Assembly (NCBI RefSeq): GCF_031886125.1 | Contig: NZ_CP119391.1 | Span: 1,984,001 to 2,048,000 of the forward strand | Length of the DNA: 64,000 nucleotides | Source of the DNA: Halomonas piscis | GTDB taxonomy: Bacteria > Pseudomonadota > Gammaproteobacteria > Pseudomonadales > Halomonadaceae | Reading direction: 5' to 3' | Shown: piece by piece, positions 1-64,000 of the stretch | How the letters are laid out: each line of letters begins with the position of its first letter | How positions within the stretch are numbered: position 1 is the stretch's first letter | Made by a program: the position numbers and the translations under genes | Notes under the pieces: model-generated | Databases searched by the model: none | Told to the model about the DNA's origin: nothing | The model's input: only the letters and a program-made list of their open reading frames with translations

Positions 1-814
1 CCTTGGCGTGCTCTTCGATGAACTTGTCGTTGGAGACGAAGAAGCCGCCCGAGCCCATGGCGGGGTCGTAGACGCGCCCGCTATAGGGTTCCAACATTTC
101 TACGATCAACGAGACGATGCTTTTCGGTGTATAGTATTGCCCGCCTTGCTTACCTTCCGCCAAGGCGAACTGGCCGAGGAAATATTCGTAGACGTGACCG
201 AGGATGTCCTTGCTCTGGAGGCTGAGCTTCTGGCCTTGGAACTCGGGGTTTGCGAACGAGGTGTCTGAGAAGGAGTTGATCAGGCCGATCAGCTTATCGT
301 TATCGACCTCGTACTGACTGACACGGGTCAGCACGCCTTTCAGCTTCTCCGGGTTGTCACGCTCGATGGCATCCAGCGCGTTATCGATCAGCCACGAGAC
401 CGAGCGCAGCTTCACGTCGTTGCCGTTGACGTCCTGCCACAGCACAGAACCGATGGGTAGCGCCGCCTTGGACTTCAACGTGCTCCACCGCGCCTCCTTG
501 GGCACCCAGAACACGTTGGCTTCGCGGTAGTAGTCGAGAAGCTCCAGTTCTTCGTCAAGCGCCTGCTGATACTCCTCGTCGCTGTCGAAGTCTTCGCATG
601 GCAGGTAGTAGATGTTGTCGTCGCTGTCGTGCTGGAACAGCTCCCGCAACTCACGTTGGCGCTCCTCGAAGGCGTCGGAGACGTATTTCAGGAAGATCAG
701 CCCCAGTACTACATGCTTGTAATTAGCCGCATCCAGATTGGCTCGTAATTTGTCGGCGGCCTTCCAAAGCTTGTCGTCGAGCTCCTTCAGGAACTGCTGC
801 TCTGTACTATTCAT
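1..814 (-). CDS. hsdM: Type I restriction-modification DNA methyltransferase subunit HsdM, N-terminal part (runs off the left edge)
   Basis: Methylates adenine in the recognition site of a type I R-M system, normally in an M2S complex with HsdS that also binds HsdR. About 271 residues are visible from ATG 814. The first 150 or so form the helical HsdM_N domain (near the start: LWKAADKLRANLDAANYKHV, then LIFLKYVSDAFEER). The N6-methylase domain follows with GGQYYTP and the SAM-binding motif DPAMGSGGFF close to the window edge. The catalytic NPPF motif, hsdS and hsdR would lie further left and cannot be seen. A 209-bp gap separates it from the hydrolase gene, so it probably has its own promoter. 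It belongs to the accessory island. Family assignment is very secure; whether the full system is intact is unknown. Confidence 0.93.
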   Translation of the reverse strand, partial: MNSTEQQFLKELDDKLWKAADKLRANLDAANYKHVVLGLIFLKYVSDAFEERQRELRELFQHDSDDNIYYLPCEDFDSDEEYQQALDEELELLDYYREANVFWVPKEARWSTLKSKAALPIGSVLWQDVNGNDVKLRSVSWLIDNALDAIERDNPEKLKGVLTRVSQYEVDNDKLIGLINSFSDTSFANPEFQGQKLSLQSKDILGHVYEYFLGQFALAEGKQGGQYYTPKSIVSLIVEMLEPYSGRVYDPAMGSGGFFVSNDKFIEEHAK

Positions 815-1023
815 CGATCTCTCAACGCTTTCCCGGTTCGAGGCAGATCATGGCCCTGCTCGGCGCCACCCACTCGCTCCGTCGCATAGGGCCATGGCCT
901 AAGGTCCTACCAGCATACCGATTTTTTGCGTCCAAGATAGAGATCGTCAGTCAGCTAGCGCCCATGGCTGCGGCAGTCCACTCGGTGGTCCCGCACAGCT
1001 AGATGGCTCCAACACCCGTACCG

Positions 1024-1533
1024 CTATCCGGCTCGGCCAAGCTGTACGTCGACCCAGAGCGCGAACAGAGTCTTGATATCTGGCATCACTGATGTTAGCC
1101 GGTGATCGCTGTCGAGTAGATGTAGGTCCGCTCGGTGCTCCTCGGCGAAAGCCACTACGTTGCTCACCGGAACAACTTTATCGCCCCAGCCGTGGCAGAT
1201 CGACGTGGACACGCCTTCCAGCTGGAAGCCCGACTGCATAGCGTAGCCGGGTAGCCCCACCGCAGGTGCCAGCAGGAACAGTCCTGCGACCGGAACCGTC
1301 TGGCTGGCCACGAGCGACACGTAGGCCCCCATCGAGGAGCCCACCAGCAGACAGGGGCCGTTGGTCACGGATAGCACCTTCACCAGCTTTTCTACGCGTG
1401 CCTCAGGTTCCGAGATGCCCAGATAGTCGACACTTTGTACCTGAAGCCCCTTGGTCAGAGCGACCTGCGACATCTGAACGATCTTCTGGCCATACGGGCC
1501 GGATTCCTTGCCGTGCGAAAAGATAACCTTCAT
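1024..1533 (-). CDS. Small alpha/beta hydrolase (esterase-like)
   Basis: A 169-residue single-domain alpha/beta hydrolase. Visible features are an N-terminal strand with FSHGKESG, the nucleophile elbow GSSMGAY (Ser), GWGDKVVP for the acid (Asp) and a late SDHRL for the His, so the catalytic triad looks complete. It resembles the short YqiA-type esterase class; the substrate is unknown. The start at 1533 was chosen because GGAGGAAAC precedes that ATG, and because the ATG overlaps the TGA of the upstream metallopeptidase/VWA gene (ATGA), implying translational coupling. That coupling links the hydrolase to the AAA/VWA operon, so it may act on a product or cofactor of that system. That role is inference. 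Confidence 0.8.
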   Translation of the reverse strand: MKVIFSHGKESGPYGQKIVQMSQVALTKGLQVQSVDYLGISEPEARVEKLVKVLSVTNGPCLLVGSSMGAYVSLVASQTVPVAGLFLLAPAVGLPGYAMQSGFQLEGVSTSICHGWGDKVVPVSNVVAFAEEHRADLHLLDSDHRLTSVMPDIKTLFALWVDVQLGRAG

Positions 1534-2828
1534 GTTTCCTCCATGACCACGATGTGACCCCATGAGACCGACAGGTCTGCTTCTTCGGGCATGACCCAGA
1601 ACACGGGGACCGAGGGCAGCTGCGTCGGCATGCGTCCTTGCCCATCGGTGAGATAGACCAGACAGTCCGGTACCAGCGCCTCGACCCGTTCGAACACGGG
1701 GCGAAAATCGGTACCGCCACCGCCCATCAGGGTCATTCCCTCGGGCGTTGCCTCATCTGCCAGCGCGTTCAACTCATGGAGCGAGGAGAGTGAACGCTCC
1801 CGGTGTATCGCGGCATCCGCCTCGATGACATGGAGGTCTACCCGATCCGCACTGACCAACAAAACCTGAAGTTCCCCAAGGAAGCGAGCCCAATGACTGC
1901 GGGTGCTGGCACTGGAATCAATGGCCACCACCAGACGCAACGTCTTGTGATAGCGCCCCGGCAGATAGCGACCATGGCCCCAGTGTCGACGGTGAGGACG
2001 TTGCCATGAGGGCATGCCTCCCGCACGCGACTGAATGATGTCGGCCAGCACGTGACGCCAAGGCACCCGAGACACCGTATCGGTGTGAAGCATCTGCTCC
2101 ATGCCGCAAGGCACGGACCCCGGCCAACTGGTCTCACTGACCCGCTGCACCGTCTGCTGCCATTGCTGCGTCAGCTGTCGCGCCCGCTGAGAGTCTGCCA
2201 GTACGGGGCGGTAGTCGGTATCCACGACTATCGTGCCGTCCCGGTGGCCCCCGATTGGGGAAGCCAGCAGGTTGCCGTGATGATCGAACGGGGTATCCAC
2301 TTCGGGTTGCGGATGGGCCAACAACCATTGGTAGATGGCCTCAGCACTCTTGCCGGCTTGTGCCGGATACAGCACGGCATCATGGGGCAGCGAGAAGCCA
2401 TCGCATAGCAGTCGATAGTTCACCTCGGCATCGACGGCCAAATTCCAACGCAACGGGTCCCGACCATACTGGCGCTGAAAGTGACCGAGCAGGACATGGT
2501 ACAGCTCATGGCCTAACACGAAGCGTCGCAGCGCGGACGTGCATCGGGAAGCGAAGTGGGCATTCACGAATACCCGCTCGCCATCGGTACACGCGGTCGG
2601 CACTCTGTCGTCCACCACCATCATCAGCGGTAAACGCATGACCAAGCGCGCGGTAAACGGGTATGTCATCAGGAAGTGCTGCACCTCCTGTTGCCAGACA
2701 CGATGCTGCTCGGTCTTGAGCGCCTGCTCCTCAGACGAAGGCGATCGCAGGGTCATGGCACGAGAGGTGTGTTGAGCGCCGTGGTCGCGTTGCGGATCAG
2801 GGGAAAATCCCACGAGATCGTCTTGCAT
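1530..2828 (-). CDS. DUF2201-type protein: zinc metallopeptidase-like domain plus C-terminal VWA-like domain
   Basis: About 432 residues. The N-terminal half has HELYH (about 107-111) followed by AVDAEVN (about 131-137), matching the HExxH plus downstream Asp arrangement of the putative metallopeptidase domain of DUF2201 proteins. The C-terminal part is VWA-like, with the MIDAS-type DSSAST (about 304-309), GGGGTDF and LTDGQG, so the metal site looks intact. Such proteins are typically encoded beside a MoxR AAA ATPase, as here: the upstream ATPase stop and this ATG share bases (TGATG). GTG 2831 is an alternative start three bases upstream. The VWA domain probably docks on the ATPase ring or an Mg-dependent partner. 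The substrate is unknown, and protease activity is inferred only from the motif. Confidence 0.85.
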   Translation of the reverse strand: MQDDLVGFSPDPQRDHGAQHTSRAMTLRSPSSEEQALKTEQHRVWQQEVQHFLMTYPFTARLVMRLPLMMVVDDRVPTACTDGERVFVNAHFASRCTSALRRFVLGHELYHVLLGHFQRQYGRDPLRWNLAVDAEVNYRLLCDGFSLPHDAVLYPAQAGKSAEAIYQWLLAHPQPEVDTPFDHHGNLLASPIGGHRDGTIVVDTDYRPVLADSQRARQLTQQWQQTVQRVSETSWPGSVPCGMEQMLHTDTVSRVPWRHVLADIIQSRAGGMPSWQRPHRRHWGHGRYLPGRYHKTLRLVVAIDSSASTRSHWARFLGELQVLLVSADRVDLHVIEADAAIHRERSLSSLHELNALADEATPEGMTLMGGGGTDFRPVFERVEALVPDCLVYLTDGQGRMPTQLPSVPVFWVMPEEADLSVSWGHIVVMEET

Positions 2829-4024
2829 CACTGGCGCCCTCCCTGTGCCGGTCCCTTGTCGGCGGCGTCATCATCGAGCGTGGGCTCGCCAAACAGCGAG
2901 AAGCGACCCTCCGGCAAGTCAACATCGGGGGCCTCGATGATTTCCTCCATGGGCAATCCATGGCACTCCAGCCATGCCGGAAAAGCCGGGTGACCAAAGA
3001 CCTGCTCGGCACGCTGATGACTGACGGCATCGTCCTCGTGACGCAATCCATCGATGAGCATCAAGGTGGCCAGATCACTTCCTAGCTGCAGCCCGACCTC
3101 CAAGAACACCGATAGTCGGGTGGACTGCATCGATTCATCGCCGTGCCAGAGGTAGTGCACCATCGCTGCTACGAACGCCAATTGCTGATCGCTGCGCTCC
3201 GGCAGTTCAACGGGGACCTCGCGATGCAGCATGGCGGGGATGTCCACTCGGTGATGGGTGCCCTCGCGAAATGCCATGAACTCTGTGGTGGCTGCCTCAC
3301 CAATCAAGCCCTGCACCATGAGGCGCAGGGTGATGTCATCGAGGTCGGTATTCGCGGTGAGCAGATGGGACACACGCTCCCATGTCCGGGGCGAGGGCCA
3401 GCCCCGCTGGGCGTTGTCGCCATGATCCAGCAGGTAGTCGGGCTTCAAGCGCAAAAAGGCGATGATGTCATGATGCAGCCGCCGTGACACCGCATAGCGG
3501 GTCCATGCCTCGATATCCGCTTCCAGCTCGACATGGAGGAAACGGTTGGCCAAAGCCGAGGGCATGGGGAAGGACACCGCCTGATCTTCGATTCGATTTC
3601 CCGCAGCGACGAGTAGCCAGCCAGCTGGCAGGGTATACAGCTCTCCCAAGCGGCGATCGAGCAGCAGCTCATAGGCGGCGACTTGGACGGCGCGATCGGC
3701 AGCTGGCAATTCGTCGAGCAGCAGAATCCCTCGCGACGCTGGGTCTCGGGGCCATAGATCGGGGATCAGCCACTGGAGCGTGTCACCCCGTGGGGTCGGC
3801 ATGCCCCGGATGTCGAGAGCATCCATTTCAGCCAAACGCACGTCGATGAAGTCGATGCCGGTTTCGGCACAAAGGTCACGAACGAGCTGGCTTTTGCCTA
3901 GCCCCGGCGCGCTCCATAACATCAACGGCGCGATCTGGTCGCACGGAAGAGTGTTCGACCACAGCAACTGCAGCTGGGTCTCGATGATCTGGCGGGCATG
4001 AATGAGCGTACTGGTCAGCGGCAT
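2828..4024 (-). CDS. MoxR-type AAA+ ATPase
   Basis: About 398 residues. Walker A is SAPGLGKSQ (about 38-46), Walker B LLLDELP (about 101-107), and a sensor-1-like LLVAAGN follows. The rest is an AAA lid and a helical C-terminus. The family forms hexameric remodelling ATPases that act with VWA partners, and a VWA-like protein is encoded immediately downstream with overlapping stop and start. ATG 4024 was preferred over upstream Mets because TAGGAGA lies five bases before it. That same TAG is the stop of the preceding small ORF, so the genes are packed end to end. The chaperone role in this particular operon is inferred from family and context. Confidence 0.9.
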   Translation of the reverse strand: MPLTSTLIHARQIIETQLQLLWSNTLPCDQIAPLMLWSAPGLGKSQLVRDLCAETGIDFIDVRLAEMDALDIRGMPTPRGDTLQWLIPDLWPRDPASRGILLLDELPAADRAVQVAAYELLLDRRLGELYTLPAGWLLVAAGNRIEDQAVSFPMPSALANRFLHVELEADIEAWTRYAVSRRLHHDIIAFLRLKPDYLLDHGDNAQRGWPSPRTWERVSHLLTANTDLDDITLRLMVQGLIGEAATTEFMAFREGTHHRVDIPAMLHREVPVELPERSDQQLAFVAAMVHYLWHGDESMQSTRLSVFLEVGLQLGSDLATLMLIDGLRHEDDAVSHQRAEQVFGHPAFPAWLECHGLPMEEIIEAPDVDLPEGRFSLFGEPTLDDDAADKGPAQGGRQ

Positions 4025-4032
4025 GGCGTCTC

Positions 4033-4275
4033 CTACATTGGGGACGTCCATGTTATGCCCGGCTCGCGACACCAGCTGACGTACGCTCTCGGCAGTCGGC
4101 GCTGATCGGTAAAAGTGCGAGTGCTTCCGGCTGACCCATCGATCATTGCCGGGAAAGGCTCGCTCAGCGGGCTACCGATATCGAGCTGCGTCAGCGAGTA
4201 AGCACTCGTGTGAAATCGATGCACTGGCATGGTGAGATCGGTCCCTTGGACGCATCCAGTGGGCTCGTCGCTCAT
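4033..4275 (-). CDS. Small hypothetical protein inside the AAA/VWA operon
   Basis: An 80-residue ORF that fills the gap between the 585-residue gene and the ATPase gene. Its ATG lies 9 bases after the upstream stop, with GGTGAGAG overlapping that stop as a possible ribosome site. Its own TAG stop forms part of the ATPase Shine-Dalgarno sequence TAGGAG. No family was recognised; the product is mixed polar with two Cys and no membrane segment. Tight fit in a compact operon is the main argument that it is translated. It could still be a chance ORF in a leader of the ATPase gene. Confidence 0.5.
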   Translation of the reverse strand: MSDEPTGCVQGTDLTMPVHRFHTSAYSLTQLDIGSPLSEPFPAMIDGSAGSTRTFTDQRRLPRAYVSWCREPGITWTSPM

Positions 4276-4284
4276 GGCTGTCTC

Positions 4285-6042
4285 TCACCGGGGCCGTTGT
4301 GGTGGCGTGGATAACGCCAGCGACATGGCCCGTGCGCGATGCTGATCCGCTTCCGCAGAAGTGCAAGAACGTTGCTCCCTCCACTCGACCGGCTTGCATG
4401 CGATGCGAAGCAGTCGTGCCCGAACCTCGGCTGTTTCCACACCGACTCGGCTCAGGACGTCCAGATAGGCACCCAACGGCAACGTCGCCTCACAGGCCGA
4501 TAGCCATCGCGTATCCAAGGCAGGATTGTGCCCATAGTGGATGACGCGGGCTTTCGCATCATGCAGCCATGGGGGCGCTTGTTGGGGCTCAGCCGATGTC
4601 ATGACGTCCAACAGCTCGCTCCACATGTCGATTTCATGGGGCCGAGGATGATGGCCGTGACGTACCATGGCATTCATCACGGTCTGCATGGCCAGTGAGT
4701 TCGGGTCTTGCTGGCAGGCGTTCAGCATGGCGCGGCGAAAGCGGTACGCCTCATCGCACCATGTCGCGCAGTAGGCCCAGAGCACGTAGTCTGCCCACCA
4801 TCCCTCACCACCGAGGTCCGGCGGTAACGTCCATTGCCAGCGACCACGAGCCGACGCCATCCGAGCCTGAAGACGTGTCGCGTGATGTCGTTTCCCGTGG
4901 GGGGACAGATGCCGAGCCGAGAGCGCAAGCCGCATGGACCACAAAAGTTCGGGGTTGGCCCCTTGCTCGGCCAACTGCGCCAACAGCTCTAGCGCCTTTA
5001 CCGCTTCGCGAGGCGATGACATGGAAGGCAGCAGCAGAGCCAACTGATCGAGACTGCGTTGGGGCGATGTGGCAAAGGCATGCACCCATCCCGCCACCAG
5101 CGATTCATCGACGCTGATCTGGGCGACATCCGCCAGTGAGGGCGGGACACTACCCTTGCAGGTGATCGTGGTGGTAGGCGCCAGAGAGACCGACGTCATG
5201 GCGCTACCACAATGCGCCAAGTGCAGGTCCGTGGGGTGAGCCACGTGAAGTCGCTCCAGTTCGCAATGCCGTAACACCAGCTGACCACATATCGCGGATA
5301 CGTCGAGCGAGGTGGCCTGTGCTCCACATGACGCGAGATGAGTCAGTCCCATGCGGCCTGATAGCTGATGTAGTTGGGGACTATGCCGAATCCGGCATCG
5401 GCCCTCGGGGGCCTCGACAGTGAGCGTCGATAGCCGTGTCAGGCCCTGTGTTTCGATTTCCGGGGTGTCCGTCCCCATGGATGTCAGCTGCAGGGTGTGC
5501 AGTTGATCGGCATTTTGCAGCAATAGCTGGCGAAGCTGAGGGGCGTCAAGAATCACTTCCTCGTCCGTGGGCTGTAAGGCAATCCAACACTCGGCCAGTG
5601 GGTGGGCATCATGCAAATCGGACAACGCACTGGCATGTCGAACGACAGCTCCTTGCCACGGACGTCCCTGACCACGCGCCGCGAAGTGTCCCTGATGCCA
5701 GCACGCATCCAGTTCATCCACCGCTCCCTCGATGACCAATGAGGGCGGATATGGACCGCTATCCAGATGCACGACGGCGCCATGCCCCTCTGAAGGCACA
5801 CGTAACCACGCCAAGCGATCACACCCGATGATGGTGATATGCATACCCGGTTGGCAGGCCTGTAGGTCCAATGCCATCAAGTGATGACAGTCCCTGATAT
5901 CGAGATGACGAAGCGAGTTATTGATAATGGTGCCGTGTGTCACGAGTGCTTCTGACAACACCGCACCTCCTAGCCGATCGTTCTCAACAACGAGCTTTGT
6001 ATCATGCAGATGATCATGCTGAGAGGTCATTGCGTGAGTCAT
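4285..6042 (-). CDS. Uncharacterised leucine-rich-like protein, first gene of the AAA/VWA operon
   Basis: About 585 residues with no recognised catalytic motif. The N-terminal 300 residues are a series of irregular Leu-rich strands (for example LRHLDIRDCHHLMALDLQAC and QLHTLQLT), suggesting a solenoid recognition domain like divergent leucine-rich repeats. The C-terminal half is helical and Trp-rich around GGEGWWADYVLWAYC. ATG 6042 is favoured (weak GGGA upstream); GTG 6090 is an alternative adding 16 residues. It is the promoter-proximal gene of the run that continues into the small ORF, AAA ATPase, metallopeptidase/VWA and hydrolase. A target-sensing or adaptor role is a guess from this position and from the repeat-like fold. 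Confidence 0.72.
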   Translation of the reverse strand: MTHAMTSQHDHLHDTKLVVENDRLGGAVLSEALVTHGTIINNSLRHLDIRDCHHLMALDLQACQPGMHITIIGCDRLAWLRVPSEGHGAVVHLDSGPYPPSLVIEGAVDELDACWHQGHFAARGQGRPWQGAVVRHASALSDLHDAHPLAECWIALQPTDEEVILDAPQLRQLLLQNADQLHTLQLTSMGTDTPEIETQGLTRLSTLTVEAPEGRCRIRHSPQLHQLSGRMGLTHLASCGAQATSLDVSAICGQLVLRHCELERLHVAHPTDLHLAHCGSAMTSVSLAPTTTITCKGSVPPSLADVAQISVDESLVAGWVHAFATSPQRSLDQLALLLPSMSSPREAVKALELLAQLAEQGANPELLWSMRLALSARHLSPHGKRHHATRLQARMASARGRWQWTLPPDLGGEGWWADYVLWAYCATWCDEAYRFRRAMLNACQQDPNSLAMQTVMNAMVRHGHHPRPHEIDMWSELLDVMTSAEPQQAPPWLHDAKARVIHYGHNPALDTRWLSACEATLPLGAYLDVLSRVGVETAEVRARLLRIACKPVEWREQRSCTSAEADQHRARAMSLALSTPPQRPR

Positions 6043-6082
6043 GGCGCTATCCCGTGTCGCAGTGATGACACCAGTGTGACTT

Positions 6083-6099
6083 CTTGGCACGACGCCAAG
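6083..6099. promoter_or_regulatory. Perfect inverted repeat CTTGGC-N5-GCCAAG upstream of the AAA/VWA operon
   Basis: A six-base palindrome with a five-base spacer sits 41 bases before the chosen start of the 585-residue gene and 35 bases after the stop of the HTH regulator gene. Spacing and symmetry fit an operator for a dimeric regulator, the neighbouring HTH protein being the obvious candidate. It could also be a short RNA hairpin in the leader. Confidence 0.45.
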
Positions 6100-6133
6100 T
6101 GACGGATATCACGAAGGGGAGAGAAAAGCGCTG

Positions 6134-6451
6134 TTACGTCACAACCGACGTTGACATGGAAGGCAGTGCCGTCTCATGTCCTTTAGAGGAATGTTGATTG
6201 ATGGCCGGAATACCCGTCGCGTAATGGTGATCCATCGACCAGCGATAAGGCTTGGTGGTGGTGTCACAAAACAACGGGAAATAGCGTGAGAGGCGATCAT
6301 TCAAATCGCGTTGCAATGAACGTGATCCTATATTGATGCCTCGTTGGGCCAAGTGACCCATGAGCTCTGTAGTAGAAATCGAACGGGGGTACGGAGGAAT
6401 GAGTTGTAGGATAGTGATGTAACGAAAGAACGTCTCTCCCATATCAGCCAT
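6134..6451 (-). CDS. Short HTH transcriptional regulator resembling the N-terminus of WYL-domain proteins
   Basis: 105 residues. The part from FFRYITILQLIP through ISTTELMGHLAQRGI and SRSLQRDLND to FPLFCD and KPYRWS follows the winged-helix N-terminus of WYL-domain regulators closely. These often sit next to phage-defence loci and repress them. The WYL ligand-binding domain and the C-terminal dimerisation part are missing: after KPYRWS there are only about 35 unrelated residues. ATG 6451 was chosen because AGAGAGG lies six bases upstream; the longer frame upstream is AT-rich and not protein-like. It is either a truncated relic or a stand-alone DNA-binding form. It is transcribed in the same direction as the operon that starts 91 bases downstream. 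Confidence 0.72.
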   Translation of the reverse strand: MADMGETFFRYITILQLIPPYPRSISTTELMGHLAQRGINIGSRSLQRDLNDRLSRYFPLFCDTTTKPYRWSMDHHYATGIPAINQHSSKGHETALPSMSTSVVT

Positions 6452-6702
6452 GAACCACCTCTCTGTCAGTGATTTATCATTATAACATGAGGCGATGTGG
6501 TTCGGCGATATCAAGAGAGACATCTGAAGTGGTTCAAGTGTGAAAGAATCGATGAATAAAGAGGCATGAAGCAACAAAATAAAAAGCTGTGGAGCAGCAT
6601 GTAACCACCGCGCATCCACAAAACAAGTATTGACATTGTTAAAGGTTATGCAACTCAACCCATTGCTTAAAAAACATACCAGAACCATCTAAGAGACTCA
6701 CA
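6452..6702. other. AT-rich intergenic stretch between the HTH gene and the helicase 3' fragment
   Basis: About 250 bases with much lower GC than the flanking operon. It contains the extended -10 promoter for the HTH gene. No credible ORF, tRNA or repeat was seen here. Confidence 0.5.
6479..6487 (-). promoter_or_regulatory. Extended -10 promoter element for the HTH regulator gene
   Basis: On the minus strand the sequence reads TGTTATAAT, a TGn extended -10 with a consensus TATAAT hexamer, 27 bases upstream of the chosen ATG. No good -35 is found at 17 bases; extended -10 promoters often lack one. Confidence 0.5.
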
Positions 6703-7011
6703 CTAACACCCCACGCAGTAAAGCGTTCCGCACTTCTTACACGCCTTAGCCTTGCTTTTCATATAACTATATAATTCCCGATTCACATCAGCATTGTATT
6801 TGTGACAAATACCTACAAACTTACCGGGAACATGGTCCTGAAAATCACGTCTACCCTTCTTCTCGTAACCATTTATAACATCACGTAAAAATCTATATTC
6901 CTTACTACCATTAGGAGGCAAGCTCTTAGTATTTTTACGGCCTTCAGTCAATCCTACTACATCATGTTTTATAATTTCAGAATCTGGCCAGAGAACATTT
7001 AAAAACTCTGC
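6703..7011 (-). pseudogene. Helicase-like gene, 3' fragment (split by insertion sequences)
   Basis: The last 102 codons of the gene that begins at 11349. The visible sequence runs in frame from AEFLNVLWPD to the stop and ends with a cysteine cluster, CKKCGTLYCVGC, which looks like a zinc-binding knuckle. It is separated from the rest of the gene by the IS3-like element. Removing that element and one copy of the GGTCC duplication joins this piece in frame to the middle fragment. TTG 6951 could start an 82-residue product, but no function should be assigned to it alone. Confidence 0.85.
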
Positions 7012-7092
7012 GGTCCCCCCCTCTGTCAGCCTAGTTGTCCAGTTGGCGATTTCGCCTGAACCAATATCAGAATGGGCGGCACAGGATGGTTT

Positions 7093-7599
7093 ATGCCACG
7101 TTATTCCGAAGAGCGTAAGGCCGCGGTACTCAAAAAATTGTTACCGCCAGAAAGCCGCAGTGTGGCGTCGGTTGCCACCGAGGAAGGCATCGCGAACGCA
7201 ACCCTGTATGGTTGGCTGAAAGCATGCCGACAACAAGGAGTGCCTGTGCCAGGCAAGCGTAAAACCGGGGATGAATGGACAGCTGACGCCAAGCTGGCCG
7301 TCGTGATCGAAACCGCCCCTCTGTCAGCGACCGAGCTGGGCGCCTATTGCCGCGAAAAAGGGCTGTATCCCGAGCAAGTGCAGCGCTGGAAGGAGGCGTG
7401 CCTTCAAGGGGCGGGCCAGCAGGAGGCGCAGGAAAAGGCGGCTCGGCAGCAGCGTAAAAAAGATCGTCAGACGATCAAGACCCTACAGTCGGAGCTCCAG
7501 AAAAAAGAGCACGTTCTGGCAGAGACAACGTCGTTACTGGTGCTCTCAAAAAAGCTCGAGGCCTTGTACGGGGAAGCCCCGGACAACGAGGACGACTGA
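7093..7599 (+). CDS. IS3-like transposase OrfA (HTH protein)
   Basis: 168 residues. The N-terminal HTH_Tnp_1-like domain (MPRYSEERKAAVLKKLLPP, then ATLYGWLKACR) recognises the element ends; a charged coiled-coil tail (about 110-155) probably mediates multimerisation with OrfAB. ATG 7093 was preferred over 7072 because AGGA lies six bases upstream and the frame matches the usual OrfA start. The gene carries a frameshift heptamer at 7548 and overlaps the OrfB reading frame, as expected of IS3-family elements. Confidence 0.88.
   Translation: MPRYSEERKAAVLKKLLPPESRSVASVATEEGIANATLYGWLKACRQQGVPVPGKRKTGDEWTADAKLAVVIETAPLSATELGAYCREKGLYPEQVQRWKEACLQGAGQQEAQEKAARQQRKKDRQTIKTLQSELQKKEHVLAETTSLLVLSKKLEALYGEAPDNEDD
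7548..7554 (+). other. Programmed -1 frameshift heptamer A_AAA_AAG between OrfA and OrfB
   Basis: In the OrfA frame the codons are TCA AAA AAG, giving the classical X_XXY_YYZ slippery heptamer. After a -1 slip the frame stays open (GCT CGA GGC CTT and onward) into OrfB with no stop, so an OrfAB fusion transposase would be made. A second A6G at 7501-7507 is in the wrong phase. Confidence 0.75.
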
Positions 7600-7625
7600 C
7601 GTCGCTGAACGAACGTACAAGGCTG

Positions 7626-8660
7626 TTGAAGGACTTTGACGAAGCGGTCGCCAGTGGTGCCGCCCGCTACAAGGCGGCAGAGCTGATGGGGCTCAGTCAG
7701 CGCACGTTGAAACGCTGGCGGTATGCCAGCGGCCAGGTGGCACCAGACCGGCGCCCACAAGCGGAGCGAGTGACACAGCCTCATCAGCTCACCCAGGCGG
7801 AGGAAACGGTCATGTTGACGCTATGCAGCGAACCCGAATATCAAAGCTTGCCGCCGTCACAGATCGTCCCGCGCCTGGCCGACCAGGGCCGCTATCTCGC
7901 CTCGGAGTCGTCATTTTATCGGGTACTGAAAAAGCATCGGCAGCTGAATCACCGTGGCCGGATGGCACCGGTCCGTCAGGTGACCCAGCCGACCAGTTTT
8001 ACCGCGTCGGAGCCAAACCAGGTCTGGAGCTGGGACATCAGTTACTGTCCCTCTGCGGTTCGTGGCGAGCACTGGTACCTGTATCTGATCCTGGACGTGT
8101 ATAGCCGCAAGATAATCGCCTGGGAAGTGCATGACAACGAGTCCGGTGAGCTGGCGAAGCGGTTGATGGAGCGTGCCCTGTTGCGTGAGCGCTGCTGGCA
8201 CACGCCGCCGATACTGCACTCGGATAACGGCGCGCCCATGACCTCGTACACCCTGCGCGCCCGGCTGGCAGAACTGGGCATGTTGATGTCGCATAGCCGT
8301 CCTCGGGTCAGCAACGACAACCCTTACTCGGAGGCGTTGTTCCGTACGGTCAAGTACTGCCCGGCATGGCCAACAAAGGGCTTCACCTCGCTGGGTGCGG
8401 TGCGTCAATGGATGCTGACGTTCGAGCATGCCTATAACGAGCGACACCTTCATAGCGGTATCAACTTCGTGACGCCGGCCGACCGGCATCAAGGTAAAGA
8501 TAAGCAACGTCTGCTCGATCGAAGAGCAGTCTATGAACGTGCCAAGCGTCAGAATCCCGGGCGCTGGTCAGGCGATATCCGGTGCTGGGAAGCCACTGGA
8601 TCGGTATCGCTCAACCCAGGCAGGCCGCAGGAAATAGAGGGCAATAAAGAGGCTGCTTAG
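7626..8660 (+). CDS. IS3-like transposase OrfB (DDE integrase core)
   Basis: About 344 residues from TTG 7626, but probably made mostly as the OrfAB frameshift product. It has an HTH region (LMGLSQRTLKRW), an HTH_21-like segment, and an rve integrase core. The DDE triad is visible: Asp in WSWDISYC, Asp in HSDNGAP, and Glu in NPYSEALF exactly 35 residues after the second Asp, the D(35)E spacing of IS3 and retroviral integrases. It looks full length and intact, so the element may be active. Confidence 0.9.
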   Translation: MKDFDEAVASGAARYKAAELMGLSQRTLKRWRYASGQVAPDRRPQAERVTQPHQLTQAEETVMLTLCSEPEYQSLPPSQIVPRLADQGRYLASESSFYRVLKKHRQLNHRGRMAPVRQVTQPTSFTASEPNQVWSWDISYCPSAVRGEHWYLYLILDVYSRKIIAWEVHDNESGELAKRLMERALLRERCWHTPPILHSDNGAPMTSYTLRARLAELGMLMSHSRPRVSNDNPYSEALFRTVKYCPAWPTKGFTSLGAVRQWMLTFEHAYNERHLHSGINFVTPADRHQGKDKQRLLDRRAVYERAKRQNPGRWSGDIRCWEATGSVSLNPGRPQEIEGNKEAA

Positions 8661-8695
8661 TGGCAGCCATATGGACAACTAGGTTGAAAACTACC

Positions 8696-8975
8696 GGTCC
8701 GCTTGTCGACAACATAAAAGTTAACATGACTATCAGATGACTTATCACGAATACTAGTGCGAGAAACAAACTGGTATGCTGCAAGGAGGTTCCTATCCTC
8801 ATTAGCAAATTCTTCACTTATTCCAAAGCGGGCCAGTATGGTTTTTTCTTTGGGGTCTATATTTCTAGAGGTCATATATAGAGCATTGCAATATGCACTA
8901 TATAAATTAACTCCGGCCACAGCGGTAACTAATTCTACCTTCTGACCTATACCCTGACCATCTTTTTCAAGGAGA
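8696..8975 (-). pseudogene. Helicase-like gene, middle fragment
   Basis: The central 93 codons of the split helicase-like gene, lying between the two insertion sequences. It encodes AAYQFVSRTSIRDKSS; the QFVSRTSIR stretch resembles helicase motif VI (QxxxRxxxR) and would be residues 412-420 of the restored protein. The frame reads through both junctions when the IS10-like and IS3-like elements are removed. Confidence 0.85.
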
Positions 8976-8984
8976 GTTTTATAC

Positions 8985-10318
8985 CTGAGGAATCCCCATG
9001 AAATGGGTAATAAAATCAGCATGATAGGATTGAAAAAGCCTGCATGAGTCATGCATGTTGTGAGTTACGACACACAACAACATGCGAAGGAGACCCATGC
9101 AGGCCCCTCGATTCTTGCATAACTTGCTGACGTCTTCACTCTCCGTGATCCATGCCAAGCGGCTACAGACCGTCCTCGATACCGTTGGCGCTCTGCTGGG
9201 CGAGCGACGTCTGGGATTAACGGCCATTGGCCGTGCGTTGCCGAGCTCGACGGATGCCAAGCACGCCATCAAACGAGTCGATCGACTATTAGGCAACCCT
9301 CACCTTCATCAGGAACGACCGCTGTTCTATTGGCTCATGGCCTCGCTGCTGATCGGCCATACAACGCGCCCACTGATTCTGGTGGACTGGTCGCCGATTG
9401 ATGACCGCGGCAGGCATTTCCTGCTGCGTGCGGCGGTGCCCTTCGCCGGGCGATCGCTGCCCATCTTCGAGAAGGTTCATCACAAGGAAGGATGCCCATA
9501 CTGTGAAGCCTATCTGCTGGATGCGCTGGCAAGGATCCTGCCCGACAAGGCCACGCCGATCCTGGTGACCGATGCCGGCTTTCGTAACCCGTGGTTTCGG
9601 GCCGTTGAAGCGCGCGGCTGGTATATCGTTGGACGGGTCCGTCAGCCCGCCCGTTACCAGGCGTCAGGCGAAGCATGGCAACCCGTGAAGACCCTGTTTC
9701 AACACGCGACATCGGAACCGCAGGCGTGGGGCTCCGTCCGGATCGCCGAAAACCATCCGTTCCGCGCTCAGATGGTGCTCTATTATCGACCGCCACGGGG
9801 ACGTAAGCATCGCAATAAACAAGGCCGGATCTCTCGGGACGGCGGCAGCCGGACGATCGCCCGGCGTCAGCAGGAGCCCTGGGTGCTGGTCAGCAATCTG
9901 CCGGACCGCTCAACGCTGGCGAATAAAGTGGTAACGATCTACCGACAGCGCATGCAGATTGAGGAAGGGTTCCGCGATGTCAAAAGTCCCTTGTTCGGGC
10001 TGGGCTTCGGCATGCATCAGTCTCGCCAGGGCAAGCGCATCGAGGTCCTGCTGCTGATCGCCATGTTGGCGAACGTGGCCATGATGGTGGCCGGCCTGGA
10101 TGTCCGAGCCCGGGGGCAACAGCGGCGCTATCAGAGCAACAGTATCCGGCACCGGAGCGTGCTTTCCGTGTGGCGCCTGGGCTTGGAATGTCTTCGTCGT
10201 CATCAACCCGACGCCGTGCCTTGGCCTGCTTGGACAACCCTCCGAGCACGACTTCGCGAGGAAGTCAGGGAGCAGAGCCTATGCGGCGAGTAGCAACATA
10301 TTCGTGGGGATTCGTCAG
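8985..10318 (+). mobile_element. IS10-like insertion sequence (IS4 family) with 9-bp target duplication
   Basis: 1334 bp, close to the 1329 bp of IS10. The ends are inverted repeats: left CTGAGGAATCCCCATGAAAT, right (reverse complement) CTGACGAATCCCCACGAATA. The target duplication GTTTTATAC is exact at 8976-8984 and 10319-10327, and nine bases is the IS10 rule. It carries one intact transposase. It lies inside the helicase-like gene in the opposite orientation. Confidence 0.96.
9097..10293 (+). CDS. IS4-family (IS10-type) transposase
   Basis: 398 residues, similar along its whole length to the IS10/Tn10 transposase. DDE residues are seen in VDWSPIDD, VTDAGFRNPW and the IS4 signature Y-(2)-R-(3)-E-(6)-K, read as YRQRMQIEEGFRDVK. 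ATG 9097 was chosen because AAGGAG precedes it by four bases; an upstream ATG at 9082 lacks such a site. There is no frameshift or stop, so it is probably functional. Confidence 0.95.
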   Translation: MQAPRFLHNLLTSSLSVIHAKRLQTVLDTVGALLGERRLGLTAIGRALPSSTDAKHAIKRVDRLLGNPHLHQERPLFYWLMASLLIGHTTRPLILVDWSPIDDRGRHFLLRAAVPFAGRSLPIFEKVHHKEGCPYCEAYLLDALARILPDKATPILVTDAGFRNPWFRAVEARGWYIVGRVRQPARYQASGEAWQPVKTLFQHATSEPQAWGSVRIAENHPFRAQMVLYYRPPRGRKHRNKQGRISRDGGSRTIARRQQEPWVLVSNLPDRSTLANKVVTIYRQRMQIEEGFRDVKSPLFGLGFGMHQSRQGKRIEVLLLIAMLANVAMMVAGLDVRARGQQRRYQSNSIRHRSVLSVWRLGLECLRRHQPDAVPWPAWTTLRARLREEVREQSLCGE

Positions 10319-11349
10319 GTTTTATACGCTTTCTTTTTCCGCGAGTCCACATTCGCATTAAAAATAAAATCTTCATCTCCAATAATAGAAAGAGCTGTTC
10401 TAACCACCTTGCTCTCATTATCATCACCTTTCTCGCCTCCTTTGTTCATGAAGCTAATGCTATTATTTTTGTCAATAAAATAATGTATCTTCAGCCGATC
10501 ACCGTTATCATGCGAAGACGACGAACTGCCAGAAAAATTATAAAATTTACATTGCATACCTGTACTTCTCAATACTTCACAAAGCACTGTTTTTTCGAAC
10601 ATGGCTGATAGTATCGAGATCGAGGAAAACTGACTCAAAGAGGCCTTGTCTACTGCAGAAAGGAAGTATAACTTAACGCCTTCGTCATGCCCCTTCATTA
10701 CCCTTTGTAATGCGAAAAAATCATCTTCTACAAGATAAGTACTGAAGGACGATGAAAGTACATATTCAAGGAACTGTAGTGCGTCCTCCCTCCCCCACCA
10801 GCCATCGTCTTTAACCTCTCCATTTAGCAGGCTTATTAATACATTTTTATATTCTTCCTTCACACCAACAGTCATCAACCCACTAAAGCAGCTCTTTTTC
10901 CAATAAAATTTATCGTGGAAATTTGTTGCTGATAGCTTTGTTAAGGACATTGATGCAGTAGAAAAAAGATCGATACATTCATCTATTAGAAGACACCAAC
11001 CATCAATTCCTCTCATACCATCTAGCATCAAACCTTTAAATGTTATATGCGTTATAACCAAAAAAACAGGAACTTCTTTTTTATTCGCACCATCAATCGC
11101 GTCTTGCACCATCTGCTTTACTGGCTTACCTTTACCCTTTCCTGTTTTTTTATCTTCTGAGGTAATCACCTTACAGAAAAAAGAATTACATTTATCCTTA
11201 GCCAACTCATATGCCTTCTTTTCGTATTCCCTTGCTAGATCTATAGACGGCACCACCGCCAAAACCTTTCTTTCACTCTTAACATAGTAATCAATAGCTG
11301 AATGGGTCTTTCCTGAACCAGTCAAGGAACTATCATAGTACACTTTCAT
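10319..11349 (-). pseudogene. Helicase-like gene, 5' fragment with Walker A and DExx motifs
   Basis: The first 343 codons of a gene restored to 539 residues when both insertion sequences are removed (1031 + 280 + 309 nt = 540 codons including stop). The protein begins directly with a P-loop, TGSGKT (residues 10-15), has a motif Ia-like AVVPSIDLAREY and a Walker B/motif II LLIDECID (about 121-127), so it is SF1/SF2 helicase-like. Start ATG 11349 has AGAGG five bases upstream. Base composition is strongly AT-rich next to the GC-rich core. As it stands, translation stops at 10315 inside the IS end after 344 residues, so any product lacks motif VI and the Cys cluster. It may be a decayed defence or mobile-element replication gene. 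Confidence 0.85.
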
Positions 11350-11611
11350 CTTTACCTCTTTTTATTAAATTATGAAAAAACATCAACGTCACCTTATACA
11401 TCAAAATCCGATATCGTAACCCTCATCCCCACGCGCCACTATAACCCTCATATTTCTCTTAAAGAGATAGATATTATGAGAGTTCTCGGTAACGACAGAG
11501 ACACGTAGCAAAACCCACATATAAATTCGCATATCACAGGCAGACATACACCAAACAACTGGCTACCAATTAACAAAAGACGTATGCCTCATAAGTGATT
11601 TAAAGAAAGAA

Positions 11612-11744
11612 AGAACGGAAGGGCTGTGCATTTCCGTTCTTCTCCCGAAGGGAGTCATCGTTGTATGAGGAAGCACAACGACGATAATGGAGCTCATCAC
11701 TTCGTGATTCGCAGGTGCCTCATACGCAAAGCGCATTTCGGCAC
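11612..11744. repeat. Tandem structured repeat, copy 1 (133 nt)
   Basis: Aligns without gaps to copy 2, 204 bases downstream; about 115 of 133 positions match by hand. Hairpins in this copy: AGAACGGAA/TTCCGTTCT with an 11-nt loop, CTCCC-gaa-GGGAG, ATCAC-ttc-GTGAT, and GTGCC/GGCAC enclosing CGC-aaa-GCG. A longer-range TATGAGG (11664-11670) can pair with CCTCATA (11718-11724). An alternative stem, TCGTTGT/ACAACGA, is possible here but not in copy 2. The pattern suits a folded RNA or a protein-binding DNA array; the strand is not determined. Confidence 0.7.
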
Positions 11745-11815
11745 TTATTTCTCAATATCTCAGTTGAACTCCAAGACATTCATCCAGATGGACAACAACT
11801 AAGATGTACGGAGGA

Positions 11816-11948
11816 AATACGGAAGGTCTGTGTATTTCCGCTCTTATCCCGAAGGAAGTCATTATTTTATGAGGAATCACAACGACGATAATGGAGCGAA
11901 TCACGAAGTGATTCGCAAGTGCCTCATACGCACAGCGCATTTCGGCAC
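11816..11948. repeat. Tandem structured repeat, copy 2 (133 nt)
   Basis: Same length as copy 1. The most conserved blocks are ACAACGACGATAATGGAGC and GCGCATTTCGGCAC. The central hairpin is perfect here, GCGAATCAC-gaa-GTGATTCGC (11896-11916), while copy 1 has the loop as TTC and two mismatches. TATGAGG (11868-11874) and CCTCATA (11922-11928) are both retained. The first hairpin is shorter (CGGAA/TTCCG). Keeping the paired blocks while other bases drift suggests that structure matters. Confidence 0.7.
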
Positions 11949-12647
11949 CTTTCTCAACTACATTTCATTAAAAGAAACCGTGTAACCAACGCCCCAAAAA
12001 AGAGATCGCATGACATGAGCCATCAATTCATCAAATATTCACCATACCGATTATTGAGAGCCACTTAACATTGTCTCTTACACACGCACTTCTAACCCCC
12101 AGCGCAAGATCAGTGGGCAATATATATGAGGCCTATGATATGAAATCTCCATCAGCTAGTGTGTATTCCATCACATACCATAAAGAACCTTTCTCCCGAT
12201 TGACTTAATAAAGTGCAAAAAGGATGCAGAATATATATGAAGATAAAATGTAAACGCCATTCACTCACTTGCGAAATAGCAGCGTGCACCCTTGAACCAA
12301 CCGTCTCCATAAAAGAGACTGCGATCACGAATATCGAAAATTACACAACGCGTGATGAGCGCCAACGTCACGTTTAACGCGAATACAACCAGACTAACCA
12401 AAATCCCAATACTGTCAACCGGGTTAACAAAAATTCTTTAAAACCATGCTAGCCCTGCGCCTTCAACACTCGACTCATACAAAAACAAAAAAATTCCACA
12501 TCAGAATTTTTCTACTATGCCGACGACAACACTCCCATCCCGCTAAAAATTATAAAATTATTACCAGACCATTCATTACACATCAGCATACAACAAAAGC
12601 AAATACTCACTCACACCTCATCACCCTAAAAAACAGTGACTGGAATA

Positions 12648-13937
12648 TCAATCAATACTTCTTATCAACCCTATCGCCGACTTTAGAACATCAGGCTCGT
12701 ATTCTTTTCCATATCGCGTATTTGTAATTCCGCCAGTGGTATGCCCTAACACCCCACCAATTTGATTCTCTGAAACTCCTTTTTGCTTCAGTTCATTAGC
12801 TATCGTATGACGAAAACTATGAAAATCCTTCTTACCCCTTCCTCTTTGTTCTATACCAAGCTTATCCCGCAGACGACCAAACCACTTAGAGGGAGTCGCA
12901 GAGTACCCATGCTTTTCGCTCCACCTCAGATTAAAAACACGGGACTGATCCGGCAAAGAAGATACATACTCGACAAACCCCATCTTTAAAAGGTCGTGAT
13001 GAATCGGTATCACGCGTTCAGCTGAATGATTCTTTAGTCTCTGGTCTGGTTTTCTCTCTCGGACATGAATACAGGCAATGCCATCAATGATCTTCACATC
13101 TTCTTTGTAAAGCTGGCATATCTCATTGAGGCGAAATGCACCATAGTAGCCAAGGTGAGGAATCCAATACTTCCACCCCTCTTGCTGTTTGACTTCAAAG
13201 AAAATTCTTCCAATTTCCTCTTCAGTGAACTCATCTCGATAACTATTCACTTTACGCTTGAGCTTGATCTTCATCCCTGAAAATGGATTTCTGGTGATCA
13301 ACTCCATGGCGACAGCATGCTCGAAGACGGTCACAAGGTTCTTAACATAATTGTTATAAGTCGTTATCGAGATCGTCTTGTCAGCCGTCTCGATAAGCAT
13401 ATCAAGCGTCAGGTGGGGCTTTTGTGTCAGTGTTCGCGTTGCAAGCGGAGGGAGCTGCAGAACCGTATCTCTGAACTGCTTGACAGTCTCAATGGTGTAG
13501 TCAGTGATAGGAAGGTCACCAACGATACGAATGAGTAGGTCAACGACGGCTTGTTTATCATCCAGCGTCTTCAATGAGACACCTTCGAGCCTTTGTTGCT
13601 GCCTGTAACCTTCTAGAACCTCGGAAAGGCGTTTCGCTGGAGCATGAGGAATAACGATATTCTGGGACGATGCCAGATGGCTCTCGGGCAGGCTCGCGAG
13701 GGGGCTAGAGCCGTTGAGCTGGGCATCAGGGAGAGCACGACCGATCAGTTCGGACGCTTCTATCAGCAAGCTGGAGGCCTTCAGGATAGCTTCACGCTTT
13801 GAGCGTGTCCGCAAGGATCGCTTGATGACCTTCTTGCCGATACGCTGCTGAGCATAGGTAGGTACGACGATGCGAAAGTACCAGATGCCATGGCGCGAGC
13901 GGATAAGGTAGGCAGGCGTTTTAGAAGAATTTCCCAC
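12648..13937 (-). CDS. Tyrosine recombinase / genomic-island integrase
   Basis: 429 residues. The C-terminal catalytic domain has Arg in YYGAFRLNEICQL, HSFRHTIANEL for HxxR, and the LGHTTGGITNTRYGKEY block holding the second His and the nucleophilic Tyr; the N-terminal part is an arm-binding domain followed by a SAM-like core-binding domain. It starts at GTG 13937 with GGGGGGA seven bases upstream. It lies with its 5' end facing the 3' end of ffs, the usual layout for an island integrated at an RNA gene. It is expected to excise and integrate the island whose right end is here. It appears intact. Confidence 0.93.
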   Translation of the reverse strand: MGNSSKTPAYLIRSRHGIWYFRIVVPTYAQQRIGKKVIKRSLRTRSKREAILKASSLLIEASELIGRALPDAQLNGSSPLASLPESHLASSQNIVIPHAPAKRLSEVLEGYRQQQRLEGVSLKTLDDKQAVVDLLIRIVGDLPITDYTIETVKQFRDTVLQLPPLATRTLTQKPHLTLDMLIETADKTISITTYNNYVKNLVTVFEHAVAMELITRNPFSGMKIKLKRKVNSYRDEFTEEEIGRIFFEVKQQEGWKYWIPHLGYYGAFRLNEICQLYKEDVKIIDGIACIHVRERKPDQRLKNHSAERVIPIHHDLLKMGFVEYVSSLPDQSRVFNLRWSEKHGYSATPSKWFGRLRDKLGIEQRGRGKKDFHSFRHTIANELKQKGVSENQIGGVLGHTTGGITNTRYGKEYEPDVLKSAIGLIRSID

Positions 13938-14012
13938 GAGTTTGTCCCCCCAATTTGTCCCACTGGGAGGTCAGCCGAAGGAAAAACCCTTTAAAAACAA
14001 CAAGTTGGAGGC
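13938..14012. promoter_or_regulatory. Probable island right boundary (att region) between integrase and ffs
   Basis: Base composition changes here from island to core. It contains two direct copies of TTTGTCCC (13941-13948 and 13954-13961), candidate integrase arm or core sites. The exact crossover cannot be set, because the other attachment site lies outside the window. Confidence 0.4.
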
Positions 14013-14116
14013 GGCCCCAAAAGCCGCATCCCGGCACACGCGTCCACCACTACCGTTGCTCCCTTCCGGGCCTGGCGGGGTTTGCAGTTTGGCGTTGCGG
14101 GAGGACCTGAGGGGCC
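14013..14116 (-). ncRNA. ffs: 4.5S RNA of the signal recognition particle
   Basis: Minus-strand sequence contains the conserved SRP apical loop, CAGGCCCGGAAGGGAGCAAC, and the conserved ACGCGTGTGCCGGGATG and CTCCCGCAACGC segments of bacterial 4.5S RNA. The termini GGCCCC and GGGGCC pair to close the long hairpin at about 104 nt. It binds Ffh to target nascent membrane proteins to FtsY. It lies 37 bases downstream of tRNA-Met in the same direction. A small hairpin, CGCAGGC-N4-GCCTGCG (14125-14142), lies between them without a T-run, so co-transcription and processing are possible. Confidence 0.95.
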
Positions 14117-14153
14117 ACCATCGCCGCAGGCTGGCGCCTGCGCTTGTTCGCCG

Positions 14154-14230
14154 TGGTGGCTACGCCCTGATTCGAACAGGGGACCCCATCATTATGAGTG
14201 ATGTGCTCTAACCAACTGAGCTACGTAGCC
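14154..14230 (-). tRNA. tRNA-Met (CAT), elongator type
   Basis: A 77-nt cloverleaf including an encoded CCA. The acceptor GGCTACG pairs with CGTAGCC, the D-arm is GCTCAGTTGGTTAGAGC, the anticodon loop CTCATAA carries anticodon CAT, and the T-loop is TTCGAAT. Its 5' half matches the E. coli elongator tRNA-Met closely, and the acceptor pairs fully, unlike an initiator tRNA. A tRNA-Ile2 with modified CAT cannot be excluded by anticodon alone. Confidence 0.96.
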
Positions 14231-14252
14231 TTTTCGCCATCAGCGGGGCAGC

Positions 14253-14281
14253 ATTATGCCCGCAGATAACGGCAAAGGCAA
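14253..14281 (-). promoter_or_regulatory. Sigma-70-type promoter for tRNA-Met (and possibly ffs)
   Basis: On the minus strand TTGCCT and CATAAT are separated by exactly 17 bases, ending 22 bases before the tRNA 5' end. A GC-rich GCTGCCCCGC discriminator region follows, as is usual for stable RNA promoters. Confidence 0.6.
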
Positions 14282-14302
14282 GCCTTTTTTCCTGCCTTTG
14301 CC
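14271..14302 (-). terminator. Inverted repeat after choX, possible terminator
   Basis: GGCAAAGGCA and TGCCTTTGCC form a ten-base stem with a 12-base loop just downstream of the choX stop. There is no T-run after it on the choX strand, so termination is uncertain. It overlaps the -35 of the tRNA promoter. Confidence 0.4.
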
Positions 14303-14311
14303 GCCGGTGGC

Positions 14312-15268
14312 TTATTCGCCGGGCAAGTCCAGCGCGGCGCGTACGGCAGGCGCGCCCGGTTCGCCGTCCACGGTGGTCACGCCGTCAAGCCAGTCGTCGA
14401 GCACCTCGTCGTTGGCCTTCAGGTAGGCATGGGCAGCGTCCCGGGGATTTTCGCCCTCGTCCATGATGCTGGCCATCAGCCGGTTTTCCATTTCCAGGGT
14501 GAACTCAAGGTTATCCAGCAGCGTACCAACGTTGGGACACTCGTCCACGTAGCCGGCGCGAGCGTTGGTGTACACCGTGGCGCCGCCGAAGTCAGGGCCG
14601 AAATAGTCATCGGCGCCGGACAGGTAGGCCATGTCGAAGTTGGAGTTCATCGGGTGCGGCTCCCAGCCCAGAAACACCATCCACTTTTCCTTGGGCGTGC
14701 GCGCCTTGAGCTCGGAAAGCATGCCCGCTTCGCTGGAGTCCACCAGCTGCCAGCCGTCCAGGCCGTAGGCGCCATCGTCGATCATGTCCTGGATCATCTG
14801 GTTGCCGTCGTTGCCGGCCTCGATGCCGTGGATGCGGGAGTCGAACTTGTCCGAATGGTCGGCCAGGTCGGTTACCGACGTCACGCCGGCGTCATGCACG
14901 TACTGGGGCACGGCCAGGGTGTACTTGGCGCCTTCAAGGTTGGCCTCCAGCCGCTCGACGCTGCCGCCGTCGACGTAGCGGTCGCTGATGGTGGCCATGG
15001 TCGGCATCCAGTTGCCCAAAAACACGTCGAAGTCGTTGTTCTTCATGCCCGAGTAGGCAATCGGCACGGACACGGTATCCACCCGGGTGTCATAGCCCAG
15101 CCCTTCCAGCACTTCGGTGGTAAGCGCGGTGGTGGCGGTAATGTCGGTCCAGCCGACTTCGGCAAAGCGCACGGTGTCGCACTGCTGAGCCAGCGCCGTT
15201 GTCGGCACGCCGGCGGCGAGCGTCAGGGCGGCGACCCAGCGCAAGGATGAGGGGGCAGAGAAGCTCAT
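14312..15268 (-). CDS. choX: Choline/betaine ABC transporter substrate-binding protein (ChoX-like)
   Basis: 318 residues with an N-terminal signal peptide (hydrophobic core WVAALTLAAG, cleavage near TALAQQ) and an OpuAC-type periplasmic binding fold. Aromatic-rich ligand regions are visible: EVGWTDITATTAL, LGNWMPTM and LGWEPHPMNSNFDM, as in choline-binding ChoX proteins. A GGAGGAATACC ribosome site precedes the ATG. The gene is divergent from betIBA and shares its control region, which carries a BetI-type palindrome, so it probably feeds choline to BetA/BetB. No permease or ATPase gene accompanies it here; they must lie elsewhere. Choline rather than betaine as ligand is inferred from context. 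Confidence 0.88.
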   Translation of the reverse strand: MSFSAPSSLRWVAALTLAAGVPTTALAQQCDTVRFAEVGWTDITATTALTTEVLEGLGYDTRVDTVSVPIAYSGMKNNDFDVFLGNWMPTMATISDRYVDGGSVERLEANLEGAKYTLAVPQYVHDAGVTSVTDLADHSDKFDSRIHGIEAGNDGNQMIQDMIDDGAYGLDGWQLVDSSEAGMLSELKARTPKEKWMVFLGWEPHPMNSNFDMAYLSGADDYFGPDFGGATVYTNARAGYVDECPNVGTLLDNLEFTLEMENRLMASIMDEGENPRDAAHAYLKANDEVLDDWLDGVTTVDGEPGAPAVRAALDLPGE

Positions 15269-15292
15269 GGTATTCCTCCGGATACATTATTG

Positions 15293-15306
15293 ATTGAACG
15301 TTCAAT
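15293..15306. promoter_or_regulatory. BetI-type operator ATTGAACGTTCAAT
   Basis: A perfect 14-bp palindrome 25 bases upstream of choX, in the choX-betI divergent region. Its form and position suit the TetR-family repressor BetI encoded next door, released by choline. Assignment to BetI is inference from context. Confidence 0.65.
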
Positions 15307-15453
15307 AAAAAAATGTCACGCTGCACAGGTAATCACGCCTTCAGGCGGGTTTCAAGGGCAAGGCACCAGGCCATGGCGCCCCAGCGCCGCTCGGCGATGG
15401 CATAATCGGCCGTTTTAGCGTGTCCTGTTCAACCAGTTTCGGGAGAGAACGCC

Positions 15454-16081
15454 GTGCCCAAGGTAGGTATCGAGCCGCTACGCCGCCGGCAGCTGATCAG
15501 CGCCACCATGAGCGCCATTGACGAAGTGGGGCTCGCCGACGCCACCATCCTGCGCATCGCCCGCCGAGCGGGGGTATCCGCGGGCATCATCAGCCACTAT
15601 TTCGGCGGCAAGGACGGCCTTCTGGAAGCCACCATGCGCCAGATCCTCACCGATCTGGGCAACGCCGTGGGCGAGCACCGGCGCGAGCTTGACGACAGCT
15701 CCCCCCGGGCCTGCCTCGGCGCGGTGATCGAGGGCAACTTCGACCGCACCCAGGTCACCGGCCCTGCCGCCAAGACCTGGCTGGCGTTCTGGACGAGCAG
15801 CATGCACAAGCCCGATCTGGCGCGGCTGCAAAACGTCAACGATCGCCGACTGTACGCCAACCTGTGCTTTCATTTCTCCCGGGTAATGCCCCGGGCCGAA
15901 GCGCGGGACGCCGCTCGCGGCCTGGCGGCAATGATCGACGGCCTCTGGCTGCGCGGCGCGCTCACCCCCGAAGGGCTCGACGCCGAAGGCGCTCGGCGCC
16001 TGGCCTTTGCCTGCCTTGACCAGCTGTTGGCCCAACACGGCGACGCAGCGACTTCCCCGTCCGCCGCCACAGGAGAGACTT

Positions 16082-16092
<11 letters not shown>
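15454..16092 (+). CDS. betI: TetR-family repressor of betaine synthesis genes, BetI
   Basis: 212 residues. An N-terminal TetR HTH (about 10-55, with [26 protein letters not shown]) is followed by the BetI-type ligand domain ([27 protein letters not shown]). Start is GTG 15454 after GGGAGAG. In the family, BetI represses choline uptake and oxidation genes and is relieved by choline. The gene overlaps betB by 11 bases, so the two are translationally linked. Confidence 0.93.
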
Positions 16093-17551
<1,459 letters not shown>

Positions 17552-17571
17552 CAGGCCTTGAGGAGATTGCC

Positions 17572-19272
17572 ATGTCCCCAACACGCGAATTCGACTACGT
17601 CATCATCGGCGCCGGCTCGGCGGGCAACGTGCTCGCCGCGCGGCTGACCGAAGACAGCGACGTCACCGTGCTGCTGCTTGAAGCCGGCGGCCCCGACTAC
17701 CGGCTGGACTTTCGCACCCAGATGCCCGCCGCGCTTGCCTACCCGCTGCAGGGCACGCGCAACAACTGGGCCTTTCATACCGATCCCGAGCCACACATGG
17801 GCGGCCGGCGCATGGAGTGCGGGCGCGGCAAGGGGCTCGGCGGCTCCTCGCTGATCAACGGCATGTGCTACATCCGCGGCAACGCCCTGGACTACGACGG
17901 CTGGGCCAAGCGCCAAGGGCTCGAAGACTGGGACTACCTGAGCTGTTTGCCCTACTTCAAAAAGGCCGAGCGGCGGGATATCGGCGCCAACGACTACCAC
18001 GGCGGCGACGGTCCCATCGACGTGGCCACGCCCAAACCGGGCAACAACCCGCTTTACCGCACCTTTATCGACGCCGGCGTACAGGCCGGCTACGCCGAGA
18101 CCGACGACGTCAACGGCTACCGCCAGGAAGGCTTTGGTCCCATGGACCGCTTCGTCACGCCCCGGGGGCGGCGCGCCTCTACCGCCCGGGGGTATCTGGA
18201 TACCGCCAAACAGCGCGACAACCTCACCGTGGAAACCCACGCGCTGACCGACGTCATCGAGTTTGACGGCAAACGCGCCGTGGGCGTGCGCTACGCGCGC
18301 AAGGGCAAGCCGCAGCGGGTGCGCGCCCGCCGCGAGGTGCTGCTGTGCGCCGGGGCCATCGCCTCGCCGCAGATTCTCCAGCGCTCGGGCGTGGGCGATC
18401 CGGCGCTTCTCGGACGCTTCGGCATAGCCCCGGTACACGCCCTTCCCGGCGTGGGCGAAAACCTCCAGGACCATCTGGAAATGTATCTGCAGTACGAGTG
18501 CAAAAAGCCTATTTCGCTCTACCCGGCGCTCAAGTGGTACAACCAGCCCAAGATCGGCGCCCAGTGGCTGTTTGCCGGCACCGGCATCGGCGCGAGCAAC
18601 CAGTTCGAGGCCTGCGCCTTCATTCGCACCAGCGAAGACGAGGCCTGGCCCAACCTGCAGTATCATTTCCTGCCCATTGCCATCAGCTACAACGGCAAGA
18701 GCGCGGTGCAGGCTCACGGCTTCCAGGCCCACGTGGGCTCCATGCGCTCGGAAAGCCGCGGCCGGGTGCAGCTGACGTCAACAGACCCCGGCGCCGCGCC
18801 CAGCATTCTGTTCAACTACATGGCCACGGAAAAGGACTGGCAGGAGTTTCGCGACGGCATCCGCCTGACCCGGGAGATCATCGGCCAGCCGGCGTTCGAC
18901 GCCTACCGCGGCCGGGAGGTCGCGCCCGGGGCGGAAGCCCAGAGCGACGCCGAGCTGGATGCCTTCATCCGCGATAACGCCGAAACCGCCTACCACCCCT
19001 GCGGCACCTGCCGCATGGGCGAGGATGAGCTGGCGGTAACCGACGGCCAGGGCCGGGTGCACGGCGTTGACGGCCTGCGCGTGGTGGACGCCTCGCTGTT
19101 CCCGGTGATCCCCACCGGCAATCTCAACGCGCCGACGATCATGCTGGCGGAAAAAATCGCCGACCGGGTTCGCGACCGCGAGCCGCTGCCCCGCAGCGAA
19201 GTGCCCTACTACGTGGCGGGGCAGTCCACCGCCGACGAAGCGGAAAAGGCCAGGGCGACGCCCTCTGCTTGA
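17572..19272 (+). CDS. betA: Choline dehydrogenase (GMC oxidoreductase)
   Basis: 566 residues. A membrane-associated FAD enzyme oxidising choline to betaine aldehyde, and partly on to betaine. The N-terminal ADP-binding motif ([17 protein letters not shown]), the GMC signature ([19 protein letters not shown]), a second GMC signature ([15 protein letters not shown]) and the C-terminal catalytic [10 protein letters not shown] and [12 protein letters not shown] are all present. The ATG follows GAGGAGA. It is the last gene of betIBA; a strong terminator follows about 65 bases later. Confidence 0.97.
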
Positions 19273-19337
19273 CGCCCCTGCCCGAGGCGACGCCGAACCG
19301 GCGGCAAACGCCGGCGGGGACACCGCCAACGATGAAC

Positions 19338-19368
19338 AAGCGCTGCGGCTCGCCCGCAGCGCTTTTTT
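19338..19368 (+). terminator. Rho-independent terminator after betA
   Basis: AGCGCTGCGG and CCGCAGCGCT form a ten-base GC-rich stem with a five-base loop, followed by a T-run. It closes the betIBA operon. Confidence 0.9.
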
Positions 19369-19476
19369 GTGCGCCAAGGGTTTCAGCGATACATTGAACG
19401 GGCCCCGGATGGATAGCCGGACAAGGATGAGGGTTGCGCCGGCGGTGCAGAGTCTGCCACTATCCAAACAGGCATC

Positions 19477-19490
19477 CAAACGACTGTTTG
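19477..19490. promoter_or_regulatory. PsrA-like operator CAAAC-N4-GTTTG upstream of fadE
   Basis: The sequence CAAACGACTGTTTG fits the published Pseudomonas PsrA consensus (G/C)AAAC-N2-4-GTTT(G/C). A further half-site, CCAAAC, lies 12 bases upstream as part of a direct repeat. It is 71 bases before the fadE start. PsrA-type repressors respond to long-chain fatty acids, so derepression of beta-oxidation is plausible. Confidence 0.55.
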
Positions 19491-19560
19491 AATCCGCCAT
19501 CAAGCCCGATAGAAACCATTGAGACTGGCGTCTTGCCCGGGCGCCGTCAGGAGAACAACC

Positions 19561-22020
19561 ATGCTCACCCTGCTGTTGATCGTGCTGGCCGTGGCCGGCC
19601 TGCTGGTGGCGATGCGCCGCGAAGCCGGCGCCGGAGCGGCGCTGCTGGCCACCGGCATCCCCGGCCTGCTGGGCCTTGGTCTGGGCGCGCCGGTGATCGG
19701 CGTGCTGCTATTGATCGTCGCGGCGGCCATTGCCGTGGCCGGCCTGCCGGCGCTGCGCCGGCTGTGGCTGACGCCGCGGCTGTTTGCCCTGTTCCAAAAG
19801 GTGGCGCCCAGGGTATCCGACACCGAGCGCACGGCGCTGGAATCCGGCACCCTGTCCTGGGACGGCGAGCTTTTCACCGGCCGCCCCCGGTGGGAGTCGC
19901 TGCTCGGCTACGCCGACAACGGCCTGACCGAGGCCGAGCAGGCCTTTCTCGACGTGCAATGCGGCAAAGCCGCCGGCATGTGCAACGCCTGGGACATCAC
20001 CCGGGAGCGCGCCGACCTGCCTCGTGAACTCTGGGACTATCTGAAAAAGGAAGGCTTTTTCGGGATGATCATTCCCGAGTCCTACGGCGGGCTGGGCTTT
20101 TCCGCCAAGGCTCAGTCCATGGTGCTGCAAAAGCTCGCCGTCAACGAAACCCTGATGGTGACCGTGGGCGTGCCCAACTCCCTGGGGCCGGGCGAGCTGC
20201 TGCTGAAATACGGCACCGAAGCGCAGAAAAACCATTACCTGCCCAGGCTTGCCGACGGCCGGGAAATCCCCTGCTTTGGCCTCACCGGTCCCCGGGCGGG
20301 CTCGGACGCCACCTCGCTGCCGGACACCGGCATCGTCTGCCGGCAGACCGTTGACGGCGAAGACGTGCTGGGCGTGCGGCTGAACTTCGAAAAGCGCTGG
20401 ATTACGCTCGCCCCCATCGCCACCGTCGTTGGCCTCGCCTTCCGCCTGTTCGACCCGGACGGCCTTTTGGGCGACGAAGAAGACCGCGGCATTACGCTTG
20501 CGCTGATCCCTCGGGAAACCGAGGGCATGGAAATCGGCCGGCGCCACGTGCCCATCGGCAGCCCGTTCTTGAACGGCCCGATCAAGGGCCGGGACGTCTT
20601 CGTGCCGCTCTCCACCATTATCGGCGGCGAGGCGATGATCGGTGAAGGCTGGCGCATGCTGGTGGAGTGCCTGGCCATCGGCCGCTGCGTCACCCTGCCC
20701 TCGGGGGCAGCGGGCACGGCGCGCTACGCCCTGGGCTGGAGCGGCGGCTTTACCCGTATCCGCCGCCAGTTCAACGTCCCGGTAGCGGAAATGGAAGGAG
20801 TCCAGGAGCCGCTGGCGCGCATGGCCTCCATGACCTACATCGCCAAGGCCGCGGTGTATCAGACGGCCAACCTTATCGACCACGGCGAAAAGCCCGCGGT
20901 GCCCTCGGCGATCCTGAAAAGCCAGCTCACCGAATTCCAGCGCGCGCTGCTCGGCGACGCCATGGACGTTCACGGCGGCAAGGCGGTCACCCTGGGGCCG
21001 CGCAACTATCTGGGCATCGGCTATAGCGCCAACCCGGTGGCCATCACCGTGGAAGGCGCCAATATCATGACTCGCAACCTGATGATCTTCGGTCAGGGGG
21101 TCATCCGCTGCCACCCTTACGTGCTCGACGAGCTGGCGGCGAAGGAAGCCGGCGACGCCCGCGCCTTCGACAGCGCGTTTTTCGGCCATGCCGGGCTGGT
21201 GTTCGGCAACGCCGCCCGAGCGTTCACCCTGGGGCTCGGGCTTGGCAAGCCCGCCGTCCCCTTCACCGGCCCCGCCCGTGAATACGCTCAGGATATCTCA
21301 CGCCTTGCCGCCGGTTTCGGCCTCTGCGCCGACGCCGCCATGGCGAGTCTGGGCTCGGCGCTGAAAAAGCGCGAAATGATCTCCGCGCGGCTGGGCGACG
21401 TGCTCTCCAACCTCTATCTGGCCTCGATGGTGCTCAAGCACTGGGAAGCCGGGAGCAAGGTCGAGGGCGAAGAGGCGCTTTTGCATTACAGCTGCCGCTT
21501 TTTGCTCCAGCGCGCCGAGCAGGCGTTCATGGAGTTTTTCGATAACCTGCCCAACCGGTCGCTGGGCAAGGCCCTGAAGCTTCTGGCCATGCCCGCCGGC
21601 CGGCGCTTCAGCAAGCCCCAGGACGACCTGGCGCGGGATATCGCCAAGCGCGTGTCGACCCACTCGGCGCTGCGCACGCACCTGCTGGAAAACACCTGGG
21701 ACCAGGACGACGGCGATCAGCCCAATCCGCTGGCAGCCTACAACGCCCTGCTGGCTGACTACGACCGCGCCGAGGCGCTTTACCGCACGCTCAACAAGGC
21801 CTACGCCAAGGGCGAGCTGCCCGAGACCGCGCTGCACCCCGAGCAGCGGGTGGAAGCCGGCCTAGAAAAAGGCCTGATCAGCGCCGAGGACGCGCAGTTC
21901 ATGCGCGGCTTTGAGGCCGAAGTGCTCGAGCTTCTCACCGTGGACGACTTCGCCTTTGACGAGCTGGCAAGCGACAAGGACAAGGTGATCTACCATGCCG
22001 GCCAGGCGCCCTCCGCCTGA
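19561..22020 (+). CDS. fadE: Acyl-CoA dehydrogenase, FadE type
   Basis: 819 residues, close to the 814 of E. coli FadE and much longer than ordinary acyl-CoA dehydrogenases. It catalyses the first FAD-dependent step of fatty-acid beta-oxidation. A hydrophobic N-terminal segment (MLTLLLIVLAVAGLLVAM) suggests a membrane anchor. The dehydrogenase core includes FGLTGPRAGSDATSL and VEGANIMTRNLMIFGQG; a FadE-specific C-terminal domain follows from about residue 560. ATG 19561 was chosen for its AGGAGA site and the fit with the FadE N-terminus. It is monocistronic, between a PsrA-like box and a terminator. Confidence 0.94.
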   Translation: MLTLLLIVLAVAGLLVAMRREAGAGAALLATGIPGLLGLGLGAPVIGVLLLIVAAAIAVAGLPALRRLWLTPRLFALFQKVAPRVSDTERTALESGTLSWDGELFTGRPRWESLLGYADNGLTEAEQAFLDVQCGKAAGMCNAWDITRERADLPRELWDYLKKEGFFGMIIPESYGGLGFSAKAQSMVLQKLAVNETLMVTVGVPNSLGPGELLLKYGTEAQKNHYLPRLADGREIPCFGLTGPRAGSDATSLPDTGIVCRQTVDGEDVLGVRLNFEKRWITLAPIATVVGLAFRLFDPDGLLGDEEDRGITLALIPRETEGMEIGRRHVPIGSPFLNGPIKGRDVFVPLSTIIGGEAMIGEGWRMLVECLAIGRCVTLPSGAAGTARYALGWSGGFTRIRRQFNVPVAEMEGVQEPLARMASMTYIAKAAVYQTANLIDHGEKPAVPSAILKSQLTEFQRALLGDAMDVHGGKAVTLGPRNYLGIGYSANPVAITVEGANIMTRNLMIFGQGVIRCHPYVLDELAAKEAGDARAFDSAFFGHAGLVFGNAARAFTLGLGLGKPAVPFTGPAREYAQDISRLAAGFGLCADAAMASLGSALKKREMISARLGDVLSNLYLASMVLKHWEAGSKVEGEEALLHYSCRFLLQRAEQAFMEFFDNLPNRSLGKALKLLAMPAGRRFSKPQDDLARDIAKRVSTHSALRTHLLENTWDQDDGDQPNPLAAYNALLADYDRAEALYRTLNKAYAKGELPETALHPEQRVEAGLEKGLISAEDAQFMRGFEAEVLELLTVDDFAFDELASDKDKVIYHAGQAPSA

Positions 22021-22058
22021 CCCGGCACGTGCCGTCCCCAACAATACCGGCTCTTCTC

Positions 22059-22087
22059 AGCCTCGGCCCTGGCGCCGGGGCTTTTTT
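22059..22087 (+). terminator. Rho-independent terminator after fadE
   Basis: AGCCTCGGC pairs with GCCGGGGCT (one T.G wobble) across a six-base loop, followed directly by six Ts, 39 bases after the fadE stop. It lies between the convergent fadE and glpK genes. Confidence 0.8.
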
Positions 22088-22127
22088 GTGGCGCCTGCCC
22101 CGGCGCGGCAAACGCGCCGCTCGGGCG

Positions 22128-23621
22128 TCAGGACGAGCGCACCCGCGCCACGGCGTCCAGCCAGCCCTGATAGAGCGTCTCGCGCTGCTCTTGCGCCATG
22201 GTCGGCGCAAAGCTTGTCTCGCAGCGCCAAAGCTCGCTGACCTCCTCCAGGCTCTGGTACCAGCCAAGCCTGAGCCCGGCGAGAAAGGCCGCGCCCAGCG
22301 CGGTGGTTTCCAATACTTCGGGGCGATCCACCTGCACGCCCAGCATGTCGGCGAGAAACTGCATGACCCAGCTGTTGCTGACCATGCCGCCGTCCACCCG
22401 CAGCGTGCCGGGCGGCGCCCGCATGTCGTCGTGCATGCAGCGCTGCAGATCTCGGGTCTGGTAGCACACCGCCTGCAGCCCGGCGGTGACGATCTCGGCA
22501 ATACCGGTATCCCGGGTCAGGCCGAAAATCGCCCCGCGCGCCTTGGGGTCCCAGTACGGCGCGCCCAGCCCGGTAAACGCCGGCACCAGGTAGACGCTGT
22601 GGCCGCGGCGGGTTCGCCGGGCGAGCGCTTCGGTCTCGGCGGCGTCCTCAAACAGCCTGAGCCCGTCGCGCAGCCACTGCATGGTGGCGCCGGCAACGAA
22701 GATGCTGCCCTCCATGGCAAAGGTGGGCACGCCGTTCAGGCGGTAGGCCACGGTGGTCAGCAAGCGGTTGCGCGAGCGCGCCGGCTCCTCGCCGGTGTTG
22801 ACCACCATGAAACAGCCGGTGCCGTAGGTGCTCTTGGCCATGCCCGGACTGAAGCAAGCCTGGCCGATCAGCGCAGCCTGCTGATCCCCGGCCACGCCGG
22901 CAATGGGCAGCTCGCGGCCAAACCAGCGTGGGTCCACGGTGCCGAAATCGTCGCTTGAGTCCAGCACCTCGGGAAGCAGGCCGGCGGGAATGTCAAACAG
23001 CGCCAGCAGCGCGTCGTCCCACTGCTGGTCATGGATATTGAAAAGCGCAGTGCGCGAGGCGTTGGTGGCGTCGGTGACGTGGCGACGCCCGCCGGTCAGC
23101 CGCCAGACAAGGAAGGTATCCACGGTGCCGAAGGCCAGCTCGCCGCGCTCGGCACGCTCGCGGGCACCGTCGACGTTGTCCAGAAGCCAGGCAAGCTTGG
23201 TGGCGGAGAAATACGGGTCGATCAAAAGCCCGGTGCGCGCCTGGACGGTCTCGTTGTGGCCGGCGTCGCGCAGGCTCTGACAGTGCTCGGCGGTACGCCG
23301 GTCCTGCCACACGATGGCGTTGTACAGCGGCTCGCCGGTGGTTCGGTCCCACAAAAGCGCGGTCTCGCGCTGGTTGGTAATGCCCAGCCCCGGCACCTGC
23401 TCAAGGAGCGCGCTGCTTGCGGGCAGCGTTTCCAGCACCTCGCGGCAGGTGGCAAGCACCCCCTCCCAGATTTCCTCGGGGTCGTGCTCGATCCAGCCGT
23501 CCTGAGGATAGTGCTGGGTAAACGCCTGCTGAGCCATGCCGGCCACCCGACCGTCGCGGTCGAACAGCATCGCCCGGGTGCTGGTGGTGCCCTGATCCAC
23601 GGCAAGCATATACGACGCCAT
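22128..23621 (-). CDS. glpK: Glycerol kinase
   Basis: 497 residues, standard GlpK length. Phosphorylates glycerol with ATP to sn-glycerol 3-phosphate in the cytoplasm. The phosphate-binding start ([15 protein letters not shown]), the FGGY signature region ([31 protein letters not shown]) and the C-terminal [17 protein letters not shown] are present. The ATG follows AAAGGAGAAACGTC. No other glp genes adjoin; the upstream gene in the same direction, 54 bases away, is an SLC13-type permease, so the two could share a transcript. Confidence 0.97.
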
Positions 23622-23675
23622 GACGTTTCTCCTTTGTGGGACGATGTTGTTGATCGAGCGCTGCTTGCCCCAATC

Positions 23676-25526
23676 CTACAGCGGCCAGCGCCATAAAATC
23701 ACGGGAATGGCCACCGCCATCACCACAAGCGAAAGCGGCAGCCCCAGCTTCCAGTAGTCGCCGAAGCGATACCCCCCCGGCCCCAGCACCAGCGTATTGG
23801 ACTGGTGTCCGATGGGCGTCAGAAAGGCGCAGGACGCGCTCACCGCCACGACCATCAAAAACGGGTCCAGCGAAGCGTCCAGGCCGTTGGCCAGACTTGC
23901 CCCGATGGGCGCCATCAACAGCGCCGCCGCAGCGTTGTTGACCACGTTGGAAAGCAGCATCGACACCACGAACAGCCCCGTCAGGGTCACCACCGCCGGC
24001 CACTGGCTGCCGATCTGTAACAGGGCATCGGCGATCAGCTCGGCGCCGCCGCTGCTATCCAGCGCCTTGCCCACCGGCAGCATCGCCCCCAGCAGCACGA
24101 TCACCGGGCCGTCGAGGGCCTGGTAGCCGTCGCGCAGCGGCAGTACCCCTGCCAGCAGGGTAACCACCGCCGCGCCCGAAAGCGCTACCGCTGCCGGCGC
24201 GAGGTCCAGCAGCATCACCCCAATGGCCAGGGCAAATACGCCCAGCGAAAGCGCCATCTTGCGCGGCTGGCCGAACGTCAGCTCGCGGTTGGCCAGCGGC
24301 AGGCAGCCAAGCGTCGCCAGGCTCTCCTTCATTTCCCTTTCGCTGCCCTGAAGCAGCAGCACGTCGCCGGCCTGAAAGCGAATATCGCGCAGGCGCTGCC
24401 TGAGCCGGGTGCCGTCCCGGGCCACGGCCACCAGGTGCAATCCGAACTGGTGGTGCAGGCGCAGCTGGCGCACGCTGCGGTGAGACATCATCGAGTCGTT
24501 GCGCACCACGGCCTCGACCAGCTGCAGGCCTTCGATATTCACGCCGCGCGAGGTCGCTTTCTTGCCCGACGCCGAGCTTTTCTCTTCCTCGGCGCTGTCT
24601 TCTCCTGCCTCGCCCGGCTCGCTGACCACGCTCAGCCCGACCTTGTCCTCCAGCAGCTTGAGCTCCTCGGGGGCTGCTTCCAGCAGCAGGATATCGCCGG
24701 GCTGGAGGGTGCCGTAGAACGCGTAGCCGGCGCGGCGCTTGTCATCGCGCACCACGGCCAGCACCGGAATCGCCTCGTCGATTTCCTGGCGCAGCTGCTG
24801 CAGCGTCAGGCCGTTGGCCCTGGCGTCTTCACTGACCTTGAGCTCGGCGAGATAGCTTGCGGTATCGAACATGTCGGCGCTTGAGGCCTTTCCGGCGCGC
24901 CGGGGCGTCAGCCGCCAGCCCACCAGCACGATGAACCCAAGCCCGGCCAGCGCCACCGCCACGCCGACCGGGGAGAAGCTGAACAGGCCGAAGTTTTCTC
25001 CGGTGAGGTTGCCCCTATAGCTGGCGATGATGATGTTGGGCGGCGTGCCGATCAGCGTGGTCAGCCCACCCAGCAGCGAGCCGAACGCCAGCGGCATCAG
25101 CAAAAGCGACGGCGAGGTGTCGTGCTCCCGGGCCAGCCGCAGCGCCACGGGCAGCAGCAGCGCCAGCGCGCCGACGTTGTTCATCACCCCGGAAAGCACC
25201 ACGACCGTGCCCACCAGCACCGTCAGCTGCACAATCAGCCGGTTACCGGCTTTCAGCACCTGTTCGGCAATCAGGTTGACGATGCCGGCGCGCTCAAAGC
25301 CACGGCTGAGCACCAGCACCGCCGCGACGGTGATTACCGCCGGGTGGCCGAATCCGGTAAAGGCCTCGTCGGCGGGCACCAGTCCCAGCGCCACCGAGGC
25401 CAGCAGCGCACACAGCGCCACCAGGTCGTAACGCAAACGGCCCCACATGAAGGCGCCAAGCGTAAGCCCCAGAATGATAAACGCCAGGGTGCTTGGCGCC
25501 ACGTCAAAGGGTATTGCCTCTATCAT
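23676..25526 (-). CDS. SLC13/DASS-type permease with two central TrkA_C (RCK_C) domains
   Basis: 616 residues. Two blocks of about five to six membrane segments each (roughly 1-190 and 420-616) enclose a soluble middle with two RCK_C-like modules (about 215-290 and 335-415, each ending in a DILLLEAAP or DVLLLQGSE type motif). The duplicated transport motifs include GTPPNIIIASY and SNVVNNAAAALLMAPIG. Proteins of this build are annotated as anion or sulfate/dicarboxylate permeases; the substrate cannot be told from sequence. An acidic linker (EAGEDSAEEEKSSASGKK) separates the two soluble modules. It is upstream of glpK in the same direction. Confidence 0.85.
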   Translation of the reverse strand: MIEAIPFDVAPSTLAFIILGLTLGAFMWGRLRYDLVALCALLASVALGLVPADEAFTGFGHPAVITVAAVLVLSRGFERAGIVNLIAEQVLKAGNRLIVQLTVLVGTVVVLSGVMNNVGALALLLPVALRLAREHDTSPSLLLMPLAFGSLLGGLTTLIGTPPNIIIASYRGNLTGENFGLFSFSPVGVAVALAGLGFIVLVGWRLTPRRAGKASSADMFDTASYLAELKVSEDARANGLTLQQLRQEIDEAIPVLAVVRDDKRRAGYAFYGTLQPGDILLLEAAPEELKLLEDKVGLSVVSEPGEAGEDSAEEEKSSASGKKATSRGVNIEGLQLVEAVVRNDSMMSHRSVRQLRLHHQFGLHLVAVARDGTRLRQRLRDIRFQAGDVLLLQGSEREMKESLATLGCLPLANRELTFGQPRKMALSLGVFALAIGVMLLDLAPAAVALSGAAVVTLLAGVLPLRDGYQALDGPVIVLLGAMLPVGKALDSSGGAELIADALLQIGSQWPAVVTLTGLFVVSMLLSNVVNNAAAALLMAPIGASLANGLDASLDPFLMVVAVSASCAFLTPIGHQSNTLVLGPGGYRFGDYWKLGLPLSLVVMAVAIPVILWRWPL

Positions 25527-25583
25527 CCGGACTCCTGTCAGCGTCGGAAAGCGTCATGAAATCAGCCGGCCGTGCCCGCGGGC

Positions 25584-25623
25584 AATAAAAAAAACGGGTA
25601 TCTGTGGCTGACAGATACCCGTT
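25584..25623 (-). terminator. Rho-independent terminator after the coiled-coil protein gene
   Basis: AACGGGTATCTG pairs perfectly with CAGATACCCGTT (12-base stem, seven-base loop). On the minus strand it is followed by eight Ts. It terminates the 25678-27201 gene. Confidence 0.9.
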
Positions 25624-25677
25624 CGGCTCGGTTGCCAACTAGCCTAGGGCCGATAGTTCACGACCGCCAGCAAGGCT

Positions 25678-27201
25678 TCAGGCGCTTTTTTCCTGGTTGT
25701 CGCTCTTGTTCTGACCGTCGCCGGACTTCTCCTTGTCCTGCTTGTCGCTCCGGCCCTGCTTGTCGCTTTTATCCTGACTGTTGCCGGACGTCTGCTTCTC
25801 CTGCTTCTGGGCGTCCTGGTCCTGCTCGACGTCCTTGCCCTGCTTATCCTCCTTGTCGCTCTTGTCCTTTTTACCGTCGCTCTTGCCCTTGCCGGCGTTT
25901 TCACCCTCATCGCCGCCGGCCGCTTCAAAGCTTACGTTCTTGGACTGTTCTGACTGCTTCTTTTTCCCCTCGCCTTTTTGATCGGCGCCTTTTTTGTCGC
26001 TGTCCTTCCTGTCGGCCTTGTCAGCGCTCTGCTGATCGCCGGGCTCGCCGCTGCTGTCGGCCAGGCGCTGCTCCAGCGCGCCCAGGTCGCCGCGCCACTG
26101 GTCCAGCTGTTTTTGCAGGCTCTCCAGCTGTCCCTGGCGCTCGCTGATGCCGCTGTTGACGCTGTTCAGCTTGTCGCTGCCGCTGGCAAGCGATGAGGTC
26201 AGCTCTTGAAGGCGGCTGCGGGTATCCTCAAGCTCCTCGGTGCGCTTGTTGCGCTTCTCTTCCAGGGTGTCCACTTCGTCCTGCAAGGCCTGGACGTCTT
26301 TACGCATGTCGTCGCGCTTCTGGGTCAGCTCGTCACGCTCCCGAGATGCACTTGCGACCTTCTGGCGCACGTCGTCCAGTTCGCTTTCGGCGCTGTCGAT
26401 GTCGTCATTCAGGCTTTGCAAACGCTTTTCCGCCTGCTGGCGCTCCTCGACGGCCTGCTGGCGCTCGTCTTCGGCTTTCTGGCGGGCCTTTTCGGCTTTC
26501 TGGCGAGCTTCCTCGGCCTTTTGACGCGCCTCTTCGGCTTCGTCGCGCGCCGCTACCGCCTCTTGCTGCGCGGATTTGATCTGCTCTTCCTGCTCGCTAA
26601 GCTCGGAAAGCTCCTGCTCGCTGTCGCGGACCTTCTGGTTGAGGGAGTCGAGCTTTTTCTGCTGCTCATCGCGCTCGCTTTGCTGCTCCTTCAGCGTGGC
26701 CTCGACGCTTTCGATCTCGCTGCGGGTATCGGCAAGCGTGGCCTCGGCCTGCTGCTGCTCCTGCTTCAGCGAGTCAATGCGCTCTTCCAGCTCGGCAATA
26801 TTGCGCTCGGCCTTTTGCTGTTCGGAAAGCTCGTCGTTGAGCTGCCGGTTTTCCTGTTGGGTATCGGCCAGCTTTTCTTCCAGATTTTCGATGCGGTCCG
26901 CCCGGGAGCCGGCGCTGGACTGGGCAATGATCGCCCAGACCACGGCAATGGCGGCAATACCGGCAATCGCCTTGACGCGGTTGTCCTTCATCAGCGCGCC
27001 CGCCGACGGCTTGGGCGTGCTGCCGCGTCCGGGCGGCGTGCCTCGACCGCCGTTACCGTTACCGCCACCCTTGCTGCCCCGGGCATTTTCCGGCTTGGTG
27101 CCTTCCTGCTTGCTGTTTTCCGGCTGACTGCCTTCCGGACGCTTGTCTTTCGTGCTTTTATCTTCCGGACGGTTATCTTCTGGGCGATTGTCGTCTGCCA
27201 T
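25678..27201 (-). CDS. Membrane-anchored long coiled-coil protein with highly charged ends (unknown function)
   Basis: 507 residues, no recognised family. The order is: a hydrophilic N-terminus with a repeated NRPED/KRPE pattern and Gly-rich linker (1-75); one membrane segment (IAGIAAIAVVWAIIAQ, about 78-93); a coiled coil of about 280 residues with heptad ARQKAEE/ARQKAEK repeats; and a Lys/Asp/Gln-rich low-complexity tail (about 375-507) with KSD, KDK and QDKSDKQ repeats. Topology is probably a single anchor with the coil outside or inside the cell. The acidic charge suits a halophile. It is flanked by cobA (141 bases upstream) and its own terminator. It could be a cell-envelope tether or scaffold; that is a guess. 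Confidence 0.8.
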   Translation of the reverse strand: MADDNRPEDNRPEDKSTKDKRPEGSQPENSKQEGTKPENARGSKGGGNGNGGRGTPPGRGSTPKPSAGALMKDNRVKAIAGIAAIAVVWAIIAQSSAGSRADRIENLEEKLADTQQENRQLNDELSEQQKAERNIAELEERIDSLKQEQQQAEATLADTRSEIESVEATLKEQQSERDEQQKKLDSLNQKVRDSEQELSELSEQEEQIKSAQQEAVAARDEAEEARQKAEEARQKAEKARQKAEDERQQAVEERQQAEKRLQSLNDDIDSAESELDDVRQKVASASRERDELTQKRDDMRKDVQALQDEVDTLEEKRNKRTEELEDTRSRLQELTSSLASGSDKLNSVNSGISERQGQLESLQKQLDQWRGDLGALEQRLADSSGEPGDQQSADKADRKDSDKKGADQKGEGKKKQSEQSKNVSFEAAGGDEGENAGKGKSDGKKDKSDKEDKQGKDVEQDQDAQKQEKQTSGNSQDKSDKQGRSDKQDKEKSGDGQNKSDNQEKSA

Positions 27202-27342
27202 GATGGAGTCCCCTTCGCGTTGACGCGGTCAAGAAAGCGTGCTGAATGTTGAGTTACCGTGGCTGGTTGACACGATGGCGCCATAAACGGCCAGTGCCGA
27301 AAGTATCCTACCTTAACAGCATACACGCCGAGGCGCGCCTGG

Positions 27343-28194
27343 CTACCCAAAGGAAGGCAGCAGTGGCGCTGAGCACAGCGGCGCCGATTCCTGCCCCGGG
27401 AGAAAACCGCCGGCGCGCCCGCTTTCGGCATCAAACCAGCCAAGCGTGCGATTCAACCCTACCACCTCGCCGATAATCAACAGCGTCGGCGACTTGACGA
27501 CACCCGCCAGATACCCCTCGGGCAGCGCCTCAAGGCGGCCGACATGCACCGTTTGATCCCGGGTGGTGCCCTGGGACACCAGCGCCAGCGGCGTCGTTGC
27601 TGAAAGCCCGTGAGCTCGCAGCGCCGCGCAGATGGTTTCCAAAGTGCCAAGGCCCATATAGAACACCAGAGTTTGCCCCGGACGGGCAAGCGAGGTCCAA
27701 TCAAGCTCGCAACGGCCGCTTTGCAAGTGCCCGGTGACCAGCCGCACCGACTGGGCATAATCGCGGTGGGTCAGCGGAATGCCGGCGTAGCTGGCACAGC
27801 CTGAAGCGGCGGTAATGCCGGGAATCACCTCGACCGGTATACCCCGGGCTACCAGCGCCTCCAGCTCCTCGCCGCCGCGGCCGAAGATAAACGGATCGCC
27901 GCCTTTCAGCCGCACCACGGCGCGTCCTTCCAATGCCCATTCGGCCAGCGCCTGGTTGATGCTCTCCTGGGGCACGCTGTGGTGGGAACACGCCTTGCCG
28001 ACGTAGAGCTTGCGAGCCCCGGCGGGGACAAGAGCCAGCACTTCCTGGCTCACCAGGCGATCATGGAGAACGATATCGGCATTCACCAGCCGCTTGTACG
28101 CCTTTAGCGTCAGAAGCTCCGGATCGCCCGGGCCGGCGCCCACCAGGCTGACGCTGCCTGACGGCTGTCGGGAAATACGTTCTAGCAAAGCCAC
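27343..28194 (-). CDS. cobA: Uroporphyrinogen-III C-methyltransferase
   Basis: 283 residues, the single-domain SUMT type rather than the trifunctional CysG. Makes precorrin-2 from uroporphyrinogen III with two SAM, feeding siroheme (sulfite and nitrite reductases) or cobalamin. Diagnostic blocks are VGAGPGDPELLTLKA near the N-terminus, RLKGGDPFIFGRGGEE, and PGITAASGCASYAGIPLTHRDY. It carries a short C-terminal extension beyond the core. No other siroheme or cobalamin genes are adjacent. A 15-bp palindrome lies 134 bases upstream of its start. Confidence 0.95.
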   Translation of the reverse strand: MALLERISRQPSGSVSLVGAGPGDPELLTLKAYKRLVNADIVLHDRLVSQEVLALVPAGARKLYVGKACSHHSVPQESINQALAEWALEGRAVVRLKGGDPFIFGRGGEELEALVARGIPVEVIPGITAASGCASYAGIPLTHRDYAQSVRLVTGHLQSGRCELDWTSLARPGQTLVFYMGLGTLETICAALRAHGLSATTPLALVSQGTTRDQTVHVGRLEALPEGYLAGVVKSPTLLIIGEVVGLNRTLGWFDAESGRAGGFLPGQESAPLCSAPLLPSFG

Positions 28195-28327
28195 ACGGCA
28201 CCTCGGTCAGTCATGGCAGGCCGTTGACGACCGGGCGCTGCAGGGCGTCAACAGTGGAAGATAAGGCAGTCAGCGACACCATAGCGAACTTCTAGAATCG
28301 CAAAAAGAAATAAATAATTAATAATTG

Positions 28328-28342
28328 ATTCCTTAAAGGAAT
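28328..28342. promoter_or_regulatory. 15-bp palindrome ATTCCTTAAAGGAAT in the cobA / aminotransferase divergent region
   Basis: An almost perfect palindrome centred in the AT-rich control region between cobA (leftward) and the aminotransferase (rightward). Its exact reverse complement occurs upstream of the LysR gene at 50616-50630, suggesting one regulator acts at both. The regulator is unknown. Confidence 0.45.
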
Positions 28343-28418
28343 ATAAGGCGCGGCGATGGGCCCGCAGTGGCAGACCCGGCGCTGGAATGGCATGATGACG
28401 GGTCCACAGAGGTTCGCG

Positions 28419-28463
28419 CTTTGGCGTAAGCGGCGACGCCTGCGGACGTTGTCTACGCCAAAG
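28419..28463 (+). promoter_or_regulatory. Leader hairpin before the aminotransferase gene
   Basis: CTTTGGCGTA (28419-28428) and TACGCCAAAG (28454-28463) form a perfect ten-base stem with a 25-base loop, 44 bases upstream of the aminotransferase ATG. It could be a leader structure, or a weak terminator on the other strand. There is no T-run. Confidence 0.4.
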
Positions 28464-28506
28464 CCACTTCACATACTAGCCGCCAGACAACGAGGTAGCC
28501 TGATCC

Positions 28507-29712
28507 ATGTTCGAGCGTATTGAGCGAGTCCCCGGCGATGCCATTCTCGGGCTGATCCAAGCGTTCAAGGAAGACACCAACCCGCAAAAGGTCGATCTGG
28601 GCGTCGGCGTCTACCGCGACGCCGAAGGCAACACGCCGGTCATGCGAGCGGTCAAGGAAGCCGAGGCTCGCCTGCTCAAGAATGAGTCCACCAAGACCTA
28701 CATCGGCTCCCACGGCTCGCCGGCCTACGGCGACGCCGTGCTGCCGCTGGTGCTGGGCGCCGACTCCCCGGTGCTGGAAGCCGGCCGCGCCAGCGCCACC
28801 CAGTCCCCCGGCGGCACCGGCGCGCTGCGCCTGGCGGCGGACTTCATCGCCGGCGAGCTGCCGGGCAGGGGCATCTGGGTGAGCGACCCGACCTGGCCCA
28901 ACCACCACGGCCTCTTCACCGCCGCGGGCATTGCCCTGCACAAGTATCCCTACGTGGACGCCGACAACCGCCTAGACTTCGACGGCATGCTGGCCGCCTT
29001 CAACAAGATTCCCGAAGGCGACGTCGTGGTGCTCCACGCCTGCTGCCACAACCCCACCGGCTTTGACCTTTCCGCCGAGCAGTGGCGAACCCTGCTCGAG
29101 GTGGTGCGCGAGCGCCGCCTGCTGCCGCTGATCGACTTTGCCTACCAGGGCTTTGGCCAGGGGCTCGACGAAGACGCCTACGGCGTGCGCCTGTTTGCCG
29201 AGCAGCTCGACGAGGTGCTCATCACCAGCTCCTGCTCGAAGAACTTCGGCATCTACAACGAGCGTACCGGCTGTCTGATCGCCGTGGCCAAGAACGCCGA
29301 GCAGATGGAAAACGTCCGCTCGCAGTTTGCCGTTGTTGCCCGGGAGAACTACTCCAACCCGCCGGCCCACGGCGGCGCCATTGTCAGCGAAATCCTCCAC
29401 GACCCTGAGCTTGCCGCCGTCTGGCGCGATGAGCTCACCGAGATGCGCGACCGGGTCAACACGCTGCGCCAGGAATTTGTCAAGGCGCTCGATCCTTACG
29501 GCCTGGCAGAAAAATACGCCTGCGTCGGCGAGCAGCGCGGCATGTTCTCCTATACCGGCCTCACGCCGGATCAGGTTGACCGCCTGCGCGACGAGTTCGG
29601 CATCTACATGGTGCGCTCGGGGCGCGCCAACGTGGCCGGCTTCTCCCGGGAGAACCTGCCCTACATCACCCGGGCCATTGCCGTGGTCAACGGCGTCAAG
29701 GTCGACGACTGA
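28507..29712 (+). CDS. Aspartate/aromatic aminotransferase (class I, PLP)
   Basis: 401 residues, similar along its length to AspC/TyrB. It transfers amino groups between aspartate or aromatic amino acids and 2-oxoglutarate. The PLP lysine is K245 in SSCSKNFGIYNER; the substrate-binding YIGSHGSPAYGDAVLPL and the C-terminal MVRSGRANVAGF with its Arg are present. Start ATG 28507. It sits alone between a hairpin leader and an NCS2 permease. Whether it prefers aspartate or aromatic substrates cannot be told from sequence. Confidence 0.95.
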   Translation: MFERIERVPGDAILGLIQAFKEDTNPQKVDLGVGVYRDAEGNTPVMRAVKEAEARLLKNESTKTYIGSHGSPAYGDAVLPLVLGADSPVLEAGRASATQSPGGTGALRLAADFIAGELPGRGIWVSDPTWPNHHGLFTAAGIALHKYPYVDADNRLDFDGMLAAFNKIPEGDVVVLHACCHNPTGFDLSAEQWRTLLEVVRERRLLPLIDFAYQGFGQGLDEDAYGVRLFAEQLDEVLITSSCSKNFGIYNERTGCLIAVAKNAEQMENVRSQFAVVARENYSNPPAHGGAIVSEILHDPELAAVWRDELTEMRDRVNTLRQEFVKALDPYGLAEKYACVGEQRGMFSYTGLTPDQVDRLRDEFGIYMVRSGRANVAGFSRENLPYITRAIAVVNGVKVDD

Positions 29713-29889
29713 CCGCCCCGCACGGCCGGGCGTCTTGCTGAAAAAGCCGCCAATAGCGTGTACAATCCGCGGCTTCGCCGCCAGAGCCCTGGGGCGCCCG
29801 CGCGGCGTCCCGCGTTCACGCAGCGCCTGACCGATCAGTCAGCACCCGCCGCGTGACGCTCAATCCAAAGCGCTATCAAGAGGCTTACC

Positions 29890-31383
29890 ATGGCGGCTGC
29901 CGGCTCCCACCTTTCCTATCCCTGGTACAAGAAAGAAGACACCGACGCGTTTTTTGCGCTGTTTCAGAACAACATCGCCAACTTCGTGGTCATCGCCATT
30001 TCCATGCTGGGCATGGGTTTTCCCACTTCCATCGTCTATGGCCAGGTGCTGCCCGGCGCCGCCGTGGCGGTGATGGTCGGCAACTTCTACTACGCCTTTA
30101 CCGCCGCGCGCCTTGCCCGGCGGGAAAACCGCACCGACGTCACCGCGCTGTCCTACGGCATCTCTACCCCGGTGATGTTTGTCTTCCTGTTCGGCGTGCT
30201 GCTGCCGGCCAAGCAGCTCACCGGCGACGCCGAGCTTGCCTGGCAGGTCGCCGTGGCGGCGTGCTTGATCAGCGGCGCTATCGAGGCGGCCATCAGCCTG
30301 GTGGGCCGCTGGGTGCAGTATCACTTGCCCCGGGCAGCCATGCTCGGCGCGGTGGCCGGGGTGGCGCTGACCTTCATCGCCGGCGAAATGCTGTTCAAGA
30401 CGCTGGAAGTCCCGGTGGTGGGGCTGGTGGTGCTGGCGCTGATCATCGTCGGGCTGGTCGCCCGGGTGAGCATGCCCTTGCGCATTCCCACCTCGCTGTT
30501 TGCGATCATACTGGGCACGCTTCTGGCCTACCTGATCGGCGCCACCGACGACGGCAAGTTCAGCGACGCCTTTACCTACATCGGCTTTTATCCGCTGCTG
30601 CCCAGTCTTGCCTGGTTTGACGGCCTGGGGCTGCTGGCCACCGGCATGCTGAGCGTCCTCACCGTGGTGCTGCCCATCACGCTTTATAACGCCATCGAAA
30701 CCATGAACAACGTCGAGGCCATGGAGGCCGCCGGCGACAAGTACGACGTGCGCGAGTGCCAGGCCGTGGACGGGATCGGCACCGTGATCGGCGCGCTGTT
30801 CGGCGGGGTCTTCCCGACCACGGTGTACATCGCCACCGTCGGCGCCAAATGGATGGGCGCCGGGCGCGGCTACAGCCTGCTCAACGGCGCGGTGTATGCA
30901 CTTGCTACCATGTTCGGCCTGATTGCCGCGCTGGCAGCGATCATTCCGGTCTCGGTGGTAGCTCCGATCCTGGTGTTTGTCGGGGTCTCGATGATCGCCA
31001 CGGCCTTCCAGTCCAACGACACCCGCTACTATCCGGCGGTGGCCCTTGCCATGCTGCCCTACTTTGCCAACTACCTGATGACGCGCTTCAATCGCGACGC
31101 CGGCGACGTGGTCAGCGGCATTTCCGGCGCCATCGAGGCCATGGGCCAGGGGTCGATGTTCATGGCGATTTTTCTCGGCGCCATGGCGGTGTCGGTTATC
31201 GACCACCAGTTCCGCCGGGCCGCCGCCTTCGCCGTGCTGGCCGCGGGCTTCTCCTTTGTGGGGCTGATGCACGCCTCCAAAATGGCGTTCAGCGCCGCCC
31301 CGGACTTCGTCATCGGCTATCTGGCCATGGCGGCGCTGTTTGTCTACTTCGCGTTTCAGCAGCGCCGCAGCGGTAACATCTAA
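29890..31383 (+). CDS. NCS2-family nucleobase/cation symporter
   Basis: 497 residues with about 13-14 hydrophobic segments. Typical NCS2 traits are VTALSYGISTPVMF near the N-terminus and the GTVIGALFGGVFPTTVYIATVG helix bundle, with an internal NAIETMNNVEAMEAAGD region. Likely imports a purine or pyrimidine base with H+ or Na+; the substrate is not predictable. The start is 29890, preceded by an AAGAGG site. Its end converges on the MATE gene with a large inverted repeat between them. Confidence 0.87.
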   Translation: MAAAGSHLSYPWYKKEDTDAFFALFQNNIANFVVIAISMLGMGFPTSIVYGQVLPGAAVAVMVGNFYYAFTAARLARRENRTDVTALSYGISTPVMFVFLFGVLLPAKQLTGDAELAWQVAVAACLISGAIEAAISLVGRWVQYHLPRAAMLGAVAGVALTFIAGEMLFKTLEVPVVGLVVLALIIVGLVARVSMPLRIPTSLFAIILGTLLAYLIGATDDGKFSDAFTYIGFYPLLPSLAWFDGLGLLATGMLSVLTVVLPITLYNAIETMNNVEAMEAAGDKYDVRECQAVDGIGTVIGALFGGVFPTTVYIATVGAKWMGAGRGYSLLNGAVYALATMFGLIAALAAIIPVSVVAPILVFVGVSMIATAFQSNDTRYYPAVALAMLPYFANYLMTRFNRDAGDVVSGISGAIEAMGQGSMFMAIFLGAMAVSVIDHQFRRAAAFAVLAAGFSFVGLMHASKMAFSAAPDFVIGYLAMAALFVYFAFQQRRSGNI

Positions 31384-31415
31384 CCCTCCCCTAACGGCTT
31401 GATACAAAAGCTTTT

Positions 31416-31502
31416 GCAGGAGGCCGGCTGCGCCGGGCGAGACAGATCGAAGGCATGCTGGGGCCGGGTGGGATACCGTCGCCCGGTAAACCGGCCTCCT
31501 GC
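31416..31502. repeat. Large nested inverted repeat between convergent NCS2 and MATE genes
   Basis: GCAGGAGGCCGG (31416-31427) pairs perfectly with CCGGCCTCCTGC (31491-31502). Within it CCGGGCGA (31433-31440) pairs with TCGCCCGG (31479-31486). The 87-base structure has no T-run. It may act as a bidirectional 3'-end stabiliser or be a small RNA. Confidence 0.55.
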
Positions 31503-31525
31503 GGGCTGGGTGGCAGCTGTTAAGG

Positions 31526-32854
31526 CTATGCTCTCAACATGCGCCTTAGCAGCTGCCATGCCGCCAGGCCGGCGAGCACGTTGCCCAGTGCCGCCCCCAG
31601 CGCCAGCCCGATCCAGCCGCCGAGCTGCATCCCCAGCCACAGACAGGGCAGATAGCAGACAAACAGCCGCACCCCGGACATCAGCATCGACCACAGCGGA
31701 AAGCCCAGCGCATTCCCCGCCGACACCACCAGCATGCACACCCCGAGCGCGGCGTAGCTCGGCAGCAGAAAGCGGATCAGCAGCGCCAGTTCGCGCTGCA
31801 CGTCGGGCTGGCCGGCAAGCGCCAGCGCGACCCAGTGAGCGGCCAGCGCCATGCCGAGCCCCAGCGCCAGCTGCCAGGCCACCGCCACCTTCAAGGCCAG
31901 GCGCATCAGCCGCTGGATCTGGCCCCAGTCGCCGGCGCCGTAGCAGCGCCCGAGCCAGGGCGGCAGCGACATGGTCAGCGCCAGTATGGCCATCAGCGAG
32001 AGCGTCTCCAGACGGCTGGCAAGCCCCCAGGCGGCGACGAAGGTGTCGCCAAGCGTAGCGACGACCGCCACCGCCAGCATGGCGGAAAGCGGCGGCATCA
32101 GCTGGCTGACCATGGCCGGGCCGGCGATACCGACAAAGGGCCTGAGCGAACGCCGGGTCTCGCCGCCCAGCCCCAGCCGCGTCAGCCAGCGCTGGCGAAA
32201 TAGCCGGCGGGCGGTGATGAACACTCCGACGGCGAAAGCGATGACGCTGGCCAAAGCGGCTCCCGGCAGCCCCAATCCGCTCCAGGGGCCGGCACCGAAA
32301 ATCAGCAGCGGGTCCAGCGCCAGGTTGACCAGGCTGGTGAGAACCATCATGTTGCCGGGCAGCCGGGTGTTGCCGTGAGCGCGAAACACGCTGTAGGCAA
32401 AGTACGCCAGCGCCCCGAACCACCCCGCCAGCAGCTGCACCGGCCAGTAGCGGGCAATATAGGCAAGGGCGGTGTCGTCCGCCCCCAGGGCGATGAAAAC
32501 GGGCCGCTGGCCCAGCCACAGCGCCACGGCCAGCACGCCGATAATGGCGCTGCCGGCCATCAGCACCAGGGTACTCAGCCGCCTGGCCCGCTCGCGCTCG
32601 CCGGCGCCCAGCGCCCGGGAAATGAGCGCGGCAATGGCAATGCCGATGCCCACCTGGACGCCGATGATCAAGAACGACAGCGGGAAAGTGAACGACTGCG
32701 CGGCCAGCGGCGCGGTGCCCAGCCGGGCGATAAAGGCGCTGTCCACCAGCTGAAAGCCCAAAAGCGAAAGAGCGCCGATGGCCATGGGCCAGGTTTGCTG
32801 CCACAGCTGTTTGCCCAGCGGCGCCGCTGGCCTTGCCTGCTGCGTTTCTGCCAC
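31526..32854 (-). CDS. MATE-family efflux transporter
   Basis: 442 residues with about 12 membrane segments in two homologous halves, the usual MATE size. The first repeat starts with LGKQLWQQTWPMAIGALSLL and contains FQLVDSAFIARLG; GAALASVIAF closes the first half. Expels drugs or metabolites using Na+ or H+. A start at GTG 32854 is preferred because GGGAGAAGG lies just upstream and the longer frame adds a 40-residue tail unlike MATE proteins. Substrate unknown. Confidence 0.86.
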   Translation of the reverse strand: MAETQQARPAAPLGKQLWQQTWPMAIGALSLLGFQLVDSAFIARLGTAPLAAQSFTFPLSFLIIGVQVGIGIAIAALISRALGAGERERARRLSTLVLMAGSAIIGVLAVALWLGQRPVFIALGADDTALAYIARYWPVQLLAGWFGALAYFAYSVFRAHGNTRLPGNMMVLTSLVNLALDPLLIFGAGPWSGLGLPGAALASVIAFAVGVFITARRLFRQRWLTRLGLGGETRRSLRPFVGIAGPAMVSQLMPPLSAMLAVAVVATLGDTFVAAWGLASRLETLSLMAILALTMSLPPWLGRCYGAGDWGQIQRLMRLALKVAVAWQLALGLGMALAAHWVALALAGQPDVQRELALLIRFLLPSYAALGVCMLVVSAGNALGFPLWSMLMSGVRLFVCYLPCLWLGMQLGGWIGLALGAALGNVLAGLAAWQLLRRMLRA

Positions 32855-32953
32855 ACCCTTCTCCCGTAATAAAGCCGTTTCTTGACAAACCTGTTCCGTG
32901 ACAAATCTGCCGCGTGATAAAAGACGTATCGGATAAAACGCTGCCCCAACGTA

Positions 32954-32987
32954 AAACGCCACCGCCTCGGGCAAGGCGGTGGCGTTT
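32954..32987 (-). terminator. Hairpin terminator after yceI
   Basis: AAACGCCACCGCCT and AGGCGGTGGCGTTT pair perfectly over 14 bases with a six-base loop, 16 bases beyond the yceI stop. The stem itself ends in Ts on the minus strand. Confidence 0.75.
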
Positions 32988-33002
32988 CAGGCGTCGGAGG
33001 AG

Positions 33003-33599
33003 TTACTGGCGAACACCTTCAAAGGTGACGTACAGCTCGACCTCGCGCATGGGCTTGGGAAACTCGCTCATATCGATGCCGAATTCGGCCAGCTCAAGCG
33101 TAGTGGAGCCCTCAAAACCCGCGCGGTAGCCGCCCCAGGGATCTTCGCCCTCGCCTACCAGGGTGACCGGCATGTCGATGGTTTGCGTTTGGCCGTGCAG
33201 CGTCAGCTCGCCGGTGATTACGCCGGCGTCGTCGCCGTCGGGGGCAAAGCCGGTAGACTCGAAGGTCGCCGTGGGATAGGCATCGGCGTCGAGAAAGTCG
33301 TCGCCGAGAATATGGCGGTCGCGCTCGGCGTGGTTGGTGTTGAGGCTTGCCACTTCCACCTCGAAATCGACCGAGGCGTCGTCGAGATTGTCCGGATCGT
33401 AGTCGAATTCGCCGCTGAACGTTTCAAAGTTGCCGAGCAGGTACGAATAGCCCAGATGGCTGATCTTGAACTGGACAAAGGCGTGCTGGCCTTCGGTATC
33501 CACCTGGTAGGTAGCCGCCTGGGCCTGGCTCGACGGCAGCAGCACGGCGGTCACGGCCGCGGCCGTGGCGGTCTTCTTGAGCGTGTCGACTGTCAACAT
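33003..33599 (-). CDS. YceI-family periplasmic protein
   Basis: 198 residues with a signal peptide (AAAVTAVLLPSSQAQA). The mature part is the YceI lipocalin-like barrel, with YQVDTEGQHAFVQFKISHLG at its start and TFEGVRQ at the end. YceI proteins bind isoprenoid lipids such as quinones in the periplasm. ATG 33599 follows AAGGAG. It lies 28 bases after the cytochrome b561 gene, an arrangement also seen for yceJ-yceI in E. coli, pointing to a shared redox or quinone role. Confidence 0.92.
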   Translation of the reverse strand: MLTVDTLKKTATAAAVTAVLLPSSQAQAATYQVDTEGQHAFVQFKISHLGYSYLLGNFETFSGEFDYDPDNLDDASVDFEVEVASLNTNHAERDRHILGDDFLDADAYPTATFESTGFAPDGDDAGVITGELTLHGQTQTIDMPVTLVGEGEDPWGGYRAGFEGSTTLELAEFGIDMSEFPKPMREVELYVTFEGVRQ

Positions 33600-33627
33600 C
33601 CTGTTTTCTCCTTGAGGGATACCGTAT

Positions 33628-34182
33628 TTATTGGCGCCTGGCGTATTTGGCGCTGAGCATGCGCACAAGCGTCAGGCGTTTGTCCACCCAGTGGTGCTTC
33701 AGCGATATCAGGCCATGACCGGCCGCCAGCGCCAATAACGTAAGAGCGCCATACCAGTGAATGGTTCCGGCGGTGTCTGCCTGATTGGCCAGCCCGTAAA
33801 CGGTGGCCGGCACTTCAAACCAGCCGAACACGCTGATGCCGCTGCCCTTGGCTGTGGAGATCAAATAGCCGCTGACCAGCACGCCGAGCAGTACCAGATA
33901 CAAAAGCCAGTGGCCGAGGCCTGCCGCGACGGCTTCAAGACGGCTGCCCTCTCCCCGGGGCGCAGGCTGGAAAAGGCGCCAGGCCAGCCGGCCGAGGGTG
34001 GCCAGCAGCAGCAGCATGCCCGCCGAGCGGTGTAGCCACGGCGCCTTGTTATACCAGGCGTCGTAGTAGCCAAGATCGGTCATCCACCAGCCCAGGGCAA
34101 AGAGCCCGACAATGGCCAGCGCGCTCAGCCAGTGCAGCGCAATGCTCACCCGACCCCAGCCGCTGCGCGTGTTTCGCCACAT
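33628..34182 (-). CDS. Cytochrome b561
   Basis: 184 residues, four membrane helices. Haem-ligand histidines are in ALHWLSAL, LHRSAGM, GHWLLY and HWYGAL, with a further GHGLISLKHHW. A dihaem quinol-oxidising inner-membrane cytochrome of the YceJ/CybB type. Probably co-transcribed with yceI downstream. Confidence 0.93.
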   Translation of the reverse strand: MWRNTRSGWGRVSIALHWLSALAIVGLFALGWWMTDLGYYDAWYNKAPWLHRSAGMLLLLATLGRLAWRLFQPAPRGEGSRLEAVAAGLGHWLLYLVLLGVLVSGYLISTAKGSGISVFGWFEVPATVYGLANQADTAGTIHWYGALTLLALAAGHGLISLKHHWVDKRLTLVRMLSAKYARRQ

Positions 34183-34230
34183 CTCTATTATCTCCCGCTG
34201 CCAGCTGCCACCCGACTCGCCCGCTCGCCT

Positions 34231-35436
34231 CTAGACGCTCCCCCCTACCAGCGCGTCCAGCCCCCGGGCGAGGTCCGTACGAATATCGGCGTAGCTTTCG
34301 AGCCCCACCGATACCCGCAGCAGCCCCGGGGTGATCCCCGTGGCCTGCATCTGAGGCTCGGACAGACGCCCATGGGTCGTGCTTGCCGGGTGCGTGATCG
34401 TGGATTTGACGTCGCCCAGATTGCCGGTGATCGACATCAGCCGGGTGGCGTCGATTACCTGCCAGGCCCCCTTTTGCCCGCCCTTGACGGCAAAGCCCAG
34501 CACCGCGCCGAAACCGGCCTGCTGGCGCGCGGCCAGGGCGTGCTGGGGATGGCTTTCAAGGCCGCTGTAGAAGACGCGCTCCACCGCCGGGTGCGCATTC
34601 AGCCACTCGGCCAGCCGTACAGCGTTGTCGCAGTGGGCCCGCATCCTCAGTCCCAGGGTTTCCAGCCCCTTGGTAAAGATCCAGGCGTTGAACGGGCTCA
34701 GGCAGGGGCCGGCGGTGCGCACCGCGCCGAATATTTCTTCCAGCAGGTCGTGGCCGCCGACTACCGCGCCGCCTACGGCGCGGCCCTGACCGTCCAGATA
34801 CTTGGTGGCGGAATGAATCACCAGGTCCGCGCCCAGCTCGAGCGGGCGCTGCAGCGCCGGCGTCAGAAAGCAGTTGTCGATGGCAAGCCAGGCGTCGTGG
34901 CGGTGGGCCATCGCCGCAAGCGCGGCGATATCGGCGATTTCGGAGAGCGGGTTGGACGGCGTTTCGGCAAACAGCAGCCGAGTCGCCGGCGTGATCGCCG
35001 CCTCCCAGGCGTCCAGGTCGGAAAGCTCGACGTAGCGGGTGACGATGCCGAACCTGGCCAGGTACTTGTCGAAAAGGCTTACCGTGGAGCCGAACAGCGA
35101 GCGCGAGGCGACGATTTCATCGCCGGCGGACAACAGCGCCAGCGCCGTGCACAGAATCGCCGCCATCCCCGAGCTTGTCGCCACGCAGCGCTCGCCGCCC
35201 TCCATGGCCGCCAGACGACGCTCAAAGGTATTGACCGTAGGGTTGGTAAAGCGCGAGTAGATGTTGCCCGGCTCGTCACCGCTGAACTTGCGCGCCGCCT
35301 CGGCCGCGCTTTGATAGACAAAGCTCGAGGTGGGGAAAATCGGCTCGGCGTGCTCCTGCTCCAGGGTGCGATCGTGGCCGGCGCGGATGGCCAGCGTTTC
35401 CCGCGACCACGGCGTAGCGTATGAATCATCGTGCAT
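34231..35436 (-). CDS. metZ: O-succinylhomoserine sulfhydrylase
   Basis: 401 residues, Cys/Met-metabolism PLP family. The PLP lysine is in HSATKYLDGQGRAVGG; other family blocks are SSGMAAILCTALALL and FAETPSNPLSEIADI. Converts O-succinylhomoserine plus sulfide to homocysteine. Its position just after purF (23-base gap) is the conserved Pseudomonas-type location of metZ. Cystathionine synthase activity is an alternative for the fold, but context argues for MetZ. Confidence 0.93.
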   Translation of the reverse strand: MHDDSYATPWSRETLAIRAGHDRTLEQEHAEPIFPTSSFVYQSAAEAARKFSGDEPGNIYSRFTNPTVNTFERRLAAMEGGERCVATSSGMAAILCTALALLSAGDEIVASRSLFGSTVSLFDKYLARFGIVTRYVELSDLDAWEAAITPATRLLFAETPSNPLSEIADIAALAAMAHRHDAWLAIDNCFLTPALQRPLELGADLVIHSATKYLDGQGRAVGGAVVGGHDLLEEIFGAVRTAGPCLSPFNAWIFTKGLETLGLRMRAHCDNAVRLAEWLNAHPAVERVFYSGLESHPQHALAARQQAGFGAVLGFAVKGGQKGAWQVIDATRLMSITGNLGDVKSTITHPASTTHGRLSEPQMQATGITPGLLRVSVGLESYADIRTDLARGLDALVGGSV

Positions 35437-35459
35437 ATCGGCTTCCCGGTAAAGTCGTG

Positions 35460-36980
35460 TCAGTCGTCCAGATCGTCGTCCTGGTTGTGCATGCCGACCA
35501 GCGCGTGATCCCCGGCGCTTTCGCTCGTGGCGGCGTCGTGGCGGCTGGCTTCCAGGGCGTCCAGGTAGGCCTCGTCAATGTCGCCGGTCACGTAGTTGCC
35601 GTCAAATACCGAGCAGTCGAATTCGTCAAGCGCCGGATTGACCTCGCGACAGGCGGCTTTCAAGTCGTCCAGATCCTGATAGATGATGCGATCGGCGCCG
35701 ATCAGCTCGCCGACTTCGGCCTCGGTGCGGCCGTGGGCGATCAGCTCGCTGGCCGCGGGCATGTCGATGCCGTAGACGTTGGGGTAGCGCACCGGCGGTG
35801 CGGCCGAGGCAAAGTAGACGTTGCGCGCGCCGGCGTCCCGGGCCATCTGGATAATCTGCTGGCAGGTGGTGCCGCGCACGATGGAATCGTCCACCAGCAG
35901 CACGTTCTTGTCCCTGAACTCGATGTCGATAGCGTTGAGCTTCTGGCGCACGGATTTTTTCCGCTGGGTCTGCCCCGGCATGATGAAGGTGCGCCCGATG
36001 TAGCGGTTCTTCATGAAGCCTTCGCGGTAGGTCACGCCCAGGTGCTGGGCCATTTCCAGCGCCGAGGTGCGCGAGGTATCGGGGATGGGAATGACCACGT
36101 CGATGTCGTGATCCGGCCATTCCTCCAGCACCCGATCGCCGAGCTTGCGCCCCATGTGCATGCGCGTGCCGTAGACGTAGGCGCCGTCGAGAATCGAGTC
36201 CGGACGCGCCAGGTAAACGTGCTCGAAAATGCACGAGCGCAGCCGCGGCCGGTCGGCGCAGACCTGGGTATGCACCTGCCCCTCCATGTCCACGAACACC
36301 GCCTCGCCGGGCGCCAGATCGCGCTCGAGCGCGAAGCCGCCGACGTCCAGCGCCACGGACTCCGAGGCCACCATGACCTCCTGTTTGCCATCCTCGGTGC
36401 GCGTGCCGAACACCACCGGGCGAATGCCGTTGGGGTCGCGAAACGCCACCATGCCCACGCCGTTGATAATGGCCACCGCGGCGTAGCCGCCGTTGCAGCG
36501 CCGGTGTACCCGGCGCACGGCGTCGAAAACGTCTTCGGCTTCAAGGTGCAGCCCCTGCTTGCCCAGCTCGTGGGCGAAAACGTTGAGCAGCACCTCGGAG
36601 TCGGAGCTGGTGTTGATGTGGCGCAGATCGGTGGAAAACAGCTCCTGCTTGAGCCGGTCGGAGTTGGTCAGGTTGCCGTTGTGCGCCAGGGCAATGCCGT
36701 AGGGCGAGTTGACGTAGAACGGCTGGGACTCCGCCTCGCTTGACGAGCCTGCCGTCGGGTAGCGCACGTGACCGATCCCCAGGGTACCCTTGAGCCTTGC
36801 CATGTGACGCGTATGAAAGACATCGCGCACCAGCCCGTTGCTCTTGCGCAGCAAAAAGCGTCCTTCGCTCCAGGTCATCATCCCGGCCGCGTCCTGGCCC
36901 CGGTGCTGGAGCACCGTCAGGGCGTCATAAATGGCCTGATTGACCGCCTGGGTGGCCATGAGGCCGACGATACCGCACAT
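35460..36980 (-). CDS. purF: Amidophosphoribosyltransferase
   Basis: 506 residues, standard size. The first committed step of purine synthesis, making phosphoribosylamine from PRPP and glutamine. After Met removal the catalytic Cys is N-terminal (MCGIVGL). The glutamine amidotransferase domain spans about 1-230; the PRT domain carries the PRPP loop [13 protein letters not shown]. The ATG at 36980 was fixed by the Cys-2 requirement. Lies between cvpA and metZ as in related bacteria. Confidence 0.97.
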
Positions 36981-37091
36981 GTGTTTACCTCGTTTTGTCG
37001 CGACTTGCCGAGCAGGCGTAAGCCATTGGAATTCGTGAGCGCCCAACCGGCCGCCTGGCCGCAGACCGGGCTGGTGTCGTGCCGGCGCGAG

Positions 37092-37640
37092 TCAGGACGT
37101 CTCGCGCCGTTGAAAATCCGGCAGCGGAATATCCCTGAGGGAGTCCGGCGCCGGGGGCAGCGTTAAGTCCCACTGCTCGAGCCGGCCGAGCGCCCAGCCG
37201 CGCAGCTGCTCAAAGGTCGGGCGCAGCGCGGCTTCCTGCCAGGCGTTTAGCGACTCCAGCGGCGTCAGCGTCAGCAGTATCGTTGCCACCAGCAGTATGG
37301 CGGCGCCGCGCACCAGGCCAAAGGCTGCCCCGGCCAGGCGGTTGAGAAAGCCCATCCCCGCCCACTCGATCGCCGCGTGCAGCAGGCGGATGACGATGCC
37401 GCCCAGCAGAATCACGGCGAGCACTACCAGCACAAATCCCAGCACCAGGCGCGCATCAAAGCTTTCGATCCATCCGGCCAGCAGCTCGGCCACGGGCTTT
37501 GCCAGCGCCCGCGCCGCCACGAGCGCCGCCACCCAGACCGCCAGCCCCAGCGCTTCGCGCACCAGCCCGCGAACCAGGCCGGCAAGCACGGATAACGCCA
37601 GCACGGCGAGAAACAGCGCGTCGATCCAGGTCAGCGCCAC
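37092..37640 (-). CDS. cvpA: Colicin V production protein CvpA
   Basis: 182 residues with four membrane helices (LFLAVLALSVLAGL, GLAVWVAALVAARAL, LVLGFVLVVLAVILLGGIVI, AAFGLVRGAAILLVATIL). An inner-membrane protein of uncertain function, encoded upstream of purF in most gammaproteobacteria, as here. Only three bases separate it from the dedD stop. Confidence 0.94.
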   Translation of the reverse strand: MALTWIDALFLAVLALSVLAGLVRGLVREALGLAVWVAALVAARALAKPVAELLAGWIESFDARLVLGFVLVVLAVILLGGIVIRLLHAAIEWAGMGFLNRLAGAAFGLVRGAAILLVATILLTLTPLESLNAWQEAALRPTFEQLRGWALGRLEQWDLTLPPAPDSLRDIPLPDFQRRETS

Positions 37641-37643
37641 GGC

Positions 37644-38309
37644 TCAGTCACGCACCCGGACCAGCAGCCCCTGCTGGTTGGCCTTCTCCTTGATCAGCGA
37701 GCGGGCCTGCTCGCCGTCGTCAGAGCTTGAGTAGGGCCCCACTAGCACGGTGGTCAGGTCATTGTCCCGAGCGCGGGTATAAACGCGAAAGCCCTGCCCT
37801 TCGAGCTCTTTTTTCAGCCGGCTGGCGTTTTCCGCCTGGCCGAAACTGCCCACTTGGACCGCCCATTCGCCGCCCTCGGCCGCTTTGGGCGCGTCGCTGC
37901 CCTGCATCATGTCGGCAATGGGATCGCTTTTGTCATCGCCGCTTTCGGCCCGGTCCGCGGCCGCCGGAGCATCATCGTCCCCGGGCTCTTCCGCGGTTAG
38001 CGTCGGCGGCTCGGCCACGGCTTTTTCGCCGGCCTCCGGCGTTTTGTCGTCCGCTTCCCCGGTGGCGCTGTCGAGCGGCACGGCGTTGGCGACGCTGCCC
38101 TCGTCGCCCTTGTCAGCGTCGATGGAGTCCGGCTTTTGCGGCGCCGGCACCTCGTGGCGGGGCACGTCTACAGGCTTTTCAACGTCGAAGGAGGGCTTGA
38201 GCGGCTCGTCGCGGGGGGCCGGCTCGCTCATCAGCCAGGGCACGATGATCGCCGCCAGCGCCAGCAGGATGACAATGCCGCAGATACGCTCGGTCTTGCC
38301 GTATTTCAT
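37644..38309 (-). CDS. dedD: SPOR-domain cell-division protein, DedD-like
   Basis: 221 residues. A short cytoplasmic start and one membrane helix (GIVILLALAAIIVPWLM, about 10-26), a long acidic, Pro/Ala-rich periplasmic linker, then a SPOR domain (WAVQVGSFGQAENASRLKKE to the end) that binds denuded septal peptidoglycan. Its position between folC and cvpA is the usual dedD location. The linker is strongly acidic, as often in halophiles. Confidence 0.92.
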   Translation of the reverse strand: MKYGKTERICGIVILLALAAIIVPWLMSEPAPRDEPLKPSFDVEKPVDVPRHEVPAPQKPDSIDADKGDEGSVANAVPLDSATGEADDKTPEAGEKAVAEPPTLTAEEPGDDDAPAAADRAESGDDKSDPIADMMQGSDAPKAAEGGEWAVQVGSFGQAENASRLKKELEGQGFRVYTRARDNDLTTVLVGPYSSSDDGEQARSLIKEKANQQGLLVRVRD

Positions 38310-38357
38310 AGGTGTGTCCTCTAGCAGATCGGCCCTGCCGGGCCGCTCGCGCGGCGC

Positions 38358-39654
<1,297 letters not shown>

Positions 39655-39662
<8 letters not shown>

Positions 39663-40815
39663 CCCGGGGCTTATCGCCGTTGTCGTCGCTGTTGCCGCTG
39701 TCGTCAGGCGTTTCGGCCGCGTCAGGCGCCGCGCCGTCCGCCTCGCGACGCGAAGCGTCGGCGGCTTGACCCTCGGCGGCGGCCTCCTCGGGCTCTGCGG
39801 CCGGACGCGTATCCGCGCGCTCTGCCTCATCATTGGCCTCGGTCGCGCCTGCGGCGCTGTCGGCCGGCGCCTCGTCGGTGAGAACTTCTTCGTCACCTTC
39901 GCTACCCACCGGCGGCGCTACCGGCGCGGGCGCGCCTTCGTCGGGCTGCGCCTGAGAGGCGGGCTGGTGCGTCAGCTTGCGCAGCATGCCGGCCAGCCGG
40001 GTGCGCATGTCGTGACGGTGTACAATCATGTCCACCGCGCCGTGCTCGAGCAAAAATTCGCTGCGCTGGAAGCCTTCGGGCAGGGTTTCGCGCACGGTCT
40101 GCTCGATGACCCGGGGGCCGGCAAAGCCGATCAGGGCGTTGGGCTCGGCGACGTTCAGGTCACCCAGCATGGCAAGCGAGGCCGAGACGCCGCCGAAGAC
40201 CGGATCGGTGAGCACCGAAATGTACGGCACGCCGGCCTCTTTGAGGCGCTCGAGCGCCGCCGAGGTCTTGGCCATCTGCATCAGCGAGAACAGCGCCTCC
40301 TGCATCCGCGCCCCGCCGGAGGCGGCAAAGCAGATCAGCGGCAGGCCTTCTTCGCGGGCAAGCGTCGCCGCGCGGGCAAACTTCTCGCCGACCACGGCCC
40401 CCATGGAACCGCCCATGAAAGTGAACTCAAACGCCACGGCGACTACCGGCAGACCGTCCAGCCGGCCGCGCATGGCGATCAGCGCGTCTTTCTCGCCGGT
40501 GGTTTTCTGCGCCGCGTTCAGGCGGTCGCGGTATTTCTTGGAGTCGCGGAACTTCAGCCGGTCAACCGGCTGCACCTCGGTGGCAAGCTCTTCACGGTCG
40601 TCCTCGTCCAGAAACCAGTCCAGCCGCTTGCGCGCGGTGAGGCGCAGATGATGGTCGCACTTGGGACACACGCTGTGGAGCTTTTCAAGCTCGGGCAGAT
40701 ACAGGACGGCGTCGCACTTGGGGCACTTGCGCCAAAGACCGTCGGGCACGCTGGCACGGCGGTCTTTACGCTGGATTCGCCCCATCGAGGGCACAATTTT
40801 GTCTAGCCAGCTCAT
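39655..40815 (-). CDS. accD: Acetyl-CoA carboxylase carboxyltransferase subunit beta
   Basis: 386 residues; the family core is about 285-300. An N-terminal zinc ribbon ([20 protein letters not shown]) is followed by the crotonase-type carboxyltransferase fold ([29 protein letters not shown]). It works with AccA to transfer carboxyl from biotin to acetyl-CoA, making malonyl-CoA. The last 90 residues are a disordered, Ala/Glu/Asp-rich tail (from about 298) not needed in the E. coli enzyme. Upstream is trpA, downstream the overlapping folC. Confidence 0.96.
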
Positions 40816-40903
40816 ATCACAAAGGCTTCCGTTATACGTTTATGCCCGGCGGGGCCAGGCCTGAAGGTTGGCGTGAAGCACGCGCGTAATATAAAAGGTG
40901 GCG

Positions 40904-41739
40904 TCAACGCGGCGCATCGGCAAGGTCCGGCGCCGTCGCCGCGTCCATGGCCCGGCGCATGTCGCCGAGCACGGCTTTCAGAGCGCCGGGAACCGCCTCC
41001 GGCGTGGTCGCGTTATCGGCAATCCGGTTGACCAGCGCGCTGCCGGCGATGACGCCGTCCGCGACTCTCGCGACCTCGGCGGCGGTGGCCCCGTCGCGGA
41101 TGCCGAAGCCCACGCACAGCGGCAGATCGGTCAGCTCGCGCAGCGGCGCCAGGTGCTCGGCCACGTCTTCGGCGTTGAGCGTCGCCGAACCGGTCACGCC
41201 CTTGAGCGACACGTAGTACAGGTAACCGTCGCCCTGGGCACAGATCGCGGCGGCGCGCTGCCGGGAAGTGGTCGGCGCCACCAGGAAAATCGCCGCCACG
41301 CCGTTGGCCTTCAACAGCGGCGCCAGCTCATCGGCCTCTTCCGGCGGCATGTCCACGGTGAGCACGCCGTCCACTCCGACCTCGGCCGCCCGGCGGGCAA
41401 AGGCCTCGTAGCCGATGCGTTCGATGGGGTTGAGATAGCCCATGAGCACCACCGGCGTAGCGCTGTCGGTGCGGCGGAACTCGGCCACCATGTCCAGCAG
41501 GTCAACCAGCCGAGTGCCGGCCGCCAGCGCCCGTTCGCAGGCTTTCTGGATCACCGGGCCGTCGGCCATGGGGTCGGAGAACGGCACGCCAAGCTCGATG
41601 ACGTCGGCGCCGGCTTCCACCAGCGCATGCATGAAGCCCACGGTATAGCGTGGCGCGGGGTCACCGGCGGTAATGAACGGAATCAGCGCGCGGCGCCCCT
41701 GCTGCTTGAGTTCGCTGAATCGTTGGTCGATACGGTTCA
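40904..41739 (-). CDS. trpA: Tryptophan synthase alpha subunit
   Basis: 278 residues, TIM barrel. Cleaves indole-glycerol phosphate. Seen are the N-terminal FITAGDP, the catalytic Glu/Asp block [17 protein letters not shown], and [13 protein letters not shown] for phosphate binding. ATG 41739 was chosen with AAGAGA upstream; ATG 41745 is a second possibility. It lies 24 bases after trpB, with which it forms the alpha2beta2 enzyme. Confidence 0.97.
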
Positions 41740-41763
41740 TGGTCATCTCTTGAAGTCGGGCCC

Positions 41764-43041
<1,278 letters not shown>

Positions 43042-43189
43042 GGGTGCACCTCACAAAAAACGCCAAGAGTTAAGCCATCCATCCCCCGGACGGGAGCGAA
43101 GCTGGCTTTCGTTATTCGACCGGTAAACGCGCAGCGGGGTTCCGCGCCGCCCGGGTAGGTCGTCACGCCAACACCTCCGCGCGTGAACG

Positions 43190-43840
43190 CTACAAGGCCG
43201 CCTGGGACGCACGATCCGCCGCCGCTACCCGCTTTACGAACGCCGTCATTTTCGCCGGGTCCTTGCGGCCGGGGGCGGCCTCGATGCCGCCGGAAACGTC
43301 CACCGCGTGGGGCGCTACCCGGCGGACCGCGCGGCCGATAGTGTCAGGCGTCAGGCCACCGGCGAGGATAACAGGTTTTGCAAGCCGAGCGGGAATTCTC
43401 GACCAGTCGAAAACCTCCCCCGTGCCGCCCGGCATTCCCGGCCGGTAGGCGTCCAGCAGCAGCGCCGAGGCGCCGGCGTAGCGTTCGGCTTCGCGGTGCA
43501 GGTCAACGCCGTCGCGCATGCGCAGCGCCTTGATCCAGGCCGTGGCGTAGCGCGCGCAGTCGGCGGGCAGCTCGCTGCCGTGGAACTGCAGCATATCGAG
43601 ATGGGGAGCGCACTCCTCGACCAGGGCCGGGTCGGCGTCCACAAACAGCCCCACCCGGGTGACAAAGGCCGGCACCTCGGCGGCGAGGGTGGCAAGCGTT
43701 GCCACGTCGATGGCGCGCTTGCTGCCGGGCCACATGACAAAGCCCAGGGCATCGACGCCCTGCGCCACGGCCACGCGGACATCCTCGGCCCGGGTCAGCC
43801 CGCAAAACTTGATTCGGGTGCGTGAAGGCGCCGGCGTCAT
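43190..43840 (-). CDS. trpF: Phosphoribosylanthranilate isomerase
   Basis: 216 residues, TIM barrel, stand-alone (not fused to TrpC). Catalytic Cys in RIKFCGLTR and Asp in VDVSGGIEAAPG; LFVDADPALVEE and AGGLTPDTIG are also family blocks. Converts phosphoribosylanthranilate to CdRP. ATG 43840 overlaps the truA stop as ATGA. With trpBA downstream it gives three of the tryptophan steps; the others lie elsewhere. Confidence 0.97.
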   Translation of the reverse strand: MTPAPSRTRIKFCGLTRAEDVRVAVAQGVDALGFVMWPGSKRAIDVATLATLAAEVPAFVTRVGLFVDADPALVEECAPHLDMLQFHGSELPADCARYATAWIKALRMRDGVDLHREAERYAGASALLLDAYRPGMPGGTGEVFDWSRIPARLAKPVILAGGLTPDTIGRAVRRVAPHAVDVSGGIEAAPGRKDPAKMTAFVKRVAAADRASQAAL

Positions 43841-44760
43841 GTCGCGCCCTCCTCGACGATGCGGCGCGGGCGGCCCCGGCGCAGGCGCACCATGCGCGAG
43901 TCGGGGATCGGCCGCTCGCCGGTCCACTCACCGGTAGACAGCAAAAGCCCCGGCCCCAGCGGTTCTCGAGGCAGGTCAAAGGCGTCGTCGTAGCGCACGT
44001 CGACAAAGTGCAGCCCCCGAGCCGGCGCGGTCACGTCGCCCTGCTGACGGTCTTTCAAGGCCAGCAGCCGGGCGAGCCAGCCTTCGTCCCGAGCGCCGCG
44101 GCCGACGCTCAAGAGCGCGCCGGCAATATTGCGGATCATGTGGTGCAAAAAGGCGTTGCCCTGGATGTCGATCACTACCAGCGGGCCGTGACGCCTGACC
44201 TCGAGAAAGTGCATGTGCCGCCAGGGCGTTTTTGACCGGCAGCCGGCAGCGCGAAAGCTGGAGAAGTCGTTCTCGCCCACTAGCGCCTGGGCCGCCCGGT
44301 GCATGACATCGACGTCCAGCGGGTCGCGGCACCAGGTGACGTTGGCGCGCTCGAGCACCGGGGGATTGAGCTGATTGATCAGCACATAGCGGTAGCGCCG
44401 CGCCAGCGCGCTCAGGCGCGAGTGAAAATCGTCGGGCACGGCTTTCACCCAGTGCACGGCGATGTCCCGGGGGAGATTGGCGTTGGCGCCGAAGACCCAG
44501 CCCTTCTCACTGCGCGACGCCGGCGCGTCGAAATGGATGACCTGGCGGGTAGCGTGAACGCCGGAGTCAGTACGGCCGCTGGCATGAACCTGTACCGGGG
44601 CGTTGGCCACTCGGCTCAGCGCCTGCTCCAGCGCCCCCTGGATCGAGGCGGCGTGGCTCAGGCGCTGAAAGCCGCAGTAGCCGCTGCCGTCATACTCGAT
44701 GCCCATGGCGAGCCGCCCGGTCAGCGGCGAGGTTTCGTCAAAGCGGTCAAACAGCGTCAT
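43837..44760 (-). CDS. truA: tRNA pseudouridine(38-40) synthase
   Basis: 307 residues. Isomerises U38-U40 in tRNA anticodon stems. The catalytic Asp lies in ASGRTDSGVHATRQV; GIEYDGSGYCGFQRL marks the N-terminal repeat and FLHHMIRNIAGALLSVGRG the C-terminal half. ATG 44760 was chosen over a TTG (44772); both give short extensions before the conserved start. It immediately follows fimV and overlaps trpF. Confidence 0.95.
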   Translation of the reverse strand: MTLFDRFDETSPLTGRLAMGIEYDGSGYCGFQRLSHAASIQGALEQALSRVANAPVQVHASGRTDSGVHATRQVIHFDAPASRSEKGWVFGANANLPRDIAVHWVKAVPDDFHSRLSALARRYRYVLINQLNPPVLERANVTWCRDPLDVDVMHRAAQALVGENDFSSFRAAGCRSKTPWRHMHFLEVRRHGPLVVIDIQGNAFLHHMIRNIAGALLSVGRGARDEGWLARLLALKDRQQGDVTAPARGLHFVDVRYDDAFDLPREPLGPGLLLSTGEWTGERPIPDSRMVRLRRGRPRRIVEEGAT

Positions 44761-44772
44761 CACTTGCCACAA

Positions 44773-45843
44773 TCAATAGGAAGAAGAAGACGTATTATCC
44801 TGACTCGACGGCTCGAATGCCACCTCTTCGCTGCGCGGCGAGGCGTTCGCGTAAACGCCGACGTCGTCATCGGCGTGGCCCGAGCGCTGCCGGTAGCGCC
44901 ACAGCGCCGCCGCCAGCGCCAGCAGTAGCAGCGCCCCCGCCGCCATCGGCCAGCGATACTCGGCGGCAAGGCTTGCCATGCCGCGACGGGCAACGGCAAA
45001 TTCGCTGGCCGGCGACACCGCGCCGCCCGTCGCCGTGCCGCTTGCCGGCCGGTCCTCGTCCGCGCTTGCCCTATTATAGCCCGGCGTTCCCTCCTGCACC
45101 TCCTGGCGCGCCAGCTCCACCTCCTGAAGCGCCAGTTCCTCAGTCAGCCGGGAGAGCTCCGACTCCAGCCGGGACACCTCCTCAAGCAGGCGGTCGCGCT
45201 GGCCAATGACGCGCTCAAGGCGGTCCTTGAGCGCGTCGAGCTCGCCCGCATCACCTCCCTGGCCAAGTTTCTGACCCAGCTCCCTGACCTGGGCTAGCAC
45301 GCTCTGATCGAGCGCCCCGAGCCCACCCGCCGCCTGCTCCGGCTCCAGCGACAGCGCCTCGCCGGCCTCCAGGCCCGGTGCCGACGGCTGCTGCTGCCCG
45401 CCCTGCTCCCGGCCGGTTTGCTGCGGCGCGTCCGGCGGCCCCAGCGGCACGTGCACCGGCCCTTCCGGCCCGCGGATACGCCAGGCAATGTTCATGTAGT
45501 CGATGGTTTTTTCCGCCTGGGCCTTGCTGCGGCGGAGCATGCGCTCGACGTCCGGCACTTTGAGCTCGGTGTTGGCGCTCATGCTGTTGATGTTGCCGCT
45601 GGGAAAGGCCTCGGGATTGGCTTCCACCAGCGCCAGCATGACCTGCTCGACGCTTGCCTTCTCGGGCCTGACACGCTCGGCTACGTGCCACAGAGCGTCG
45701 CCGCTGCTGACGTAGGTAGTAGCAGGCAATGTGCGCTGCGCCGGGTCGCCGCCGGCACTATCCTGCGCGCCTTCGTCGGCATGGCCCAGCGGGCCGGCAA
45801 GCGATACGGCAAGCAGCACAGCCAGCGCGGTTGGTAGTTTCAT
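44773..45843 (-). CDS. fimV: FimV-like inner-membrane protein, short form
   Basis: 356 residues. A signal peptide (ALAVLLAVSLAGPLGHA) precedes the FimV N-terminal and LysM-like region (YVSSGDALWHVAERV, QVMLALVEANPEAFPSGNIN, LKVPDVERM). Then come a Pro/Gln-rich linker, a coiled coil (about 200-255), a membrane helix (GALLLLALAAALWRYR, about 300-316) and a short cytoplasmic tail ending SSSSY. Pseudomonas FimV is about 920 residues with a TPR cytoplasmic domain; that domain is missing, so this is a minimal version. FimV organises polar type IV pilus machinery. Its place between asd and truA is the conserved fimV location. Confidence 0.87.
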   Translation of the reverse strand: MKLPTALAVLLAVSLAGPLGHADEGAQDSAGGDPAQRTLPATTYVSSGDALWHVAERVRPEKASVEQVMLALVEANPEAFPSGNINSMSANTELKVPDVERMLRRSKAQAEKTIDYMNIAWRIRGPEGPVHVPLGPPDAPQQTGREQGGQQQPSAPGLEAGEALSLEPEQAAGGLGALDQSVLAQVRELGQKLGQGGDAGELDALKDRLERVIGQRDRLLEEVSRLESELSRLTEELALQEVELARQEVQEGTPGYNRASADEDRPASGTATGGAVSPASEFAVARRGMASLAAEYRWPMAAGALLLLALAAALWRYRQRSGHADDDVGVYANASPRSEEVAFEPSSQDNTSSSSY

Positions 45844-45979
45844 GAGCCCCCGGTTCCCTACGGTTACGGCGCGTCGGAGCGAATGCCTTCCGGCCCGACG
45901 CCTTCAGTGTCGTTTCCTCCCATATTCTACCGGCGTATCGGCCCGGCGGCATCCACAGCGGAGCAATATAAAGGAGACA

Positions 45980-46012
45980 TAAAAAAAACGGGCGCCGGCT
46001 ACAGCGCCCGTT
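45980..46012 (-). terminator. Rho-independent terminator after asd
   Basis: AACGGGCGC pairs with GCGCCCGTT over nine bases with an eight-base loop, followed by eight Ts on the minus strand. It lies 20 bases after the asd stop. Confidence 0.9.
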
Positions 46013-46032
46013 GACGACGGCAATCGCCTAGT

Positions 46033-47145
46033 TTACTGCTCGCGCAGAATCGCCAGCATCCGCTTGAGCGGCTCGGCCGCGCCCCACAAAAGCTGGTCGC
46101 CGGCGCTGAAGGCCGAGAGATACTCGCCGCCCATGGCCAGCTTGCGCAGCCGGCCCACCGGCACGCTCAGAGTGCCGGTGACCGCCGCCGGGGTGAGCCG
46201 ATCGATGGTGGCGTCCTTGTCGTTGGGCACGACGCTCACCCAGTCGTTGTGCTTCGCCAGACGGTCTTCGATCTCGTCGAGGGGCACGTCCTGCTTGAGC
46301 TTGATGGTAAACGCCTGACTGTGCGAGCGCATGGTGCCCACGCGCACGCAGATGCCGTCGATGGGGACGGGGTTGTTGTCCAGGCCGAGAATCTTGTTGG
46401 ACTCGGCGCCGCCCTTCCACTCCTCGCGGCTCTGGCCGTTGTCGAGCTTGCTGTCGATCCACGGCAGGAGGCTTCCGGCCAGCGGCGCGCCGAAGTTGTC
46501 GGCGGGAAAGTCGCCGCCGCGCATGGCCGCGGTGACCTTGCGGTCGATGTCGAGAATCGCGCTGGAGGTATCCTTGAGCTCTTCGCCGACGCTGTCGCGC
46601 AGCCCGCCCATCTGGTTGAGCAGCTCGCGCATGTGCTTGGCGCCGGAGCCGGACGCCGCCTGATAGGTCATGGAGGTCATCCACTCGATCATGCCGGCCT
46701 CAAACAGCCCGCCAAGGCCCATGAGCATCAGGCTGACGGTGCAGTTGCCGCCGACGAACGTCTTTGCCCCGCGCGCCAGCTGGGCATCGATGACGCCACG
46801 GTTGACCGGGTCCAGCACGATGGTGGTGTCGTCATCCATGCGCAGGGCGCTGGCGGCGTCGAGCCAGTAGCCGTTCCAGCCCTCGCGGCGCAGGTCGGCG
46901 TACACCTGTTTGGTGTAGTCGCCGCCCTGGGTGGTCACGATGACGTCGAGCGCCTTGAGCTCGTCCAGGGCAAAGGCGTCTTTCAATGCGGGGACGTCAG
47001 CGCCGATGTCAGGCCCCGGCTGGCCGACCTGGGAGGTGGTGAAAAACTCAGGCTCGATGCCGCTGAAATCACCGTCTTCGAGCATCCGCTGCATCAGCAC
47101 GGAGCCCACCATGCCGCGCCACCCCACAAAACCGACTTTCAACAT
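46033..47145 (-). CDS. asd: Aspartate-semialdehyde dehydrogenase
   Basis: 370 residues, the longer proteobacterial class. Reduces aspartyl phosphate with NADPH for lysine, threonine and methionine synthesis. The NADP motif is [17 protein letters not shown], the catalytic Cys is in [17 protein letters not shown], and the [14 protein letters not shown] block is conserved. Its own terminator follows, separating it from fimV. Upstream is leuB. Confidence 0.97.
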
Positions 47146-47223
47146 GACAAGTCCTCCGGAAAAAATGTGGTTTCATTGTACACGATTGCGCGGCGCGTTT
47201 ATCACCCGGCCCCGGGAGAAGCG

Positions 47224-48309
47224 TCAGGCCAGCCGACGGGAAAAGGCCTCGAGCACGGCGTCGCCCATGGCGTCGGTACCCACGGCCTCTGCGCTGTCGG
47301 CGGCGATGTCGGCGGTGCGCAGGCCGTCGTCCAGTACGCTACCCACTGCCGCCTCGATACGCTTGGCCATGGCGTTTTCGTCAAGCGAATAGCGCAGCAT
47401 CATGGCCACCGAGAGCATCATCGCCAAGGGGTTGGCCATGTTCTTGCCGGCGATATCCGGGGCGCTGCCGTGGCAGGGCTCGTACATGCCCTGGCCGGAT
47501 TCGTTCAGCGAGGCCGAGGGCAGCATGCCGATGGAGCCGGTGAGCATGGCCGCGGCGTCGGACAGGATATCGCCGAACATGTTGCCGGTGACCACGACGT
47601 CAAACTGCTTGGGCGCACGCACCAGCTGCATGGCGGCGTTGTCCACGTACATGTGGGAAAGCTCGACGTCGGGGTACTCCGGCGCCAGGCGCTCCATGAC
47701 TTCGCGCCACAGCATGGTGACCTCGAGCACGTTGGCCTTGTCCACCGAGCACAGCTTTTTGCCGCGCTTTTGCGCCATGGCAAAGGCGACTCGGCCGATG
47801 CGCTCGATCTCCGCCTCGGTGTAAACGTAGGTGTTGTAGCCCAGACGCTGGCCGTCGCGCGCTTCGATTCCCCGGGGCTGGCCGAAGTAGATGCCGCCGG
47901 TGAGCTCGCGCACGATCATGATATCCAGCCCCGAGACCAGCTCGGGCTTGAGGCTCGAGGCCTCGGCGAGCTGCGGGTACAAAAGCGCCGGGCGCAGGTT
48001 GCCAAAAAGCCCCAGGTGCTTGCGCAGGCCCAGAAGCCCCTGTTCCGGGCGCCTGGAGCGATCCTCCAGCGCGTCCCATTGGGGGCCGCCCACCGCGCCC
48101 AGCAGCACCGCGTCGGCGGCCCTGGCTTTCTCGAGCGTTGCCGCCGGCAGCGGCTCGCCGTGGGCGTCAAAGGCACTGCCGCCCACCGGCGCTTCGTCGA
48201 CGTCGATATCCAGCCCGGCCTTTTGGCAGGCTTCAAGCAGGCGCGCCGCCTGGGCGATGATTTCCGGGCCGATGCCGTCACCCGGGAGTAAAAGTACCTT
48301 GCGTGTCAT
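47224..48309 (-). CDS. leuB: 3-isopropylmalate dehydrogenase
   Basis: 361 residues. Oxidatively decarboxylates 3-isopropylmalate with NAD+. Conserved blocks are [42 protein letters not shown] and the Mg/substrate region [19 protein letters not shown] 48309 with AAGGA upstream; a longer frame extends into leuD but is not conserved-looking. It is the third gene of leuCDB, 20 bases after leuD. Confidence 0.97.
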
Positions 48310-48329
48310 AGGGAGTTCCTTGTTGGTGA

Positions 48330-48977
48330 TCAGGCGCTGTCGCGAAACAGCCAGGGCCGGCGGGCGCGGTGGTCGGCCTCGAACTCGCGGATGGCGTCTT
48401 CGTCCTTGAGCGTAATGCCGATGTCGTCGAGGCCTTCCAGCAGACACTGCTTGCGAAACGCGTCCACGGTAAACGCGATACGCTCGCCTTCGGGAGTGAT
48501 CATCTGCTGGTTTTCCAGATCCACGTCCAGGGCGTAGCCCTCGGTGGCCTCGACGGCCTTGAACAGGCGCTCCACGGTGTCTTCGTCGAGTTCGATCAGC
48601 AACAGGCCGTTCTTGAACGCGTTGTTGTAGAAGATATCGGCAAAGCTCGGCGCAATCACCGCGCGAAAGCCGAAGTCCTCGAGCGCCCAGGGCGCGTGCT
48701 CCCGGGAGCTGCCGCAGCCGAAGTTGCGCCGGGCGAGCAGCACTTCGGCGTTTTGATAGCGCGGCTGGTTAAGCACAAAATCCGGGTTGAGCGGCCGCTT
48801 GGAGCAGTCCTGGCCCGGGTAGCCCTCGTCCAGATAGCGCAGCTCGTCGAACAGGTTGACGCCGAAGCCGGTGCGCTTGATCGACTTCAAGAACTGCTTG
48901 GGAATGATCAGGTCGGTATCGACGTTGGCGCGGTCGAGCGGGGCGACCACGCCTTCAAAGCGGGTAAACTGTTTCAT
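48330..48977 (-). CDS. leuD: 3-isopropylmalate dehydratase small subunit
   Basis: 215 residues, aconitase-type swivel domain: [10 protein letters not shown] near the start and [17 protein letters not shown]. It pairs with LeuC to isomerise 2- to 3-isopropylmalate. Two bases separate its ATG from the leuC stop. Confidence 0.97.
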
Positions 48978-48979
48978 GT

Positions 48980-50431
48980 TCAGGCCTTTTGCGCGTGGAT
49001 GTCATCGTTGGCAGGCAGGCGGCGCACGTCCACAAAGTGGCCGGCAATGGCGGCGGCGGCGGCCATGGCCGGGCTCACCAGGTGGGTGCGGCCGCCGTAG
49101 CCCTGGCGCCCTTCGAAGTTGCGGTTGGAGGTCGAGGCGCAGTGCTCGCCGGCGCCGAGCTTGTCGGCGTTCATCGCCAGGCACATGGAGCAGCCCGGCT
49201 CGCGCCACTCAAAGCCCGCCTCGATAAAGACCTTGTCCAGCCCTTCTTCCTCGGCCTGGCGCTTCACCAATCCCGAGCCCGGGACCACCATGGCAAGCGT
49301 GACGCTGTCGGCCACCTTCTGGCCCTTTGCCACCGCGGCGGCTTCGCGCAGATCCTCGATGCGCGAGTTGGTGCAGGAGCCGATAAACACCTTGTCGAGG
49401 CGAATGTCGGTAATCTTCTGGTTGGGCGCCAGCCCCATGTACTCAAGCGCCCGGGCGTGGCTGGTGGCCAGGGTCTCGTCCGCGGCCCTGGCGGGGTCGG
49501 GCACCTGGCCGGAAATGCCGGTGACCATCTCGGGGCTGGTGCCCCAGCTCACCTGGGGTTCGATCTCGGCGGCGTCAATCGTCACCACCTTGTCGAACTC
49601 GGCGTCAGGGTCGGAGACCAGATTGCGCCAGTCGGCCACGGCGGCGTCCCACTGCTCGCCGGTGGGCGAGTACGGGCGGTTGCCGATGTAGTCGATGGTG
49701 GTGTCGTCCACCGCGATCATGCCCACCCGAGCGCCGGCTTCGATGGCCATGTTGCATACCGTCATGCGACCTTCCATGGAAAGCCCTTCGATGGCGCTGC
49801 CGGCAAACTCGATGGCATGCCCGGTGCCCCCGGCGGTGCCGATACGGCCGATAATCGCCAGCACCACGTCCTTGGCGGTGACGCCAAGGCCCAGCTCGCC
49901 CTCCACGCGCACCTGCATGTTCTTCATCTTCTGGGTAAGCAGGCACTGGGTGGCCAGCACGTGCTCGACTTCCGAGGTGCCGATGCCGTGGGCCAGCGCG
50001 CCGAAGGCACCGTGGGTGGCGGTGTGGGAATCGCCGCAGACCACGGTCATGCCCGGCAGGGTGGCGCCCTGCTCGGGGCCGATAACGTGAACGATGCCCT
50101 GGCGCGGATCGTTGATGCCAAACTGGGCAATGCCGTATTCGCTGCAGTTGTCGTCCAGAGTTTCGACCTGGATCAGCGACACCGGGTCCTTGATGCCCTT
50201 GTTGCCCTCAGCGCGCTCGGCCACGGTGGTGGGCACGTTGTGGTCGGCGGTGGCGAGGTTGGCATCCAGACGCCACGGCTTGCGCCCGGCCAGGCGCAGC
50301 CCTTCAAAGGCCTGGGGCGAGGTGACCTCGTGGAGCATGTGACGGTCGATATAGAGAAGCGCGGTGCCGTCGTCGCGCTGCTTGACCAGATGCTGCTCCC
50401 AGAGTTTGTCGTAAAGCGTCTGCGCTGCCAT
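48980..50431 (-). CDS. leuC: 3-isopropylmalate dehydratase large subunit
   Basis: 483 residues, aconitase family with a 4Fe-4S cluster. Cluster cysteines are in [13 protein letters not shown] and [29 protein letters not shown] is the other signature. It is the first gene of leuCDB, divergent from a LysR-type gene 203 bases away that may regulate it. No leader peptide with a Leu run was identified upstream. Confidence 0.97.
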
Positions 50432-50615
50432 GTTGCCTCCCGGGCGGCTGCCCCGTGTGACGTATTGCGAATTACCGGCGTCGCAAGGCGTTTATTACTG
50501 GCGATAATCCCTGCGCTGCCTTGTGTGTTGTCAAGCCGTGCTGGTATCAGGCTGTGCTGGCCAATAGTGTTGCCCGCCGTTAAGATAAATGCAATTCATG
50601 TTACTTATGGTTTGG

Positions 50616-50630
50616 ATTCCTTTAAGGAAT
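50616..50630. promoter_or_regulatory. 15-bp palindrome ATTCCTTTAAGGAAT overlapping the lysR ribosome site
   Basis: The right half contains AAGGA, the likely Shine-Dalgarno sequence of the LysR gene, so a protein bound here could block both transcription and translation. It is the exact reverse complement of the palindrome at 28328-28342. An autoregulatory site is plausible. Confidence 0.45.
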
Positions 50631-50634
50631 AGCT

Positions 50635-51549
50635 ATGGACACCCAGAGCCTGCAGGCCTTTATCGCCGTGGCCGACTGCCAGAGCTTTTCCCGGGCGGCG
50701 GAGACGCTGCACCTGACCCAGCCGGCTATCAGCAAGCGCATCGCGGTGCTGGAAGACCAGCTCGGCACCCGTCTTTTTGACCGCATCGGCCGGCGTATCA
50801 CGCTGACCGAAGCTGGCCGGGTGCTGCACCCCCGGGCACAGAGCATTCTGCTGGCAGTGGACGACAGCCGCCGAGCGCTAGCCAACCTCAACGGCCAAGT
50901 CGGCGGGCGCCTGAGCCTGGCGACCAGCCACCATATCGGTCTGCACCGCCTGCCGCCGCTGCTCAAGCGCTACACTCGGCGTCACCCCGGGGTAGAGCTT
51001 GGCCTTGAGTTTCTCGACTCCGAGCAGGCCTACCGCGACGTGCTGGACGGTCGCCTGGAAATCGCCGTGGTCACCCTCGCCCCCGAGCCCCACGAGCAGC
51101 TTGACGTGGTGCCGATCTGGACGGATCGCATGCGCTTTGTCTGCGCTGCGGACCATCCGCTGCGCCACGCCGCCTCGCTGACGCTTGGCGAGCTGTGCCG
51201 CCATGCAAGCGTACTGCCCGGCCCGCTGACCTTTACTCGCACGCTGCTGCGCCGGCGCCTGGAGGACGAAGGGCTGACCCTGGAAGCGGGCATGTCGACC
51301 AACTATCTGGAAACCCTCAAAATGATGTGCAGCGTAGGGCTGGGGTGGAGCCTTTTGCCCGACAGCATGATCGACAACGGACTGGTGAAACTCGACGTTG
51401 CCACCCCGCCGCTTCACCGGCCGCTGGGCTATCTGGTGCATCACGACCGCACGCTGTCCAACGCCGCACGCCGCATGATCGAAGAGCTCGAGCAGGCACG
51501 CGACGCCGGCAATCGGGCTACCTTTACCGAGCAGGAAACCACGCCATGA
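50635..51549 (+). CDS. LysR-type transcriptional regulator
   Basis: 304 residues. An N-terminal winged HTH (SFSRAAETLHLTQPAISKRIAVLE, about 18-41) precedes a periplasmic-binding-protein-like effector domain. Divergent from leuC, as in Pseudomonas, so control of leuCDB is possible. It also overlaps by ATGA with a downstream dicarboxylate/amino-acid symporter, which makes that transporter its more likely partner or target. The effector cannot be predicted. Confidence 0.92.
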   Translation: MDTQSLQAFIAVADCQSFSRAAETLHLTQPAISKRIAVLEDQLGTRLFDRIGRRITLTEAGRVLHPRAQSILLAVDDSRRALANLNGQVGGRLSLATSHHIGLHRLPPLLKRYTRRHPGVELGLEFLDSEQAYRDVLDGRLEIAVVTLAPEPHEQLDVVPIWTDRMRFVCAADHPLRHAASLTLGELCRHASVLPGPLTFTRTLLRRRLEDEGLTLEAGMSTNYLETLKMMCSVGLGWSLLPDSMIDNGLVKLDVATPPLHRPLGYLVHHDRTLSNAARRMIEELEQARDAGNRATFTEQETTP

Positions 51550-52796
51550 CTCTGACGAAGCCTCCCCTCTGGAAAACCTACCGCGACGCACCACTGGTGC
51601 TGAAGATGGCGGCGGGCTTTCTGCTGGGCATTGCCGCCGCGCTGATCTTTCGCGACCAGGCGACTCTGGTCAAGCCGCTGGGCACGCTGCTGATCCACTT
51701 GTTGAGCCTGATCGCCATTCCGGTGATTTTTCTCACCGTGGTGCTAGCCGTCAGCCAGATGAACCTGCTCCAGCTGGGCAAGATGGGCGGCAAGCTGTTG
51801 CTCTACTATCTGACAACCACCGCCCTGGCGGTGCTGATCGGGGTGTCGCTGGCGCTTTTCTTCAGCCCCGGCAGCGGCCTGTCGCTGCCCGACACTTCGG
51901 TCGACAAACCCGATATCCCGCACTTTTCCGACATTCTGCTGCAGATTGTGCCGCGTAACATGTTTAACGCCTTCACCTCCGGGGATCTGATGGCCATTCT
52001 GTTCATCGCCATCATCATCGGCATGGCCGTTTCCACCATGCGTTTCTCCCGGGAAGAGGCCATGCGCGAGCACGGCGCGCTGGTCGAGCGCCTTTTCACC
52101 GCGATGAACGAAATGTTCTACCGCATCTTGAACGGCATTCTGCTCTACGCCCCCATCGGCGTCTTTGCCATCAGCGCCTCTACCTTCGGCAACCAGGGGC
52201 TGGAGACGCTGAAATCGCTTCTGTATTTCACCGGCGTGTTTTATCTGGGGCTGGCCATTCTCTCGAGTGTGGTTTACACCGGCTTTCTGAGCCTGTCGAA
52301 ACACTCGATCGGGACCTTTTTCCACAACATCCGCGAAGCCTTCACCACGGCGTTTTTTACCTCCAGCAGCATCGCCACCCTGCCCATAGCTATCAAGGCG
52401 GCCAAAAAGGCCGGCGTGTCGGAGAAAACCGCCAACTTCACCCTGCCCCTGGGCGCTATCTTCAACTCCGACGGCGGCGCGCTGCGCATGGGGGTATCGC
52501 TGGTATTTGCCGCCAACATCACCGGGCTCGACCTGGCGTTTTCCAACTTTGTGGTCATCGTGATCATCGGCACCCTGCTCTCGGTGGGTACTGCCGGCGT
52601 GCCGGCCGCCGGGCTGGTGACGCTCTCCGCCGTGCTCAGCATGTTCGGCCTGCCCCTTGAGGTGGTGGCGCTGATCGCCGGGGTCGATGCGCTGATCAGC
52701 ATGGGCGGCACCGCGCTCAACGTCACCGGCGATATCGTCGGCGCGGCGGTGGTCGACGAGGCCACCCCCGAGGCCCGGAAGGAAACAGCCTCCTAG
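51546..52796 (+). CDS. Dicarboxylate/amino acid:cation symporter (DAACS family)
   Basis: 416 residues, eight transmembrane helices plus re-entrant loops. The serine-rich motif SSSIATLPIAI, followed by TLPLGAIFNSDGGALRMG and the later MGGTALNVTGDIVGAAVVDE, mark the GltPh/GltP/DctA fold. Imports glutamate, aspartate or C4-dicarboxylates with Na+ or H+; which is unknown. The ATG overlaps the LysR stop. Its own stop overlaps the convergent methyltransferase gene. Confidence 0.9.
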   Translation: MTLTKPPLWKTYRDAPLVLKMAAGFLLGIAAALIFRDQATLVKPLGTLLIHLLSLIAIPVIFLTVVLAVSQMNLLQLGKMGGKLLLYYLTTTALAVLIGVSLALFFSPGSGLSLPDTSVDKPDIPHFSDILLQIVPRNMFNAFTSGDLMAILFIAIIIGMAVSTMRFSREEAMREHGALVERLFTAMNEMFYRILNGILLYAPIGVFAISASTFGNQGLETLKSLLYFTGVFYLGLAILSSVVYTGFLSLSKHSIGTFFHNIREAFTTAFFTSSSIATLPIAIKAAKKAGVSEKTANFTLPLGAIFNSDGGALRMGVSLVFAANITGLDLAFSNFVVIVIIGTLLSVGTAGVPAAGLVTLSAVLSMFGLPLEVVALIAGVDALISMGGTALNVTGDIVGAAVVDEATPEARKETAS

Positions 52797-53995
52797 AGCG
52801 GCCTGCCGGGGCTCGCCTGCAGCACGACGTTGCGCGGCGTCAGTGACCGGGAGCAGAAGGTGGCAAGCGTGGCGTCAAAGCCGGCCTCCTGCATGAACAT
52901 CAGCCGGTCGAGCAGCAGCCACACTTCCAGCGGCCGGCGAAAGGCATGGCGTACAAGCTCGAGGCGCTTGACCTGCTCCAGCCGCCCATGGCCGGCCGCC
53001 TCCCAGTCGCGCTGCGCGAGAACCGTCGACGGCAGCGCCAGCCCCTTTTGCGCCGCCGCCCAGCGGCAAAAGCCGGCGAAGTCCGTCGGCATTCGGCCGT
53101 AGGCCAGGCTCGGCACCGGCAGATATTCATCCACGCCGCGCACCTCACGCTGAATCAGATCAAAGCCCAGCCGCCAGGCGTTCGCCCGCTCGCGCTGGCG
53201 GCTGACCGCGGCCGGCGCGGTGACGGTTTCCTCGACGGCAAGGGCCAGGTCATCGCGCGCAAGCGCCAGCTCGTTTTCCACCGACAGCCGCTGCCCCAGC
53301 ATAGACAGCGGCCGATAATGCCTGGCCGCGGTGCGCTGATAGCAGCACGGCGCCAGCGTCAGCGCCACGCCCTTCTGCGCCGCCTGACGCAGCAGCGCCG
53401 CGTGCAGGTCGCCGCAGGCGTGAAGCGCCACAGCGTGCCCGCCGGGCTCAAGCCAGCGACCGGCCTTTTCGGCGAGCACGTCCTGCTCTGCCAGGGTAAC
53501 CGCCGCGCCCTGGCGCTCGGCCAGCGCTCGACCCTGCTCGCACAGCGCCGGCTGCCACTCAAGACCGGTCACCGCCTGTCCGCGCAGGCGGCTCAAGGTG
53601 CGTGCCAGGTGTCCTTTCCCCGCGCACCACTCGATAAGCGGCCCGGCAGCGGCGGGCACGCAGCGCACAAAGGCCTGCAGCTGTCGCCATTTGCGCCCGC
53701 CGATATGGTCGCCCCAGACGTTGGGCAGCGCCGCCTTGTCGGCGCGATACGCCGGCAGCTGCGACAGCGCGCGAAGCTCGGCCAGGGGCAGCCAGGGGGC
53801 AAGCTCGCCGGCCGTTAGCGGGGCGTCTTCCACGCGCTCGAGGGCGTCGGCGTCAAGCGCCAGCAGCGCCCGATGCAGCGCCGGATACGCCCCCGCCCAG
53901 GGCAGCTGGCAATGGGCAAAGGGCAGCGGGCGCCACAGCGGCTGCCACGCGGCCAGCACTTCGGTCAGGCGCTGAAAGCGCTCGGCATGGTTCAT
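52793..53995 (-). CDS. Predicted SAM-dependent methyltransferase (Methyltransf_32-like)
   Basis: 400 residues. The Rossmann SAM motif WCAGKGHLARTLSRL (about 138-152) and HACGDLHAALLRQA later define the fold, together with CCYQR. This layout matches the METTL25-like/Methyltransf_32 group, thought to act on RNA or protein; the substrate is unknown. ATG 53995 has AGGGAGAG upstream. It is convergent with the symporter, overlapping by four bases. Confidence 0.78.
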   Translation of the reverse strand: MNHAERFQRLTEVLAAWQPLWRPLPFAHCQLPWAGAYPALHRALLALDADALERVEDAPLTAGELAPWLPLAELRALSQLPAYRADKAALPNVWGDHIGGRKWRQLQAFVRCVPAAAGPLIEWCAGKGHLARTLSRLRGQAVTGLEWQPALCEQGRALAERQGAAVTLAEQDVLAEKAGRWLEPGGHAVALHACGDLHAALLRQAAQKGVALTLAPCCYQRTAARHYRPLSMLGQRLSVENELALARDDLALAVEETVTAPAAVSRQRERANAWRLGFDLIQREVRGVDEYLPVPSLAYGRMPTDFAGFCRWAAAQKGLALPSTVLAQRDWEAAGHGRLEQVKRLELVRHAFRRPLEVWLLLDRLMFMQEAGFDATLATFCSRSLTPRNVVLQASPGRPL

Positions 53996-54109
53996 GACCG
54001 ATTCTCTCCCTCTGACAAGTCGCTGATAGCGCCGCGCCCTTGGCAGCCGCACGCTGGCTTTTCCCCGGCGTTGCCGTTAGCCTGCCGGAAATTTTCCAGG
54101 AAGGCGGAT

Positions 54110-55429
54110 ATGCACGAGAGCTCTCCCCGACAGCGCATCGCCGGCGGGCTGATACTGCTTGCGCTGGCGCTGCAGATTGCCGGCTTCAGCGGCGCGCTGG
54201 GCACCACGCTGGCGGTCAGCTACGCCCTGTGGCTTGCCGTGGCGCTGCTGTGGCGGGATATTCCCGCGCGCTCCCGCCGCCAGGCCGCCGTGCTCATTGC
54301 GCTGGGGCTCATCATGCTGCTAACCGCAAGGCTGGGCTACGGCGCCCGGATATACTGGCCGGGCATTATCACCCGCAACGCCTTCGTGGTGGTGATGCTG
54401 GTCGGGGTAAGCTTTATTGCCCTGATCGGCACCCAGGGCAACCGCAAAGCGCCGGGCAAGCGCGTCACCGGCACCGGCGGCGTGCTGCGCAGCTGGGCCG
54501 GGGTGCACTTTCTCGGCACCATTCTCAACCTCTCGGCGGTCTTTATGGTAGGCGATCGGCTTTCCCGCCGGGAACCCCTGTCCACGCCCCAGCTTTTGGC
54601 GCTTAACCGCGGGCTTTCCAGCGCGGCGCTGTGGTCGCCGTTTTTTGCCTCCATGGGGGTAATGATCGCGCTGGTACCGAATATGCAGTACGCCTACGTG
54701 GCGCTGGCCGGTTTCCCGCTGGCCATGTGCGCCGGGCTATTCACTACCCTGGAGCTTGACCGGCGCTTTGACCTAGACGAAGTCGACGGCTTTTCGCTGG
54801 CGCCGAAAAGCCTGCTGATGCCGCTTTGCATGGCGGTACTGGTGATGCTGTTTCACTTCTGGCTGACGCCCGGCCTCTCCATTGTCAGCATCATCACCTT
54901 CCTGCTGCCCTCGGTGGCGCTTGCTGCCAACCTGCCCCGGGGGCTGCGCTATACCGGCTACCGAATCTATCAGCACAGCATGACAAGGCTTCCGGCCATG
55001 CGCGGGGAAATTTCGCTGTTTCTTGCCGCCGGCCTGTTTACCCTGGGGCTTTCCACCCTGGTGGACGCCGCGACCCAGGACACGTGGACGCTGTTCGACC
55101 GCTTCGGCCTGCCCCAGGCCATGGCGAGCTTTATCGTCATCGTCCTCAGCGCGATGATCGGACTGCATCCGATCATCGGCGTTTCGACGCTGGCCTCGGT
55201 ACTGTCGCTCGAGGGCAACGCCCAGACGCTGTACGCCTTTGTCGGGCTCACCGCCTGGGGCGTGGGCACCGCCGTGGGGCCGCTGTCGGGCATCAACCTT
55301 TCGCTTCAGGGGCGCTACGGCATCAGCGGCTACCGGATGATGAAACACAACCTGGGCTATGCCGGCGCCATGAGCCTGCTCGTGCTCGTTGCCATTGCCG
55401 GGCTTGCCCTGCTGCTGGGGCAGGCCTGA
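54110..55429 (+). CDS. Polytopic membrane protein of unknown function (transporter-like)
   Basis: 439 residues with about 11-12 hydrophobic helices. Residues 95-130 include RNAFVVVMLVGVSFIAL, and a later GIGVSTL-like segment (MIGLHPIIGVSTLASVL) resembles transporter re-entrant regions of the ion-transporter superfamily. No family was recognised with confidence. ATG 54110 has AGGAAGG upstream; an earlier frame start overlaps the neighbouring methyltransferase and is unlikely. No partner genes; convergent with the zinc-ribbon gene. Confidence 0.8.
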   Translation: MHESSPRQRIAGGLILLALALQIAGFSGALGTTLAVSYALWLAVALLWRDIPARSRRQAAVLIALGLIMLLTARLGYGARIYWPGIITRNAFVVVMLVGVSFIALIGTQGNRKAPGKRVTGTGGVLRSWAGVHFLGTILNLSAVFMVGDRLSRREPLSTPQLLALNRGLSSAALWSPFFASMGVMIALVPNMQYAYVALAGFPLAMCAGLFTTLELDRRFDLDEVDGFSLAPKSLLMPLCMAVLVMLFHFWLTPGLSIVSIITFLLPSVALAANLPRGLRYTGYRIYQHSMTRLPAMRGEISLFLAAGLFTLGLSTLVDAATQDTWTLFDRFGLPQAMASFIVIVLSAMIGLHPIIGVSTLASVLSLEGNAQTLYAFVGLTAWGVGTAVGPLSGINLSLQGRYGISGYRMMKHNLGYAGAMSLLVLVAIAGLALLLGQA

Positions 55430-55466
55430 CCGCGGTCAGGCCCTGGCAAGCGCCGGCGGGCGCCGT

Positions 55467-55982
55467 TCAGCCTTTCCGGGTGGCGGTCAGGCGCATGAAA
55501 TAGCGGCTGCCGCACTGGTGGCAGGGCTCCAGCAGCTGCACCCGGTCAAGAATGACCTCGGCGTCGCAGTGGGTGCAGGCCATTTTGCCGGGGGCGGCCA
55601 TTTCGCCCTCGCAGTAGTCGGCGCGGGCGGCTTCCAGGTCCTCGTTGAAGCGCTCGCGCTCGACCACGCTGCGATCGGCAATGGACAACAGCGACTCGCT
55701 CACCCGCCGCGACAGATGGTCAAGGTCAATGCCCAGCCATTCGGCCACCTGGCGCCCGGAATTTCCCAGATAGCTGCGCATGTCGCGCAGGTCGCGCTCG
55801 ACCCAGGCGCGCAGCAGCGCCAGCTCGTCCTTGGTGTACTCGGCAAGCTCGCTTTCGAACTCGACGGCATCGTCCAGCTCCTTTTCCAGGCTCTCCCGGT
55901 CGAGCTCGCCGGAGCCGCCCTTCACCCTTTCCAGCAGGCGCTCGTAGCCTTCGCGCAGACGGCTTTCGTTGTGCTTGTCCAT
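55467..55982 (-). CDS. YbeL-like zinc-ribbon protein (DUF1451)
   Basis: 171 residues. A helical, charged N-terminus (about 1-125) is followed by a C-terminal zinc ribbon with CTHC and CHQC pairs. The layout and length match the DUF1451/YbeL family, of unknown function, often encoded next to leuS as it is here (divergent, 187 bases). Confidence 0.9.
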   Translation of the reverse strand: MDKHNESRLREGYERLLERVKGGSGELDRESLEKELDDAVEFESELAEYTKDELALLRAWVERDLRDMRSYLGNSGRQVAEWLGIDLDHLSRRVSESLLSIADRSVVERERFNEDLEAARADYCEGEMAAPGKMACTHCDAEVILDRVQLLEPCHQCGSRYFMRLTATRKG

Positions 55983-56054
55983 AACGTTCTCCTTTGCGTG
56001 TCAGTCCGGCGTGCCCGCCCCCGAGGTGAACGCGGGCCATTGTGTCGCTTGCCG

Positions 56055-56083
56055 TTCAAGGTTACCCCTTCATAGGATACAAT
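56055..56083 (+). promoter_or_regulatory. Candidate promoter for leuS
   Basis: TTCAAG and TACAAT separated by 17 bases, ending 86 bases upstream of the leuS ATG. The -10 matches at five of six positions, the -35 at three. Confidence 0.4.
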
Positions 56084-56160
56084 CGAGTCAAGGTTCCAGC
56101 ATTCGACTTTTATCATTCACTCTCGGCCCGGCCGCGCCGGGCGAGCAGCCCAAGGCATGA

Positions 56161-59287
<3,127 letters not shown>

Positions 59288-59291
<4 letters not shown>

Positions 59292-60346
59292 AGGTGTTTG
59301 CCGACCAGCTGCCCGGAGCGCTGGCCAAGCGGCTGCCCAAGGTGGTGATCGTCGCCGGTGACGAGCCGCTGCAGCACCGCGATGCCTGCGACGCGGTGCG
59401 GGCCGCGGCGCGCAAGGACGGCGTGGAAGAGCGCGACGTCCTCGACGTGGAGCCCAACTTCGCCTGGGGGCGACTTTTCGAAGTCGCCGGGAACCTCTCG
59501 CTGTTTGCCACGCGCAAGCTGATCGAGGTGCGTCTGGGCCGGCACAAGCTGGGTCAGGAAGGCGCCAAAGCGCTTGCCGAATACGCCGAGGGGCTTCGTC
59601 ACAGCGACGACGTGCTGCTTGTCAGCATGGGCAAGCTCGATGCCCGACAGCAGAAAAGCGCCTGGTTCAAGGCGCTGGACAAGCACGGCCTGTTCGTGCC
59701 GGTATGGCCGGTGGACGCTTCGCGGCTGGGGTTCTGGCTGCGCGACCGGGCTCAGCGTCACGGGCTTCAGCTCGAGCTTGACGCCGCGCGCCTTCTCGGC
59801 GAGCGTACCGAGGGTAACCTGCTGGCCGCGGACCAGGAGCTGCAAAAGCTGGCCCTGGTGCTGCCGGCCAACGCTCGGGTGAGCATGGAAAGCATCGCCC
59901 GGGGCGTGGAGGACAGCACGCGCTTTGACGTCTTTACCCTGGCCGATGCCTGTCTGAAAGGCGAAGCGGCGCGCACCTCGCGAATCGTCTACGGGCTGAA
60001 AAGCGAAGGGGTCGAAGCGCCTATCGTGCTTTGGGCGCTGGGCCGGGAAATGCGCACGCTGCTTTCCCTGCACCAGCATCTGGAGCAGGGGCAAAGCTTC
60101 GAGCACGCCTGCAAGGCGCAAAAACCGATGATCTTCGAGCGTCGCCGGCCGGCGTACCAAAACGCCATCCGGCGCCTGCCCGCGCGCCGGCTGCACAAGC
60201 TTTTGCTGATGGCCCAGCGGCTGGACCTGGCCATCAAGGGCGCCTCCCCGGTGCCGCTGTGGCCAGGACTTCATGACCTGGCCATGACGCTTGCCGGCGG
60301 CCGCGGGCTGCTGGCAGAAACCGCCTGGACCTACCGAGTCCGATGA
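59288..60346 (+). CDS. holA: DNA polymerase III delta subunit
   Basis: 352 residues (E. coli 343). The clamp-loader subunit that opens the beta clamp. The AAA+-like N-terminal region (VVIVAGDEPLQHRDACDAVR) and collar domain (RGVEDSTRFDVFTLADACL) are seen. Start GTG 59288 overlaps the lptE stop (GTGA), which fixes the start better than any upstream Met. Confidence 0.95.
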
Positions 60347-60405
60347 CCGCCGCTCCCGGGGTTACCCAAGGATACAAACCTTGCGCTTTAGTGCACACCT
60401 CGGCC

Positions 60406-60434
60406 TTAAACACGCGGGGGTTTCTTTCTATAAT
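60406..60434 (+). promoter_or_regulatory. Sigma-70-type promoter for the PA2779/PA2778-like pair
   Basis: TTAAAC and a consensus TATAAT separated by exactly 17 bases, about 115 bases before the first start codon. No terminator was seen between holA and this site. Confidence 0.6.
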
Positions 60435-60548
60435 ACTGTGCGCGATCCACCCAGCGCCCGTTTTATCCGCAAGCCGGTCGGCCGGCTTTGCGATAATACG
60501 CCTGTGCCAACCCCAATAACCAACGCTACTCAACAAGGGAACATGACC

Positions 60549-60935
60549 ATGCCTTACCTTCGCCGTTACGTCGCCATCATGCTGATTGCCGTGCTGGCAC
60601 TTGGCAGCCTGCCGGTAGCCGCTGCCCAGACCGCCGGTCTGGTCTCGACGCAGTCCGCGCTTCAGGCCGACACTGCCGCAAGCGACCGCGAGCGCATCAA
60701 CGACGTTCTCGCCCGCGCCGACGTACAGGACCAGCTGCTTGCCCAAGGCGTCAGCGTCGACCAGGTCAAGGACCGCGTGGCCGCGCTGAGCGATGCCGAA
60801 GCCCGCGAAATGGCTGACCGCCTTGACGCCATGCCCGCCGGTGCCGGCGTGGTGGGCGCGCTGTTCGCCGTATTCGTGATTCTGCTGGTCACCGACATTC
60901 TTGGCCTGACCAATGTCTTCCCGTTTACGCGCTAA
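60549..60935 (+). CDS. PA2779-family small membrane/periplasmic protein
   Basis: 128 residues with a signal or membrane segment (VAIMLIAVLALGSLPVAAA), a short helical middle (RERINDVLARADVQDQLLAQ) and a C-terminal membrane helix (GALFAVFVILLVTDILGL). It fits the uncharacterised PA2779 family, which occurs next to PA2778 homologues, as here. ATG 60549 has GGGA eight bases upstream; ATG 60543 is possible but too close to that site. Confidence 0.82.
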   Translation: MPYLRRYVAIMLIAVLALGSLPVAAAQTAGLVSTQSALQADTAASDRERINDVLARADVQDQLLAQGVSVDQVKDRVAALSDAEAREMADRLDAMPAGAGVVGALFAVFVILLVTDILGLTNVFPFTR

Positions 60936-61995
60936 GCGCCGGGCACTAAAGCGCTCCCTGCAAAACGCCCGCCCCGCGGGCGTTTTGCTTTGCTGCGCCT
61001 TGATCGCCCTGTTTCTGAGCGGCTGCGCGACGAGCCCCGCGCTGAAAGACAGCACCTATCGGCTGCCCGAACGCGTCGAGCTCGTCAACGTGCCTTTCTT
61101 CCCCCAGGAAAAATACCAGTGCGGCCCGGCGGCGCTGGCCACGGTGCTCAACTATTCCCCGGCCGATCCAGCATCCTCGAAGGGCCCCGCGGCAAGCGCG
61201 GGCGAAGCAGACAAGGCCTGGACCGTCTCGCCCGAGGCAGAGGCCAGGCTGGCCCGGGGTCGTGAGCGGGATACCGACATCACCGCCGACAGCCTGGTCT
61301 CCCAGGTCTTCATCCCCGGCCGGGACGGTAGCGTACAGCCGGAAATGCTGGCAGCGGCGCGTCGCCATGGGCGCCTCGCCTTTCCCATACGCCCGACCTT
61401 CGACGCGCTGCTGGGCCACGTCGCCGCGGGCAATCCGGTGGTGGTCATGCAAAACCTTGCCCTACCCGCCTTTCCCATGTGGCACTACGCCGTGGTCATC
61501 GGCTATGACCTTGCCGAAGAGACGCTGATCCTTCGCAGCGGCGAAACCCGCCGGCAGATAACCTCCTTCGGCCGCTTCGACGCGACCTGGGCGCGCAGCC
61601 AGCGCTGGGGTTTCGTGCTGGCCAAGCCCGGGCGCATCCCCGAAGGCGTCACGCCCCGGCGCGCGGTGGATGCCATAAGCGACTTTGAGGCGCTGCACGG
61701 CACCCGAGCCGCGCTTTCCAGCTGGCAGGCGCTGACCCAGGCTCAGCCGGACAACGCCATGGCCCACTTCGCCCTGGGCAACGCCCTCTACGAGCAGGAA
61801 AGACCGGAAAACGCCGTGCGGGCGCTCAGACGCGCCGTCGCCGCCGATGACACCCTGGGCGTCGCCTGGCTCAATCTGGGGCTTTTATACGCCGAGCAGG
61901 ACCAGATCGCGAAAGCGCGCCGGGCGCTGGAAGAAGCCGCGGCGCTGCCGGGACAGTGGCAACCCCGGGCCCGCCGGGCGCTGGAAACGCTGTAG
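60913..61995 (+). CDS. PA2778-family lipoprotein with C39-like cysteine peptidase and TPR region
   Basis: 360 residues. A lipoprotein signal with lipobox LSGC (Cys about 38), then a C39-like peptidase domain: the catalytic Cys in YQCGPAALATVL and His in MWHYAVVIGYD, with the QEKYQ Gln upstream. A C-terminal TPR region (about 260-360: AMAHFALGNALYEQ, AWLNLGLLYAEQ) is fused. Starts at ATG 60913, overlapping the preceding gene by 23 bases, so translation is coupled. Substrate unknown; the pair may process a secreted peptide. Confidence 0.87.
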   Translation: MSSRLRAKRRALKRSLQNARPAGVLLCCALIALFLSGCATSPALKDSTYRLPERVELVNVPFFPQEKYQCGPAALATVLNYSPADPASSKGPAASAGEADKAWTVSPEAEARLARGRERDTDITADSLVSQVFIPGRDGSVQPEMLAAARRHGRLAFPIRPTFDALLGHVAAGNPVVVMQNLALPAFPMWHYAVVIGYDLAEETLILRSGETRRQITSFGRFDATWARSQRWGFVLAKPGRIPEGVTPRRAVDAISDFEALHGTRAALSSWQALTQAQPDNAMAHFALGNALYEQERPENAVRALRRAVAADDTLGVAWLNLGLLYAEQDQIAKARRALEEAAALPGQWQPRARRALETL

Positions 61996-62059
61996 CGCTT
62001 GCGGCCGGCCCGTGAGCCGGCGCCGTGCGTACAAAAAGAAAAGCCTGCCCTTTCGTGCT

Positions 62060-62093
62060 AATGCCAGTCAGTTAACGCTGACTGGCATTTTTC
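62060..62093 (+). terminator. Hairpin ATGCCAGTCAG/CTGACTGGCAT at the IS4-like end, terminator-like
   Basis: An 11-base perfect stem with a six-base loop and a run of five Ts on the plus strand. It may stop transcription coming from the PA2778-like gene, but the same bases are part of the IS4-family terminal repeat, so it may not be a host terminator. Confidence 0.6.
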
Positions 62094-62096
62094 TTA

Positions 62097-62953
62097 GGGC
62101 CTGTTGACGTTTCATGGCAGGGGTATTGGCAGGATAGGGGCAAGCTCGCAGAATAAAGGTTCCTACACCAACAAACTGCAAGCCTGCCATGCCCCGACAA
62201 ATGCTCACGGATGAACACTGGTCGAAGCTGAAACCTATCCTGCTTCAACAAGGTATTTATGACAAGGCCGACTTGCGTACCACGATAGAAGGCATCCTTT
62301 ATCGGATGCGCACCGGCTGCCCGTGGCGGGACCTACCGGAGACGTTTGGCCCCTGGAACACGGTCTACAAGCGTTTTAACGCCTGGTCAGCGAGTGGAAA
62401 GCTGATGAGGCTTTTCAGCTCTCTGGTGGAGGAGCCTGATGTTGAGTGGCTGTTCATTGATGGCTCCTACGTCAAGGCCCACCAGGACAGCACCGGAGCT
62501 GCCACGGAAGACGCAGAAGCTATTGGCAAAAGTCGTGCAGGCAATACCAGCAAGATCCACTTGACCGTAGATGCCTATGGGCTACCGATCACCTTCAGAA
62601 TAACCGGGGGTGAGGTGCACGACAGCACGGAAGCCCGGGCATTGATTGACGATTTGCCAGCGGGTGATGCATTGGTGGCTGACAAGGGCTATGACAGCGA
62701 GCGTATCCGTGAACAGATCGAAGCCAAGGGCATGGCTGCCGTCATTCCACGCAAACGCAACTCAAAGAAAGGAAATGCCAATCTGGACAGAGGTTTATAT
62801 CGCTATCGGCATCTGGTTGAGAATGCCTTTGCTCGATTGAAGCCGTATCGCGCCATCGCAACGCGTTACGACAAGCTCAAGCGAAACTACGAAAGCATGG
62901 TGGCCTTGGCCTGCGGCTTTTTATGGCTACCAATGTGAAACGTCAACACGCCC
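62097..62953 (+). mobile_element. IS5-family insertion sequence with TA target duplication
   Basis: 857 bp. The ends are inverted repeats: GGGCCTGTTGACGTTTCA on the left, GGGCGTGTTGACGTTTCA (reverse complement) on the right, one mismatch. TA flanks both ends (62095-62096, 62954-62955), as for the IS427/IS1031 groups. It is inserted in the IS4-like transposase gene. Confidence 0.92.
62189..62938 (+). CDS. IS5-family transposase
   Basis: 249 residues in one uninterrupted frame. A DUF4096-like N-terminal region (TGCPWRDLPETFGPWNTVYKR) precedes the DDE domain: LFIDGSYVKAHQD, VADKGYDSERI and the HLVENAFARLK region with the catalytic Glu. Appears functional. Confidence 0.94.
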   Translation: MPRQMLTDEHWSKLKPILLQQGIYDKADLRTTIEGILYRMRTGCPWRDLPETFGPWNTVYKRFNAWSASGKLMRLFSSLVEEPDVEWLFIDGSYVKAHQDSTGAATEDAEAIGKSRAGNTSKIHLTVDAYGLPITFRITGGEVHDSTEARALIDDLPAGDALVADKGYDSERIREQIEAKGMAAVIPRKRNSKKGNANLDRGLYRYRHLVENAFARLKPYRAIATRYDKLKRNYESMVALACGFLWLPM

Positions 62954-64000
62954 TAGTGGGGTATTTCTGTGGTCGCCGCCTGACTGAGCGAGGATAAGAT
63001 CGTTCGCGTCGTTCAGGCAGGACGAAGGAAGGTGCCATGTCCAGCATCGACTGAACCACGCCGGGCACGCGTCCTGGCGAGACCCAGGGCAGGATCGTTA
63101 ACTCCTTGATGAGCCAGTGAGCAGCCTGATGGAAGCTGAGCTGATTGGGATGCACGGCATCCAGGCTATAGGCCATGCGAGCCATCTGGAAGCGGATCAG
63201 GTTATAGGCTAACAACGTGCCCCAGAGCTCCTGAAAGACCATCTCCGGGGTGCGGCTACGCAGTGTCAGGCGGTTACCCAGCAGAGATTGCTTCATTTCC
63301 CGGTAGCCCAGTTCGATTTCCCAGCGGTGGCTGTAGAGATCGACGATATCCGCCGCCGGAAAGCGCAGCGGGTCGGTCATCGAGGTCAGGATCTGCACTT
63401 CCTTGCCGTTCACCTTGCGGCGTAACAGCCGCGCCGTCATCGTCGGCGGCAAGGCTGGCCACTTCTTGCGCGCCTGAGGTGACGTCGACAGGGTCACCAG
63501 GCGATCCTGCCGGCCTAGTGAGCGCTCTTCCTGATACTGTGTTCCCTTCTTTAGAGGAATCAGCCAATGCCGCTGCTCGCCGGCGCTCTGCCAGGCATGC
63601 AGCAAACCCAGTGAGTAGAACCCACGATCAAACAGCGTCAGGGAGTGATCCGGGGTGCTGCCGATGAGCTGAGTGGTCAGCTCCATTTCACTGCTCGCGA
63701 CACTGTCGAAGGCGGATCCCGTCAGCAGGTGGCTGGTCAGCTCCATCTGGCACACCATGCGAATCTGCGGATAGCTCGCCTCCCCCTGAGCATTGCGCGT
63801 GCGCGCAAAGGCTGCCTGATTCTCGGGAGAGTCAGGAGTACGCCAGACCACACCATCAACGCCCAGTAACGTCAGACCACTCCAGTGGGGGTGAGGGGTC
63901 TGCTGATGCCACAGGGCCTGGGTCTGCTCGAAGACGCGCTTGACGGGCTCCACTCCAAGCCGTTGACGTGCCTGCACCACGGCACTGGGCGCGACGAAGG
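62943..64000 (-). CDS. IS4-family transposase, partial (N-terminus beyond the right edge; C-terminus altered by the IS5 insertion)
   Basis: About 350 residues are visible. DDE residues lie in [13 protein letters not shown] and [10 protein letters not shown], and the Y-(2)-R-(3)-E-(6)-K signature reads [15 protein letters not shown]. The IS5 element changes the last codons: instead of PTKKNASQR-stop, reconstructed by removing the IS5 element and one TA, the frame now ends PTRAC-stop inside the IS5 inverted repeat. This swaps seven terminal residues for three, so activity may be kept. The frame is open to the window edge. Confidence 0.9.

Follow-up and report, generated by a model that had tools for sequence, protein, structure and literature searches.

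A set of three adjacent genes, often accompanied by a regulator of the WYL family, is the conserved core of a locus carried in the window, the 64,000-nucleotide stretch of Halomonas piscis DNA analysed here. As judged from sequence, the core encodes an LRR-like protein, a MoxR-type AAA+ ATPase and a protein in which an HExxH metallopeptidase is joined to a vWA domain. We consider it probable that the locus is a mobile anti-phage system of the MoxR–vWA ternary conflict kind, in which an LRR-HEAT sensor is the new third component and an N-terminal zincin the effector. The first-pass annotation had proposed a five-gene unit; this was dropped because two of its members, a hydrolase and an 80-aa ORF, are not conserved among relatives, which leaves three genes and the regulator.

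As originally described, five ORFs lie leftward and closely spaced at 1024–6451 (Table 1), with TGATG and ATGA overlaps and with gaps of 9 and 8 bases flanking the 80-aa ORF. Alignment to relatives backs the start sites of the LRR protein (6042), the ATPase (4024) and the regulator (6451). The 80-aa ORF, compared with the ORFs of 90 loci, matched nothing except itself, and is possibly not a gene. The alpha/beta hydrolase, an identity borne out by Pfam, starts at an ATG at position 1533. Judged by its position it is co-transcribed with the operon, yet it falls outside the conserved core, and its one homologue across those 90 loci sits in L041 (48% identity, 3.7 kb past the vWA gene).

Table 1. 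Features of the operon and the surrounding island (positions within the window)
Feature	Position	Strand	Remarks
hsdM 5' part, type I RM set, same island	1..814	-	
Alpha/beta hydrolase, UPF0227/Abhydrolase-like, 169 aa	1024..1533	-	Pfam; outside conserved core
HExxH metallopeptidase (DUF2201_N) + vWA with MIDAS (DUF2201), 432-433 aa	1530..2831	-	predicted effector/co-chaperone
MoxR-type AAA+ ATPase, 398 aa	2828..4024	-	phrog_1297, Walker A, midasin relative
80-aa ORF, no homologues found, gene status doubtful	4033..4275	-	
LRR-like beta solenoid (~residues 18-312) + alpha solenoid (313-577), 585 aa	4285..6042	-	predicted sensor/third component
Short palindrome, regulator–LRR gap, candidate operator	6083..6099	.	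read from sequence
HTH-only regulator, WYL-regulator family, 105 aa	6134..6451	-	
Insertion sequence: HTH_Tnp_1 + rve ORFs	7072..8660	+	
DDE_Tnp_1 transposase insertion	9082..10293	+	
Tyrosine integrase of island	12648..13937	-	Pfam
36-base core (1 mismatch) of 64-base island-end direct repeat (3 mismatches), in ffs 3' part	14006..14041	-	
ffs (SRP RNA), island-end repeat in its 3' part	14015-14111		

The lead protein belongs to no sequence family, with none of 38 homologues matching Pfam, yet its predicted structure favours the LRR character first ascribed to it. The AlphaFold model (pLDDT 91.2) consists of an LRR-like solenoid followed by an alpha solenoid, and supports an LRR fold; this reading draws on VIA-align and the strand pattern. 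Foldseek searches with the model returned nothing below 1e-3 in the PDB or BFVD. The STAND-like P-loop alpha/beta module of iSTAND and iSTAND2 does not appear in the prediction, which shows a beta solenoid and then an all-alpha part, and none of the 38 proteins has a Pfam match. Likewise the homologues gave no Pfam match to a VMAP or TERNS3 domain, although Pfam may not hold these domains. The LRR protein is the fastest-evolving of the three, with a median pairwise identity of 20% compared with 52% for the ATPase and 38% for the vWA protein, a pattern expected of a fast-evolving sensor. Contrary to a simple arms-race expectation, variability does not concentrate in its LRR half, whose entropy is 2.47 compared with 2.64 for the helical half. 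Searches of 5.8 billion proteins recovered only three homologues each time, which is no measure of rarity because a word filter limits the search. The LRR protein probably recognises something foreign.

The identities first proposed for its two partners stand. The ATPase matches phrog_1297, a MoxR-like AAA+ family, at 1.2e-74, and reaches 25.6 bits against Pfam AAA_3, below the 27-bit cut-off of that family. The partner protein matches DUF2201_N (1.7e-27) and DUF2201 (PF09967, 4.3e-24), with the metallopeptidase N-terminal rather than C-terminal on the vWA protein; fold comparison, in which vWA matches filled the listing, bears out the vWA half. HExxH and DxSxS patterns occur in 80 of 80 ORFs and Walker A in 90 of 90, counted anywhere in the ORF and with duplicates included, while the catalytic and MIDAS residues are invariant in a 38-row alignment. 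A scan of genome contigs with the single vWA protein sequence found nothing, and it was the AAA alignment profile that recovered loci.

Adjacency across genomes, a check which the first-pass annotation had called for, is conserved for the triad. Among GTDB loci fetched by the AAA profile alone (the best 80 of 99), the LRR-like gene is present in 43 and absent from 37, as scored at E 0.01 by a 10-row profile, three rows of which coincide or nearly coincide in position with members of the 80 (L032, L059, L049). A wider profile gives 53 of 88, a count that is partly circular because its members were drawn from those loci, so that the former figure is the fairer. The positive loci belong to proteobacteria, planctomycetes and marine archaea. 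Of 43 loci that hold the complete triad, 34 have the LRR gene upstream and in the same orientation, its end either no more than 200 nt from the AAA gene or inside the crude ORF call for that gene. This comparison, like that of the regulator below, left out L021, L023, L024 and L026; L024 and L026 repeat L032 and L059, L021 is close to L049, and L023 is a distinct genome. Furthermore, the three proteins co-vary over 35 loci, a set taken without L023–L027, L031 and the window and with both L021 and L049 (distance correlations of 0.88 for LRR–AAA, 0.92 for LRR–vWA and 0.89 for AAA–vWA, with 0 of 2000 permutations as high), although such a pattern would also result if the three were transferred as a block.

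In other lineages, other proteins adjoin the same AAA/vWA pair, among them c6 proteins and a UvrD-type helicase, which suggests that the third component may be exchangeable. The c4-AAA cluster occurs at 16 of 45 LRR-positive loci versus 5 of 39 negative ones (p 0.02). Counts for c4, c5, c6 and c8 come from a crude ORF picker with single-linkage clustering, so that some of the ORFs counted may be wrong, and the members of c6 differ in length.

The locus is island-linked, as had been supposed, rather than part of a core region. The island had been called integrase-bounded: a tyrosine integrase is indeed present, while the boundaries themselves are two copies of a direct repeat from the 3' portion of the SRP RNA gene ffs. 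They are 24,937 bases apart, and the second lies 24.9 kb to the left of that in Table 1 and outside the window. The 3' end of a tRNA-Met was considered as the integration repeat and rejected in favour of ffs, its one other site being 290 kb off. The same island carries a Upx homologue and a type I RM system; the hsdM noted downstream is present, though as part of this separate hsdMSR set and not of the operon. Insertion sites vary: in the genome G016 (locus L023) the integrase adjoins tmRNA, and the relatives in Sphaerotilus and Azospirillum are plasmid-borne. Presence is patchy, the LRR protein being found in 14 of 82 same-genus genomes, our own included, and class-wide in 3 of 369, one of them our own and one marginal, the latter figure being a lower bound because at most three candidates were scored per genome. 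In the Poseidoniales loci L092, L095 and L097, the triad stands among shared neighbours and may be stably inherited.

This distribution bears on whether the triad might instead be a mobile chaperone–peptidase module for maturation or quality control, in which the AAA ring and the vWA protein would remodel or cleave a cellular complex and the LRR-HEAT protein would serve as adaptor for the substrate; its association with defence islands would then be incidental. MoxR–vWA pairs elsewhere are assembly chaperones, the nearest solved relative of the ATPase by sequence is midasin, itself a remodelling ATPase, and some archaeal copies appear stable. We nevertheless regard this explanation as unlikely in view of the patchiness within the genus, the differing insertion sites and plasmid copies, and neighbourhoods richer in defence genes than those of a control. 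Since homologues of the AAA/metallopeptidase-vWA pair are common in phages and its home here is an integrating element, the pair might also be a phage- or satellite-derived virion-maturation device, kept by the element for its own packaging or transfer. This is very improbable: none of the 61 viral loci that the AAA profile recovered carries the LRR gene, and those island ORFs that were scanned yielded no gene for a capsid, portal or terminase protein. L023 has a replication-protein-like gene upstream, as does L024 with a score below the curated cut-off, an observation that could be counted in favour of such an origin.

The neighbourhoods just mentioned were compared by PADLOC families matched, not by members with a match. 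There were 93 families among 112 neighbours of relatives versus 4 among 104 control neighbours. The 112 were hand-picked without a fixed rule from 177 listed neighbours (200–900 aa; most ARG, c4-AAA and several others were dropped), while the control comprised ORFs of 200–650 aa, at most eight per locus, around 14 other MoxR-like AAA genes. PADLOC holds no model for the genes of the operon itself, and the ATPase, vWA protein, LRR protein and hydrolase had no match at 0.1.

Some of these neighbours raise the prospect that ARG–WYL systems use the triad as an accessory chaperone/peptidase arm, which would act on ADP-ribosylated proteins and so protect against viral ADP-ribosylation. ARG-cluster genes, one member of which was confirmed as ADP_ribosyl_GH, occur at 14 of 45 LRR-positive loci in up to three copies, and the 112 neighbours include SIR2 (3), a MavL-type macrodomain (2) and ARPP-1 (1). 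ARG-centred systems predicted to counter viral ADP-ribosylation are described in section 3.8 of PMC9503650; their regulators are of the WYL or Nudix type, a chaperone such as a vWA protein is often present, and they resemble those relatives with a WYL regulator and ARG nearby. Against this, our own genome has no ARG, none was seen in the stretch examined at the other 31 of 45 LRR-positive loci, the comparison with LRR-negative loci reaches only p 0.07, and neither an LRR protein nor MoxR nor a metallopeptidase is mentioned in section 3.8. We hold this role to be rather improbable.

The upstream regulator had been described as of the WYL type. It is a member of that regulator family, albeit HTH-only and without a WYL domain; in the L025 homologue both WYL and WCX are present. 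WYL-family regulators occur at 24 of 45 LRR-positive versus 5 of 39 LRR-negative loci, a comparison confounded by taxonomy because the negative loci are mostly from other phyla and often on short contigs. The palindrome previously noted was recovered between the regulator and the LRR gene, with 6-base arms and a 5-base spacer, whilst nothing stronger than a weak inverted repeat, its 10-base arms lying 32 apart, was found upstream of the regulator.

The sensor, remodeller and peptidase-effector logic first suggested for the locus is favoured by adjacency, co-variation, island location, defence-rich neighbours and conserved catalytic motifs, with the hydrolase and 80-aa ORF dropping out of it. 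In the anti-phage mechanism that we infer, including its target, protein contacts, peptidase activity and outcome, the HTH regulator would control expression. The LRR-HEAT protein would act as sensor or adaptor, its LRR solenoid binding an invader-derived or invader-modified protein and its alpha solenoid passing the signal on to a ring of MoxR AAA+ subunits and to the MIDAS-bearing vWA domain. Remodelling powered by ATP might then activate the zincin on the vWA protein, or deliver the target to it, and the zincin would cleave a foreign protein or, in abortive defence, a host one. A bolder and more doubtful version is that this is a bacterial immune receptor in which the NLR principle of plants and animals is divided over separate proteins: the LRR-HEAT sensor would license a MoxR ring that unleashes a tethered zincin, the sensor being swapped by lineage (LRR-HEAT, c6, UvrD-type helicase) on a conserved motor and protease chassis shared with phages.

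If the conflict-system reading is true, it adds to the MoxR–vWA systems an LRR-based recognition arm coupled to a metalloprotease effector, present in archaea and common free-living gammaproteobacteria. It also draws attention to a protein family that Pfam does not match and that is open to direct assay.

Parallels can be drawn with several known systems. RavA–ViaA, a MoxR AAA+ protein with a vWA partner, shares the central pairing and is not known to have a metallopeptidase or LRR partner. Homologues of the pair also occur in 70-kb coliphages, which we take to be N4-like. PMC7824862 describes an AAA/metallopeptidase-vWA pair in jumbo phages and proposes a virion-assembly or structural role; the domain architecture is the same and both proteins are homologous, with the LRR gene missing from all 61 viral loci. 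Our locus also hints that one AAA/protease pair may serve phages and hosts in different ways. The closest likeness is to the MoxR–vWA ternary conflict systems (VMAP, iSTAND, iSTAND2, TERNS3; Kaur et al. 2020, 2021), which PMC8195603 and PMC12839542 present as MoxR, vWA and a system-defining third component with a predicted sensor, remodeller and effector logic. Our locus shares with them a MoxR-type AAA+ protein, an intact vWA/MIDAS partner and a third component encoded beside the pair. It differs in that this component is an LRR and alpha solenoid protein without a Pfam match, and in its zincin, which is N-terminal to the vWA domain where their typical effector is C-terminal; vWA-fused peptidases are known in such systems and metallopeptidases rarely, according to PMC7159879. 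Its hosts are mainly gammaproteobacteria (Halomonas, Marinobacter) and marine archaea, whereas the ternary papers stress multicellular prokaryotes. The locus had been put forward as an undescribed system. Its general kind and the phage pair are in print, while the exact LRR/AAA/metallopeptidase-vWA set was found described nowhere in the literature searched, a library with few subscription journals and no preprints beyond those in PMC. The set has the look of a MoxR–vWA immune system variant not listed until now, patchily distributed in bacteria and some archaea.

The LRR-like protein, the MoxR-type AAA+ ATPase and the metallopeptidase-vWA protein encoded by the operon at 1024–6451 form a genuine, mobile and conserved three-protein module. 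The leftward ORFs are as tightly packed as the first-pass annotation described, neighbours overlapping or lying a small gap apart except for the 91 bases between the regulator and the start of the LRR gene. The vWA protein matches Pfam DUF2201_N and DUF2201, whilst neither the LRR protein nor the 80-aa ORF has a Pfam match. In PHROGs, the AAA protein matches an ATPase family (1.2e-74) and the vWA protein a family labelled HNH endonuclease (3.5e-66). This label, carried by phrog_1314 (the metallopeptidase-vWA family) and some phage records, looks wrong and is in our view a mislabel. PADLOC gave no matches for the AAA, vWA, LRR or hydrolase proteins, and a weak WYL match (0.019) for the regulator ORF.

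Genes of the operon in transcription order
Order	Feature	Position	Strand
1	HTH regulator	6134-6451	minus
2	LRR-like protein	4285-6042	minus
3	80-aa ORF	4033-4275	minus
4	MoxR-like AAA+ ATPase	2828-4024	minus
5	Metallopeptidase-vWA protein	1530-2831	minus
6 (last)	Alpha/beta hydrolase	1024-1533	minus

The four families were aligned, and the AAA alignment was used to scan GTDB contigs, yielding 148 stretches and 99 relatives, of which 80 were kept. A five-gene operon had been proposed. This neighbourhood search across genomes bore out its core: an LRR-like gene is present in 43 of the best 80 of 99 AAA-profile relatives (10-row LRR profile), and in 34 of the 43 loci with all three genes it immediately precedes the AAA gene, in the same orientation. 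The LRR-positive loci include Halomonas and Vreelandella, Marinobacter, Burkholderiales, planctomycete and Poseidoniales loci. The hydrolase and the 80-aa ORF, however, do not belong to the conserved set, having among 90 loci searched one homologue and none but itself, respectively. LRR, AAA and vWA genes occur together in same-genus near relatives and on plasmids (Sphaerotilus, Azospirillum), in some cases with the regulator. The LRR gene is missing from the stretch of locus L025 examined, and L028, of another family, lacks both it and the regulator. One same-genus LRR gene copy (G464:C1:2947350-2949003) is interrupted by several stops.

The regulator belongs to a WYL-regulator family. Its 361-aa homologue in L025 has WYL and WCX domains; the 105-aa form in the window lacks the ligand domain and is akin to 102-aa forms in loci L023, L024 and L031. 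As this short form occurs in four genomes, it is not a fresh truncation. A REP_ORF2-G2P replication-like gene lies upstream of the regulator in L023 and L024 (in L024 below the cut-off). In L025, L050 and L051, a WYL-family regulator adjoins a stand-alone 209-aa DUF2201_N-like protein, and OGFr- and gamma-glutamyl-cyclotransferase-like genes are close to the AAA/vWA pair.

Distances of the LRR, AAA and vWA proteins correlate at 0.88 to 0.92 across 35 loci (0 of 2000 permutations as high), the LRR protein diverging fastest; block transfer explains this co-variation as well as contact does. The HExxH and DxSxS patterns are found in 80/80 vWA ORFs and Walker A in 90/90 AAA ORFs, and H108, E109, H112, D305, S307 and S309 are invariant across 38 aligned vWA proteins. 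Given these retained motifs and catalytic residues, both enzymes should be active.

The operon lies within a mobile island; the first-pass annotation had described an integrase-bounded one. An integrase adjoins ffs (SRP RNA, 14015–14111, Rfam), and 64 bases from the 3' part of ffs are repeated, with three mismatches, 24.9 kb leftward. The repeats enclose the operon, a Upx homologue (1.3e-154), a serine resolvase, a type I RM set, two insertion sequences, the integrase and an ORF matching phrog_2467, a family of unknown function with a weak ResIII signal. The 1236-aa Upx homologue, left of the window (L029:8567-12277), adjoins the RM set, which is complete, and possible remnants flank the insertion sequences (6703–6951 and 10315–11349, minus strand). 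In genome G016 (L023) the operon is near an integrase adjoining tmRNA; insertion sites thus differ. Strong AAA matches (E under 1e-60) occur in 6/37 same-genus genomes, and the LRR protein in 14/82 same-genus and 3/369 class genomes, the latter including its own genome and one marginal case.

The same AAA alignment found 61 viral loci, most with a vWA gene nearby and none with an LRR-like gene (wider LRR profile); the vWA protein was matched in 400 phage records. Thus the AAA/vWA pair is common to cells and phages, the LRR protein being seen in the cellular set only. In all 14 loci holding proteins of the unnamed neighbour cluster c6, mostly from Lentisphaerae, Kiritimatiellae and Verrucomicrobia, these are encoded on the strand of the AAA or vWA gene and no more than 200 nt from it; the two members scanned had no Pfam match. 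As many as three c6 copies stand in tandem (L064, L066–L068, L070–L074, L076, L079, L082, L086, L102). The c8 helicase (UvrD-type, one member scanned) fills the position beside the pair in 7/7 loci holding it, directly upstream of the AAA gene (L091, L093, L094, L100, L104, L106, L109; Lentisphaerae/Victivallales). None of the 21 c6 and c8 loci has an LRR gene, and the c6 protein is likely an alternative third component in LRR-less loci.

Among 112 hand-picked neighbours from LRR-positive loci, 93 PADLOC families were matched at 1e-15; Ssp, Zac, PD-T4-3 and NERD-helicase models are among them. A control set of 104 neighbours of 14 other MoxR-like AAA genes gave four matches (two viperin models, SspA and DndA); SspA and DndA, matched in both sets, are therefore not specific. 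In LRR-positive versus LRR-negative loci, groups which differ in taxonomy, WYL-family regulators occur in 24/45 versus 5/39 (p 1e-4), the c4 double-AAA protein in 16/45 versus 5/39 (p 0.02) and ADP-ribosylglycohydrolase (ARG) in 14/45 versus 5/39 (p 0.07). SIR2, macro-domain and ARPP-1 proteins are also among the LRR-positive neighbours. The c4 protein (~740 aa, two AAA stretches) is found near the LRR triad in L034, L036, L038, L042, L047, L052, L054 and L056–L058, and the member scanned has IetA/TRIP13-like PADLOC matches.

Literature searches showed no description of the module, in agreement with the earlier view that no named system is known with exactly this composition, and none of the four papers in which DUF2201 or its Pfam accessions appear has a title concerned with defence. 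ARG-WYL systems, predicted to reverse viral ADP-ribosylation (PMC9503650), overlap partially with the neighbourhood of the LRR-positive relatives; they have ARG, however, whereas none was found in the Halomonas piscis genome. We regard the module as most probably a new variant of the MoxR-vWA ternary conflict systems, in which an LRR-HEAT protein would act as the sensor and an N-terminal zincin as the effector. The published systems exchange their third components (PMC8195603), and the variation between LRR protein, c6 protein and helicase beside the pair resembles this.
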